Part shown: one piece after another, positions 1 to 64,000 of the stretch
Layout of the letters: every line of letters begins with the position of its first letter
Position numbering within the stretch: position 1 is the stretch's first letter
Origin: Heliocidaris erythrogramma
Lineage: Eukaryota; Echinodermata; Echinoidea; Camarodonta; Echinometridae
Reading direction: 5' to 3'
NCBI GenBank assembly: GCA_025617745.1
Contig: CM046853.1
Span: 60,518,611 to 60,582,610 of the forward strand
Length of the DNA stretch: 64,000 nucleotides
The notes under the pieces: generated by a model
Told to the model about the DNA's origin: nothing
What the model saw: only the letters and a program-made list of their open reading frames with translations
Databases searched by the model: none
Position numbers and translations under genes: made by a program

Positions 1-324
1 ATAAAAGGGATCTTCATTTTCAGCAAAATTATTTCATCATTTCAACCAACCAACAAAAAAGGCTAACGTCCTTTTGTTACCCAAGCTTTATGAATGACGC
101 TGGTCATACTACAGAATGCTTGAATTTTCCATCTTGTTAAACTATTATCAGCCAACATTTTAAGGAAAACTTGTAAAAGCAATTTCCTGCTTGAAAGCTT
201 TAAATCGTGTTATTGCAAACGTGGAGCGAAAACGCTTATTCAACTTTTTGTTTGAAAGAGTGAGTTTACCGCGTTATTTTATTCAGTTGAGCGTTTCACG
301 AGACGTAAAATATACCAAAAAATT
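1..324. other. Unassigned non-coding DNA at left edge
   Basis: AT-rich sequence with no convincing open reading frame or recognised repeat. If the edge gene at 558-626 extends to the left, this is part of its first intron. Confidence 0.5.
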
Positions 325-512
325 ATAGAGTCAAACCTGCTTTAGCAACCATGCACCTGTATAGAAAGACCACCTATCTAAAAAGACCACAATTTTTGTT
401 TCCCCTGCAAAGTGTTTCTCATTGAAATGTGTATTTAGGTAACCTGTACATAAAGACCACCTGTTCATAAAGACCACTTGTCTCCCTTGAGCGGTCTTGA
501 GGTTTCACTGTA
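325..512. repeat. Dispersed repeat with AAAGACCAC boxes
   Basis: The core AAGACCAC recurs several times between about 365 and 480. The block starts near GTCAAACCTGC and ends near GAGGTTTCACTG, which are roughly inverted to each other. This resembles a short interspersed repeat with degenerate inverted ends. It lies in the presumed first intron of the edge gene. Family not identified. Confidence 0.4.
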
Positions 513-557
513 TAAGAAAAAAAACCAAAACTGAAATGTTATGAAATAGAAACTTAC

Positions 558-626
558 CTCCTCTCCCGAGACCAGCATCAGCAGGACAAGAAGCGACAAC
601 AATGTGATTGTTTTCTTCCCTACCAT
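558..626 (-). CDS. First coding exon of an unidentified secreted or membrane protein
   Basis: On the minus strand an ATG at 626-624 opens 23 codons that read as a classic signal peptide: a basic start (MVGKK), a hydrophobic core (TITLLSLLVLLMLVS) and a polar end (GEE). The frame runs into a strong splice donor, GAG|GTAAGT, with the intron starting at 557, so this is exon 1 in phase 0. The remaining exons must lie left of position 1, outside the window. The N-terminus fits a secreted or type I membrane protein, but nothing shows what the mature protein does. The exon is too short for ordinary ORF finders. It lies on the same strand as DSTYK, about 9.5 kb downstream of its stop, so it is a separate gene. 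Confidence rests on the combination of signal peptide and donor; neither alone would be enough. Confidence 0.6.
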
Positions 627-1990
627 TCCTAAGAAAACTTATGGATGATCACTTTAATCAGGGCATAAAATCATGCTTGTACGAACAGCTTCAAAATTCG
701 TCACTCGCTCAACTTTTCTCGCATATATCCGACAATAATAATAGTTCATTTGATTATCGAATGTGAAAGGCTGATCAATTCCAAAAACAGTCAACGAAAG
801 ATGATTTAAACCTTTCTTGTCTATATCCAGTTTTATTCCCTTTGAGTAATATAGCCTGGTCACTCGACAAAGAGCACCCGATTATAAGTGATGATCAGCC
901 AGTTCCTCATTGCATTTGACTATCAGAGCTGAGACCTGCATTTAGAATGAAATCGCAGTCTGTGGAGATTATAGAGTTCGTTTATTATCGGACGCTTGTT
1001 CAGTCAGGAGTTAGAACATGACCACCCGTGTTTGGAATTAGAGGAAGATTCTGTAAGAAAGAATAATGTGAAACAAGACAAATCCCGCCTTTTACTAATG
1101 AACGGCCACAACCGTCTGCTCGATGGTTGAGGTAGTTTATTGGACGAGAGTTCGACACCCGCGCCGCCATCAAAATCTATGAGCAGATGGTTTGTGCGTA
1201 TCGTCGTTTGCTCCAGCAAACACAGCGAGATCGATACGCACTACGGGTGATGCGTGCACCTCCAAGCCAAGGCTCACATGTGAAGATGGAGAGAACACAG
1301 ATGTCATGCGGAGCTGGAGAAGAGGCCGGATATGAAAAGGGCCTTGCGGAATTAAGAGTCAATCGGACTTAGAAAATAAGAAAACTGAGAGTGATAAATG
1401 TAAAACAGGATTATTGAATAGAAGTAGGGGCAGGTGCATAAGGATTTGCAGTATATGCCTACCTAACCGTTAATTTATAAAAGAGATTCAAAAGAGAGGG
1501 AAAATATTTCTTTGATGATTGGTAATATGCTCTGCTCTGGGGCCACTTTACCAAAATATGTTTCTGTATTTTCTCAAATCCAACTATTGAATTGATAATA
1601 TTTTTATATAAATTGCGGCAAGATTTTTATATTTGAAAATATATTTCCACTCACTCATAATTATGTATGCAAAAGATCCTCGTCTTGCAATAGCTTCAGA
1701 TAAGAATGCACTTAATCAGAAAATCATAAACGAAAGACCCATCAGGCCCGACAGAATTTGTAATTTTGATATTCATCAAAGAAGGCTCGAAAAGTTGTGA
1801 ACTAATGGCATTTAATTTATCACAATGATAAGCATTCTAAAAGAGCAATCTTTTATTTGAGACAGTTTTTTTTTTAATATTAAGATCTTTATATTGATCT
1901 TGGATCAAAGTATACCAGGGTTCGATTCCAAGTAAGAACGGGGTGATATTTTGCCTATTTTGTATATTTCATTTACTTGAGTTATCTTGT
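627..1990. other. 5' flank of the edge gene; otherwise unassigned
   Basis: This is the presumed promoter and 5' UTR side of the minus-strand exon at 558-626. Segment 1100-1370 is less AT-rich than its surroundings, but its open frames show no recognisable domain. No clear TATA box or initiator can be defended. The rest to 1990 is AT-rich with no recognised repeat. Confidence 0.4.
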
Positions 1991-1997
1991 AGAATAT

Positions 1998-3110
1998 TTT
2001 CGTCTTCAGGGGCGTCGCTAGAACATTTTGAATGGGGGGGGGGGGGGGGGTGTGACACCCAAATTTGCCGACAAAAAAGCTGCACCTTAATCTCCCCCCC
2101 CCCCCCACACACAAATAACAATAAAAGAAAATCGCAGATGTAGAGATTTTGATCGTACGGGCCAATTTTCGCAAGGAGGGGGCTGATGCCTTTTGCCCGA
2201 ATATCAACTTTTCAATGTCTAGATGTTTTCGAGCGAGCGAAGCGAGCGAGCAACTATTCATAGTGAAAATGTACAGAAGTTACATAAATATCTGGGAACC
2301 TCGCTGCCCAAATATGTGGATATTCTGGCTCCTTGCTGCCAAGTAGTGGTTGCCCGAATATCAACTTTTCAATTTCTAAATTTTGTGAGCGAGCGGAGCG
2401 AGTGAGCAATTTTTTTTTATCATTTCGTCATGAAAATGTACAGAAGTTACATCTTCTTGCCTACTACTTTTCGTAGAGAAAATGTAAATAAGTTACATAC
2501 ACAATACCCTCCCTTACAGTTCCTGTTACATGTATACTGTTTTGTGTCTGTAGTCTATATATATGATTGTCTTGCTTTTTATGTTCGTCTTTTTGCCTCT
2601 GACGAAGATTCTGCTAGGATCGAAAGCTCAGGCCCCTTTTGACTCCATTTTACTCCATTGGCTCGCCATTATTGGATAAGCAGTTTTCAGCAGCTTGTTT
2701 TCCATACACAAGTTACATAATATTATTATCTGGGAATCTTGCTTCCCAAATATTTGGATATTCTAGCACCTTGCTGCCCGAATATGAATATCGGAACTTT
2801 GAAAATCCTCGGGGGAAGAGGGGCTTCAGCCCACGGCTGAAGGGGGACGCTTTTTGCCAGAATATTAAAATGTCAGTGTTCTTGCGAGCGAGCAAAAAAA
2901 TTGGCCAGTTTTTTCTTTCCTTCCATTTTCTTGTCCTTCTTTTCTTTCTTTTATTTTGTTTTTGTTTTCCTTTCCTTCCATCTTCTCCTTTCTCTTCTCT
3001 CCTGTTCCTTTTCTCTTTCTTCTTCCCTCTCCCCTTTCCCCCTCCTTTTTTGCCGACTGAGGTGGCGTATTTGCCGACAAAAATTGTCCTATTCGTTTTT
3101 GTTTTTTTTT
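1998..3110. repeat. Degenerate repeat block with GAGCGAGCGAAGCGAGCGAG boxes and G/C runs
   Basis: A start reading CAGGGGCGTCGCTAGAA, followed by a long G run (about 2034-2050) and a C run (2094-2106), resembles the termini of hAT-like elements, but no matching right end was found. Further in, GAGCGAGCG-type boxes recur near 2230, 2387 and 2884. Each is associated with wording like 'TTGCCCGAATATCAACTTTTCAA' or a degenerate version of it, so parts of one unit are repeated three times. The right part (2900-3060) is a polypyrimidine tract. Open frames here are by-products of low complexity. Confidence 0.5.
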
Positions 3111-3130
3111 AAGAAAAGTCATTTTGAAAG

Positions 3131-3377
3131 GCAAATCATTGTGGCAAATACATAATAAAAAAGGCAATAGAGAATATTGAACCGAGGACCTCGGGTATAT
3201 AAAACAAATACTCTACCTCTGATCTAAACATGTTTGACGTCTAAAATTCTGTCTCTTTCGTCGGCAAGCAAAAGTTGGGTTAAGGGCCATCTGGGCCTGA
3301 TAGTAACTCACTCTAACGTTAAGTTTCTTGACCGTGTTGACCCAGGTTTGCATCCTTGTAAAAATTTCTAAAATTTT
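3131..3377 (-). repeat. tRNA-derived SINE-like unit, copy 1
   Basis: On the minus strand, 3224-3205 reads GATCAGAGGTAGAGTATTTG, like a tRNA internal A box (compare GCTCAGTGGTAGAGCATTTG). 3190-3172 reads GGTCCTCGGTTCAATATTC, like the T-arm B box GGTTCAA. Order and spacing are those of a tRNA gene. No intact acceptor stem is seen, so this is a tRNA-derived SINE head rather than a tRNA gene. The flanking non-tRNA part (TTGACGTCTA..., ATCTAACGTTAAGTTTCT) is shared with copy 2. Confidence 0.55.
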
Positions 3378-3635
3378 GCAAATCATTGGGGCAAAACACC
3401 AAAGACCAAGAAAAAAAGAGTGAATTTCAAACCGTGGACTTGGGGTTCAGGAGGCAAATACTTTACCGCTGATCTAAACATGCTTGACGTCTAGAATTTT
3501 GTCCCTTTTTGTCGGCAAGTAAAGCTGGGGTTAAGGGCTACCTGGGCCTGTTGCCTACTGGAGAGCCCAGATAGTAACTTGATCTAACGTTAAGTTTCTG
3601 ACCTTGGTGATTCAAGCAACTCGTAAATTTTTAGT
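3378..3635 (-). repeat. tRNA-derived SINE-like unit, copy 2
   Basis: Direct repeat of 3131-3377 with a period of about 247 bp (GCAAATCATT starts at 3131 and 3378). The A-box-like stretch is at 3474-3455 and the B-box-like stretch at 3437-3422 on the minus strand. By eye the copies differ at many positions, so the duplication or double insertion is not recent. Confidence 0.5.
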
Positions 3636-3639
3636 GCTT

Positions 3640-5629
3640 TTGAATACTTTTTCAATAGTTTTCTTTTTTACATTACTATCCTCACTACTCTCTTTCTCTA
3701 CCTTCTTTCTCACCCCTCCCTACCTCAATCTATCTCTCCCCTTTCATTTTTTCTCTCTCTCCACATGCCTTCCTCTCCCTAAACATGTGCCCCAAAAAGA
3801 TGACATCCCTTGTCAAACATTACATAATGTAGGTCCAGTCTGAATGGTCAATCAAGACACAGATAGACATATCAATGAAAAAACAACAACCCTCAAATGC
3901 CAAGTGATTAATTAGAACTCATCTAACTCATCAACCAATTCAATTGTTGTTGCCAATCAGCATCTGTATTTTAAATAAATAAAAATGTGTACTCTGAAGT
4001 TTTCACATAAAAAGGGGAAACTACAAAGTCACTTGGAATTGTGGACCAATGGAAAAGGTGCACAGCATTAACGAAAGCACGGTATTGCATTTGCACTCTG
4101 TTTGTGGTTTGGGACATTCTAAAACCAATTAATCTTCTAACATTTCACCCAGTGTGGTTTTCAATATAATACTCTTTCAAAAAATACAAATTTACCCAAC
4201 AGAGAGAGTTTAAATACACATTTCAACTCACAAAAGAGGTCTAATATCATGTCACTTTATTAATGATACACATCGCTCAGTTTGTGACAAATGCTCACTA
4301 TTGACATACAGCTGATTACACAGCCTTGCATATTATATCCACAGGATTCACCAACATAGCAACAGCACGCAACATCTCTAGGTTTATGTGAACAAGTTTC
4401 GGGAAAGTCTATTGAAAGTCATTAGATCAGATGGATAAAGTAAAACCATAATTGACAAAAATATTACTAAAAAATTTACTATTATCGATAATGCATCAAG
4501 TGCCAACCTCTTCTCTCTGTACAAATTCATATAATTCTTTATCAGATGGATTCGTCATGAAATGAAAATGGGATGTTTAATTTCAGGATAACATGATTTC
4601 TCATTTATTGATTAAGATACACGAGTATGATAATTTGTACAAAATAAAGAGGTGAAAATTTGGCCCTTATTAACCACTGGACTAACTCAACCATCTAGTC
4701 AGGCTTTAAACTTGGTCTAAAGTTAGTCTGCTTTCGAGAATGAAGATCACGGTCAAAATTTTTTATTGAAAATCGCTTAATGGTTGTGCAAAGGAATGAA
4801 TCGGCACTACCAACTGAAATATGCAAATGCATTCAAACATATAACTATTGCCAGAGAGATTTAAAAAAAAAATTGTGACTACACATGGGGGAAACGAAAG
4901 AAACGATTATACAGAACAAATAGCTGTTGATTTAATTTTTCTTTGGTTATCTGATAAAGTGGCCTTGATTATGGGGTAAAGTGGATTCATTTTTGCAAGG
5001 GATAACAATAATTTATCCTTAGGCATACTTGATCAACAAATATATGTCACAGAATACATATTAATAATATATAAGTAAGATATGCCCATTAACATTTTTT
5101 ATTATTCTTGTAGTGCTTTAAACTTGAACCAAAATTTGAATAATCTGTTTCTTACTCAAGTTCATGTATCATCCACATAAGCATAATTAACAACAACCAT
5201 TTCTGATATATGCCTCAAATATACCCCATCTATTGTCAAATGCATGTATACACCAAATTCATCATGATCCAGATTTACATATGCAAGAAGAAAAGGTTGG
5301 TGGAACAAATTTTACATTTCTAATAATTAATGTAAATACTAAATCAATGAAATGTATCTTGCCATGTACAATAGACACAAAAATCCTCACAATTTTTTAT
5401 CAGAACTAAGTTGCATCAGCAAAAAAAAAATGTCTTTTATTTTCGCTTTACATAAAAATCAAGCTTATCACAAGGCTCATAAAAACAAAGAAATGAAACT
5501 GAATAAAACAATTATATATATATAAATTACATTGAAGTATAGTCTGACATTGACAGAAAAGTCATCAGTCCACATCATTTAGTGCAAGACAAACATATTT
5601 CATTAGAACAGCTCACATAACACATCAGG
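3640..5629. other. Unassigned intergenic DNA
   Basis: AT-rich intergenic sequence between the edge gene and DSTYK. A pyrimidine-rich tract (about 3650-3790) opens the stretch. No gene, RNA or defined transposon end was recognised. It could include distal 3' UTR of DSTYK, because several minus-strand AATAAA words occur (for example 4261-4256), but nothing decides this. Confidence 0.4.
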
Positions 5630-5749
5630 GCCTTGTTTCATACAACTTGTTATCAATATCGAGTTATAATAACTTTATAAGCTCGAGATCATTCGAATGG
5701 TTTAGAGCAAATTTGTCATAGATCTGTAGTAAGTCATATGAAACAAGGC
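5630..5749. mobile_element. Small palindromic MITE, GCCTTGTTTCATA ends
   Basis: A 120-bp element with perfect 13-bp terminal inverted repeats (GCCTTGTTTCATA at left, its complement at right). The interior is non-coding and partly self-complementary. Superfamily not determined because the target duplication is unclear. Confidence 0.6.
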
Positions 5750-6689
5750 ACAGGGGTGGAATCATGCTGTGTTAGCACCTGAAGTTAAATCCCATTATTT
5801 GTATTTTTTTAAAATAAATAAATTCTCTACTTCATCTTATGAAAATATTCACAAACACATGATTTTGAGCAAGTGCACAATATTTTAAGGCAGAATTTTT
5901 ACAAAAAGATATGACACAGCACAACCAAAAATGCTACCATATATTTGTAAAAGAGAGAGAAAAACAATATACACAGAAAAGATACAAGTAATGACTAGTT
6001 TATCAAGACCAACGAAGACGTAAAATATACAAAAAAGAGCTGTGGCAGTACACCTTCTTTTTAATATGCAGAGTTATCAAATACCTAAATTAATATTTCA
6101 AAAGAAAAAGAAGAAGAAGAAAACATAAAGAAGATAAATATTACATCTACAGTCAAAACAACATACCAGTATATCAGAATATTTGGAAGTTACATTTAGA
6201 GTTAATATATTGCCAGGGAGAGTGAGATAGATACAAGATTATGTAACGATTTAATAAATTAGTGAAAATGGAAAGCTTATAAAAAAAAGCCATATACACA
6301 TATATGAACCAATGAGGAAGTGGAAGATAATAATGTTTGCATTGAAGAAAACTCCATTATATTTCAAACTATTGCTATATGAACACTGACAGCCCTGTAT
6401 TTCAAGCACAATTCCATTATACCTGAAGTAGAACTGCATCCCTTAACATGTTCAACAAATTCTGGTATGATGTAAACAAAATATTAATTCATGACCACAA
6501 AGCAAACAGAGGCAAGCAATCAAGGTTATAAGCCAAAGTGTTTGCACAAGAATTATGAATGTGCTTCGGTCATGACATTATACCAAAGGGGGTGTGCATC
6601 GGAATCCTTTGCAGGTATCATATTTCTTTTTAAGTTAGAAAAAACATAATTTTGAAAAGAGCTAAATCCAGAGGGGAAAAAAAGCCTCT

Positions 6690-7612
6690 AATTACATGTT
6701 GACCTTTTTTGACATTTGACCTTATACCCGAAAGTCTGATCACTTTATCTCCCCCTAGTCATGAATACAAAATAGTTGAGATATGGTGATAACAAAGGTA
6801 AAAAAACACTTAATTTCACATACACCTGTATAATGACCTCTATGACCTGTCACCTTTGACCTACACGTACGTGAACAAAAATCTAATCAGTTCGTCTCAT
6901 TATGGTGATGCATAATAGTTCCAAGTTTGAAGTTAATGGATCAAATGGTTCTTGAGATATCACGTTAAGGATAAAACCTGCAATTTCAGAATTGACTGCT
7001 ATGACCTTTGACCTACGTATACCAAAATCTAATCAGATCTTCTTTCTATGGTGATATATAGTACCATCATTTGCAAAAGTTTAAGACCACTATTCCAAAT
7101 GCAATAAGTCAAAGAAAGAAAAAAATTAAAAACTTATTTTTCAGACATACAATTAATTTCATGGCACAACCTATGTATCATACTTGAACTGTAGGCTTAT
7201 ACCATTACTCTTGTGCTACTGATCACTGTAGTAAACATGTTATGTAATCATTCAATGAGACAAAAGAAAGTATTCCAAATTATTGAAATACTCACAAATC
7301 CCAAGGTGGTCTTAAGCTTTTGCAAATGATGGTAGTACCAAGTTTGAGGTTCATACCTCAAATGGTTCTTGAGTTATTGCGAGAACGAAGCTAACACATG
7401 AAATTTCAGAAATTGGCCTCTGTGACCTTGACCTTTGACCTACGTACCCCAAAATCTAGTCTGATCGTCTTCCTATGGCGATACATACTAGCACCAAGTT
7501 CGAATTTCATACCTCATGTGGTTCTGAGTTATCGCAAGGACAAGAAAGCAGGACGGACTGACAACCCGAAGAGATAATGCCTCCGGCACCATCTTCGGTG
7601 GGCGGAGGCATA
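6690..7612 (+). repeat. Dispersed family A: TGACCTTTGACC units ending in an ATGCCTCCGGC hairpin
   Basis: Degenerate repeats of about 150-200 bp, each with TGACCTTTGACC followed by 'AAAATCTAATCAG' and 'GGTTCTTGAGATAT'-type wording. They end with a GGACGGACTGACAACCCGAA linker and a terminal hairpin (ATGCCTCCGGCACC against GGTGGGCGGAGGCAT) just before AAAAATAA. Related copies lie at 15880-16268, 30935-31606 and 50190-50588. It is non-coding. The architecture resembles the tandem-core, hairpin-tailed elements known from marine invertebrates. A separate MITE (7064-7332) has inserted into it. Confidence 0.65.
7064..7332. mobile_element. MITE nested in family A repeat, CCATCATTTGCAAAAG ends
   Basis: The left end CCATCATTTGCAAAAG and right end CTTTTGCAAATGATGG are inverse complements, and the match continues inward (TTTAAGACCAC against GTGGTCTTAAG with small differences). 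The element is 269 bp, with apparent TAGTA on both sides. Other copies of the host repeat read straight through at this point, which confirms a nested insertion. Confidence 0.75.
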
Positions 7613-7706
7613 AAAATAAACCCAGAGAGTTGTCCCTTAATTAGGATTTGTCCTCCATTCATTTGGAACTGCTAAATGCAGATAGTCAAACTTTTGTAGA
7701 AGACCG

Positions 7707-7924
7707 GGGGTGGTATTCTGAGAATTATTTTATCTTGATTTTAGTGAAATAATTTTAATTGTCATAACAAAATGTACGCTTATGGCCCATCATTGGTTAA
7801 TGCCTGCGCAAAAGTGGCTAATGCCTGCGCATACACCAATGAAATTTTGCAATTTAAAATTTGTTATGACAATTATAATCTTTTCACTAGAATCAAGATA
7901 AAATAAATCTCAGAATACCACCCC
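7707..7924. mobile_element. Palindromic MITE, GGGGTGGTATTCTGAG ends
   Basis: A 218-bp element with inverted ends (GGGGTGGTATTCTGAG against CTCAGAATACCACCCC). Complementarity continues inward: TTATCTTGATT against AATCAAGATAA, and ATTGTCATAACAAA against TTTGTTATGACAATT with small mismatches. In the centre, TAATGCCTGCGCA occurs twice. Non-coding. Confidence 0.75.
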
Positions 7925-8280
7925 AGGAAATATATTCTAAAAGCAAAATGAAATTACGTGCATACATTATGAAACAATAAAAAGGAGAACTAGATTTAAG
8001 TTCTGACAGATCATTATGACCGTTTTCTTTCATAAGATCTACCCATCTGGCTGAAATGCAAGAACAATTTGAATAGCTGTCTATAATGATGTCACTTTAA
8101 ACTGATAACAGTTTTTAAAAAGAAGATAATGATGTGCACCTTCAAAATAACATTCTACACAAATGTCTTCCTTATCTAAAGTGTCTGGCAACCTCCTTTA
8201 AGAAACAATGGTAGCTATTCAGTCTGATCGGTTATTTCTTTTGCAAAGAACTTTGGTAAATAGCATAAAAAAGAAGTTAT

Positions 8281-8640
8281 ACAGTCAACCTCGCTTAAGT
8301 CAACGTCGCATGTGTCAAATAGTCGCTCAAGAAAAATAAAATAAAAAATAAAAGTCCCAATTTATCCTCATAGACTTACGTGTGTTAATCCTTTGTACAA
8401 GTCGATTTTTGTAGGTCAAATACTCGCCTAAATCAATCAAATTCTTAGAATAATACCATGAAAAAACATTAAATTTACACTGTGCAAGTCGAACAAGATG
8501 GCGATGTGAAATCAACCATTGTCGAAACTGCCACACGCCGATTTTGTTTACAAAAATTCCCAAATGGGTGAACTCGGTAAGAGAGGTACAGGAGAAAAGA
8601 GTTGTAAAAAAGCTCAATTTTTTTGGTCATATTCTATCAA
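8281..8640. repeat. Possible dispersed repeat with AGTCAA/TCGCTCAAG boxes
   Basis: Starts ACAGTCAACCTCGCTTAAG and repeats related wording (GTCAAATAGTCGCTCAAG, GTCAAATACTCGCCTAAA). Repetition is degenerate and the borders are uncertain. Confidence 0.3.
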
Positions 8641-8854
8641 TCAGAAAATGAATTTTTGAAATATATTTGTACATGTGTACATGTCTGCCAATAATGTACT
8701 GTAATATGTGTCTCAAAGCCCTCTGAGGAAAAGGACAGATATTTATTGGTATGAAATTGTGATGATCTACAAGTAACTGTGTTCCATAACGAGTTACCGG
8801 ACTGGTCTGGAACCCGGTAAGGTTTTTTAAAAGTTAACAAGCCAGACCAGACCA

Positions 8855-8991
8855 GGGGAGCGTTTCATCAAGTGTCTTGTCAGTGATTTTCACTGACAAA
8901 TTTGCTATCAGCCAATCAGATGCAAGGATTTCAGTAGCTTATACAGTTGTCGGTAAAAATCACTGACAAAACGCTTGATGAAACGCTCCCC
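8855..8991. mobile_element. 137-bp MITE, GGGGAGCGTTTCATCAAG ends (full copy)
   Basis: Terminal inverted repeats GGGGAGCGTTTCATCAAG and CTTGATGAAACGCTCCCC are perfect complements. Inside, TTGTCAGTGATTTTCACTGACAA is itself palindromic. Related copies occur at 20864-20988 and, truncated, at 30865-30930, so this is a genuine small family. Confidence 0.8.
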
Positions 8992-9175
8992 AGGACTTTC
9001 GGTAGCAAGCTGCAACACTAGCTATAAGGCTTTGAAATATATACCTTTCTTTCCTCTGGTTAAAAATAACATTTGAGGTGGGTGAGGAACAAGTCTTCAA
9101 GATGAAATTACACTTTTTTGTATTTAAAGTGAAGTACTAACTTCAACTTTGCTGCAATATTTCCAATTCAAATAA

Positions 9176-9181
9176 TTTATT
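9176..9181 (-). terminator. Candidate polyadenylation signal for DSTYK
   Basis: AATAAA on the minus strand, about 950 bases past the DSTYK stop codon. The intervening sequence has no transposon that I can define. Other AATAAA words lie further downstream, so this is only the first plausible site. Confidence 0.25.
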
Positions 9182-10129
9182 CATAAACATTCTGCTTCAA
9201 ATTTATGAATTCAACCTTTGCACAGTGTGTTAAAGTTATATAATTTGGACTGACATGATCATTTCAATTCTTCATTTTGTGACAATTTTCAGCAAATGAA
9301 CATCAAGCTTTCTCACAACTTATTTTCATTTAATAAAACATTGATGACCTTTACTCAGAACCAGCACTGGGCTTAATGACAATAATGGAGAAGTTCTGCT
9401 CCCAAACTTAATCAGTAAAACTAGATTTCATCACAACTAAATTCAACATTTTCAGGAAATCAAAACATGTTCATAACCATCTGACTTCAGGTTTCTTCGA
9501 ACATGCTCTTATCAGATAATATCTGCAGTAAATAAGAAAAGGTAAGTATGCTGTTTGCATGGAAAGAAAATCTGTTCTTTCTTCACAGCACATGATCTGG
9601 TAAAACTAATGTAAGAAGAACCTTGCCCAGCTGGATACTAAGAAATCGCTCCATGTATCCTACTTGTGAATAGTCTTCTCCCAAAGGCAATTTCCCGCTT
9701 CCTGTTCCTTGGCTAAATCTGTCATATCTTACATTTCTTTAGAAGCTTATATGTCATTTCTCCACTACCAAGAAAATGCACTTTTCTGTTCTCTTCTATT
9801 ATGCATCTTTGAACAACACTTTTAACTAATACCAAAAGAATAATCCTGTTTAACTGATGTCTGACATGCAGTGTGGTGCTTCTTTGTCCCTCCTTATATC
9901 TGCATCCTGGGCAAAGTCTCCATGTGGTTTTCACACACTTATCAGGGCAGATTGCAGATCAGACATGCACATTTCTTTTAGGACTGCAATGACCTTATGC
10001 AAACACCTTTGGCATATGATACAAGCAGGATTACTTACTCCCACCAAACAAGGATCTCTTTCTTCATTGGACATGAGACAGTCCTGGCTTATAGGTCTAC
10101 AAGGTGACTTCCCAATAAACATATCTTCT

Positions 10130-10335
10130 CTAGAGTGTATCCGATTTGTTGTTTTCATGAACCCTTGCTCCTCCTTCTGCCTCTCTCTTGGCGTAGGCTT
10201 TGGTGTAGATATCTTGCAGCTTAGATTGCACCTCTCCCAGTAGGGGTCTCTCACAGGGCTCTCCTGCCCAGCATGACTTCATCAGGTTCCAGCTGGCATC
10301 GTCAAACTGGGGACGTAGTCGCTCTGGCCTCACAC
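10130..10335 (-). CDS. DSTYK: DSTYK coding exon 10 (C-terminus and stop)
   Basis: 206 nt; completes Gly 886, codons 887-953, then TAG at 10132-10130. Encodes [20 protein letters not shown] then [20 protein letters not shown], the last helices of the kinase fold, and a short polar tail. Acceptor CTCTCGAAG|GT. Confidence 0.93.
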
Positions 10336-13300
10336 CTTCGAGAGGGAAATCAAGCGGATATAATTAGACCGACTATCGCTAGTATTCTTGACTGGAATTA
10401 AGCCCAACTGTGTATTTGGATCAAAATATCATACCCATTAACAATAATCCCATACAATTCCATCAATCAAAGATGACCAGTGATGAATTTCATATGATTC
10501 AATTTTTCCCTACATGAATTTAATGACAATGTCTTCTTAATTAGTTTCAGGGTTTAGCCATGGCAGAATGCTTTTAACACCACCTTGATGAATTAAAATG
10601 GCCTTATCCAGAATTAATTAACAAACCAACACAGAAAACAGGTTCTATTACACAAATGAAATACAAAATACCTGCTAAATTTCTTACATCTAAAGAAAAG
10701 ATAATATGGGAGTTTCTTCAACATGGATTCAGAGGACTATAGAAAGATGAACACATGAAAGACACAACCCACAGCATAGCCATAAATGATTAATAAATGA
10801 GTAACCTGTTTACAAACCAACCAAAATTGTGTCACACACATACATAATGAGATGTCTAAGAAACAGTCCTTCAAACTTAACCTCACAAAAACAGATTACA
10901 GTGAGAACACTTTCTATACATCAAGCAAAATTTTATCTTCTTTCAATATGTACTCCTTTGCAATCCTGTAAAATGCATCCCCAAACACGAAAATAACCAG
11001 AAAATGATCTCACCTTTCTTGACAGATGTCCATAGATGATCTTTATTGGCACACTGTTCAAATGCCTGAGGTAGCTTCACGTGCCCTGCACACACATACC
11101 ACAGCAAGATACCGAACGCATAGGTGTCCACACTGTTATCGTACTTGCCCGAGAAGAGTTCTGGAGCCATGTGAATCGGTGTCCCTACGATGCTTCCGCT
11201 CATCATGGCCTCAGGCTTGCAGAATCCTAGATCAGTTATCTTACCTCGGTCATGCTTGTCCAACTGATTGGGGGGAAAAGTTGGGTTGGAGAAAGGGTTG
11301 AAAATAAAATTGTTTATTGTAACATGTACATGTATGGAATATCAAAAGTGATAATCGCACAAAATATAACAAAAATTCTCATAGAGTTCTAATAAGAGCC
11401 CCAGGGGGCACGAAGCTCACCTGAGGTGGATCAATTCACATCTGGTGCAGGGGCCCCTATAAAGCCACCCCGAAAAATTTCATGAACAACTTTCATTCTT
11501 CATCTATAGAGGTATCTCTATACACAATACCAAGTCTGAGCTTCCTACCAAGTTCGGTTAAATTCCAATCATGTGTTTTGGAGAAGAAGCTGAAAATGTA
11601 AAAAGTTTATGGATGGCGGACAACTTGCCCCACCCCCCCCCCCTCCAGTATGTTACCCCCACAGACCCCCTATAGGGCCACCCAAAAAAAATTCATGAAC
11701 AACTTTCATTTTTCGTCTATAGAGGTATCTCCATACACAATACCAAGTCTGAGCTATTCCTGGTTCTGGAGAAGAAGATGTTTGAAATTTACATAGCTTT
11801 TACACTTGGGGGCCCTCCCCCTGGGCCCCCCTGGGGGCCACATGTACCATTTTAGCAACTTTGGGTCCCCTACCCCTAAGGATGATTCCTACCAAGTTTG
11901 GTTGAATTCCGATCATGTGTTTTGGAGAAGATCAGAATGTACATTTTGCCTGGCAGCGCCCCCCCCCCCCCCCCCCCCCCCCCTCCAGTATGTTACCCCC
12001 ACAGGGCCCCTATAGGGCCACTCAGAGAAATTTCATGAACAACATTCATTCTTCATCTATAGAGGTATCTCCATACACAATACCAAGTCTGAGCTATACC
12101 TGGTTCTGGAGAAGAAGATGTTTGAAATTTACATAGCTCTTACAATTGGGGCCCTCCCCCTGGGCCCCCCTGGGGGCCACATGTACCATTTTAGCAACTT
12201 TGGGTCCCCTACCCCTAAGGATGATTCCTACCAAGTTTGGTTGAATTCCGATCATGGGTTTTGGAGAAGAAGATGAAAATGTAAAAAGTTAACGGACGAC
12301 GGACGATGGACGAATTTCCATCGCAATAGCTCACTCGAGCCTAAAGGTGAGCTAATAAAAAGTAATCAATATTAAATGACAAATTTTTCTGTGCTCAAAA
12401 AAAAAGTTAAATGCAACATAAACCTTTACTCAAGAGCAAATTTGGATTGCAATTCCTTGTTTCATTGTTAGATTCGGCATAACACATCTTTCATAGAAAA
12501 ATGCCCTTCACTCACCAGAACATTCTTAAGCTTGATATCCCTGTGCACCAGCCCAAGACTGTGAAGGTACCTGACACCTTCGGCAACGTCCAAAGCCACC
12601 TGTAGTCTCTCAGGTAGCTCCATGTTGGCCTTGATAGCAGTGTGAAGATCTCTCTGCATACGCTCCATCAGCAGCAGAACGGCAGGGGAGCAACCCATCC
12701 CACCGTATCCATGGTCAATCACGGACCCAATCACAGCCACGATGCGGTCGTGCTCGGCGATAGACCTGCAGAGCGAGAGTGAAGACATTTGTCATAAAGG
12801 GAAAAGGCTCAGTTATTATTTACTTCTATGTATTCTTTAATGTATTCTCATATTCCCAGCTATATGACTGATGTTCAACCTACTGGTAAAGGTCTTTGGG
12901 GAAAGAGAATGATTTGACAAACAATACATTATTTTACAATTAGCTGAGCTTTGGGACACAAACAAGTGGGCAAACAATTTAGACTTACAATACCTTCATT
13001 TTGGTACTGCAAATTAAAGACTATTGAAATGCAATTATCCATGTGAGACAAAACAAAGTAGTACATGTACTTCTAAAAACTTATTGACAATTATTCTTGA
13101 TATACATGTATGCCTCTAGTTTGCACAGCATGCAATAGGCTTCAAGCCAAACAAATGGCTAATACACGACCTAACAGGCCATCCGATATATTATCCGGCC
13201 AACATAAGAAACAGTTGCATAATTCGATCATTTGGACTTATTGTAGATATCGGTTGTATAATCCAGGTGTGACTGATTATACAATTACAGTGACTAGTGG

Positions 13301-16300
13301 ATTACAGGGCTTCTCTCTCTCTCTCTCTCTCTGATCAATGAACCATATGACTACTACATGTAGGCCTGTGTCACATTATTTGTAGGACCAGTCCGAGTCT
13401 CAATTAAAGCACAATCCAACCTTTGTAAATAGCTGATTTGTGTGAAAGGAGAAAAAAAAAAAAAAAACAGGATGGTGAAAGTAGGAAAGAAATAGGACAA
13501 AGAATGAGAAAGTTAAAATAAATGTTTGAAAAATGAGATCACTACATCTATGGGAATCTCAAATTGGCAATTTGGTGAATAGATTGTGACGTATTCATGG
13601 TAAACTCTCCATTTGTCCGTACACCAAAATATCATTAAATTACGGTTTCTTCTGAGTGCCTTTTCCCTCGGGGCAGTACTCAAAATATATTGTAGACAGC
13701 ATAGTCCTCCAAAAAGAAATAGATACATTTTAGTCCTATTGTGTGTTGGAGCGAATGGAAAAGTTGACCGCCGCTATATCACCGTGACCGTACCGATACG
13801 GCCAATTTGAAATTCCTATGTGCATTGTAATTACAACTTTTAAAAGACATTAACTTTCTTATTGCTTGTCCAGTTTCGTTCAAACTTTCAACAATCTGCT
13901 TCTGTGATTTTTCTGCTTTCACACGATTTATGAAGGTGTGATTGCCCTTAAAGGAAAAGTTGAATGTGCATGGGGGGGGGGGGGGGGGGGGGGGGAGAAG
14001 TGATCAAGATTTGATTCCTTCAATAGAATGCACCACTCCCTGTGTAAATGGAATTTTGTTGTTGTTGTTTCGTTGTTGCTTCATTATGTGCACAAAAAAA
14101 AAATGAAGCTCGAACAAACATAATTGAAAATGTAAGGTTCATATGTACATGAATAGTCTTGTACATCAGAAGTGTTATGCGAAAAATGAAGGAAAAACAG
14201 AAATGTATATAGGATAATAATAATAAAAATAATACTTTAATAGTATATATAAAGTGTTTTTAACATGTATGTTTCAAAAGCATTGAATCTACATGTACAT
14301 GTTAACTTCATTCACATTCCTGTAGGAAATCCCACAGGATAGCTTGAGATTGCAATTCTCTCTGTGAATCACTCGACCACATTGTGAACCAGATATCGTT
14401 TCCTATACAAGTCTCATGGCAGATTGCTTGACTGGATGGATTACTCATCAACACTCGCATCCAAAAATAGATTGCAGAAAGAGAAAAATCATGCTATCTG
14501 ATATTCCAAAGATCATAAACTGCCTCTGCTGGATAAAAAAAGATCTGAAAATGCTGACAGGAAATGAATCTCAAATACAGTAGATTTCCGCATTCCACAA
14601 ACACCCCCCCCCCCCCCACCCCTCAACTCCACTCTCCAAATATTGTTTAAAAATATAGTGCCTATACTATATGAACACAGGCTGGCAGACAGGAAATACA
14701 TCTCAAATACATAACATTTCCAAATTCAACAGAGCTCCCCCCCCCCCCCCCCCCCTGATGATGGGCCAAAGAGAAAGTACGGGTAGGTTGCTGATACGAC
14801 ATGAATCTGAAATACATGAATATTTTCCAAATATCTGCAATTCCATAGCTGTGATGTATTTATGCAAATACACAAACACATATATGGCCATATCATTTAT
14901 CCTGATGAATATTAATCTTATTTGATCATTCCCTCAGGTAATTTTAGCATATTATATACCTAGTAAGCTCTCTTCCTATGATAACTCATAGGCAGATTAA
15001 AGCTAATAGCCAATGTTAGTCAAGGTCATGTTGAGAATAACCATTCTCCTGAATAACATAATTGTAGCATGAATGTAATTTTGTTTTTTCAATGTTCTTT
15101 TTTATAAATTAGTCTAATAATGGTGTTTGATGCAAATAGAGGCACTAATAGGTAAATAAAGAATGCATTTAAGTAAAACAATAATGAAAACATATTTGCA
15201 ATCCAAAATTCAATCCAAAAAATATTTAATAATCATATGTAAACATAAAATACGTAGAACAACAAGAAGAAAAAAATCAACAAACAGACAAACAGACATT
15301 ACCTTGTATAGTGGAATTCCATAGCCAGGTCATTCCAGTGTTTGTCGTCTGGTGGCACCACAGACTTGACAGCACAGTGAGCTACCCCGCCCCAGGATCG
15401 ACAGGAGTACACCACCCCATACTGACCACGTCCAATCTCTCGCTCCAATTTTGGCATTCCTGAGTAGGAGAAACCATTCATTTTTAATCATGTGGCCCAA
15501 TGCCTGGTAATAGACAGTAAATTTATCCATGATTCTGCATTAAGATCATGAAGTACATTATGACGGTTGCATTGCATACAATCTACCTATTATCATTCTT
15601 GATGCGGTTCGCTACATGTCGAATCGGTAATGAAATCCAACATTAAATCTAAATTAGAATGGCATGTTGAAAACCTTGGAAGTACTTTAAAGTATCCATC
15701 AAAATGGCTTGCAAAAGACAAATTTGAGCAATTTTCTTTAAAAAAAACAAGATGAATGCAACTAAGTCTCCTATATGCCTTCACTTATATTCGGTTAAGT
15801 TCATGGCTCAAACTGTTCATGAAATATTGTGATTATCAGACTCAAAAGCCTACAGTTTCATGTTAATTGACCTCTTGAAATATCGTGATTAACAAGGCTA
15901 AAATCTGGAATCTCAGAATTGACCTGTTACATTAACCCTTGACCTACATACCCCAAAATTTAAGCAGATCGTCTCCCTTACATGCTACATACTAGTACCA
16001 AGTTTGAAGTTCATACCTCCAATGGTTCTTGAGATATCGTGTTGACGCCAACACCTGAAATTTCAGAAATTGACCTCTGTGACCTTTGACCTACATAACC
16101 CCAATATCTAACCAGATCATCTTCATAGGGTGATACACACTAGCACCAAGTTTGAAGCTTATACGTCAAACAGTTCTTGAGAAATCGTGTTAAGAATTTG
16201 CGGGAGGAACAGACGGACAACCCGAAAACATAATGCCTCTGGCACCAGTCAGTGAGCGGGGGGCATAATGATCTAACCTTATTTAACATGATTGAATAGT

Positions 16301-19300
16301 ATAATTCCTTTCACTTGGTAGCCTTTTTTTAAGCATGAACGATACATCTTTGTATATTTTCCCCAATGATTGTCAAAATAAGTGAGAAGTTTGCTTCCTT
16401 TCTACAGACAATCACAAATCTTAATTTTATCCTGCCTAAAACGAACCCCTATAAGTGTAAATGCACTTAAGTGAAGAGGCCACTTGCCAGTACTTCTGTT
16501 AATATTCCTGTGGTCATAAAAGGAAATGTACCATACATTTTGAATTGCTACTAGATGAACAAAACAAAACCAGCTACCATTTTCCTACATCCTGCAAACT
16601 TTAATATCATTCAACAATGTAGCAGTCAGAACAAAGTTTAGAGAGTTACCGGTCTTGAATTTGCTATTCAAATAATTAGAAACTGAAAGGCACAGAGATA
16701 GAGAGAATGAGAGGGAGAACGGGAGGGTTCAGAACAAAGTTTAGAGAGTTACCGTCTTGAACTTGCTATTTACATAATCAATTAGAAAGTGAAAGACACA
16801 GAGGAAGAGAGAATGATGGGGAGAAAGGGAGGGAGAGGAGATGGGCTGAGAGAAATAAGAGTGCGTTTGAAAGGAGAACTTAGGGAATAAATAAATCTGG
16901 GAAACAAAGAGCGGGGGGGGGGAATAGTAGAGAAAAACAAAACCAAATGGTTGAGAGAGAGAGAGAGAGAGAGAGGGGGGTCGACACCAGAAAAACTGAT
17001 GTACAATGTCACGGTCATGCCAAAAATGTGATATTGCTTCTCCTTCCACCCAGTCCATTCCTATCAACATTTATTACAATCATCCAATACTGAAATCTCA
17101 GAGAAAAATGTAAATATGAGCTGTGAGTTTGGCCTGGAAAGCTAAAAATTAAGCTGGATGAAATTGAAAAAAGACCTCTTAGACTGCTCCGAAAGTACTT
17201 ATATGTATGTTTCATGGAAAACATGTACTATTCGAGATTCCCTATCAGAATATAACAATTAAAAGTCATAAACCAAACATGAACAAAGAAAAAAGAAAGA
17301 AAGAAAGAAGAAGAAGAAGAAAAAAACTCTCTTTCTCTCATTATTGAATGCTGATCATTGAAAGCATATCAACAACACAGACACTGCAGATGATAAATGT
17401 AAACAGTCTGTTTTCATAGTTTGCACAAACAAACACTTTATGTTGTCAGAAATGACAATCCATCCATTTAAAATAGATAAAGTGCGAGTAAAACAATACA
17501 TGGTATATTCTGATGTATTTCAAAATATGTTGATAAAGGTTTGTTTGTTTTGATGTCATAAAGGACCATTCAGTTTTACAAAAATATTTGTTTAATTCTG
17601 CAGGTTGTAGGCCTATGATGAGAGAGCATAAAATCAGAGACTATATTAGTATCGTCAGGAAGGCTTTATCATTGTGACTCATAACTAATACAATTGTTGG
17701 TGTACCACACAGACATGAAAATGCTAAGGACCTGCCATTGACTTTTTGCTGCCATGATCTCCTAGCAGGTGGTCTCAGAGTACAAGTCATGTTAGACAAT
17801 GTAAAATTAGAAACCTCCATGACCTGAGATTTTCATGAATTGCAAAAAATTCAGTGTTGAAATACATGTACAACATGCAGCATGAAACTTTTGCAAAACT
17901 GGACCACTCACAAAATTTGCGAAAGTCTCATGCATGCAAAAGTGTCTGGATATTATCAGATGTGGAATTTACACACATGAAATAGCTCAAACATGACTTG
18001 TAAAAAAATTTGTATTTTCTCTGCTTTTATTGATGCCAGGAGTCTGAGCGGAAAAACGGGACTTCTAACATTTAAATATTGTAGCTTCAATAGAGAAATA
18101 TTTATTTTAAGTTTTTGGTATTTTCTGAAAGTATAGATATTAATCTACCATCTGACAAAATTCGGAGTAAAATACCATATTGAAATAGGTTTTTACTCTC
18201 ATTCAAAATGACCATTTTTTCATGGACATTCAAACTTTGTGAGCCAGCTTGCTGGTGTCGTACTTCACATCGCTTTTCTGGTATAACTCAAAAACTTTGC
18301 ATTGCCTGATATTCAAAATCTACAGAAGGAAAGAAATATATCTATTCTAAAGGTATGGAAAGTTTCAACCCAATGCAATGAGTACTTCACAGTGTAGGCT
18401 TTGGAGTTTTGACTCAACCTTTTGTGCGACAAACAATAGGACACAGATTAGGCACTCTTAAATGGTCATTCTTCTTTAGAGCTCTTTTCTCTATTGTTTT
18501 GGTCATTAGCTTGTCCGACACTCTGACATTCTCATTGTAATTTATAAGAGTTTGCCTAGTCTATACAAGACAAGTTGTATATCATTTTAAAGCTTAGAAT
18601 CTAAGCTTTCAAACTGTGCTGAAATTTAAAAGACAAAATTTCTGACTTATTGGTCGTTTTGTGATGGAGGGTCACATATGAGGTTTGGGTTTAGCCTCTT
18701 AGGGTTATGGTTCTGGGTAGCGTTTGGTCAAGGGTTGAAGATGGGAATTCAGTATAATGTTAGAAATTGATTTTTGATCAATTTTCACAGTGAGGATTTT
18801 ACTTGCACTATTCATCTGGGCACTTGACAAGCACAAGTACGATAATAATAAGAAGAGCCTATTATTTTTTGCCATATCTTCCATAGATAACCAGGATAAT
18901 CATGAAAGAGTAACTCCTTACCATAGAGAACCATATCCCTGAGTGAGGTACTCTCTAGAGCCAGACGGGCCAAGCGAGGGGCATACACCTTCCTCACTTT
19001 CATCCGCTGTTCCTCCGTCTTCTCCAGCCGGCCGGAATGCTTCTGTTCCAGTTGACGAAGGGATGCGGAGAAGGACTCGTGAGAGTTGTTAAGTCTTGCT
19101 CGAAACTACAGAAGGACAGATCATTGGATGATATGTTTAATAGCCTGGATATGACATGAAGGTATACATTTATAACATATTTCTAACATACACTATAAAA
19201 TGTTTCCCTCCAATTACATAAATCACACACATATATGCGTTAAATGATGAAAAACACTTTAACTGAAGGAATTAAAAAAAAAGTTTTTGTTTACAAGAAG

Positions 19301-22300
19301 CTCTCTTCAATTTTGCTTCTACAAAATTGTATTAATGAGAGATTTACATGTACTAGCAGAAATTTTTACATCCTTTACTGTTTTTATACCAGAGCTCTTT
19401 TAAAACTATCAAGAGCTATATCGCTTTCTGCTCTCATGTATTAATGCTTTTACTGTTCATTCTATTTTCAAAAGTAAAAGAGGAAATTGGTTTCTTAGGT
19501 TCTTTCTCTTTCTTTGTGCAGATCACATCAACAAAACAAACCAGACAATATACTCCTTCAATTAAGTTTCATGAATCACACATACTAGGTGTTAACCCTG
19601 CTTTATAATCAATTCAATTTTCAAAAATCGGTTGGCAGGTCTTTTCTCTTTCTTTAAGCAGATTTTGACTTTTAGATAAAATCTGACCAGTTTGGCCAAC
19701 AAAAATGTAGATAATAAAAGTGAAAGAATATGTTTTTAAAAAAACACATTCAATCTGCTTTGTTATTGTTGCCAGACACCACAAAAGTCACTGCTATCTC
19801 TTATATGCATGCATTCCATAAAGTTTGATCAATGTAATGTTATTTCAAATAACAAAATAGAATCAAGCAAAACTTGTGATGAATGATGCAATCAAAACAG
19901 AGAAATCAAACGCTCGACAAGGTCAAAACAAACAGATTTTGTTGCATCATAATTCTGGGCAAAAGGTTTTTGTGGATTATATTTTTCAAAAAAAAAGAAC
20001 CTTGAAAACGGATGAAAACATAAATTTCCTCCATGGCAACAAATATGCATGTATGAAATCTTTACAATGCTACATGTATAGCACAAACAATTCATATGCA
20101 ACATTTCTCTCTCTCTTTGTTTCTCCATGTTTTAACACACATGTAGACTAGCTTATGTGCTTATTAGAAGCACTTCTCATGAAATGCATTAATTTGGAAT
20201 TGCAGGACTGCACAATTAGAGGGGTCCAGTACATGCAGGCCCCAAATGACTGAAGCCTGCGTTGTGTGTTAACGTGCCCCTCCCTTGTTTCATAGACACA
20301 GGCTATGTTACAGTGGAAAACACTCCGTCCCTCGGATAGGACGTTAACTGGAGGTCCCGTGTAGAGGAAAGTCACCACCTTTGCACGTTAAGAACCCACT
20401 GCACTATTCGAATAAGAGTAGGGGGAAACCCCGGTGTAGTGGTACACCTGTATATCCCAGTCAGTTATATCGGGAGGAGAGACCTAAGGGTTACAGTGAT
20501 TCAGTTCGCTTTTCCCCTCCCAGGCACAGGTGACGCCGAATACTTAATAATAAATTACAATTCTGTTGCAATAGCTTGTTATTCTCGGTACGGGCAGCTG
20601 CTAATTGCTACTCCTACGTGCGAGAACACATGATGCTTTCTCTTACTTCCTATTCCATTAAAACGTGCCAATGGAACCGCCCACACCCTACTGCTTTGGA
20701 TCTTTGTTATTCCCTTACCTGAGAGCAGATGCTTTTAGCCAGCTTGGACTCATCCAGATTGTTGATCATGGTCTGTGCAACTTTCTTCTTCCATTCTGTG
20801 TCTACCCTGGTAGGTGTCTTGAACGGCTTGATTGACTGGAAGAACTGGAGCAGAGAGAGAACAGGGGAGCTTTTTGTCAGTGATTTTTCCGACAACTGTT
20901 ATAAGCTACTGAAATCCTAGCATCTGATTGGCTGAGAGCAAATTTGTCAGTAAAAATCATAGACAAAACACTTGATGAAACGCTCTCCTGATCAGTAGTA
21001 CATAGTCATTATAATCAACAAATATATGTGAAATATATTACTGACTTCATCTACGTGTATATCTAGTAATACAGTCAAGCAGCAGGGCATGACATTAATG
21101 GGAACAAATTTCATTATTTACCAGCCCCCCCCCACCCATCTCCCCAAATATCCAAATCTAAACAGGGGGTAGATATATAGACTGTACCCTTTATGTAGGA
21201 ACAAGCCATTGAGCAATATAGTGTCTCACCTACTTGCGATAACTAGAAATATCGCGATCTCTGTTGCCATGCAACAGAATTGTATCCATTGTGAAATATC
21301 TGCCATAGAATGTAACATCCCATAAAATTTGAGAAGTGCTATTTCATGAAATGCTTGTCCCTTCACCTACTTCTCCTCCACATAACATGCAGGTCCCCAA
21401 GTGTTTCTACAACCCAAGTTTGGCTGAAAAGTGAGTGATGGTTGCAAAGTTATCTGTCATAAGAGAGTCTTGCAGGTAAACTTTAACATTTGACCTCAAA
21501 TGACCTTTGACCTTATCATGTGACCTCCAACGGCACAACATGCAGGTCCCCTTTAGTGGATCTAGAACCCAAATTTGGTTGAAAAGTGAGTGACGGTTGC
21601 AAAGTTAACTGTCATAACATTTGTGACAGACGACGCCATTTGGATCGCTTAGTCTCGCCTTTACCTCCGGTGGGCGAGACAAAAAGTAATCGTGGGAATA
21701 GGACCCTGCTTAGCACACACTTGTACCACCAGTCTTTAAAGTAGTCACCCGAAGAGTCAAAAGTGTTTTGTATTGCTGCAAAATTCATATCACTAGGAAG
21801 GGGAAGCTTTACTGATTAGGTATAACAACTTCCCTGGTCAAGATATGTTTGGGGCCTGCAGTAATCATCTTTCAAAAACGGTATTTGTGAGATCCAGATT
21901 TTCTGCCTTCAGCAGTCCTCCGTAGAGTGTCGCGATGTGTAACGTCACAAGCTTGACAACATAATGAGAGCTGCTGGCTAGGCGCGCCGCATGCATTGAA
22001 AACACATGCAAGTGACGCAATTTTCTCATTGATTTTTCGAGACTTAAGAGATCAAAATGTCGGTTGTAGACAAGGAAAATGAGCTCAATATGGACATAGA
22101 AATCGGTGAAGAAAGTGATTCAGTTTATAGTAACGGTGATGACGATGATGGTGAGGTAGGAAAGATTGAAGGAGAAGAAGGAGAAGGAGAAGAACTGGGC
22201 GATGGTAGAAATCTTCCACAAGCCTAACAGCACGAATCAGATCGGAGCCACGTCTACAGGCGGGGGAAATGAAATGTTGCCTGGGTGAGCCGGGATCGTG

Positions 22301-25300
22301 AAGCATGAACTGATGAAGCTTGTGAAGTCTGACAAAAAGAAGATTTCCAAAAATCACTCTAAAAACGCTAGAAATGTAACATTTGGATTTGGTACTGAAA
22401 GTCTGGCATTATCGTCGTTGAGGAAACTACCATTCACTCCATACAGAAGTGCTTCATTACATGCACTGGTTTCCTCTTTCCCTGTCCATAGACTGCACTT
22501 TATTTTTGCGTGCTAATTAACGAATGAGTGGTTTCCTCAACCACGATAAATCTGAAATAGAAAATGTGACAACAAATTTTTAACCGCGGCTGTCTGACAG
22601 TCTGAGTGAGTCTGATTATTCTCTCAAAAAATATGAAAGCGAAGAAATCAGTCACAAGACGGTGTGCTCGTATAGTAGTATAGGTAACGAAACGTGCAAC
22701 ACCAGCTCCGGATCCCCAGCCATGCAGGCCCTGAACTCAACTGCACAAGCCGCGATAGCCGATACTATAAAGCTGAAGTTGTCAAACTCATTACATTGAA
22801 ATAATTACGCAGATATATTTTATAACGTTTCAAGATGACACACTCCTGAGTGATATGTGGAATGATATCAAATAATTAACATGAAAGATCAGAGCGACAA
22901 TAAATAGAGGAAATCAAACGTGTACATGGGAAACAAACGAGAGTAAACTGGCTGTGTGCGCACCTGGCTGTATATCTGCCAAGGCTGTGACGTCACAATT
23001 CAGACCTCGCTACGACTGTTTTTTGGCTTGGGTTGGGGGTCTGAAAAGGATCTTTAGATATTACAATTTAAGCCTTTTTTTAGGATATATTTATATGACT
23101 TTTCAGCACAAATTTTGCATTTTTCAAGTTGTAATCTTTCCATCCATATATAATTTGTCACTAATTTTCAGTTGTCGTGAATTTTCTTCGGGTGACAAAT
23201 GTAGCAGCAACTTCAGCATTTAAAAATATATAAAAGAGGAAAAATATGTACATGTACTTGTAATTCGTACGAGCTAAGAGGTGTACAATATTGACACATT
23301 ACCAAGGATTTTATCCGGCTTCTACACTATATTTTTGTTCCACAAAACGATATGCACACCTTGAATAAAATTACGTCAGCGTAGCCAGAGAGTACACCAA
23401 GGTCATTGCCTTTGTAGTTTCTCCAGCTTCGGTAATCAAAAGTCCATTGAAACTGCACTAATCTTTGTCAAGGATTTAACTCCCATTGGTAACTTCAACA
23501 TAAGAAAATACATTCCTGGACAACATAGAACCTTTCCTGCAGAGAAACATACCTCCATGGGTGAATGATATGTACAACATGACAATGCAAAAGAGGAATG
23601 TATGGTAAGTTTCTCTAAGGTTCTCTAATTAATTGAAATTCACAATCAACATTAACAGGACAACTACAAAAAAGTAAATTTCTATCTATAAAAGCAGTAA
23701 AATCAAATAAAATGATTAAAAAAGGTGGTTAGAAAGATCTAACAATGAACTTTCCCCAAACTGTTAGTGTTACTCGGATAAATGTGATTAATTCTGAAAC
23801 CTAAGTTGCTATTTAATAGAAATTGTGTCACAAATTACAGTACTTGCAGAAAGATAATCTGAAATCGAAAGCAACAGCACTCAAGTATAATTAGCTCTTT
23901 GCAAACATTGTCATCTGCTTCACTCAACCATTAATAGCATGTACATGTAAATCTTTGTAACATTATCTTGATTCTCCATCATGGTTCTCAGTAATTCCGG
24001 TATTCAATGGCTATAAACATGCCATAAACAAACAATTATTCCCTGTCCCAATGACCACTTGTGTATGTCTCTCCTCTGTGTTTTGACTGTTTTCCATTCA
24101 AACTTCACTACAGGTACATGATGTACATGTAGGCCTACATGTATATAGAGGACGTGTTCTGGGAAAAGGTGAAAAATACTTTGTGAGCTTTCTCGTTCCT
24201 TTTAATCAGTACGGAAGAACATCATGCAAGTAGGAGAGATGTCCCCTCAAAAGGATTGGTCTTCAAATTATGTCCTATTATTTGACATAGCTGAAGTTTT
24301 GGGGCTAAACATTTATGCCATATGCGTGTGCAGTCCCATACATGTACCTATTTCAGTGCGCAGTGCATGTGCTTTTCAGCGAGATTGGATCAATTTCTTT
24401 CATTTTCATGATTCCAAAAACCCCACAGTATACACAAATTCTTATAGACATGATCAACCTTTCCCAATTGCTTTGAGCATGTTTCTTTTACAATGTAATC
24501 ACATTACCAGAACTCAACTTTATCTTTAACACAAATACTTTAAAAGAGAATGTTCTAATGAAGACTGTTCATCTTAAATCCTTCAGATCATTTTGATCTG
24601 TAGGTTTTCATTAATAGTATCATCATTAATTCTCATTGAGGCTGCCTGCAGTCAAGCTGAATCTCTCTTTAGGAAGGATGTATCCCTTCCTTTGCAGACT
24701 TTTGTTGTTGTTTTTCCCCAGCTAGTATGCCATAGGAACAGGCTCAAACAGAAAGCAAGATTCTCTCACTCAGGAGATCGCATAAGGCACAATATCTGCA
24801 AGATCATTTTTAACCTACTTCCCAAGTCATCATTGGCTGCATGAACAAGCTTACCATATATATTAAAAGATAAATTTGAGTTTTGGTCAGGAGATTGAAT
24901 TGTGAAAGAAACTGTCTCAATACTCAAAGAAATTGGGAAAGGTTGATTATATAAGAATTGGTGTATGTTGTAAGGTTTTGAAATCACCAAAATAAGAAAT
25001 TTACTCAATCCTGCCAAGAGTCATAGGTACTGCACACAGAAATGTGCATATGGGCCTACACACCTACACACAAATGTTTCTTGTCATACATGTATTTTGA
25101 ATGTGAGAGCATTTGAAGAGCAATCCTTTTCAGGGAGCATGTCTACTATGATAATCTTCCAAACTAACATAAAAACAATGAGAAAGCTTAAGAATTATTG
25201 TTAACCTTTCCCAGAACTCAAGCTTCCCTTCAACATGGACTTATTGCAAAATTATTGTTTCTTGAGTGACATTAGTCATTTCCAGTCAGTTATACATATG

Positions 25301-28300
25301 ATTGTAGTGTGGATATAAATTGGAGTTGCATCATAAGTACAGAACTTTCTCCTATTCCTATCCCATCAATCAATTCAAAGAGAAAGTAGACGTTAATGTA
25401 TACTTCATACATGACAACATGGGAAACATATACTCATTTGTTTTATCACTCTTTGTTGTTGTTCAAAGTCCACACAATCTTGGATCTAAGAGTATACTTA
25501 ATCTGAATGGGTCAGATATGCTGAATCACATTTTTTTTAAACCCTTTTTTTTGGGGGGGGGGGGGTGTAACAAGGTATTCACACTTTGTTGTGGGTAATA
25601 TATGAAAAACCTTATTCTTATGCACTTGCTTGTCAGCATAGTTTCAGCTGTCTTAAGGAAAATGTCCAAATTCCTAGCCTTTTTCTTGAAGTGTGTACAG
25701 AAAGAATCCCCAAGAATGATTCCTTGAGGTGGAAATCTATACGTCTCCCTGTGATATGAGATACAACTGCATAAAATAGTTACAGTGTATCGGATTTTAT
25801 CTGTTTATTTAAGATAAAGTATACTAGGCAAATTTGAAGTTGCAAACTATGACTGCGTTTACACAGAGTGAACTCCAGTTCAAATTCGACAGCGAATTCA
25901 ATTGCGACCTTGGATTAGCATAAATTATTTTTCGGTGGGCTGTTTACACCAAGCGTTGGACGAACTCAAATTCAGAAGGAAAGTGAATTCGACTTGACTA
26001 CGCCCTCGCTTGGTGGGAATATCGTGATAATCAACTTTCGGGTTAAATTTGTGAAAACCTCGCGAGTGAGTTCAAAATGGCGATAGCGAGTATTGTAAGC
26101 GCAGCCATTTTAATCTGGTTTTGTATGATTTTATGTCGGAAAATTTTACAAAATTATGAACGAATATTTGCAGATATGATGAGCGCATGGTGGATTGAAT
26201 CAAGCCAGTTCGGTGAATGTGTCGTCGTTCGTTGTGGTTCACATGTTGAATGACGCTTGTTTTACTGACGCGACGCTTAGCGTTGCTTAGCAATACCGGA
26301 AGTGACGTATGACGGGGTCACTGGCTGGATATTTGCTAGACGACTTTCAATTACGTGTCCGTTCACACTGCAAATAGCGAATTTAAATTCGATAATAGTC
26401 GAGTTTGAATTCGATAAAAGTTGCTCTGGGTCGTCATTCGAATTCGAGTTTTGAACTCGAGTTCTAATTGCGACTACCGTGTTTACACACAAATGAACTC
26501 GAGTTAAAATTCGACTAAAGTCGAGTTCAGTCTCTGTGTAAACGGGGTCTAAGACTGGTTCTAAAATCCAAACAACTAAGATGAATAAATCCCCTCTTTA
26601 CTCAAAGAGTAAGCAAACATATGGTTTTGTGAGAAAAGTTCCCAGGCATATGTACAGGACTGCACTCTTGATAAGTTGTCGTAAGATACATCTTTTGCTA
26701 GAATCATGGAGAATTTATTGAATACAAAAAAAAAAATGCATGCAGCTGCTCTCATTGTGCTTGTATACACCATGAATTCTAAACCACCAAGTGAAAATTT
26801 TTCTTTAGCGATAATTCATTTCCTGTGACATGAAAAGATTCATACCTTTAATTCATTGCACAGTAGGGCCGAACAAAGTTTGCTACATTCATATTACTGA
26901 AAAACGTTTTGATACAATGCATATCAATTGAAGTCTTCACCCTCTTGTGTGTTTTCTGGACTTTTCAGCATTCCTCTTTTTATTTTCATAAATCTACTAC
27001 ATATTCCAGATGAAACATGCAAACAGATTAAAGCACCAGATTAAAGAAAATACAAACAAAATACATCTGTTTTGAAATAAGGTCCCTATTTACTGCTGAT
27101 TTATAATAAGCCAAATAATCCTTGATTGAAGCTATTCAATGCAAGGCTTTGTGGTTATCATAAGATTCAGTGGTGGTTCTAAAAGCCTTTCTATTATAAA
27201 GAATATAGGGATGGTTCAATGAATCTTATAATACAGATGCCCCACAGCATACAAGTATACCAGTTAAAGGTACATGTACTTTTAGCCATTTGTGTAAACT
27301 AATACAATGAGTGAAACTTATGGACACATATGTATTTTGCAGTATTTGATAAAATTTAACCACTAAGCAGGGGATATGTTGATTATCACAGAAATGTCAC
27401 TGACACTAATACAGAAATAATTGTGGAGAGGCACACTTGCAAGATATTAAGATCTGTATGTAATTTACCTGTATGAACACCAGTATGTAAACATGGTATA
27501 ATTTGAACACCTTCTCCACAAACTTGATGTTTCTTAAGCTTTTTGTCATGGAATGTTAGATGCAAGCTCCATATGTTGTAAATTTACATGTATGTACTAC
27601 ATGCCTGTTTATAGACTAGTACGTAAATGATTATTTTTTTAACTGGAAGATATTATAAAATTTTAAAAACATTAATGCATCAGTTCTGGCATCATGTCAA
27701 TGTTTCTATTCTTACATGTCGTTTTTGATGGTGCAGGTGGGGGAGGGGGGAGGGGGGAGGGGGGAGGGGGGTGACAAAAAATTGGAATAATTCAATCATT
27801 CCTGTCACAATGACAAAGTCAGTAATGAGTTATTACAATTCCATTATCATTTTCTTTTCTGTATCAACCCCCCCCCCCCCCCCCATTGCTCCCAGCCTCG
27901 GACTCACCTCTTTCATGCGTTCCCATATGATCCTGACAACAGACGAGCTGGTCCGTACACTGACTTCCACCTGGTATGCTGCGTTCAAGATCTGAAATAA
28001 ATCCAATGCATCCCCATTTTTTATATCTTTTATCAATTTTGACCAAAACAGATTCCATTATTGTTTTTGTAAACACATCATTTCAGCTGAAAACAGAACC
28101 TCGTCTTGAGATACAAACAAGCCTTTTGGAAAAATATAGTGTAAATAAACTTTTATTCTATTACAATGTTTTTGTCCTGTGAAATACTTTAGAAACAAAA
28201 TGTGTGCAATTTTAACAAACGGACAGACTGAAAAAAGCAAGATTTCAATAAAGAAAAGATGACTAATAAATACAAAACCATAAAAATACATCCACATGTA

Positions 28301-31300
28301 TAACAAAGTATAATCTTCAGACATAAAATGTGGGTCTTGTGTACGTATGTAATTGAGCTGGTTGATGATTGCGTGCTTGGTGTTTAGGCATACATGTACT
28401 CAATCATGCATTCGCTGCCATGTGATGGCTGTGTTGCTGTAAGGACAATGTTTATAAACTTCTAATCAACCATGTTGCTAACGATATTTCCTCTAGATTC
28501 TTCCCGTATCCTTCCTGGTACATGTTTTGATACCGACTTTCCATGAACAAGCTCTATTACATCAATGAAAAAATAAACTGGAACGAAAGGAGATTTAGTT
28601 CTGGAAGGCTAAATATAATAGGTACATACTGTAAGCTCAGAGCTTTATGAATAAAATGAAAATTAATTTTATTTCAATCCTTTTCTTAAAAAAAAAAACC
28701 CTCAGGACTGTGAACATAATATAAGCAGGACCTGAAAATAACAGGGGTCCATTACACATAGACCCCAAATTACAGTTCTGCTGCATACATGTGTAGGTTA
28801 AAAAATATATTATTTTGCTTAGATCCTCCAAGAAAAAAAGAAGTTATAGTGGACAATCACCTAAAAAAATAATTTGTGTGCAGCTAGAATGTCAATATGG
28901 CAGGAAAAAGAGACATGATAACGAAGCTTTTCGACCTGCACCCATCAGGTTATCACGCAGGTATGTAACAAATTACTCAAAATCAACTATATTATACTCG
29001 ATTAACCCGGACGCAACCCGGATGCTGTAATTTCAGAACCGTCGCAAAGCTTGGACGAACTACTTTTGTCTGCACAGAAGGGTATCGTGTGATTGAATGT
29101 AGGCGGCTTCCAGAAAGCGTAAATGCGCTGCACTTCTGGCCCGGGACATAACTGAGAATTGATCGTCGACATAGCTTTGTGCGCAAGCTGGATTGTTCAG
29201 CAAATGGAGACCAATCGCTGAATCGCATTTGGCTATCTTTGGTCTGTATTTACCTCAGAAATCTTTACCTGGGCTTCCATGGGTAATAAGGAGTATGAGG
29301 AAAATAAAGAATAAAACTCCCTCGCGTGGAACCCAACTCCGAGTGCTGTTCTGCGCTGGCTAATATTCTATGTGTAAGGGTACATCAGCTAGTCTCCTAG
29401 CAAGTTTTTTTGAGAGTGTGATTCAGCTGCAACGTCTCTTTACAGAATCAACATTTGAAGCCCATATGTGACCCGACGCCTCAAAACCTACAATAAGTCG
29501 CCAACATTATTTTTCTTGTTTTATACATTTTCTGAAAGTAGAAGTTCTCAGCTTTCCAATGGTATATCATTTGCCTAGTTTACTCACCTTTAAATATCAC
29601 ATTTAGAATCATTATGTAACCAGCAATCAATAACTCCTATTCAGAGAAAATGGCCATTTAAGTTCGGAACAAAAGAGTGCTAAACCTTTGCTCTCTGTGT
29701 GCGCCCAAGTAAAACTGGTTATTCAAATGGCCATAGCAACTGGTATGAAGGGATTATCAGATTAGGCTGAAATTTCGCTTGCTGCTCCAGAAGACCCTAT
29801 TCATTACTCACTCCAAAAATCAAGTTAATACCTTTAGAGGTAAAGTAGTAATTTGGCATTGAATGAAAGTATTACAAAAGCTCTCCAAATATTCATTAGC
29901 TCGACAGGTGAAAAAAGGAGTCATTTTAAAATGCCCCCAAAACACCTTTCTACGTCGAATTACGACTCACAAACTTGAGACATGATAGAATGATAATGAA
30001 ACTACCCATTTCTATGAAAAACAGAAAATGGACGGATCCAAGCAAATTTACTATTTTGGGCTGTTCGCTTCGTTGTGGTCCGTGCGACTTATTGTAGGTT
30101 TTGAGGCGGCGGGTCACATATATGTTGAATATACTATAGCGACATTGAGTCTCTTTACATACAGAGCAAAATATTTTTTGTTGATCGGCACACTTTTAAG
30201 TTTATAGCCCTAAAATGAGTACCATAGAACAGGGACAACAACAAAAACACATTTGTTACATGTCTTCTCTGTAATGATGTTGACCTTTTGCATTAATGTC
30301 ATTCATCAAGTATAAAATAAACTAGTAAGGTCTGACTTATTTCTGATGGAAAAAAAAGCCAATTCAAGACTTTTCCAATATTGTCCCTATGCACCTCAGC
30401 ATCCTTATTCATCCCATTCTATGCTAATTTGTACTCGAGTGGAAATCATACCTGTCTCAGCGCTACAGAAGTAGAGGTCTCCAGATCACCATCTATCTTC
30501 TCTAAGCTCTCCAGACACCTCTGCAGGGTCCCTAGGAAACTCTCTCTCAGTAGCTCCACCGATCCTATCAGCTTCTCCACCACGCAGGAATTGAGGCGGG
30601 CCAGGACTAGGTCTTGGATTTGTTCCGTACACCTCTTGATATCCTTCTGGCTCTGGATCTTACCCTCCTGACTGACCTCCAGGTCTGTGAAAGACAAAAT
30701 GAAAGACAAAATGAAAGACAAAATGAAAGAATATTTTTTAATCTGCTTGAAGATCAAAAATGAAATTAGAGAAAAAGATGGAATTAAATGGGAATTTCAA
30801 TGGTATTATCATCAATATTTCTCTAAAAAAGATAAAGGGATCTTGGGAGGTACATTATCAACCAGGGGAGGGTTTCATCAAGCGTTTTGTCAGTAATTTT
30901 TACCGACAACTGTTATAAGCTACTGAAACATTTTTATGTACATACTGTAATGTCGCCTCTGACCTTTGACCTTTGACCTTGAGACCCTAAAATCTAATCA
31001 GTTCATCGTCCCTCCCATATGCAAACATATGGGCCAGGTTAGAAGCTGATCTGTCAAACAGTTCTTCAGTTATTACGAGAACTAACCATTTTTATGTACA
31101 TAATTACCTCTGTGACCTTTGACCTTTGACCTTGAGACCCTAAAATCTAATCAGTTCATCGTCCCTCCCATATGAATACATGGGCCAACTTACAAGCTGA
31201 TCCACCAAACGGTTCCTAAGTTATCACAAGAACGAACCATTTTTATGTACATACATGTAATTACCTCTGTGACCTTTTGACCTTTGACCTTTGACCTTGA

Positions 31301-34300
31301 GACCCTAAAATCTAATCAGTTCATCGTCCCTCCCATATGCATACATGGGCCAGGTTAGAAGCTGATCTGTCAAACAGTTCTTCAGTTATTGCGAGAACGA
31401 ATCATTTTTATGTACATAATTACCTCTGTGACCTTTGACCTTTGACCTTGAGACCGTAAAATCTAATCAGTTCATCGTCCCTCCCTTATGCATACATGGG
31501 CCAAGTTATAAACTGATCCACAAAACGGTTTTGAAGTTATCGCGAGAACGAAAAGGGGACGGACAGACGACCTGAAAACACAATGCCTCCAGTCGGGGCA
31601 TAAAAATTATAATAACAAAAGAACATTTCGAAAATTCAAAAATTAACAATGATAGTGCCACGTTTGTTGCATGTACATGTATGCAGTGGTATATAGGACT
31701 AAAGAGTTGTAGTCAACAGGGTAGGCAATTCTCGCTACCCCAAATACGCAATTTTGCCAACAGATGGAGTTTGTCATGCAATCCACGCATGCGCAGTGCT
31801 GACAATATCCCGATTGGGTCGACAAGTGTTTGTCTTTTTGCATTGAAAATGTACACAGGTATTACAAAAATCCTCGAGTTTGAGTATAAATTAACCGACA
31901 TGTTTGAAAAGATACCATGATTTATTGAGACAATTGGTTGCATTTTCAAAATTTGAGTGGTTTATGTCATGCGATCCAAAAATTAAGCATTTAAAAGAAG
32001 ACACCACTGACAAATTTTAGCACTTTTACAATTTTTAATGTTATAAAACTAGTCAGATTGACCTAAAAACTCATCGCTCAGGTCGATAAAATCATAGATC
32101 TCGATTTTTAAAAAATAAATATTACAATATCTACTAGTACGAGCCGCAAAAATCCGTTACGTCACTGCAGCACTACTGGTTTTACCACGGCAAATCACGG
32201 TAATGCCGATTTGGAGCAATACACAGATCGCTTTCACAGCGCCTATAAAAATGCTATTTGTGAGACAATTATGTATGACAAAAATAAAATGTTATTCATT
32301 TTCAGTTTTTGGTATTTTTGAATATTATCTGCTGAAAAAATAAAGTGCTTTAGCAAATTTTTTTCACAATTTATCGAATTAATAAAATTAAAATTGGCAC
32401 TACTGTTTGTGATCGTTCGTACGTGCTTCCCATTAACACGTGTACTTTAAGGCACGCGCGGAAAGCTAATGCAGCAAGCTGCATTGTTTACGTTCTTACG
32501 TTCGCGATATAGATAGCAAGTACGACATTAACATAAATTCCTGGTTAATCTTCAAGTAAAATCTGATCACATTCTTCAATAAGCTTGTAATCTAAGCTAA
32601 GGAGATGAATGAGGGATTTTCTGGGCGAAGAAAGATTGCTTGCTTGTAAAGATTTTGTGGGAGAATATGGTTGGTACAGCGTCTGGCTTTAGCAGCTTCC
32701 TGGGTTTGTATCCCAGGCACACGGCTTGTACGTTGGTCTCGAACGCCAAAACGTCAAAATGGTCTTCACAGACCACTCGAAAACGGGAATAAATGTACGT
32801 TTTGACGTTGAATTTGGTTGTTCAAATGTTCCTTATCCATACAGCACACCTTTCTCTATCCTTCTTCGGATCAGGGATGGCAAAAAAGGATTTTACGGGA
32901 CAATTTCACGACGATTCGAACAGTAAATTGCTTGGCACAACGGCATTTTTGCAACTCCACGAATATGTATGCATGCTATATGCGCTATCGTCTGCTTTTA
33001 CGGACGCGTAACGCACACGCATTGTGGTGGAAACTCAAAGTGCTGCAATGACGTGACAGCTTTGGCCGACACGAGCCAATTTGCGTATCGACAGTGGCAA
33101 AAACATACTTTTTATATCAAAATATACGCACTTGTAGGCTGTTCAAAAATTACAATTTCGATACTGATTAGTTCCTTGGGACATGCAGAACAACATATTT
33201 TTTCAAAATTTGCCAGTGGTGTCTTCTTTTAAGCACTCATTTTATTCATAAGCCATAGTATTTCAATACGGACCGGAAGTGAAGTTGACGAAGATGCGGA
33301 CCATTCCATGCATAATATTGCCCTCTACATGTACGTCGAAAATTGCATATTTGAGGTAGCGAGAATTCAAATAGTGATTTCAGTCTCTGAACTTCAAGAG
33401 AAGGCAAAAACAGAGGGGAATAGTAAAATTTCACTAATAAACATACATCATACAAGTAATAAAGTATAAATATCTATACATGCATAAAATGTTGTTTTCA
33501 AAACCAATATAAGTATACTTCAGTACTTCCTTTGTTATTAAGCTTCAATGAACACAAGGTAGGGAAAGGTGCATGCCTCTTTTGTCTGTATGGTGTACAC
33601 ATACAACATTATGTCATTTACTGTACATGTTATCTTCATGTATGCCTACATGTACATGCGTGTTGGCTATGTTGTTTTTCTCCTGACAGCCAGATTGGTG
33701 TTTAATGTGTATCACTGAAAATGCAGCTTTTATGGGTTTTTATGTGTTTTATAGTTTTGTTTTAAAAAAACCCCACAGAAAACAGCAGAGGTACACTGTA
33801 TACAAGCACCTTCCATTAGTTATACATACATGTATACTACACGGTGGACATGCACATGTACGTGCTATGCCATATATGGTTTTCATATTTTTCAATTTGG
33901 AGAGAGAGGAAGAGAGAAAGGGGGTGGCTAGATCTGTATGCATTATATAATAATGCTAAAGCAAAAAATACTTGCACAAATTATTATGTATGATTTACAT
34001 AGAACTACAGTACAGACCTGTCTGTGCAGGCAACTACATTGTACACCTTTTTCAAGACATGGGAAGGCTCTCATACAATATCAACTGTTTTCTCGATGCT
34101 CAAGTGATAAAAAAGCATATCTCCATCCCAAACTCACAAGCAAACAAAAATAATGCAGTTGAAACTTGAAATGTTTACATTTCATTTCCTTTCAATTGAG
34201 TTTCAGCCACTTAAATCTGTCAATGTGGTTGTTAAACAAAGAAAGAATTACAAACTGTAGACATGATGCAACACAATGCACAAGTATGTACACTGTGTAT

Positions 34301-37300
34301 TGTTCTATGCAAACAGAGAAACAGACACATTTAAAGGTACTATTTAACCCTTTCGCAACTAAACTGCTCGGAGCAGGGAAGGCTTGATGCAGCTGCAGAC
34401 ATGGCATAAGGAGCTGGTGGGAGCGGCTCAGTTTTTTTCTGTAATTTGTGAATGGGTTCAAGTTTTGAATTCCATGTGCTATCCCAAACAATATTGCAGT
34501 ATTGTATATATGGAAGAATTAAATTAATTGTACAACATGAATATATGTCTTTCAGGTAAAATATGGCTTAATTTAAATAATATACCAACATTCTTTGATA
34601 TCTTATTACAGAGTTCAGTACAGTGTATATACCAAAATTAAGATTATCATCTATTATAACACCAAAGAATCTTGTGGAGGTTGAGGTAGTAAGCTGAATA
34701 TCATTAATTTTTAGTTTGACATCAGAAGTATTACAAGAAATACATTTTTTTTCTGAAGTACAATACATTGCATTTTGAATAATTTACAATTAATTCATTA
34801 GATGTGAACCAATCAGATATTTAACATAGTTCCATATTTGTAATAGAAATCAATTGGTCAAAATTACTGTGTGAAGCAATTAAAGTAGTATCATCTGCAA
34901 AAAATAAACAATCAAGAAATGGAGAAACTGTACATAAATCATTAATATACAACAAAAAGAGAATGGGGCCAAGAATAGATCCTTGCGGAATTCCCAAAAT
35001 TACTTTAGTTATAGTTAGAGGCGAGTTACATGATGTGTACTGGAACCGATTGCATAAATAATCTTTAAACCAGTTTAGACAAATTCCACGTATACCATAT
35101 AAGGGAGTTTAGATAAAAGAATTGTATGGTTAATTGAATCAAATGCCTTAGAAAAATCTAGAAATATAGCAAAAGAATGTAAATTGTCATTCATATTTTT
35201 CATTATCCTGTCATGTAAGTCTATAGGAGCAGAATCACAAGAGCGATTATGTTTAAAACCATACTGAGAATTATTTAAAAGATTGTTATTATCCAAATGA
35301 GAAAGAAGTCTGTTGTAAATTATCCTTTCCAGTATTTTTGACAAACAGGAAAGTAATGTAATTGGTCTATAATAGAGTACCGAAGTGTGACGTCATAGCA
35401 GCCAAGTTGTCAAGGTAGCTCGTTCTAAACAATTTTGTGCTAAAGAATGGCGAGGTGATCACACCAGCGCCGAACACTGAGCTTGCCCTGCTGCAGCCCG
35501 TTGCTTCAATGACTTTGCGGTGAACCTCTTGCGCAGGCTCTGTTGTTTGGAACCAGTATCCTGGGAAGACAAGCGAATATGACGTCAGCACTTCGGCACT
35601 CTATTAGAGAATAAATGAGGGTTGCCTTTTTTAAACACTGGAATGATTTTGCCTATCTTTAATTTACTAGAAACATTACCTGCATTCAAAGAGAGGTTAA
35701 AAATATATGAAAGAGGTGAGGCTATGAAGTGGATAATTTTCTTTAAAATTCCTGAACTTATTTCATCCAAACCACAGCTACTGCTCATTTTCATATTATG
35801 TACTATGTCAATAATTTCATTTTCTTTGGTTGGAGTGAAAAAAATAGTACTAATATCAGCTTTTAGTGCACAGGCAATGATTGCAAAATAATTATTAAAT
35901 TCAATAGCAATAACTTGATCATTTGTCAGTCTACTTTCTTCTTTGCTAAAATAAGATGGGAAACCCCTTTTCTTTTGTTTGCCCATTAAGTCATTTATAG
36001 TCATCCATACTTTTTTGAGGTTTTTCTTATTCTTAAAGATGATGGTATATATTGCTTACGAGAAAATTTCAATACTTTATTCTGTTACGATATGCTTTGA
36101 ATTTAACCTTATTCATTTGGTTGCTATTTCTACAATATTGTTTATATAGTTAGTTTTTCTTACTTACAAAATAAATGGTTTTATCAAAGGTTTTCTTAAT
36201 ACTTTCCGTTTCTTAGGGTGTGTGAATACAAAGTTATTGTCAAATATTTTCTTAAATTTGGAAAAAAAATAAGCATCATCAACATCAGATATTGTTTGAA
36301 GTTTGCTCCAATCAGATTTAAAAGAATTGATTGTTGCATCATTAATTTTTCTGAAAGGAATTGCTTTTGAGTTGGTATTCTGAAAGTCTATAATTAGAAG
36401 TAATTTGGAAAATTGGCAAATGATCATTAATGTCATTATATAATATACCAGAGCGTAATTGTTTATTGCAGACATTAATAAAAATATGATCAATCAGTGA
36501 TGCTGATGAATTCTAGTTGGTTTGTCTATCAAGGGTCTGAGTGAGTTATCATAAAAAATATTAACAAGGTCATTAACATTATTCAGAGATGAATATTTAA
36601 AGGAGAATGAAGGTCAAAACATTGTAATCAAGCGTTTACAAACTAAAATTGTACTTGTTTGAATGATCCAAACATGTCACAAATCTGATGTACCATATTT
36701 GAGTAAATTCAACCTTAAAACATGGACTTGCGACGATCTGGCAAGGAAATGGGCGCCGCCATGTTATGCGGAAAGTGACGAAATTGCGCTATAGTGTGTG
36801 ATTGGCTGTTACCATTCATAGCTATCATTCAAAATGATGTCTCTACAAAACGTGTACAAAATACAATTTAAAGCAGATCTGTTTCTAAAAATATTGAAAA
36901 ACTGTAATTGACGTAACTATTTAAAATGAAATAAAAATAGTGATAACAACAATACAATTAATTTTACACTGATCTTTAGATTATCAAATAGACCTGTTTC
37001 TTAACGTTTCAAATGTCACTATGAACATGGCGAACAAAGAAGCGGACAAAATATACAGCTCCTCATTGTACCTCCCACACTTGCTCTGGTAGACAATAGA
37101 ACATCCCTCCACTGCTATTATGTAAAAGTATGTAGAACAGGTGTCACATGCATATTCACCTGTTCTACTTATTTTATACAATAGCAATGAAGGGATCTTT
37201 GTTACCAGAACAATTGTGGAGGGTACAATGAGGAGCTGTATATTTTGTCCGCTTTCTTTGTCATCGTGTTCATAGTGTGTATGGTATGCAAGCTATGGAG

Positions 37301-38436
37301 TTGTCATTAGCAACCTTTGTCAAAAAGGTATGCATACAATTATCTGTAAACAAGTCTATTTGATAATCTAAAGATCAGTGTAAAATTAATTGTATTGTTG
37401 TTATCACTATTTTTATTTCATTTTAAATACGTAAGTTACTTTTTTTTCAATATTTTTAGAAACAGATCTGCTTTAAAGATCTGCTTTAAATTATATTTTG
37501 TACACGTTTTGTAGAGACATCATTTTGAATGATTGCTATGAATGGCAACAGCCAATCACACACTATAGCGCAATTTCGTCACTTTCCACATAACATGGCG
37601 GCGCCCATGTCCTTGCCAGATCGTCGCAAGTCCATGTTTTAAGATTGAATTTACTCAAATATGGTACAACAGATTTGTGACATGTTTGGATCATTCAAAC
37701 AAGTACAATTTTAGTTTGTAAACGCTTGATTACAATGTTTTGACCTTCATTCTCCTTTAAGTAAATCTATATTAAAATCGCCCATAATATAAACATTTTC
37801 CCTATGAATTTTTTTCAAGGCAATCATTGAAAGGGTCGTTGAACTGATTAATGTTCAGTTTGGGATCCCTGTAAATTAAACAATTATATTTTTCTTGAGG
37901 GGGAAACATATTTCAATAAAAAAGAGATTCACATATATCGGTTGGTAAATTAAGGTCAGGTCGTACAATTATGTTAAGAGAGTCCTGAACAAGAAAACCT
38001 ACGCCACCACCTCTACTTTTACGCCTGTCATTGTGTACATCTAAGTTAAAAATCAGGTGTGTAATCGTGAATCCAAGTTTCACTAAACCCATATATTGAG
38101 AAATGTAAATTAAGTTGTGATATAAACTGTGTTATGGCATCAAAGTTTTTAAAAAGACTTCTTGCATTAAAATGCAAAAAACTAAACACTTGAAAGCTAT
38201 TTCTTTCAAGTGTTTTGTTAAATTCCTCAGGAAGAAAATATTTACATGTACAATAATTATTATTATTAGACTGATAGAAATTAACATCAGGGTCAATATC
38301 ATCTTGGTTATTACAATTATGGTGATCCTCATCAGGTACAGGTTCAATAGAATTCAAAGAGTGAATATCAAAGTCAATTACATTTACATTTTAGTTATCA
38401 GCAGGTACATGTATATTCCTTATCACACATGATCAT

Positions 38437-38467
<31 letters not shown>

Positions 38468-41400
38468 AGAAATAATATGATAGAATTAAGTGGGTAAAAA
38501 GACAGAGAAAAAGAAATAAACCCTAAAACAATTTCAAAAGAACAAAGCAATTAAAACAACAACATAAAAAGAAATTATTACTGGAGGGCCTTTTTTCACT
38601 CTTCTCTTATCACCTCAAACTGTACATTGAACATCAAATAAATGAATCATTAAAATGATATTCTTTCACTGCTTTCTGTCTGCCAGATGTATATTATTGG
38701 TAAACATCAGTGGTTTCCCAGCACATTTCTTAGAATGAGCAGTTTGGATTACAACCTATCAGAACTTATCAGAAAACAAAACATTTGCAAGCTTGTGAAA
38801 AAAATAGCAAAGTCTATTTACTTGATAAAAGGTGAAAACCACAAGTCATTTAAGTTGAGATTACAGGCCAACAATGGAATTGGGAGCAATAGTATACATG
38901 TACATGTACCATAGTATTGAAAATATTTGCAGAACGTACATGGATATACATGTAAACCAACTTTCAGAGACATTTTATGATGGGGGGGGGGGGACTGAAG
39001 ATTTTCATGGACATGTACATGTATATGTACCGCCTTATACATGTATACTTAATTTACACAATAAAGTGTGTGTGGGTGCATGGGGCATGTTTATGAGTGT
39101 GTTTAAGACTCATTAAGAGATTGGAAAGTGATCATGCTATCATGGAGCACGCCAGGGAGGTCCACTGGCATGCCGCGGGTTCACACCTTCAGAGAATAGC
39201 ATGATCTACATGTACATGTACTGTACATTAGCACTCTCTGCGAATAGGCCACCCCCCTGAGGTGGTCTGGTTTGGGATCGCCGTGGACCACAGTGGAGCA
39301 CGCCCCAACGAGTTCTTACCTTAGAGGTGGCGCGATCTAGCATGCGCTAGATTGTGCTATCCCTTGTAATGAGAACAGGGTATAAGTTTTTAAAGATGTG
39401 TAGCAAAGTAACCACACACTCCCAATACGTACATGTATGATCATCTATGTCTGGGGAGTGGGGACAGACCTACAGTAGAATATGACTTCAGCATCCCCAA
39501 AACATAACTAGGGCTTCATTCATGAAGCATTTTTTAGCCCAGAATCACTGTTTTGATATGCATTTACATGTAGTTCAACCCTTTAGCAACTAAAACTCCC
39601 CGGACCGCCCTTCTTATTACTCACTGAACCGCCAATGTATTGTAGAGGATATTGGACGCTGAAACTTTGTGTGTGCTATCTTTACACATAAGCCATTTAG
39701 AATCCGCACTGAAGCGATGCTTTACTGTTGAAAAGATTTTGGTTACAGTAGAGAGTCTATGCCGCAAGATGGTTTACTGAGACTGAGTTCAGTGAGTAAA
39801 TGACTACAATGCGCATAATCCTCAGTGACTAAAAGGTTAAAACATAGTTAAGCCCATGGAAATTTGAAAGAGTCATAATTTCAAACATGTTCACGATTAC
39901 AGATCTTAAAGACCTCAGCCTGACCAAATTTTGAAATGTACACTTTATTCATCCACAGGGAGCTATATATTTTCTGAACAAATTGAAACCAACTTCATGA
40001 GATTCCGTTTCCTGTGGAATGAGTAACAGCGTCCCGAATGTTGAGCCCTGGTGGTCTCTGAGGAACGCTACTTTGGGGTGAAAATTTGATGACGACATAA
40101 CGTGTAGACGCACTCGGAGCTGTATACATGACATGTCGTCACACGTCTAGCGACCCCCTGCAGTTTCCTCTGTTGTTACGGGGGCGGACCAAAAAAAAAA
40201 TCTTTTTTATTTTTTATGGATAACGGAGACAAAAATTTATGAATACCCAGGGTAATTATATTCTTTGTTTACTAAGCTTTACATCAATATATGGTTGTTT
40301 TGGGTCAGGCTGAGGTCTTTAAAGAAACATGCATGCATATGACACCGGTTTTGCAAAAATCATGCTTTCAGAAATTGCATGCATCTTTGGAGACCTCAAA
40401 TTGTCTAAATGACATACTGTACATGTACATGCAGGTTAGTCTGTAAGCACAAACACAACATCAATCATAAGATACATTTGACTTTTGGTTTTTAGTTTGA
40501 ATTTGAATTTGTGCGATATTTACAACAAAGTTTATTTCAGCTGTTGCTTGGGTCACACAAAGCACACACACCTTTACACTGCAAAGTGCAGACCTGTGTA
40601 ATTTGATACATTGTTATTCCCATAGTTGCCATGGTCATGACCATTAGGGATCCAACAACACCAGCTTCATGAAATTCAACACATCTTGGAACACCTTGTA
40701 CAGGAATCATGCCCACTCATATTACTGTGTGGTTAATCCTGATTGATTGCCACAGCCAAAGTTCATCAAACTTTGGACTATCCCTCAAGGAAATACTGTC
40801 TTTACACTTCCCTGGTCTGACCAAGGAGTTACATGTTATCACAGAACTCCTTGGTCTGACCAGGTAAATCTTATTAAAAGAAGACACCACTGACAAATTT
40901 TAGCACTTTTACAATTTTTAATGTTATAAAACTAGTCAGATTGACCAAAAAACTCATCGCTCAGGTCGATAAAATCATAGATCTCGAATTTAAAAAAATA
41001 AATATTACAATATCTACTAGTACGAGCCGCAAAAATCTGTTACGTCACTGCAGTACTACTGCAAAAACCACGGCAAATCACGGTAATTCCGATTTGGAGC
41101 AATACACAGATCGCTTTCACAGCGCCTAAAAAATGCTATTTGTGAGACAATTATGTATGACAAAAAGAAAATGTTATTAATTTTTCATTTTTTTGTATTT
41201 TTGAATATTATCTGCTGAAAAAATAAAGTGCTTTAGCAAATTTTTTTCACAATTTATCGAATTAATAAAATTAAAATTGGCACTACTGCTTGTCATCGTT
41301 CGTACGTGCTTCCCATTAACGTGTGTACTTTAAGGCACGCGCGGAAAGCTAATGCAGCAAGCTGCATTGTTTACGTTCTTACGTTCGCGATATAGATAGC

Positions 41401-44400
41401 AAGTACGACATTAACATAAATTCCTGGTTAATCTTCAAGTAAAATCTGATCACATTCTTCAATAAGCTTGTAATCTAAGCTAAGGAGATGAATGAGGGAT
41501 TTTCTGGGAGAAGAAAGATTGCTTGCTTGTAAAGATTTTGTGGGAGAATATGGTTGGTACAGCGTCGGGCTTTAGCAGCTTCCTGGGTTTGTATCCCAGG
41601 CACACGGCTTGTAGGTTGGTCTCGAACGCCAAAACGTCAAAATGGTCTTCACAGACCACTCGAAAACGGGAATAAATATACGTTTTGACGTTGAATTTGG
41701 TTATTCCAATGTTCCTTATCCATACAGCACACCTTTCTCTATCCTTCTTCGGATCAGGGATGGCAAAAAAGGATTTTACCGGACAATTTCACGACGATTC
41801 GAACAGTAAATTGCTTGGCACAACGGCATTTTTGCAACTCCAAAATATGTATGCATGCTATATGCGCTATCGTCTGCTTTTACGGATGCGTAACGCACAC
41901 GCATTGTGCATGTGGTGGAAACATAAAGTGCTGCAATGACGTGACAGCTTTGGCCGACACGAGCCAATTTGCGTATCGACAGTGGCAAAAACATACTTTT
42001 ATATCAAAATATACGCACTTGTAGGCTGTTCAAAAATTACAATTTCGATACTGACTAGTTCCTAGGGACATGCAGCACAACATATTTTTTCAAAATTTGC
42101 CAGTGGTGTCTTCTTTTAACATTTCCCTGCTCTGACACATTTCTGGACACCTACATGTACATGTACACACAATTTCACACACTGTAGGCTACATATGATG
42201 CACCATGCGGTACCCCGGGGTAGCGTTGTGTAGCGCCATCTCACGTCCACTCGAGTACAACCCCAGAGTGTACATAGTCACAATGCATGTTAACAGTGCA
42301 GTGTTATTATGCATGGTGTGCATGCACTGTACTGCTGCTCGCGCGCTAGCTGCATGCTAGCAGCCCTCACAAGCGCAGTGGCTATAGCGTTAGCTCCCGC
42401 GGCTTTAGAACTTGATTTTATTTCACTTCTTCCTAAAACATCACTTCATCGTTACTGTATTTTAGCTGTCAAACTTTCAAACTTAGACAATGGTGGAAGG
42501 TAATGGTGGATACGGAAATTTACTGTAAGGGAAAGGACGTAAAAGACGGAAGATTCCAAGGACCGAGAAAGTTGAAAGAGCACGATATCGTGCAATACAG
42601 AAGTTGGGAGACGAGCAGGCCGCTGATCTGTGTACATGGTAGCGGTTTTTAGGAAGGCGAGTAACGGGGGAGACAAGGAGCAGGCTGATGGTGTTATTAT
42701 GACACTGCTGGCCCAATCCCTCTCTCAAATCGAAGAAATAGAAATCAATAATAGAATAATTACTCACAACAACAATGAATTTGAGAAAAATACATGACTT
42801 ATAGGATGTTTTACAAGAACATGGGACACAATTGAATCTGCCCCCCCCCCCTTGCATAAAAATTACCATTTATGGTAACTTTGTAACCATGGTAGTTACC
42901 ATTGATACATGTAGCAGAGAGGGGTACCTGGTGATAACATCTGGGTCAAGTCTCAAAGCCAGTGTTCAAAGTCCATAAAATAATGACAGTTTTAAGGTGA
43001 GACAGCTGATTATTGTGGTTGATTAAAACAATTACTCCAGGGAAAAGTCCACAATTAAAGATACCCAATCAACATATTTTGACCATTCAATCGCGCGACA
43101 CAAAGGTTTTTATCGTGGTGTACCTAATGCACGAGGCGTAGCCGAGTGTGTTAGACACCACGATAAAAACCTGCGTGTTGCCGGATCACACTAATGCACG
43201 ACCTCACAACCGTTAACAGTTTTATAAAACGGGTCTACAATCTTAGTGCTTTCACTTACCTCAAACTGTCATGGCATGTCCCATGCGTGAATCCTGCTCA
43301 GCAAAACATGATGTAGCCCTAGGCCTAGTACTACTAGTAGTAGACTAGTGTTGCAAACGTACAATATTTATTTACAACTTTAGGCCTAGCCTAGTCTAGA
43401 CCGTTGCGAACGTATTATAGGCCTGCACATGTTTATTTACAACGTGTAGGCCTCGTCTTAGACCTAGTATTTGTTAGTAATGTGTATTTTTTATTGGAAG
43501 TGGTATTGAATCTGGTTCACCGATGTATTTTCACTTCCTTGAGCTTGGCTGAGCATGTTCGAATTTGAGCTTATATTGAAGCCTGAAGATGAAGACAAGG
43601 TACCACCAATGACTAGTACAAGTAGTAGGAACAGGACTAGTACTAGCACTAGTAGGAATAGGACTCGGAGTAGGAATCACTTGGCACAGTTTTTCTTTGT
43701 GTTGTCCGTTCCTTCCGCTTTTCTGATATATGCCTGCTTACCGTAATTTACTCACCGTACCTAGCCTGATGGTTTACATGTAGCGAAACGTTCAAGGCAA
43801 GCTTTGAAAATCCAAATTTCACTGCTCTTTTCGTACTGTTGGAATCCTTCCCATTAAGTAGATCGTCGAGTTCTTCCTCCGTGAGAGGTGCAAAACTGAG
43901 ATTCGAAGATACAGCCATTTTTTACACGCTTCTATCGTCAAAAATTAAACTTAAACTTTCATTTTCGGTACTGAATTGCAACGATCCGACCGCGGTAGCG
44001 CTACAGCTGTAATTTTGTTGATTTGTTGACATTAGCGTGACGATCGATATCGCGATATCGATAGCGTATACGGTATAGCGTGTAAAAACATATAGCAAAA
44101 TCGAATCGTATCGTCTGCGCTACATAAATGTTTACATGTTTATGTTTACATGTTTACATGTTTACATGTGCAACAGTTCCCTTTTGCTGTATGTTATCAC
44201 TTTATTTTTGCACAGTCACGTGGTGTTATCTGACCAATCAGGATGGCTACATTCTTGAACCCGTTTTATAACATGGGTTGTCTTTTGTCTGCTTCATAAT
44301 TTATCATGTTAATAAAAAATATAAAATCATAATATCATATCAGCTGTCTGATTTTCCTAAAAATATTTTTTACCCGTTTTCCCTAAACACTAACTTTTCC

Positions 44401-47400
44401 TGTAGGGGGTCAAGGATTATAGTTTTAGGGTCTGTATACATTGAGCCCTATGTTATTTTTTTTTTAATTTTAGGGATCTGGACCTAGATTTTGGGGCCCA
44501 TGTACCATATATCCTACAGTGTAGGCACCTGTTAGTATGGACCCCTGAACCAAATATTCCTACTGTCACTGAAAGCGAAATAAGCCTATTACATTATTAT
44601 CAGACTAGAGTTGCCTATTAGCATACTGCCCCCTCCCCCTCTACTGAAGATGAGTTTTACCCTCTAATCTCATTATTCATTTTGTCTGTATGACAGGCCA
44701 GGAAAATAACCATCTCTCAATTTCACCCTCTCCCAGCTGCAACAAGCAAGGACTCTGTGACATTTCTCACAGAGTGAACTTTATACGACCTGCAAAAACC
44801 AATGAGTCACCCATAAACATATATCCAGAAAAAAGTTGGGTTGGGGAATTAGTACACAATGGCCATTGTTTTATCCATTTCATGTTTGATTGCCTGAGGT
44901 CCAGGTGTGCAAGTTCTTAATTTTTTTCTGAACTGAAATGGGAGACTCCGAAATTATATACCGGGTAATGTATCATACATGTAGGCTCACAGCATGCATC
45001 CATGCATGTCGACATTTACATGTATGTTGATCTTCATATCTCTCTAGGAAGCAACTTTTTGTGTCTAGTGAATTTCCACATACATGTAATGGAAACCTCT
45101 GTGAAAATAGTAATATAAAAAAAATATATCGGTAGGGCAGCTTATGCATTGAGACCAAAAAAGTACAAGTGCAAAATTGCAGGCCATCAAGGAACTAACT
45201 TCATGGCTTTCAAGGCCTAGGTCGATATGTACATGTAATAAAGAAAAATATAACAATCAAATACATGTATCCCTGTCATTGAAAAAAAAAAAAAAATCAA
45301 AAGTTTGATACAGAAGCCACATGAAGTTCTTGAGTCCTCTTTGTCACTCCTTGATGCTTGTAATGAGGATAAATATCACCCACTGTTGGAGACCAGGTAC
45401 AGTAACTTGTACATAGGCCTTTATATGCAAAGAACTGCAATTTGTATCACTATATTCACAACTAAAACAGTATTGTCATAAATAATGTGGATGCTTTCTG
45501 TTTAGACATTAGAGATGTTTATAAGCAATCTTTTGAACTTTTCCTTGTACGCGTTTAACTTTATAGGCTAATGTAGTTCAAATTCAAATTCAAATTCATA
45601 TTTATTTCATTGTTACAGAAAATATTAAAAATATACATTGTACATGTAGTTCTATGCTTGAATGGCTACTTTGCAACTTGCAGGCCTACACGGATTCAAT
45701 ATGTGCATTATACTTCACTGTTTTCAGAGTCAGCCTACTGTTTGTACATGTATGCATCATACCATACACAGACATCACCTCTATACCTTTGACCAAATTT
45801 CCAGTTTACAAACACGATAATCTACAATGTCCATACATCCTTGGACATCAATATGACTTTATGAAACTTGACCTAAGTACTTACCATGTACATGTACATA
45901 CATTATTACGCACAATATATTTGATTAATTGATTTGTTTCTTTATGACACAAATATGGGCAATAACTACATGTAATTATCACTAATCTATGGACATTAAT
46001 TACATACCAGAATGTCAGGTCCAGAGGAAACATTAACAGATAGGAGGTGACACCTTATTGTAGCAAATAAGCAGTGAAAAGCTCAAGAGGAGCTCTGGGA
46101 GGAAAAAATCACATCATGAATTTGAGCACCATGAACACCCAGCATACATGTACATGTAGGCGGATACTGGGGCTATACAAGAAGCCATCATATTAATCAT
46201 CATGATGTACATGTAGCTCTACATGTACAGTGTTTTAGAACTGCATGTACGTAATAGGCCGGTACATGAATGATACAGATAAGATAAATTGGACAGCTGT
46301 CAACACTTCAATTTATACAAATCTTTAACTTGTTATTCTGACTCTCTGAGTCATTCATGTCCCTGGAACTCCAGGGCTAAAACCTGAAAAAAAAAGATAT
46401 TTTAGAATCAGTCAGATGACATACTGCGCAAACCATGAACACGCATAAAAATAAAACTGCATATCTACATGTAGCTGCACGCACATGCCAGAATTACTGA
46501 AGTAAAGTGCAACCTTTGTGTTCAATTCCCGCTTTATCCAGGAAATCTAATAATGCCAAACGTGGGAGATGTTTGTAGTAAATTCCTCCCAGTTTCAACC
46601 TTTTTCACACTTGAAATGTACTTTTTGCAGGGGCGGATCTACATGTAGCTTTTCTCCAAGGGGGTGGTTTGACCCAACTTTTGGAAAAGGTAGACCCGTA
46701 TTTTGTTGGTCTCGCCAGCTTCTCGAAAAGTCGCTCAGAGTGGGGGGGGGTGGACAAAAAGTTTTTTTCGCCACACCTGGAACATTCGCTCAGTGGGGGG
46801 GGGGGGGGGATGGGGTTCCAGTTTCCCTCCATAATTCCCTGACAAACAAAAAATAAAAAAGGTCTTCATTCTAAAAGGTGGGCACAATCAAGAAAATTGG
46901 GGGTCGTCTATGGTCAAAATGCATACTTTTCTTCCAAAAGCGGGGCACGGGCCGGAAGTGCCCCCCTGGATCCGCCAATGGACCCAACGATGATGTCCGC
47001 GAGCCGCACAGCGGCGACCCGATTTTTTTTTGCTATTTTGAACCCCGTAAGTGATGTTTTCCTGGCATCTACTAACGCAATGGAGACCATAAAAAGCAGT
47101 CCTGTGCTATAGGAACGTACTGTATGGGTCTGGACATATTATGATGCCGTTTTTCTATGGACATTAAATTTTTACTTGGCAGTCCAAGGGGGGGGGGGGG
47201 GGGGGTTTAAACCCCCCCCCCGTAGATCCGCCACTGTTTTGGTATAGTGGGGGAGAGCGGGGAGGGGGACAGGGGGAGTAAACTCCTACATAATTGGATC
47301 TGCAGTTCATTCCTAGAATTTTTTGAAAGACATGACAAAGTTCTTGTGTAAGATTCTGTAATGAAATTTCTCTGACATACCGTACATGTACATGTATCCT

Positions 47401-50400
47401 CTCTACAACAAACTTTGTGTGCTTACAATGTACGATGTATGTTTGTGGACCGGCTATTAATTTATACTTAACACACACACAAAAAAAAATAATCAGAAAC
47501 CCTAGTTTGATCAATATCACTCTTTTTACTATATTCTATCATTCTGTTTGTTATTATTTGTAAGCCTATTTATTTACCTGTGCAATGATGCCTTTTTGCT
47601 TATCCTAGTTTGCTGGACAACTAAATTCTGCATCTCCATAATATTTATTACACCAATTGAGATGACTGTGCAATGTAGGAAAGTATACATGTACATGTAT
47701 AATATCTCAGTCATCATATTACACAATTTGCATACATGTAAACCTCATCAACATACATGTAGAGAACATGTACATGTACATGTATGTACTGCTCTACTTT
47801 AATAGTATGCTGTAAAAGGGGAAATTTTCGCACCATTAACTTTTCACGTTTGGCTGAATAAAGGGAATTTAACATGTTTTTAATGTCGCTGATGCGCAAG
47901 ACTTATGGGCAAAAGAATATTATATAAACAAAAATAGTCGCATGTTTTTATTTTCGCGTACATTTCATGCGCAAAATGCGCAAAAATTTCCACGCCACAA
48001 AATATTCCACGTTTAATGTCCCAATATACATATACAATGTAGACCAACATGCTTATACATGTAGGAGGGATAGCTGTGAAGAAAATAGAAATACCTGAAC
48101 TTAAAAAAAAAACTACTTAAGAAATAAAGTAAATAAATAACTAGCACATCAATGATGTGGCGCTCATCCGGCATCCAGCAAAGAAATTTAAGCAATTTGT
48201 ACTTGGAACAAAATACACATAATGGACTTCTTTCAACAATTTTCTTACATCAGTAACAGCATTTCACCTTGAAAACTAGGGCCAAAAGGGTGAACTACTT
48301 CTCTATTGCAGCCTGTAGAACTCAGGAGTCCACACACACTGATGGGTGCTATGCCAAAACTAATACAATAAAGAGTGCATAAGCCATTTTTGTGATCTTT
48401 TTAATAAATTTCGCATAAATTATAAATAATTTTCTAGACAAAATTTCAAAATTCCGTGTAGAAGTTCAATGAACCTCATGAAAGTCTTTCAGAGGGAAAA
48501 AAAAAAATCGAAATCGCTCAATAAATGAGGAAGAAGAAGCAATTTTTGTGATTTTTGAATATCGCATAAATTAGCGTAATTAATTTTGTAGACAAAATTT
48601 CAAAATTCCGTGTAGAAGTTCAATGAACCTCATGAAAATCTTTCCGATGGAACAAAAAAAATTGAAATCGGTCAATAAATGAAGCAATTTTTGTGATTTT
48701 TGAATAAATATTGCATAAATTAGCATAATTAATTTTGTAGACAAAATTTCAAAATTCCATGTAGAAGTTCAATGAACCTCATGAAAGTCTTTCAGATGGA
48801 ACAAAAAAAAATTGAAATCGGTCAATAAATAAGGAGAAGCAATTTTTGTGATTTTTGAGAAATGCGCATAAATTAGCATATTTAGTGAGTTTCAAAATTC
48901 TGTGTAGAAGTTTCAAATCCCCCACCTAGTGCTATCATATAAAGCAAACGGAATTAAAATTGGGTAAGAAATGGCGAAGAAGAAGCATTTTGAAATTGTG
49001 GACGGACGGACGGACGCCTCGCCACGGCATAAGCTCATCTGGCCCATTCGGGCCGGATGAGCTAAAAACTAATGAGAGTACACTATTATAGGCCTTCACA
49101 TAAAACCTGTGTCATGGGGCTACATGTATGTATGTACATTCTCATAAAGGCCTACATTGAAACTGCTCATCTTTGAAAACACACAAACCTCCCTTGAAAA
49201 ATTGAACAAAAATAAGTAAATTTTTTTTTTTAATAAATGAAAAATAACTTGTTTATTTCTGAAATGCACTTTTAAATGTACCTGTACCATACATGTAAGT
49301 TATTGTTAAGGAAATAAATAGGATCATATATGCTATTGTCGGGCCTACATGTATATGTATAATTTCTTTAGACACTTGACAATTAGCACTTCAAGCCTTA
49401 AAATGGCAGAATCCCTGACATGAAGGACCCATGCTGACCAGTCAACAAGTTCACCTTGACCATATCCAAGTCTGCTTCATGTTTGTTTACTTATCAGACA
49501 GTCCTTCCAACAGTGACCAAACAAATACACACTGCAAACACTATTATACAAAGCACTTCCAACAAAAGAGAACAGTTGGTTTCCATAGTATTACTAGGCT
49601 TAGGACATTATGCAATCCACATTATGCAATCCCCCACTGCTATTGAAAGAGAGGGGATTAGTCACCTTTCACTTAGTGATTGTTGGACTTCCCAGAATTT
49701 TGGTGAGCCATTGGTCAAGAAAGGTGAAAATGACCTTCAAGGTGTCATGATCATGTGCTCATGCCATGTTCATTTGTACACAATGATCATCTACATGTAA
49801 ATCATGGAGCTACAAACACCTTCAACAAGTGTCACTTTAGTGGGTACACGATCACATTTGGACATGAGCATGGGTGTAGATAGAGCCAACTTCAAATTAG
49901 AAAATCATGTAGATCTATAGTGAAACTAGCCTCCGCCATCACCAGATTGGAAATGTATGGCATACATGTACACTCTAAAAAGGATTGGTCCAACAAAATT
50001 ACAAATCTTTTCACTTAAAAAGCACAGGAGACAGGAGAAAATTTATTTCATTTCATTTTCATCCCGACCATTGATTGACTTACATGTACATGTACAATCA
50101 TCAAATACACCAAGGAAATAGATATATTTTATAGCAAATAGACCACTGTCCCCTTGAAATTTCTAAAATAGGTAGGCCTAGACTCCATATATCACGAACC
50201 ATTTTTTATGTATATAATGGCCTCTATGACCTTTGAACTTTGACCTTGAGACCCTAAAATCTAATCAGTTCATCATTCCTCACAATGCATACATGGGCCA
50301 AGTTAGAGGTTGATCTGTCAAACAGTTCTGAAGTTATTGCGAGAACGAACCATTTTTATGTACATAATGACCTCTATGACCTTTGACCTTTGACCTTGAG

Positions 50401-53400
50401 ACCCCAAAATCTAATCAGTTCATCGTCCCTCCCATATGCATACATGGGCCAAGTTACAAACTGATAAAAAAAAAAACGGTTTTGAAGTTATCGCGAGAAC
50501 GAAAAGGAGACGGATGGACGGACAGACAGACGGACGACCCGAAAACATAATGCCTCCGGCTACCACCTACGGTGGACGGAGGCATAAAAATGTACTTACA
50601 GTAGTATTTTTAGGTTCCATCTGCCATAAAATTGAAAAGTCTAGGTCTTTGTCTCTACCATTGTGAACTTTAAAATGAAATATGAGGCTAAAAATGAGAA
50701 AGTAGGATAAGCAGAAAGCATGACTTAATCTGATTTAATTAACCACATGATTCACCACAGATCAGTATTCAGAGAGAAAAAATATGTTGCCAGAAAAATA
50801 TGCTTTCAAAATGAAAGGGAGAAGAAACTGGTACACTATGCACTGATTTCACTGAAGATAAAAAAATGCTATAATTAAGTAAAAAAGAAATTGTCTTGAT
50901 ATTAATTTATCAAATAAATACAACTGTAGATGCAAATATGTACAAAATACGGTGTAAAGGACTGATTACAACTACATGTAAATACAAACCTGTAAATCTG
51001 TAATTTCCAGCTTGTTCCAGCAAGTCTTCTGTCATGTCAGCAACTGTACTCTGAATCAAAGTCCGCAGCTGCTCCTGCTTTTGATTAGTCAGGTCTTTCA
51101 AGGAATCAAAGAGCTCATTCTCCCTTTGTCTTGCATATTCAATACGCTTTGGTGTCACAAGGATGTCCCGCTGCATGTCAAAAGCCGTTGTAATGAACAG
51201 ATTCATACAGTGCTGGTGGAGATTGTGCATGGCAGTACAGCATCTGATCAGGTAATATTGCAAGGATCGACGAATGAATTGCACAATAGCTACAGAGTTC
51301 TGCAGGTCCTCCACCTGGTTGACAATGGTGAATACATCAAGGACACCACGTATTCTACCATTCTCTTCAGGAACATTGATGAAGCCTTCCCTGCATAACT
51401 GGTCCAAGACACTCGGCCTGTCGTTAGGTGCAGGTCTGCACCTGCGACGTACATGTAACCTGGCACCCAGCCCATTGTGTTTTTCCCGCTCTCCCTCTAT
51501 CCGCTCATCAGTGTCATATGCCGAGTCCTCATCAAAGTCATCATGGGGATCCTCCACAAGGCGTCTTTCTCTGTGGGCATGGGCAACAAGTGGTTCGCTC
51601 TGCTCCCTACAGTCCACAAATAAAATGGGAAGGCTACCTGCACAATTCTGAAGTTCCTGCACATCACTGAGGTTATCCTCCGATAACTGATCCTTGTCAA
51701 AACAGTACAGGAACACAGGGAGGACATTATGAGTGCACATACTGTAAGCCTGCGATATTGATATTCCAGGACAGTTATGCGATGTGACAATAATTTGGAG
51801 TTTGCACTGAAGGAGTGGATGATTCAGGGTTGCCTCTGTGGTTGCACTTAGCATACACGCATCTTTGTGATGTTCCTCCTTCACAAGCATCTCCGATCGG
51901 GGAATTCCTGTCCAAGAGTTCCTCATGACCGGTGACTCTGCCTCCTCGTTGAGCAGCTCGAAGCTGTTGGTCAGAGTCAACCTTGTGTTCCGCTGGGAAC
52001 CATACTTCAAGTGTACAGCTCGCCATGCCTTGCTGTTGTCGGAGTCGTCAACAATCTGAAAGAGGTCTTCCCGGAATATCTTGTTGACCAGGGTTGCTTT
52101 ACTTGTGTAAGACTGGCCAAAGATGACAAGAGCTGGTGGATTCTTTGTGACCTTCCCAACAACTTCATCTGCTTCTGGTGGCAACACAAGAGTTGAGATT
52201 ATATCTGGAAAGATAAGAGGATGAAAGATAACTAATGAAATCAAAAAAAGTTAACAAAACACATTTTGAGTCCAACATAAGCCATCATAACTTTTGAACA
52301 AAAGATATTTATACAAAAACTACACCTAGAATGAGGGTAGAAAATATGTTAATACAGACAATAGTATACACAATGCATTTTATATATGGCTGTGTATGCA
52401 AATCATACTCTACTGTAAGTGATTTACGCAAACATCAAGTTACGCCAACTTTTATTCAATCTTATTCTTTTTGTAACATTTTACAATGAAATCAAAGAAA
52501 AAGCAAATTATGCCATACAAAATAGATCTAGATTAAAAATAAAACAGTAACAAATATAATTGTCATAGAACAGAATCAGACATATACTACATACATACAT
52601 ACATGTACATGTACATGCAGTTTATGAAAATCCAACTTTAAATGGCAAGATGCTCTGAAAGAAGGAGGAAAAGTGAAAGGAGGAAAAGTCAGAGAAGCAC
52701 ACTGGTGAATGTATTCGAACAAGCAATAACAAATAATAATCGCTGACTATACACATGGTACATGTAATTTCAAATTGGCCAAAAGTATGGTACACATACA
52801 TGTATGTACATGTACTGTCTCTGTGATGTACATGTAGTTGCAGACAACTCCCTCATTTTTTTCAAAATGTTTTTCACAGTAGGATCTTTTTCTTTCAAGA
52901 GGACCTACAACAATATGCTACTAGTTTATGCAATATATTTTGAGTAGGCCTACTGCCAGGAGGGTAAGAGGCGCTTCAGAGAAAACCGCAAATTGATATT
53001 TTATGTACGACGAACAGGAGAGTTGTCCGCAAGTATGGCACAATCGACTCACCAAATTGCCAATTTGGGATTCACATCTACATGTAGATGTACATGTAGT
53101 AATTTCATATTTCAAACATCCATAACTTTCTGATTCCTTTTCCGATTTCTTTCAAACTTCCGCCATCCTGTTTTTCTATTTTTCTGCTTTCACACAAATC
53201 ATCTTGATACTAAGGTAGGGTTGCCCTTTAACATCAGCAATCTGATCCAATGTCATGAGTAGATCAGGGAAGTGTGACTAGAGTAGACCTAGATCTACAT
53301 GTAGATCTATCATGTCTACCTAGTAACATTAAACTTAAAGGGATACTCAACCGCAGATTGTGGACGTTTTAATGACGCGAGAGGGCACCGTGATCGTTAC

Positions 53401-54716
53401 CTGATCACGCCGTGCACCCCGCGGGTAGCCAGGATTGGCTTCGTGAATGTAAAAAAAAAAAAAAAATTGGCTATACGTCTTCTACATCACGAAGCCAGGC
53501 GTTCTTACCCAGCAATCTAACTGCACACGGGTTAGCAGGACTGGAAAATGCCCTGAAATATCACTTTTCTGATAACTCCCGCGACCGATAGCTCCTTCAC
53601 CACAGCGTATCCTCCTTATCTGCATGACAAGAGGAGGCATGGATACACACAAACACTGGCGAGTTTTCGGAAATTTCTTACGATCTTTTTTGGATTTTTT
53701 GGCAAAAATACGTACGATCAAAAAGACATTCTAATTCTAAACGTTTTCCTAGGAGGATATGCTGTGGTGAAGGAGCTACACACGTATCGGTAGCGGGAGT
53801 TATCAGAAAAGTGATATTTCAGGGCATTTTCCAGTCCTGCTAACCCGTGCGCAGTTAGATTGCTGGGTAAGAACGCCTGGCTTCGTGATGTAGAAGGCGT
53901 ATAGCCAATTTTTTTTTTTTTTTTTTACATTCACGAAGCCAATCCTGGCTACCCGCGGGGCGCAAACCTCGGACAGACTGGTCGCCGCACAAATATGCAC
54001 GCTCTGCCTGAGCTCGAGCTCTCGTGCGAGATTCGGTCGGCTTCGTGCAGTCAAAATGTAATCCCACTTAGTCCAACGGATGCGTTCGACGCACGAACTT
54101 TGTGTACGAGTGAATGGGGCTTACGCAATCCTGACTTTCCCCACGGCCGCCCAGTGGTGTATCCCTTTAAAAGTTAAACTTAAAGTTAAAGTTACCGGTA
54201 CTCGGTCATGTCGGTAGGAAGAAAAAAATGTGATTATTTTTTAAATAAAATGTTTCGCCAAGACTTCCAAAATGGTGAAGTTGTAAACAGAAAGCAGAAG
54301 GTCACATTGTACTTGGACCCATGTACAACTTACATGTAGCTGAACACTGATCATGACTGATGTCACAAAATAAATCACTCGTATCTCAAATAGTTTACCT
54401 AACAGTAACATAACAGTCTGACATAAACATGATCATAAAACCATCCACTCAAAACTCATGCACAATTCCACCAGTCACAACCCATTCATACACGTACACT
54501 CGATAGTCTTTTGAAATTGAATATCGAAGCGAAAACTTCAACATGTTTACAAAGCTTACCCTCCTCGAAATGACCTGATGTTTTTAGTTCTGTTAGACAG
54601 TTATTAGAGTCGAAAATAATCTTCTTCAGATGTTTGGTTAACCCTCCAAAATGTTTGACTTCATGGGCTAAATCTCGGCCCCGAGTCCGCGAGCTACTTG
54701 CTCGCCTGGAAGACAT
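10130..54716 (-). CDS. DSTYK: DSTYK, dual serine/threonine and tyrosine protein kinase (dusty), complete gene
   Basis: Ten exons with compatible phases join to 2,862 nt: 953 codons plus TAG. The order along the protein is: short basic N-terminus (1-52); long family-specific region with a degenerate P-loop-like GQSYTSKA at about 82-89 and an acidic, probably disordered insert; the conserved stretch [19 protein letters not shown]; helical region to 666; then the C-terminal kinase domain. Kinase motifs are the glycine loop GRGQYG (676-681), lysine in CAVK (698), HRDIKLKN (793-800, catalytic Asp 795), DLG in place of DFG (813-815, as in vertebrate DSTYK) and APE (835-837). All catalytic residues are present. 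In vertebrates DSTYK is a cytoplasmic kinase implicated in FGF-ERK signalling, cell death and kidney development; that role is family knowledge. Vertebrate DSTYK is slightly shorter (human 929 residues). The start is fixed by an in-frame TAG four to six codons upstream. The organism assignment remains open. Confidence 0.96.
10336..11013. other. DSTYK intron 9
   Basis: 678 bp of AT-rich sequence with ordinary splice ends. No repeat or RNA recognised. Confidence 0.8.
11014..11263 (-). CDS. DSTYK: DSTYK coding exon 9 (activation segment)
   Basis: 250 nt; codons 803-885 plus one base. Encodes [20 protein letters not shown] then [23 protein letters not shown] takes the place of DFG, and APE is at 835-837. 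Acceptor CAATCAG|T, donor AAAG|GTGAGA. Confidence 0.96.
11393..12356 (+). repeat. Dispersed family C: repeat with AGCTCACCT start and AGGTGAGCT hairpin end
   Basis: Two or more degenerate units with 'TTCATGAACAACTTTCATT', 'GAGGTATCTCCATACACAAT' and 'TTTGGAGAAGAAG' wording, long C runs (11630-11646, 11961-11984) and a GACGGACGATGGACGA linker. The start box AGCTCACCT (11414-11422) is complementary to the end box AGGTGAGCT inside the terminal hairpin (12328-12353). It fills most of DSTYK intron 8 (11264-12515). Non-coding. Confidence 0.7.
12516..12765 (-). CDS. DSTYK: DSTYK coding exon 8 (kinase catalytic loop)
   Basis: 250 nt; completes Arg 719 and encodes 720-802. Contains [39 protein letters not shown] and the catalytic loop [12 protein letters not shown], with Asp 795, Lys 797 and Asn 800. 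Acceptor CTCTGCAG|G, donor CTG|GTGAGT. Confidence 0.96.
12766..15302. other. DSTYK intron 7
   Basis: 2.5 kb intron containing a short CT microsatellite (about 13312-13332), a 24-base G run (13972-13995), C runs near 14604 and 14738, and at 13799-13953 a repeat shared with 53061-53231. The rest is AT-rich and unassigned. Open frames across the homopolymers are not genes. Confidence 0.7.
13799..13953. repeat. Old dispersed repeat ending GATTGCCCTTAAAGG, copy 1
   Basis: Shares GCCAATTTG...ATTC, TTTCTTTCAAACTT-like and TTTTTCTGCTTTCACAC wording, and the ending TTGCCCTTTAA, with 53061-53231. The end, read inward as TTAAAGGGCAA, fits the TTAA-plus-AGG terminus of several other elements in this window. 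Left border unclear. Confidence 0.45.
15303..15459 (-). CDS. DSTYK: DSTYK coding exon 7 (kinase glycine loop and catalytic lysine)
   Basis: 157 nt; completes codon 667, then 668-718 plus two bases. Contains the glycine loop GRGQYG at 676-681, CAVK with Lys 698, and the family signature [20 protein letters not shown]. Acceptor CTACTCAG|GA, donor ACAAG|GTAATG. Confidence 0.96.
15880..16268 (+). repeat. Dispersed family A repeat, second copy
   Basis: Contains TGACCTTTGACCTACATA, AATGGTTCTTGAGATATCG and the GGACAACCCGAAAACATAATG linker. It ends in a decayed version of the ATGCCTC hairpin. Borders approximate. Confidence 0.6.
18000..18677. mobile_element. Decayed TIR element, right end like 29467-30118
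   Basis: The right end GACTTATTGGTCGTTTTG...GGGTCACATA matches the terminus of the element at 29467-30118 (GACTTATTGTAGGTTTTG...GGGTCACATA), and the interior shares TTTTCTGAAAGTA. Its left terminus appears lost or too diverged to see. Confidence 0.45.
18922..19105 (-). CDS. DSTYK: DSTYK coding exon 6
   Basis: 184 nt; codons 606-666 plus one base. Encodes [29 protein letters not shown] and [20 protein letters not shown], the helical linker directly before the kinase domain. Acceptor TTCTGTAG|T, donor TATG|GTAAGG. Confidence 0.95.
19106..20718. other. DSTYK intron 5
   Basis: AT-rich in 19130-20170 with nothing recognised. The repeat at 20179-20690 fills the end next to exon 5. Confidence 0.7.
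20179..20690. repeat. GC-richer repeat, possible SINE-like or composite element
   Basis: Distinctly less AT-rich than its surroundings. It contains wording such as CACTCCGTCCCTCGGATAGG, ACGTTAACTGGAGGTCCCGT and TTAAGAACCCACTGCAC that looks like an interspersed repeat rather than host coding DNA. Its left part (AGGGGTCCAGTACATGCAGG) recurs in opposite orientation near 28735-28790. I do not recognise the family. Confidence 0.4.
20719..20844 (-). CDS. DSTYK: DSTYK coding exon 5
   Basis: 126 nt, 42 codons (564-605), phase 0. Encodes [20 protein letters not shown] and the very conserved [11 protein letters not shown]. Acceptor CTCTGCTCCAG|T, donor CAG|GTAAGG. A MITE ends only 19 bp upstream of the acceptor, and another repeat begins close to the donor. 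Confidence 0.95.
20864..20988. mobile_element. MITE of the GGGGAGC family, second copy
   Basis: Related to 8855-8991: GGGGAGC start, TTGTCAGTGATTTTTCCGAC interior and CTTGATGAAACGCTCTCC end. Part of the left arm (CGTTTCATCAAG) is missing. It lies in intron 4 with its edge 19 bp from the exon 5 acceptor. Confidence 0.7.
21225..21685 (+). repeat. Dispersed family D: GTCTCACC start, GGTGGGCGAGAC hairpin end
   Basis: The start box GTGTCTCACCTACTTGCG is complementary to the terminal GGTGGGCGAGAC, which closes a hairpin with GTCTCGCCTTTACC. Inside, AACATGCAGGTCCCC and AAGTGAGTGA(C/T)GGTTGCAAAGT each occur twice, so two units of about 165 bp are present. Architecture matches families A, B and C although sequence does not. 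Confidence 0.6.
21745..23197. mobile_element. Decayed TIR element carrying a short acidic reading frame
   Basis: GTCACCCGAAGA near 21745 and TCTTCGGGTGAC near 23186-23197 are inverted ends. Further inward, AACGTCACAAGCTTG and its rough complement CAAGGCTGTGACGTCAC are also inverted. On the plus strand, ATG at about 22057 opens [20 protein letters not shown] followed by a Glu/Asp/Gly-rich stretch, which ends in a stop after about 56 codons. Acidic leaders like this are common in transposon-borne proteins, but no domain was recognised. Confidence 0.4.
25851..26549. mobile_element. Non-autonomous TIR transposon, GAC(T/C)(G/C)CGTTTACACAGAG ends
   Basis: Near-perfect 18-bp terminal inverted repeats (GACTGCGTTTACACAGAG against its complement reading GACCCCGTTTACACAGAG). 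Subterminal GAACTCGAGTT/AATTCGA-type words recur in both orientations. About 0.7 kb, with no transposase. Flanks suggest a short target duplication that I cannot define, so superfamily is left open. A 58-codon ORF sits inside. Confidence 0.7.
26077..26253 (+). CDS. Small ORF inside the GTTTACACAGAG element (58 codons, doubtful)
   Basis: ATG at 26077 to TGA at 26251-26253. The translation starts [20 protein letters not shown], a hydrophobic segment able to span a membrane, followed by a mixed polar part with Trp-Trp and several Cys. The ATG context (TTCAAAATGG) is acceptable. It may be a captured first exon or a remnant of a transposon-encoded protein. No homology is recognised, and it may not be translated. 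Confidence 0.25.
   Translation: MAIASIVSAAILIWFCMILCRKILQNYERIFADMMSAWWIESSQFGECVVVRCGSHVE
27735..27771 (+). repeat. G-rich microsatellite, quadruplex-capable
   Basis: Five or more runs of five or six G separated by single A bases, (GGGGGGA)n. This meets the usual G-quadruplex pattern on the plus strand. It lies about 140 bp inside intron 4 from exon 4. Confidence 0.8.
27908..27991 (-). CDS. DSTYK: DSTYK coding exon 4
   Basis: 84 nt, 28 codons (536-563), phase 0 at both ends. Encodes [17 protein letters not shown] and [11 protein letters not shown], matching vertebrate ILNAAYHVEVTFHSGSS. Acceptor TTATTTCAG|A, donor GAG|GTGAGT. A long G run starts about 25 nt inside the following intron on the transcribed strand. 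Confidence 0.95.
27992..30451. other. DSTYK intron 3
   Basis: 2.5 kb intron with the TIR element at 29467-30118. Segment 28735-28790 resembles part of the repeat at 20179-20690. Segment 28900-29300 is GC-richer but has no recognised reading frame. Confidence 0.7.
29467..30118. mobile_element. Non-autonomous TIR element, TGTGACCCG ends, TA flanks
   Basis: 34-bp terminal inverted repeats with one mismatch: left TGTGACCCGACGCCTCAAAA and onward through CTACAATAAGTCG; the right end is the complement, with CC instead of AC after CCG. Both sides carry TA, as expected for the Tc1/mariner type, but the interior is non-coding, so superfamily is inferred from flanks only. A related, older copy ends at 18677. 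Confidence 0.7.
30452..30684 (-). CDS. DSTYK: DSTYK coding exon 3
   Basis: 233 nt; completes codon 458 and encodes 459-535. Acceptor TTTCACAG|AC, donor CAG|GTATGA. Conserved [15 protein letters not shown] and [19 protein letters not shown] match the vertebrate region IRQIQELIISRLN and LRESFVGTLERCLQSLEK. Confidence 0.95.
30865..30930. mobile_element. Half copy of the GGGGAGC MITE family
   Basis: GGGGAGGGTTTCATCAAGCG followed by TTTTGTCAGTAATTTTTACC GACAACTGTTATAAGCTACT matches the left half of the family. The copy then breaks off directly at the start of the tandem family A repeats. Confidence 0.6.
30935..31606 (+). repeat. Dispersed family A repeat, four tandem units
   Basis: Four units with anchors GAGACC(C/G)TAAAATCTAATC at 30981, 31134, 31299 and 31450, giving periods of 153, 165 and 151 bp. 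Each starts CCATTTTTATGTACATA and contains TGACCTTTGACCTTTGACCT, i.e. overlapping AGGTCAAAGGTCA on the minus strand. The array ends with GGACGGACAGACGACCTGAA and a decayed ATGCCTCC tail. Confidence 0.8.
31995..33228. mobile_element. 1.23-kb TTAA-flanked DNA transposon, copy 1 (Kolobok-like, non-autonomous)
   Basis: Terminal inverted repeats AAGAAGACACCACTGACAAA and the complement of AAGAAGACACCACTGGCAAA, each followed inward by TTTT. TTAA lies directly outside both ends. TTAA duplications with 5'-RRG termini are the pattern described for Kolobok; piggyBac also uses TTAA but normally starts CCC. No transposase frame is present. A perfect 6-bp stem with a 7-nt loop at 32699-32717 looks like a tRNA T-arm. 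Copy 2 is at 40878-42115 in the same orientation with only scattered differences. Confidence 0.8.
35374..35602. mobile_element. MITE nested in the LINE reverse transcriptase, AGAGT(A/G)CCGAAGTG ends
   Basis: Left AGAGTACCGAAGTGTGACGT, right end complementary to AGAGTGCCGAAGTGCTGACG, giving about 20-bp inverted repeats with small differences. The LINE frame resumes on both sides (...NPHLFSN | YRPITLL...), which dates this insertion after the LINE's. A 2-bp AT target duplication is compatible. Confidence 0.75.
36601..37756. mobile_element. 1,156-bp near-complete palindrome (foldback element), TTAA-flanked, nested in the LINE
   Basis: Arms of about 410 bp (36601-37014 and 37346-37756) are inverse complements starting AGGAGAATGAAGGTCAAAAC. 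The interior is also self-complementary: ACATGGCGAACAAAGAAGCG...GTACC pairs with GGTAC...CGCTTTCTTTGTCATCGTGT, and the centre pairs GTAGAACAGGTG with CACCTGTTCTAC. TTAA flanks both ends, and the LINE reads across the empty site as ATATTTAAGTAAA. Non-coding. RRG termini plus TTAA suggest a Kolobok-type non-autonomous element. Confidence 0.85.
38431..38468 (+). repeat. (CA)n microsatellite
   Basis: ACACACAC run with one interruption. Confidence 0.9.
39100..39375. repeat. Unidentified GC-richer repeat
   Basis: Contains two 'ATCATGCTATC/GCATGATCT' type words and a small hairpin CTAGCATGCGCTAG near 39338-39351, in a GC-richer island. May be a SINE-like or foldback remnant; family not recognised. 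Confidence 0.3.
39575..39840. mobile_element. Possible MITE, TCAACCCTTTAGCAACTAA / TTAACCTTTTAGTCACTGA ends
   Basis: About 265 bp between imperfect inverted ends. A related beginning, TTTAACCCTTTCGCAACTAAA, occurs at 34345-34366, next to the broken 3' side of the LINE. Confidence 0.4.
40878..42115. mobile_element. 1.24-kb TTAA-flanked DNA transposon, copy 2
   Basis: Same element as 31995-33228, same orientation, same AAGAAGACACCACTG termini with TTAA outside both ends. By eye the copies differ by scattered substitutions and short indels, so they are comparatively young. No transposase. Confidence 0.8.
43104..43172. repeat. Perfect 18-bp inverted repeat (hairpin)
   Basis: AGGTTTTTATCGTGGTGT at 43104-43121 and its exact complement at 43155-43172, separated by 33 nt. 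TAATGCACGA occurs in the loop (from 43125) and again just outside (from 43192). Probably a MITE core or the terminus of a larger element. Confidence 0.6.
43756..43918 (-). pseudogene. First-exon fossil of a Crypton/ZMYM-QRICH1-like transposon protein
   Basis: ATG at 43918-43916 opens [20 protein letters not shown] then [20 protein letters not shown]. Leaders of the form '...[20 protein letters not shown]' introduce Crypton-derived (ZMYM/QRICH1/KCTD1-like, DUF3504) proteins, which are repeated in many marine invertebrate genomes. The frame reaches a donor-like G|GTGAGTAA at 43756/43755, but no second exon or recombinase domain is seen nearby. I regard it as a transposon-borne or retained exon remnant; a functional small gene is unlikely. 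Confidence 0.45.
45576..45640 (-). mobile_element. Possible LINE 3' tail remnant
   Basis: On the minus strand AATAAATATGAATTTGAATT continues in TTGAA repeats. This resembles the AATAAATTCAATTCAATTCA tail of the LINE at 55413-56483. Only the tail is recognisable. Confidence 0.35.
46628..47236. mobile_element. hAT-like MITE, CAG(G/T)GGCGGATCTAC ends
   Basis: Left CAGGGGCGGATCTAC (46628-46642) and right GTAGATCCGCCACTG (47222-47236) are inverted with one difference. The CAG(G/T)GGCGG start is typical of hAT-type elements. The interior has long G runs (46741-46750, 46795-46809, 47189-47206) and no gene. An 8-bp duplication could not be confirmed. Confidence 0.6.
48380..49065 (+). repeat. Dispersed family B: four ~150-bp units ending in an AGCTCATCTGGCC hairpin
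   Basis: Anchor CAAAATTTCAAAATTCCGTG recurs near 48439, 48593 and 48742, and in altered form near 48887 (about 150 bp period). The array ends with a GGACGGACGGACGCC linker and a strong hairpin, AGCTCATCTGGCCC against GGGCCGGATGAGCT (about 49031-49062), followed by AAAA. Non-coding. Confidence 0.75.
50190..50588 (+). repeat. Dispersed family A repeat, two units
   Basis: Two ~147-bp units with CCATTTTTATGTACATAATG, TGACCTTTGACCTTTGACCT-type motif and GAGACCC(C/T)AAAATCTAATC, then GGACGGACAGACAGACGGAC and the ATGCCTCCGGC/GGACGGAGGCAT hairpin. Lies 0.4 kb from exon 2. Confidence 0.75.
50990..52204 (-). CDS. DSTYK: DSTYK coding exon 2 (large exon)
   Basis: 1,215 nt: completes codon 53 (Asp), then codons 54-457 plus one base. 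Acceptor CTTTCCAG|AT, donor ACAG|GTTTGT. It carries the family-specific N-terminal region with the degenerate nucleotide-binding-like GQSYTSKA, an acidic stretch ([19 protein letters not shown]), and the highly conserved [20 protein letters not shown]. This single exon holds 42 per cent of the protein. Confidence 0.95.
53061..53231. repeat. Old dispersed repeat, copy 2
   Basis: Shares its 3' half with 13799-13953 (TTTCTTTCAAACTTCCGCC, TTTTTCTGCTTTCACACAAA) and ends GGGTTGCCCTTTAA. Confidence 0.45.
53339..54166. mobile_element. 828-bp foldback element, AGGGATAC ends, TTAA-flanked
   Basis: Starts AGGGATAC, ends GTATCCCT, with TTAA directly outside both ends. Long internal arms are inverse complements: GTAGCCAGGATTGGCTTCGT near 53415 and its complement near 53953, flanked by A16 and T16 runs respectively, then GGCATTTTCCAGTCCTGCTA and GGAGTTATCAGAAAAGTGAT. 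The middle is unique. Non-coding; same TTAA/RRG terminal logic as three other elements here. Confidence 0.8.
54560..54716 (-). CDS. DSTYK: DSTYK coding exon 1
   Basis: ATG at 54716-54714, codons 1-52 plus one base. The protein begins [20 protein letters not shown] and ends SGHFEE before the donor G|GTAAGC. Upstream in-frame TAG triplets lie within a CTAG repeat, so no longer N-terminus exists in this exon. Serine/arginine-rich start, then a segment similar in position to the vertebrate N-terminal helix. Confidence 0.9.
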
Positions 54717-54931
54717 GTTGTTTACATCTAGCTAGCTAGCTAGCTACGTACGTACGTACATGTATGCAGCTCAGTCAGCAAGCGCAAAAGCGAGCATCGC
54801 CGCGGCTATTGTTGTACGTACCGTACGCGGTATATGCTCTAAATGCATGCATACAGTGTGCATGCAGCGCATCGATCGCATGCATGAAGCTCAGCTCGGC
54901 TCAGCTAGCTCAGCAAGCTAGCTGTATTAGT
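54717..54931 (-). promoter_or_regulatory. DSTYK 5' flank: palindromic CTAG/ACGT/GCATGC region
   Basis: Directly upstream of the DSTYK ATG is a tetranucleotide run (CTAG)n, then (ACGT)n, then words such as GCATGCAT, ATCGATCG and AGCTAGCT. GC content and CpG are higher than in the surroundings. The 5' UTR and core promoter must start here or in the adjoining element, but no TATA box or initiator can be assigned. Confidence 0.4.
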
Positions 54932-55070
54932 CCATGGGCCAACGTAGACCCCCTCCCCCCTAATTAGGCACAATTTTAGTGATGTTTTCCTGGTACATGT
55001 AGTTAGGACCCTCGGCTATCAGAATCTGCCTGTTTGCCATAGAGTTAGTGGTGGGTGTGGCCACCAGGCC

Positions 55071-55084
55071 GTTACCATGGCAAC
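55071..55084 (+). promoter_or_regulatory. RFX X-box-like motif nearest to DSTYK
   Basis: GTTACCATGGCAAC matches the X-box consensus GTNRCC(0-3N)RGYAAC in both half-sites. It lies about 355 bp upstream of the DSTYK start codon. Binding is a prediction from the known consensus only. Confidence 0.55.
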
Positions 55085-55412
55085 GCATCAAGGAAATATA
55101 GGAATTTACTAATACCTAATATTTTTAATTCAGAAATTTGACTGGTAAGCATCTAAATATAATTATGTATTTTGAGTTTCCTGATTGATTGAAACCAAAT
55201 CTAGGTCATTTGAAGTCACGGTCATGTAAAAAAATGGCCGTTACTATGGAAACGGTACCATAAAAAGTGGATATTTTGGAAAAATATCTAAACTTATCAG
55301 TATAAAATAGAGAGGTGTCTACACAATCTTAGATATATTTCTATGAGCTAGGACCCTCAGCTATCATAGTCTGCCTGTTTTCCTATCATAATTTGCCTGT
55401 TTGACATCAAGA

Positions 55413-56483
55413 TTCTTTATAAACTTAAAGACCTTTTCCCACCAATATTCTGCAAACATTGTATGGTACTTTGATAAACTCAAACATATATTATGGCATT
55501 CTCGCGTGGGGAAATAGCACATTACTTCTTCTTGATAGAATTCTTTACATCCAAAAACGCGCTATAAGAATAGTCAACCGGAAACCATTTCTTGCTCATA
55601 CAAACAAATTATTCTTCTCAAACAAAGTATTCAAAATAACTGAATTGTTTTTGTTCAATGTTGGTGTTTTTATGTATAAATTATCCTCAGACGACCTCCC
55701 TGATGTATTTTCAACCTTGTTCATGAGAAATGATTTTCTCCATACTTATCCAACTCGACAAAGTCACTCCTATCATCTTCCAAGAACAAGAACAGTCTTC
55801 GCCCAGAAAACAATCAAGTATAACGGACCTACATTCTGGAACGAACTTCCAAGTGAACTCATCACTAGCCCTTCACTATACAGTTTTAAAAATAGACTGA
55901 AATCTTTCTTGTTACAAAAATATAACGTTTAATACTATTTATACTTTGCAACCATAATAACATCATTCGTACAATTAAACACCCTTTCACTCATCAGCGT
56001 TCAGGCAGATTTAAGATTTAAGCTGATACTATTTTTTGTTTTTATTAGTCTTCAACCTGTAATAACCGGTTAGATGCTCATTAAATCAAACATGGTACTG
56101 TATTATTATTTTATTTTTAGTAATAATTTGGCAGAATTTGAATTTCAAGTCTACTAAGCATATTGTTATAAGTATATTTGAAATACACTCATTGGTTTAG
56201 GATGCACTCCAGCTCAGTAGGAACCAACTTTCACTTTACAAGCCTTGCTTTTTAGTTGGTTCCTACACATTTCACAGTTTATTTCGGTATGGACTTATAT
56301 ATTTGGTTAAATTATACACTTGATTTGTGCATTGTATACTTTAATGAATATTTTACTATTCTTACCTTGTACTTTATGTATATGCTTGAACTGTACGTGA
56401 AAAATTATTCTTCGTCCAGACGTGACACCTTTGTATATTTTCGTTGTGAAATGTGAAAAATAAATTCAATTCAATTCAATTCA
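55413..56483 (+). mobile_element. 5'-truncated LINE (3' end of ORF2 plus tail) inserted in the satellite
   Basis: Opens in frame with PTNILQTLYGTLINSNIYYG and continues through RAIRIVNRKPFLAHTNKLFF, PTRQSHSYHLPRTRT and GPTFWNELPSELI to a stop after 55932, the usual C-terminal end of CR1/L2/Jockey-type ORF2. The 3' UTR ends AATAAATTCAATTCAATTCA. AAGAT lies on both sides (55408-55412, 56484-56488), and the intact reverse-arm unit near 62570 shows the empty site. Only the last ~170 codons are present, without stops, so it is fairly young. Confidence 0.85.
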
Positions 56484-56571
56484 AAGATGATAGTGGGCGT
56501 GGCCGCTAGGGCCGTTACCATGGTAACAAATAACGAAATACTGGAATTTAGAAAATACCGTATATTTGTCC

Positions 56572-57079
56572 CAGGGGGGTCTGTCCTCATTGGAAGGGGG
56601 TATCATGCGTGACCAAAGACTCACCAAAAGCACCCTAAGCAAGTATTTACGTGGTGCCAAAAAATACACCCTAAATAAGTATGATTACCCGTGAGTTGGG
56701 TAATTTGCTACCCTAAGTAAGTAATAATTGTTTGTAACCGTTTATGCGCGCAAACGTGCGAAACGGGAGCAAATTTGACCTGGCCCACGGCCTCGGAACT
56801 TTGGTGGATATTTTTGATATATAATTCACGGGATACTTCAGCTAAAATGGTGATTTTAACTTGTTCTAGTGTTGAATGACCCTAACTACGTAAGCTGATT
56901 TATTTATGACCCTTGCGTAATTCATCACTTTGAAAAAAATACCCTTTTTCTTGATTTTTGGTGATTTTGAGACCCTATTCACGTTACGTACGTAACGTGC
57001 CTGATCGTGAAAAACAACCCTTTTTACGTGATTTTTTGGTCACGCATGATACCCCCTTGGAATGAGGACAGACCCCCTG
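56572..57079. mobile_element. 508-bp MITE, CAGGGGGTCTGTCCTCATT ends
   Basis: Left CAGGGGGGTCTGTCCTCATT and right AATGAGGACAGACCCCCTG are inverted, differing by one G. Just inside, GGGGGTATCATGCGTGACCA pairs with TGGTCACGCATGATACCCCC nearly exactly, extending the inverted repeats beyond 40 bp. Contains CACCCTAAGCAAGTA-type repeats; no coding. Confidence 0.8.
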
Positions 57080-57685
57080 TCATTTAACAGCATAACATAT
57101 TATGGTAAGGACTCTAATATATATGTATTTCAAGCTGCCCCACGGATTCCAAACACAATCTGAGTCATTTGAAGTCATAGACGTGTAAAAAGGGCCGTTG
57201 CTATGTAAACGGTCCCACAAAATGCTGATATTTGTGGGAAATAATTATGATTTATCAATAGAAAATAGAAAACAACTGTCTGCACAATCTTAAATCATGT
57301 TTTTCTGTTAGCTATACCCTCAACTCTCATATTCTTCCTATTTTACATAAAGTTGGTAGTGGGCGTGACCACTAGGGTTGTTACCATGGTAACACACCAA
57401 GGAATGGATTTTTAGAACATAACATATATCTGTAATTTAATATCACAAAACCAAATTGTAACCATCTAATTATATGTATTTTGGGGTGCCCGTTTGATTG
57501 CAAGCAAAATCTGCGTCATTGGAAGTCACCGTCATGTCAAAACATGGTTGTTGCCATAGAAACGTTATGGTGAATTAATAACTATTTGTGGAAAAATATG
57601 TAACTATTCAATGCACTTTATAAAGTAAGGGTCTCCACAACCTGAAATGATGTTTTCCCCTGTTAGCTAGGACCCTGGATATCAT

Positions 57686-59187
57686 CCGTGGGGGGGTGGG
57701 TACTCATATAGTGTGCAGTGGGTATGTGTCGCCCAGAAGACCCCCATTTTTACACTCAAATTTCCGTTCCAAAGCATACCATTTTTTTCTTGTTGAGAAA
57801 AAGAAGAGAGAAAGCCGTTCCAAAGCACCGCTTTTTTTTTCGTTCCGTCGTTCCGGCCGATCCCCCGCGCGCGCATTTCCGTTTTACACCGTTGCCTAGG
57901 CATTTTCGCGAAAAAATCCAAGAAGTGCGCTGGTGAAAGAGTCTAAGTCGTCAGCGCCCCCAGTGAGGTCTAGCATGCACAGCATCTGCACAGACAGCAA
58001 AGATATGCATTACAGTAACTGTACAGTAGCTACACTTCATCTTGTGCGCAAACGAGCTAAAAGAAATATATAAGGAACGATAAAAGCAAAAAAATATATA
58101 AGAGAGACAAGGGGGATGAAAGGAAAAGCAAAACAGAAGGAAGCGTGAAAGGGCCGTCTTCTTTGTTTTTTTTTTTCTTTCATGCTGATGAGGCTTCCTC
58201 TTCTCTAATTGGCGCACAAAGAGTTACAGCTAGATACGCAGTTATAGTTATAGTTATAGTTGTAGCAAATATAACTATATTTCTTCAAATCAATTATTAT
58301 TATTCTTATTATTCTTATCTTCTCGATATTAGTAAAACACCTAAATTTTCTTTTAAATGTATGATCCTGGGCTATAATTATTATACGTATATTCCTCGTC
58401 CCCCACCCCTTCTGTTTAATTCCCTCGCTTTCTGGTAACACTGTTTCAGCTTAGCTGCCTTTCAGCTACATTTTAAAATTCTTTTACCTTGCAATGCAAC
58501 ATGAATTAACTCTAATGTTATTCTTTATCGCCATATAGACAATCCGAGACAGTAGACCAGTGCAGTAGACCCTATAGTACACGTACACATACACCCGATC
58601 GCCGCAAACATGCAGAGTAGGAGTACGTGTGTACATTCGATTTCATACTTCGCGCGTGCAGAGCAAGCTCGAGCTCATAGCGCATGAAGCGAGCTGAAAC
58701 CTAGACTTTGAAACCAGCACGTTCGAAGCGATTAATCGAAAAAATGCCTAGGCAACGGTGTAAAACGGAAACGCGCGCCCCGCGCGGGCCCGTTTCGCTT
58801 CGAAGACACCATAAACTTGCCACACACAACGTATTTAGCGAATGGGAGCTTGTAATTGTGTGTGGGAACCAGGGTAGCGTTTCATCAAACAGTCAGGTGC
58901 GGGTTCGCCGAGATCCCATTGAAACGCGTGTATTAAATTAACATGCGTTTCAATAGGATGTCGGCGAACTTGTGCTTGTGACGGTTTGGTGAAACGATGC
59001 CCAGTTCCGTAGCATCATTATATATTGTAATCCAGTTCCAAAGAGCCCTGTTTTAAAAAATGTTAGTATATAGTTCCGAAGACCATCCTTTTTCATGATA
59101 CGCTCGTTCCGAAGCCCCCTTTTTTGTCTTGCGGGCGGCACATATTATACCCACCACTTTTTGGGTCGAGTGCCCCCCCCCCCCCGA
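57686..59187. mobile_element. 1.5-kb foldback element with 9-bp target duplication
   Basis: GGATATCAT lies immediately outside both ends (57677-57685, 59188-59196). Imperfect inverted ends of about 55 bp: GGTGGGTACTCATATAGTGT and beyond against the complement of GTGCCGCCC...CACCAC; they include G/C runs. Long internal arms include GCCTAGGCAACGGTGTAAAA (58747-58766) and its complement (57881-57900). No transposase. An 8-9-bp duplication with long ends fits Mutator- or hAT-type elements. A MITE is nested at 58872-59002. Confidence 0.75.
58872..59002. mobile_element. 131-bp MITE nested in the foldback element
   Basis: Imperfect ends GGGTAGCGTTTCATCAAAC and GTTTGGTGAAACGATGCCC. The middle is a strong inverted repeat: TCGCCGA...CCCATTGAAACGCGTG pairs with CATGCGTTTCAATAGG...TCGGCGA. 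The GCGTTTCATCAA end resembles the GGGGAGCGTTTCATCAAG family but the interior differs. Confidence 0.65.
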
Positions 59188-59640
59188 GGATATCATATCC
59201 TCCCGGACTGCCACAAAGTTGGATGTCGGGCGACCACTCGGGCTGTTACCATGGTAATAACATAGGATATAACATAATTTATATGTATAATTCAACAACG
59301 TGAAAATACTTAGTAGGCATTACATCTATTTCAAGCAGCCCTTTTGAGTGCAATTTTTTTTTTTTTCAAGGTCACAGTCAGGTAAAACAATGATAATTCT
59401 TATTATCCGTTTGGTCTCAAACTGACGCCGATATGGTGGGTGTGAGCACCAGCCCCATTACTATGGCAACGCACCATTAAAATATTGGAAATTGTTTGAA
59501 AATGACATCTATTTAACAATAGAAAACACAAAATATTGGTCTTGATATATTATCATAAACTGCCTGACTTATTTCAGTCATAATCCGAATCACTTAAGGC
59601 CATAGTAATGTCAAAACAGGGTTGTTGCCATGGTAATATT

Positions 59641-60302
59641 ATTATGAAAATTGAGAAATTGAAAAAAAAGGAGACAGATTTTTGTTATTACACAGGAGCA
59701 GTTATGTTGCAAATACATTTTCTAACTGTTCGCCGTGTTCGGATAGCTCCAGCAAGATGTGGGTGTCGATGTGGGGGACCGTTGCAGTAACAATTAACAG
59801 CTGATCCTAACTGGTTAGCTGTACTTTGAGTAGTTATGCTTCCACCTATGTGTCTTGGCGTTGGCAGAGAGGCAAACTGGCAATGGAGGCTTAAATAGCT
59901 ATTCATTATGCAACATCTTATCCATTGCGTACAGGTAAATGGACATGTACCGCAATGACATCATTTTTTTTCTCAAAGTGGCAGCCCCATGGGATAATAT
60001 CTAGCAAGAAATCTGCAAACTTTAGAGAGACTGTTCTCCTTACTGAGTAATCAAATCAGTGTATTTTCCTTTTGAACAGGGTGACAATTTTCCACATTCT
60101 TATCAGCTAATGTATGTTGAGTTTCATTCTCCTTTTAGATGGATTAACTAACCTCAGTCACAGAACCTTTAACGTATTCATAAGATGATAAACTTGTCGG
60201 TCTATAGCTAAACCTGTCTACTTGAAATAAATCTGAGGACATTGGAATAGAATTTAGCAATTTTTCCCTAATCCTGCCCATAAGAAATCTGCATATCATT
60301 AA
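59641..60302. other. Unassigned sequence between satellite and Kolobok-like element
   Basis: AT-rich, with no X-box unit recognisable. GAGTTTCATTCTCCTTTTA near 60120 resembles the end of the palindrome at 36601-37756, perhaps a lone terminus. Confidence 0.4.
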
Positions 60303-60988
60303 AGGTTTACTAAATTAGAGAGAAAATGGGTGCTCTTTCCATGTAGTTTTGCCTTCTAATCACGAATCTGCCAATCGATTGTCCAAAATTTAAATTATTA
60401 GGTTTTGGGACCGTTCCTCAAAACTCGTGAGCTGATTGGCTAACCCCCAAGTGACGTATGAAAAGTAAGAGGCACAAGATCTGCAGGCTGCAGCATATAA
60501 TACTGTACACAGAACGCGGTATTTGACCCCTCTGTTCAATCGACAATTTATGAAAAAAGGAAATTAATCAATATAATCTTAGGAGTGAATAATCATTAGC
60601 AATATATTTTCTACAAGATCAGAAAACGCTTTTGCCCAAATATACAGCTCTTGTTTTGTTTTTAGCTTTTCTTTTGAACAATGTTCTCATCCATCTGAGC
60701 TAGCCGAACGAAAGTTTTGCATTGGTCATAAACGCGTGCACAGCCGTTTTATGCGTCTGTATATAATTATGTACAGTGTCCTATCTTTAGTACGGCAGTG
60801 ACTATGTTCCCCTCGTACATAGCGACTGGTGAACGCTTTTGTTTTGTTTATTTCACACGGCTTCTTTTTTTTTTTACTTCGCTTTACATAGTACGTTTGT
60901 ACTGACTTAGATTTTGGCTGAATTCGAGTAACTTATATAGAGAGAGGAAAAGTGCCCGCGATTCCGAGTTGGAGGACTTTTCTGAGCC

Positions 60989-61270
60989 ATGCAGATACGA
61001 AGTCTGATTTATCAAATGATTTATCAGACACTGAAGGCAAAGAAGCTCGAGTGGCAAGGGGAAATTCGACCATATTATATGTTTGAACCCCTCGCAGAAT
61101 ACGGTGAAGGGCCGTGGGTGAAGTAGACCGAAAATTCTGTCTCTCGTTCGTTAGGTCGTCTTAGCTAACGAACGAGAGACAGAATTTTCGGTCTACGGGT
61201 GAAGCTGCTGCAGCTGCTGTCGTTGAAAAACAGATTGGAAGACTTGACTCCAAGTCTGATCGTTGGAATA
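60989..61270 (+). pseudogene. P2X7-like transposon protein fragment
   Basis: In one frame from ATG 60989 the translation contains LEWQGEIRPYYMFEPLAEYG, recalling the 'xxPYMFEP' stretch of echinoderm and cnidarian P2X7-like proteins. A second frame upstream gives an acidic DLSNDLSDTEGKEA typical of the same leader. The 74-bp hairpin at 61123-61196 interrupts the frame and supplies a TAG at its border. After it, AAVVEKQIGRLDSKSDRWNS continues. Broken. Confidence 0.45.
61123..61196. mobile_element. 74-bp perfect hairpin with GGGTGAA on both sides (tiny MITE)
   Basis: Arms of 31 bp (61123-61153 and 61166-61196) are exact complements, starting GTAGACCGAAAATTCTGTCT, with a 12-nt loop. GGGTGAA precedes (61116-61122) and follows (61197-61203). 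The flanking reading frame makes sense when the hairpin and one GGGTGAA are disregarded, so this is a recent insertion. Confidence 0.8.
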
Positions 61271-61329
61271 GCTGAATCTTTTAGCTAGCTTATCCTTCTC
61301 TTCATGTCAAATTCTGAATACAGGCCAGG

Positions 61330-61490
61330 ATCCTCAAATCATCTTCAGCAAAGTGATCGCTGCAGATTGTACTCCACTCACTTGGCCAGCCCTTGCCACT
61401 CTGCCCGCGTGAGCTTTACCTTTGCGACCCACAATTTCCGTAGATTTTCATCTTTAGGAAAATGATGTAGGCTTACACCATCTTTATAGG
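61330..61490 (-). pseudogene. THAP-domain fragment
   Basis: DGVSLHHFPKDENLRKLWVA matches the THAP core (x-S-x-H-x-F-P-x-D...R-x-x-W). After a frame change, GWPSEWSTICSDHFAEDD matches the C-terminal C-x-x-H part (ICSxHF). The first cysteine pair is not visible upstream. Broken copy; part of the Kolobok-like element. Confidence 0.6.
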
Positions 61491-61744
61491 GGTCTTGCTA
61501 CAGGTTAGTGGAATATTTTCCCTTACTTTTCATGCGTCACAGATCACGTGATCACGATGTCGCTTCGATGAGTTTTTTTAGGGGCGGGGCTTATGACTGT
61601 GTAAATCAGCAAAAATGTACTTTTCAAATGATTATAAAATATGACTGAATGCATAAAAAATTGTGTGATGGATATTTTTTGGCTCCTGATGACACCTTCC
61701 TACGAAAAATGGGCAATTATTTTTTTATTTTAGTGACCCTTTAA

Positions 61745-62285
61745 GGATTAACATCATGACCAAGGTGGTCTAGGATTTGGACTTCATCAGAAACAAGGCC
61801 AAATAATTGAACTTTTGGGTGCCTCATAATAGCTCAAGTCCAGGACTAAAGTGCTGATACCTGCCTAGAGTTTTTTATATTTCGCTAGAAGGTATTCATA
61901 AGAGCCACTAGCTGAGAAGGCCTGTGGTGCAATTGCAGCTCAGCATTCTCATGACTTGCATGATTGGGGTACATGTATATTAGCCATGGACTTGATGTGT
62001 TGGGGATCATAAGACCTATACGTTTACATATTGGTTGCCCTTACAGGTACGCTGCAGTTCTCTTGGCTTTAGAGGAGATATGGCCAATAGTTTGTGAGAT
62101 GGTTCCTCTAATACTATCTTGCCTTAAGCATGGTTGGATAAAGGATGGGCGTAGCAGAGTTTAATGTTGTGAAATTAGTGAACACCAGTGGGTTTTTCTA
62201 TATACCTTTTACAGCTTTGCGTTCTGCAGCCGCTTACTAGAACTGAGTATTCTCTTGTCAAAACTTCCTAAACGTCCTAACTAAC
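61745..62285. other. Unassigned sequence between Kolobok-like element and right arm
   Basis: No unit of the satellite or transposon end recognised. The single longer open frame (61964-62164, plus) shows no domain. Confidence 0.4.
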
Positions 62286-63311
62286 AGAAAAACATGATTT
62301 AAGATTGTGCAGACAGTTGTTTTCTATTTTGTATTGATAAATCATAGATATTTTCCACAAATATCAGCATTTTGTGGGACCATTTCCATAGCAACGGCCC
62401 TTTTTTTTACACGCCCATGACTTCAAATGACTCAGATTGTGCTAGGAATCAATGGGGCAGCTTGAAATACATAACAGTCCTTACCATATACGGTATTTTC
62501 TAAATTCCAGTATTTCGTTATGTGTTACCATGGTAACGGCCCTAGCGGCCACACCAACCATCATCTTGATGTCAAACAGGCAAATTATGATAGCTGAGGG
62601 TCATAACTAATATAAAAACATTATCAAAGACTGTGCAGAGTCCCTTTTCGTTCTATTTTGTAATGGTTAGTTATAGATTTTTTCACAAATAACAGCCTTT
62701 TGTAGGACCGTTTCCATAGCAACGGCCTTTTTTGACACGTCCATGACTTTAAATGGCTCAGATTGTGATTGCAATCTATCAGGCAGCTTGAAATACACAT
62801 AATGGGATGCTTACCATATATCTTATAGCTATTGAATTACATAGATACAGATACAGTATTTTCTAAGATTCCAGTATTTTTGATGTGTTACCATAGTAAC
62901 AGCCCTAGAGGCCACACCCACCACCAACTGTACATCAAATAGGCAGATTATGATAGCTGAGGGTCCTAGCTAATAGAAAAACATACTTTAGGCTTGTGCA
63001 TACACCTTTTGGCTATTTCATATTTATAAGTTTAGAAAGTTGTCAAAAATACCCGCTTTTTATGGTACCGTTTCCATAGTAGCGACCATTTTTTTGACAT
63101 GATCTTGACTTTAAATGACTCTGATTATGGTTGCAATCGATTGGGAACCTTAAAATACATTAGGATGCTTACCAAGTATGTTAAGATTTGTGAATTGGAT
63201 ATGACTTTTCCTAAAATTCAATGTTTTCTTGATCCTTTATGGCAAACAAGCAGATTGTGATAGCTGAGGGTCCTAACTAACAGAAAAACATCATTTAAAA
63301 TTGTGCCTAAG

Positions 63312-63312
<1 letters not shown>
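62286..63312 (-). repeat. Right arm: three tandem X-box units in opposite orientation
   Basis: Anchors GCTGAGGGTC(C/A)TA(A/G)CTA near 62602, 62958 and 63262 give 356- and 304-bp units. X-box-like sites are 62382-62395, 62524-62537, 62710-62723, 62887-62900 and 63070-63083. The last unit lacks the segment with the GGCC/GTTACC site that the left-arm counterpart has. A 33-base G run (63313-63345) separates the arm from the outer border. Confidence 0.75.
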
Positions 63313-63347
<35 letters not shown>

Positions 63348-63373
63348 CTTTTCGGTTACTGGCCCATGGACTA

Positions 63374-64000
63374 TAATCTATCGAGTCAACGGAGCTTTGG
63401 ACCGATTCGGCTTTGCTGCCCTCTATCGTCAAAGTCATGTCATTTCATACAGTTATTTTTAATCCATCGATCGATGTTTTGATCATTAAAAAAAAAACAA
63501 AAAAAAAACATGGAAATTATTGTAATTAATCGACTGAGTTGGGCCTTTCATTGCAATTTCACATAGTCGCGGATGTGTGGATGGGGGAGGGGGTGGTAAG
63601 TGGGGAAATCGCCCCCGGAAAAACATTATGGAATTTTAGACCCCAATGCACCTGAAAATGTGTAGTTTGTGTAAATGGGTGTTTTTAATTTCGGAGTAAA
63701 ACACCCGCTAAAAAAATCCCCATAACCCCCCCCCCCCCAAAAAAAACAAAAAAAAAAAAAAAAAAAACAAACAAACAAAAAAAAAAAAAAAAACAACAAC
63801 AACAGCAACAAACAAACAAACAAAACAAAACAAAAAACACAGCACCTTAAAATGTGCCCATCTCATGTAACATGAGAAAACATAATTACAAGATATTAAA
63901 TCCACCAACAATAAAAATATATAGGCCTATACAACTTAGCGGGAGGCCAAAAATCTAACTGATATGCCGTTGTGTTTTGTTCTTGTATTATTGTATATTG
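63374..64000. other. Right-edge unassigned DNA with A-rich tracts
   Basis: Contains A/C-rich low-complexity sequence (63737-63838: A runs with AAAC and AACAAC steps) next to a short C run. Open frames through it are artefacts of low complexity. No gene recognised. Confidence 0.6.

What the first reader, a model, noticed from the sequence alone, without database searches (positions are those of the whole stretch)
54973..63312. Satellite whose unit carries two RFX X-box-like motifs at nucleosome-like spacing
At least 14 near-palindromic sites of the type GTTACCATGGTAAC or GTTGCCATGGAAAC are spread over the tandem units on both arms. Within and between units, measured start-to-start gaps are 169, 183, 170, 186, 177 and 183 bp. 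While the rest of the unit has diverged, both half-sites (GTTRCC, RGYAAC) are largely kept. The motif fits the published X-box consensus for RFX/DAF-19 factors. A repeat that places two potential RFX sites per ~350 bp, about one nucleosome apart, could be a mobile cluster of regulatory sites, a nucleosome-phasing array, or simply a palindrome kept by chance. The preservation, functional or not, is worth testing.
Basis: partly seen in the sequence, partly recalled or inferred. Interest (0 to 1): 0.8.

Follow-up and report, generated by a model that had tools for sequence, protein, structure and literature searches.

The report
RFX-type switch motif in transposon repeats
The "satellite" is one copy of a mobile DNA element from an echinoderm (probably a sea urchin) whose repeats keep a 14-letter palindrome matching the binding site of the cilia and sperm regulator RFX, and other, apparently unrelated mobile elements in the same genome carry that palindrome too; the genome holds it about ten thousand times.

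Summary
The sites are real: 14 in repeat DNA, with all the stated spacings; about 3 chance matches are expected in the whole window. But this is no free satellite. Window 54928-63373 is one 8.4-kb copy of a dispersed TIR (foldback-like) transposon, family A, whose arms consist of ~355-bp units with two sites each. GTTRCCATGGYAAC occurs 10,252 times in the 1.06-Gb genome (6 for the reversed pattern). Other carriers: a diverged sister TIR family (F) and two HINE-like families (B, C; ~160-bp monomers), related to each other but not detectably to A outside the motif. The conservation test splits. Between A units the two motifs are the best-kept 14-bp windows (0.95 vs 0.76); between A and F they are the best three (0.91-0.98 vs 0.53; 0 of 355 shifts). 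In 11 A copies picked by a distant anchor the motif decays like the rest (2.6% vs 3.2%, P=0.66); in B it is unremarkable. Constraint thus seems to act on the element while mobile. Sites fit published RFX consensuses; an RFX domain exon is 56/61 identical to human RFX1. Best reading (inferred, no binding data): a host RFX landing site that helps the element mobilise. Nucleosome phasing is not supported.

The parts
54928..63373 (.). Family A transposon copy, from TA to TA, 8446 bp with later insertions (an uninterrupted copy on C12 is about 6.19 kb)
   Evidence: End sequences TAGTCCATGGGCC...GGCCCATGGACTA; 28 of 30 fetched loci show ...GGCCCATGGAC-TA followed by different flanks; 388 places of the right terminus genome-wide, up to 3 mismatches
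54930..57680 (+). Left terminal inverted repeat: tandem ~355-bp units, interrupted by two insertions
   Evidence: Inverted repeats; in copy E the arms are about 1.5 kb and 85.5% identical
62270..63371 (-). Right terminal inverted repeat: ~355-bp units and terminus with G run
   Evidence: unit alignment
55071..55084 (+). X1 site GTTACCATGGCAAC
55240..55253 (+). X2 site GTTACTATGGAAAC
56514..56527 (+). X1 site GTTACCATGGTAAC
57197..57210 (+). X2 site GTTGCTATGTAAAC (changed copy)
57380..57393 (+). X1 site GTTACCATGGTAAC
57550..57563 (+). X2 site GTTGCCATAGAAAC
59245..59258 (+). Inner X-box-like site GTTACCATGGTAAT
59457..59470 (+). Inner X-box-like site ATTACTATGGCAAC
59624..59637 (+). Inner X-box-like site GTTGCCATGGTAAT
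62382..62395 (-). X2 site (plus strand ATTTCCATAGCAAC)
62524..62537 (-). X1 site (plus strand GTTACCATGGTAAC)
62710..62723 (-). X2 site (plus strand GTTTCCATAGCAAC)
62887..62900 (-). X1 site (plus strand GTTACCATAGTAAC)
63070..63083 (-). X2 site (plus strand GTTTCCATAGTAGC)
59680..62270 (-). Central region with stop-filled frames; partly shared with the uninterrupted copy E
   Evidence: frames; Pfam finds nothing at E<=1 in three read pieces of E's centre
63313..63357 (-). Terminus: G run (33 here; 3 to 33 in 28 loci) then ACCTTTTCGGTT

Best explanation
The repeat is the terminal repeat array of a TIR DNA transposon of an echinoderm. SHOWN: the arms are tandem ~355-bp units, each with two X-box palindromes, sites alternating about 170 and 184 bp apart; the family is dispersed and has near-identical copies; the palindromes change far more slowly than the rest between units and between two diverged TIR families, yet in 11 resident copies sampled by a distant anchor they differ like the rest; HINE-like elements with no detectable relation outside the motif carry the same palindrome once per ~160-bp monomer. 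INFERRED: the palindrome is a landing site for host RFX dimers (RFX1/2/3 type). Arrays of such sites keep the element's ends open or drive its transcription in RFX-rich cells, for example during sperm formation, so that it is copied into the germ line. Selection then acts on which element copies multiply, not on keeping sites at each genomic place.
For: Genome count 10,252 vs 6 reversed control; 2,895 pairs at 146-176 bp period vs 0. X1 and X2 are the top two of all 14-bp windows between the eight units of copy E. A and F are homologous with the motif masked (71.5 and 65.5 vs shuffle maxima 49.5 and 51.5), and the three X-boxes are the top three windows between them (0.976, 0.908, 0.908; next 0.762; 0 of 355 shifts). 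Decay like the rest in 11 A copies. With the motif masked, B and C are homologous (56 vs shuffle maximum 37.5), but none of four B/C-to-A comparisons exceeds its shuffles (best 23.5 vs 27.5); B and C have HINE-like ends where A has TIR/TA ends, so a factor both can use is the simpler account (inference). RFX consensus enrichment. 12 RFX-domain matches, 4 with a stop inside; one exon is 56/61 identical to human RFX1 (1dp7), with one difference in its last 20 residues. Rfx2 knockout male mice are sterile (PMC4745085, abstract start in a search listing).
Against: No binding, chromatin or expression data. A and F alone could be explained by a shared transposase. The central AT is nearly fixed (10,252 of 10,847) although RFX1 tolerates spacers of 0-3. 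In B (89 units) the intact motif is unremarkable (0.629 vs mean 0.593; rank 58 of 132 windows), partly through a T/A subfamily site; in C (52 units) it ranks 5 of 131. X2 in A fits only the looser RFX consensus. In 26 close A copies plus E the motif did differ less than the rest (17/3384 vs 536/39419; 0.0025 of circular shifts; Fisher P 3e-6), which is against purely neutral decay unless it reflects differences between source copies. Other blocks in the unit are also well kept. The 11-copy sample was forced to keep a 17-bp anchor in the 'rest', which lowers that rate slightly (about 3.3% without it, by arithmetic).
Confidence: 0.5

Rival explanations
1. The palindrome is a binding site for the elements' own proteins: subterminal transposase sites spaced along the TIRs in A and F, and by borrowing or common origin in the HINEs.
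For: A and one F copy share terminal sequence (TAGTCCATGGGCC / TAGCCTATGGGCC), and the sites are evenly spaced in both arms; transposons with repeated subterminal sites are known (recalled). Conservation only while mobile is equally expected.
Against: B and C have HINE-like ends, a different mobility route, and no detectable homology to A outside the motif; the site matches a host-factor consensus. No transposase domain was found in the one copy read.
Confidence: 0.22
2. The dyad works as DNA structure (cruciform, replication pause or recombination point) that promotes array growth or transposition.
For: It is a perfect palindrome in many copies; symmetric flank differences occur at some X2 sites (ccG..Cgg vs ctG..Cag). 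Junctions of one bivalve satellite map to its palindrome (PMC5139131, passages).
Against: The letters, not just the symmetry, are conserved: exact match 10,252 vs 6, AT centre in 94.5%. X2 in A is not a perfect palindrome yet is equally conserved.
Confidence: 0.12
3. Nucleosome-phasing array.
For: Spacings of about 156-186 bp are near nucleosome length.
Against: 10-bp WW periodicity of the right arm not significant (0.067 of shuffles); spacing differs between families; monomers of 140-180 bp predominate in oyster HINEs anyway (PMC7492417 passages).
Confidence: 0.06
4. Chance, gene conversion or low mutability explains the conserved motif.
For: 11 resident copies show no excess conservation, and B shows none.
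Against: Equal decay after insertion argues against a mutational cold spot, and the between-family result against chance.
Confidence: 0.05

Closest known systems
Tetris, foldback transposon of Drosophila virilis (PMC4079207, abstract and outline seen)
   Same: DNA transposon with terminal inverted repeats that contain internal tandem repeats (~220 bp there, ~355 bp here); apparently non-autonomous
   Different: Its abstract mentions no factor-binding palindrome; here each unit carries two conserved X-boxes, and no long satellite array derived from it was seen among the loci fetched
Cg_HINE elements of Crassostrea gigas (PMC7492417, passages)
   Same: Families B and C resemble them: subterminal inverted repeats, IR near the left end, microsatellite (clear in B), 140-180-bp tandem array, 3' palindrome (clear in C); some oyster monomers, otherwise dissimilar, are also said to share two conserved segments
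   Different: The letters of those segments are not in the passages read, so whether they include the X-box is unknown; family A is not a HINE
CENP-B box-like motifs shared by different satellites (PMC3694981, search listing; PMC5139131, passages)
   Same: One short protein-binding motif kept in otherwise dissimilar tandem repeats
   Different: The motif here is an RFX-type X-box, in dispersed transposons
RFX X-box of ciliary promoters (PMC3414849, passages)
   Same: GTNRCC-N0-3-RGYAAC / GTTGCCATGGCAAC
   Different: Target genes there typically have a single upstream site; here many sites sit in transposon repeats, with an almost fixed AT centre

Membership tests
X-box (RFX site) | Half-sites GTNRCC and RGYAAC with 0-3 bp spacer | tested here: met
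   5 places in the window element, 8 in copy E; shuffles mean 0.07. X2 sites meet only the looser consensus
X-box (RFX site) | RFX protein with conserved DNA-binding domain in the genome | tested here: met
   12 PF02257 matches; one exon 56/61 identical to human RFX1
X-box (RFX site) | Bound by RFX in cells | not testable with these tools
   No ChIP or accessibility data
Foldback-like TIR DNA transposon (family A) | Long terminal inverted repeats with internal tandem repeats | tested here: met
   Arms about 1.5 kb, 85.5% identical in copy E; units
Foldback-like TIR DNA transposon (family A) | Fixed ends and target-site duplication | tested here: inconclusive
   28 right ends seen in 30 loci, 28 of 28 followed by TA and different flanks; TA on both sides could be a duplication or part of the end; no empty site examined
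Foldback-like TIR DNA transposon (family A) | Transposase | tested here: not met
   No Pfam match in three read pieces of one copy's centre; that copy appears non-autonomous; no autonomous copy was sought
HINE (families B and C) | subTIRs, left IR, microsatellite, 140-180-bp array, 3' palindrome | tested here: met
   B: TACCCCCGCC/GGCGGGGGTA, GGTC repeats; 18 left and 2 right ends seen. C: GTATCCCCCGAAC/GTTCGGGGGATAC, ACTCGGA..TCCGAGT hairpin; 12 left and 6 right ends (a seventh listed right match, L044, is not an end). The 3' hairpin is clear in C and weak in B; the microsatellite clear in B and only short in C
HINE (families B and C) | Autonomous Helentron partner | not tested
   Not searched
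HINE applied to family A | subTIR/palindrome ends instead of TIRs | tested here: not met
   A has TIR ends
Satellite DNA | Long homogeneous tandem arrays | tested here: not met
   About 4 regular units per arm in a dispersed element

The most novel reading that the evidence does not exclude
Mobile elements of two different mobility classes have settled on the same host RFX site as a common control box, so that RFX, the cilia and sperm-flagellum regulator, acts as a shared licence for transposon activity in the echinoderm germ line and seeds about ten thousand potential RFX sites.
Probability: 0.35. Interest if true: 0.82.

Novelty: new variant of a known kind. Interest (0 to 1): 0.62.

Why it matters
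Transposons that carry transcription-factor sites are known (recalled), but a single 14-bp site kept through deep divergence in TIR elements, and present in HINE-like elements not detectably related to them, points to a common host dependency. If RFX is the factor, sea urchins offer a tractable test of whether a cilia and sperm regulator licenses transposon activity, and whether some 10,000 dispersed sites feed into or titrate the ciliary programme. It is also a worked case in which constraint on the mobile element can be told apart from constraint on its resident copies.

Tried and rejected
Rejected: bulk satellite; nucleosome phasing; host-level preservation of sites in resident copies (but, where 26 close copies plus E do show fewer changes in the motif); a common origin of A with B/C (no detectable homology with the motif masked; very old homology cannot be excluded); the 355-bp unit as a proven dimer of a ~177-bp monomer (half-units align 1.4 to 3.8 sd above shuffles, and 1 of 6 exceeds all 300).

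Led nowhere: Rfam on six sources (no match); Pfam on the central region (none); tandem X-box pairs in IMG/VR and in bacterial/archaeal genomes (none). Single-site loci L040, L047, L049 and L140 and repeat D (L041/L043, 96% identical) were not classified.

Caveats on counts: the 24 loci were chosen because they hold an exact motif and come from the first ~4 Mb of one contig (L002 and L003 overlap); they were sorted into families by eye. The B and C samples were chosen by a 16-bp anchor away from the motif on contig C1; 6 of 58 C anchors were dropped for low coverage or identity, and segments cut short by a locus end were skipped uncounted. The 11 A copies (10 on C1, 1 on C2) were picked from the first 100 of 914 anchor places. 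The A-F alignment holds 6 A dimers and 8 F segments; two of these (L132, L138) have a shorter X2-X1 interval of 98 bp, one F locus (L141) lacked a left site and was left out, and L140 is not family F.
Full report
Setting. The window lies in a 1.064-Gb, 26-contig genome. Mitochondrial COX1 reads sensibly with the echinoderm code: AAA gives the Asn and ATA the Ile expected at conserved places (the expected residues are recalled). So it is an echinoderm, probably a sea urchin by recalled COX1 likeness.

The observation. Fifteen approximate sites lie in 55071-63083; one is in a later insertion, 11 are in regular units and 3 in inner, more diverged repeat DNA; all quoted gaps are present. They exceed chance (19 in the window vs 2.97 expected, maximum 7) and fit two published RFX consensuses better than shuffles (consensuses from passages of PMC3414849).

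What carries them. A 731-bp query from the right arm gave 1,167 first-look candidates, of which 40 were scored, the window included; most of these are near 90% identical. In 28 of the 30 fetched loci the sequence runs ...GGCCCATGGAC-TA and then differs (no such end was found in L009 and L011). An uninterrupted copy on contig C12 is about 6.2 kb with ~1.5-kb arms 85.5% identical. The right terminus occurs 388 times with up to 3 mismatches. Of 26 copies aligned to this one over the right arm (the window copy apart), 25 are 97-99% identical to it and one 90%, so the family was active recently. These are the best matches of the search, not a random sample. The window copy is more diverged (rest 5.8%, motif 3.6%) and is interrupted at about 55400-56480, 56566-57090 and 57687-59188, as comparison shows. 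The feature is thus a dispersed, foldback-like TIR transposon, family A, not a free satellite.

The same palindrome elsewhere. GTTRCCATGGYAAC has 10,252 places vs 6 for the reversed pattern; with any centre, 10,847 vs 71. Of 24 sampled loci, 11 are family B, 8 family C, 2 an unclassified repeat, and 3 single sites. B and C have ~160-bp monomers and HINE-like ends (features from PMC7492417, passages). Pairs at 146-176 bp period: 2,895 vs 0. With the motif masked, B and C are homologous to each other (56 vs shuffle maximum 37.5); none of the four comparisons of B or C with A exceeds its shuffles. A further family, F, was found from paired single sites. One F copy has terminal sequences like A's; in most F loci fetched the order X2-X1-X2 is complete, and two tested F loci align to A units with the motif masked (71.5 and 65.5 vs shuffle maxima 49.5 and 51.5).

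The conservation test. Between the eight units of copy E, X1 and X2 are the two best of all 14-bp windows (0.952 each; outside mean 0.759; 0.0028 of circular shifts). Between A and F the three X-boxes are the three best windows (0.976, 0.908, 0.908; next 0.762; outside 0.532; 0 of 355 shifts). After insertion the picture changes: in 11 A copies picked by a distant anchor, motif 11/420 and rest 150/4668 (P 0.66). In 26 close copies plus E, motif 17/3384 and rest 536/39419 (0.0025 of circular shifts; Fisher P 3e-6); that set was chosen for similarity and may include differences between source elements. In B (89 units) the motif is unremarkable (rank 58 of 132 windows); in C (52 units) it ranks 5 of 131, with a gapped stretch lowering the C mean. 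Together: strong constraint over the long life of the TIR lineage, little or none seen on resident copies. Recurrent variation inside the motif is at positions 4, 6, 9 and 11, where the looser RFX consensus allows more than one base; single rows also differ at 2 and 7 (by inspection).

RFX in this genome. Twelve RFX-domain matches, 4 with a stop inside. One exon matches human RFX1 (1dp7) at 56 of 61 residues.

Mechanism. Shown: architecture, dispersal, pattern of conservation, sharing between element types. Inferred: RFX as the factor; benefit through transcription or open chromatin in RFX-rich cells. Germ-line relevance leans on mouse Rfx2 (PMC4745085, abstract start in listing). The main rival is a transposon-encoded protein; for A and F alone the data do not separate the two, and the HINE-like families tip the balance.

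Novelty. I searched for five exact 14-mers (3 papers, all listed; two concern Rfx or cilia genes by title, one appears unrelated) and for combinations of RFX, X-box, satellite DNA, transposable element and Helitron (20 of 118 listed; 15 of 28; 15 of 261). Among the titles and abstract starts listed, none describes an X-box as a shared motif of tandem repeats or HINEs; the lists are capped and the library is open-access only. Tandem repeats inside TIRs (Tetris, PMC4079207, abstract and outline) and inside HINEs (PMC7492417, passages) are known; the conserved RFX-type box across both is what appears new.

Noticed in passing
L132-L139, L141 (one copy C1 8546460-8555693): Sister TIR family F: arm sites 5.4-8.2 kb apart in the four pairs fetched, inverted; ends TAGCCTATGGGCC...GGCCCATAGACTA in the one copy checked; homologous to A but strongly diverged.
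   Followed up: partly
L041 and L043: A ~1.09-kb repeat (96% identical) with one perfect GTTACCATGGTAAC, not tandem; carrier element unknown.
   Followed up: no
window 63313-63345: G run in the family A terminus varies from 3 to 33 among 28 loci; the window copy has the longest.
   Followed up: partly
window 54928-63373 units; alignment: CACGCCCA/CACACCCA (KLF/SP-like, recalled) follows X1, and often X2, at a short distance in A units and is mostly not kept in the F segments aligned (by eye).
   Followed up: no
window 61123-61196: Near-perfect hairpin (gtagaccgaaaattctgtctctcgttcgttag and its complement) in the central region, MITE-like (by eye).
   Followed up: no
window 56575-57077: 55-bp inverted repeats, 89% complementary: a foldback/MITE-like insertion in the left arm.
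   Followed up: partly
window 10943-52250, minus strand: Kinase exon (Pkinase) and a 446-aa upstream ORF without Pfam match that looks like DSTYK (recalled); the transposon sits about 2.7 kb upstream of that ORF.
   Followed up: partly
window 55429-55932: 167-aa open frame resembling the end of a LINE ORF (recalled), followed by an AATTC-type tail; no Pfam match.
   Followed up: partly
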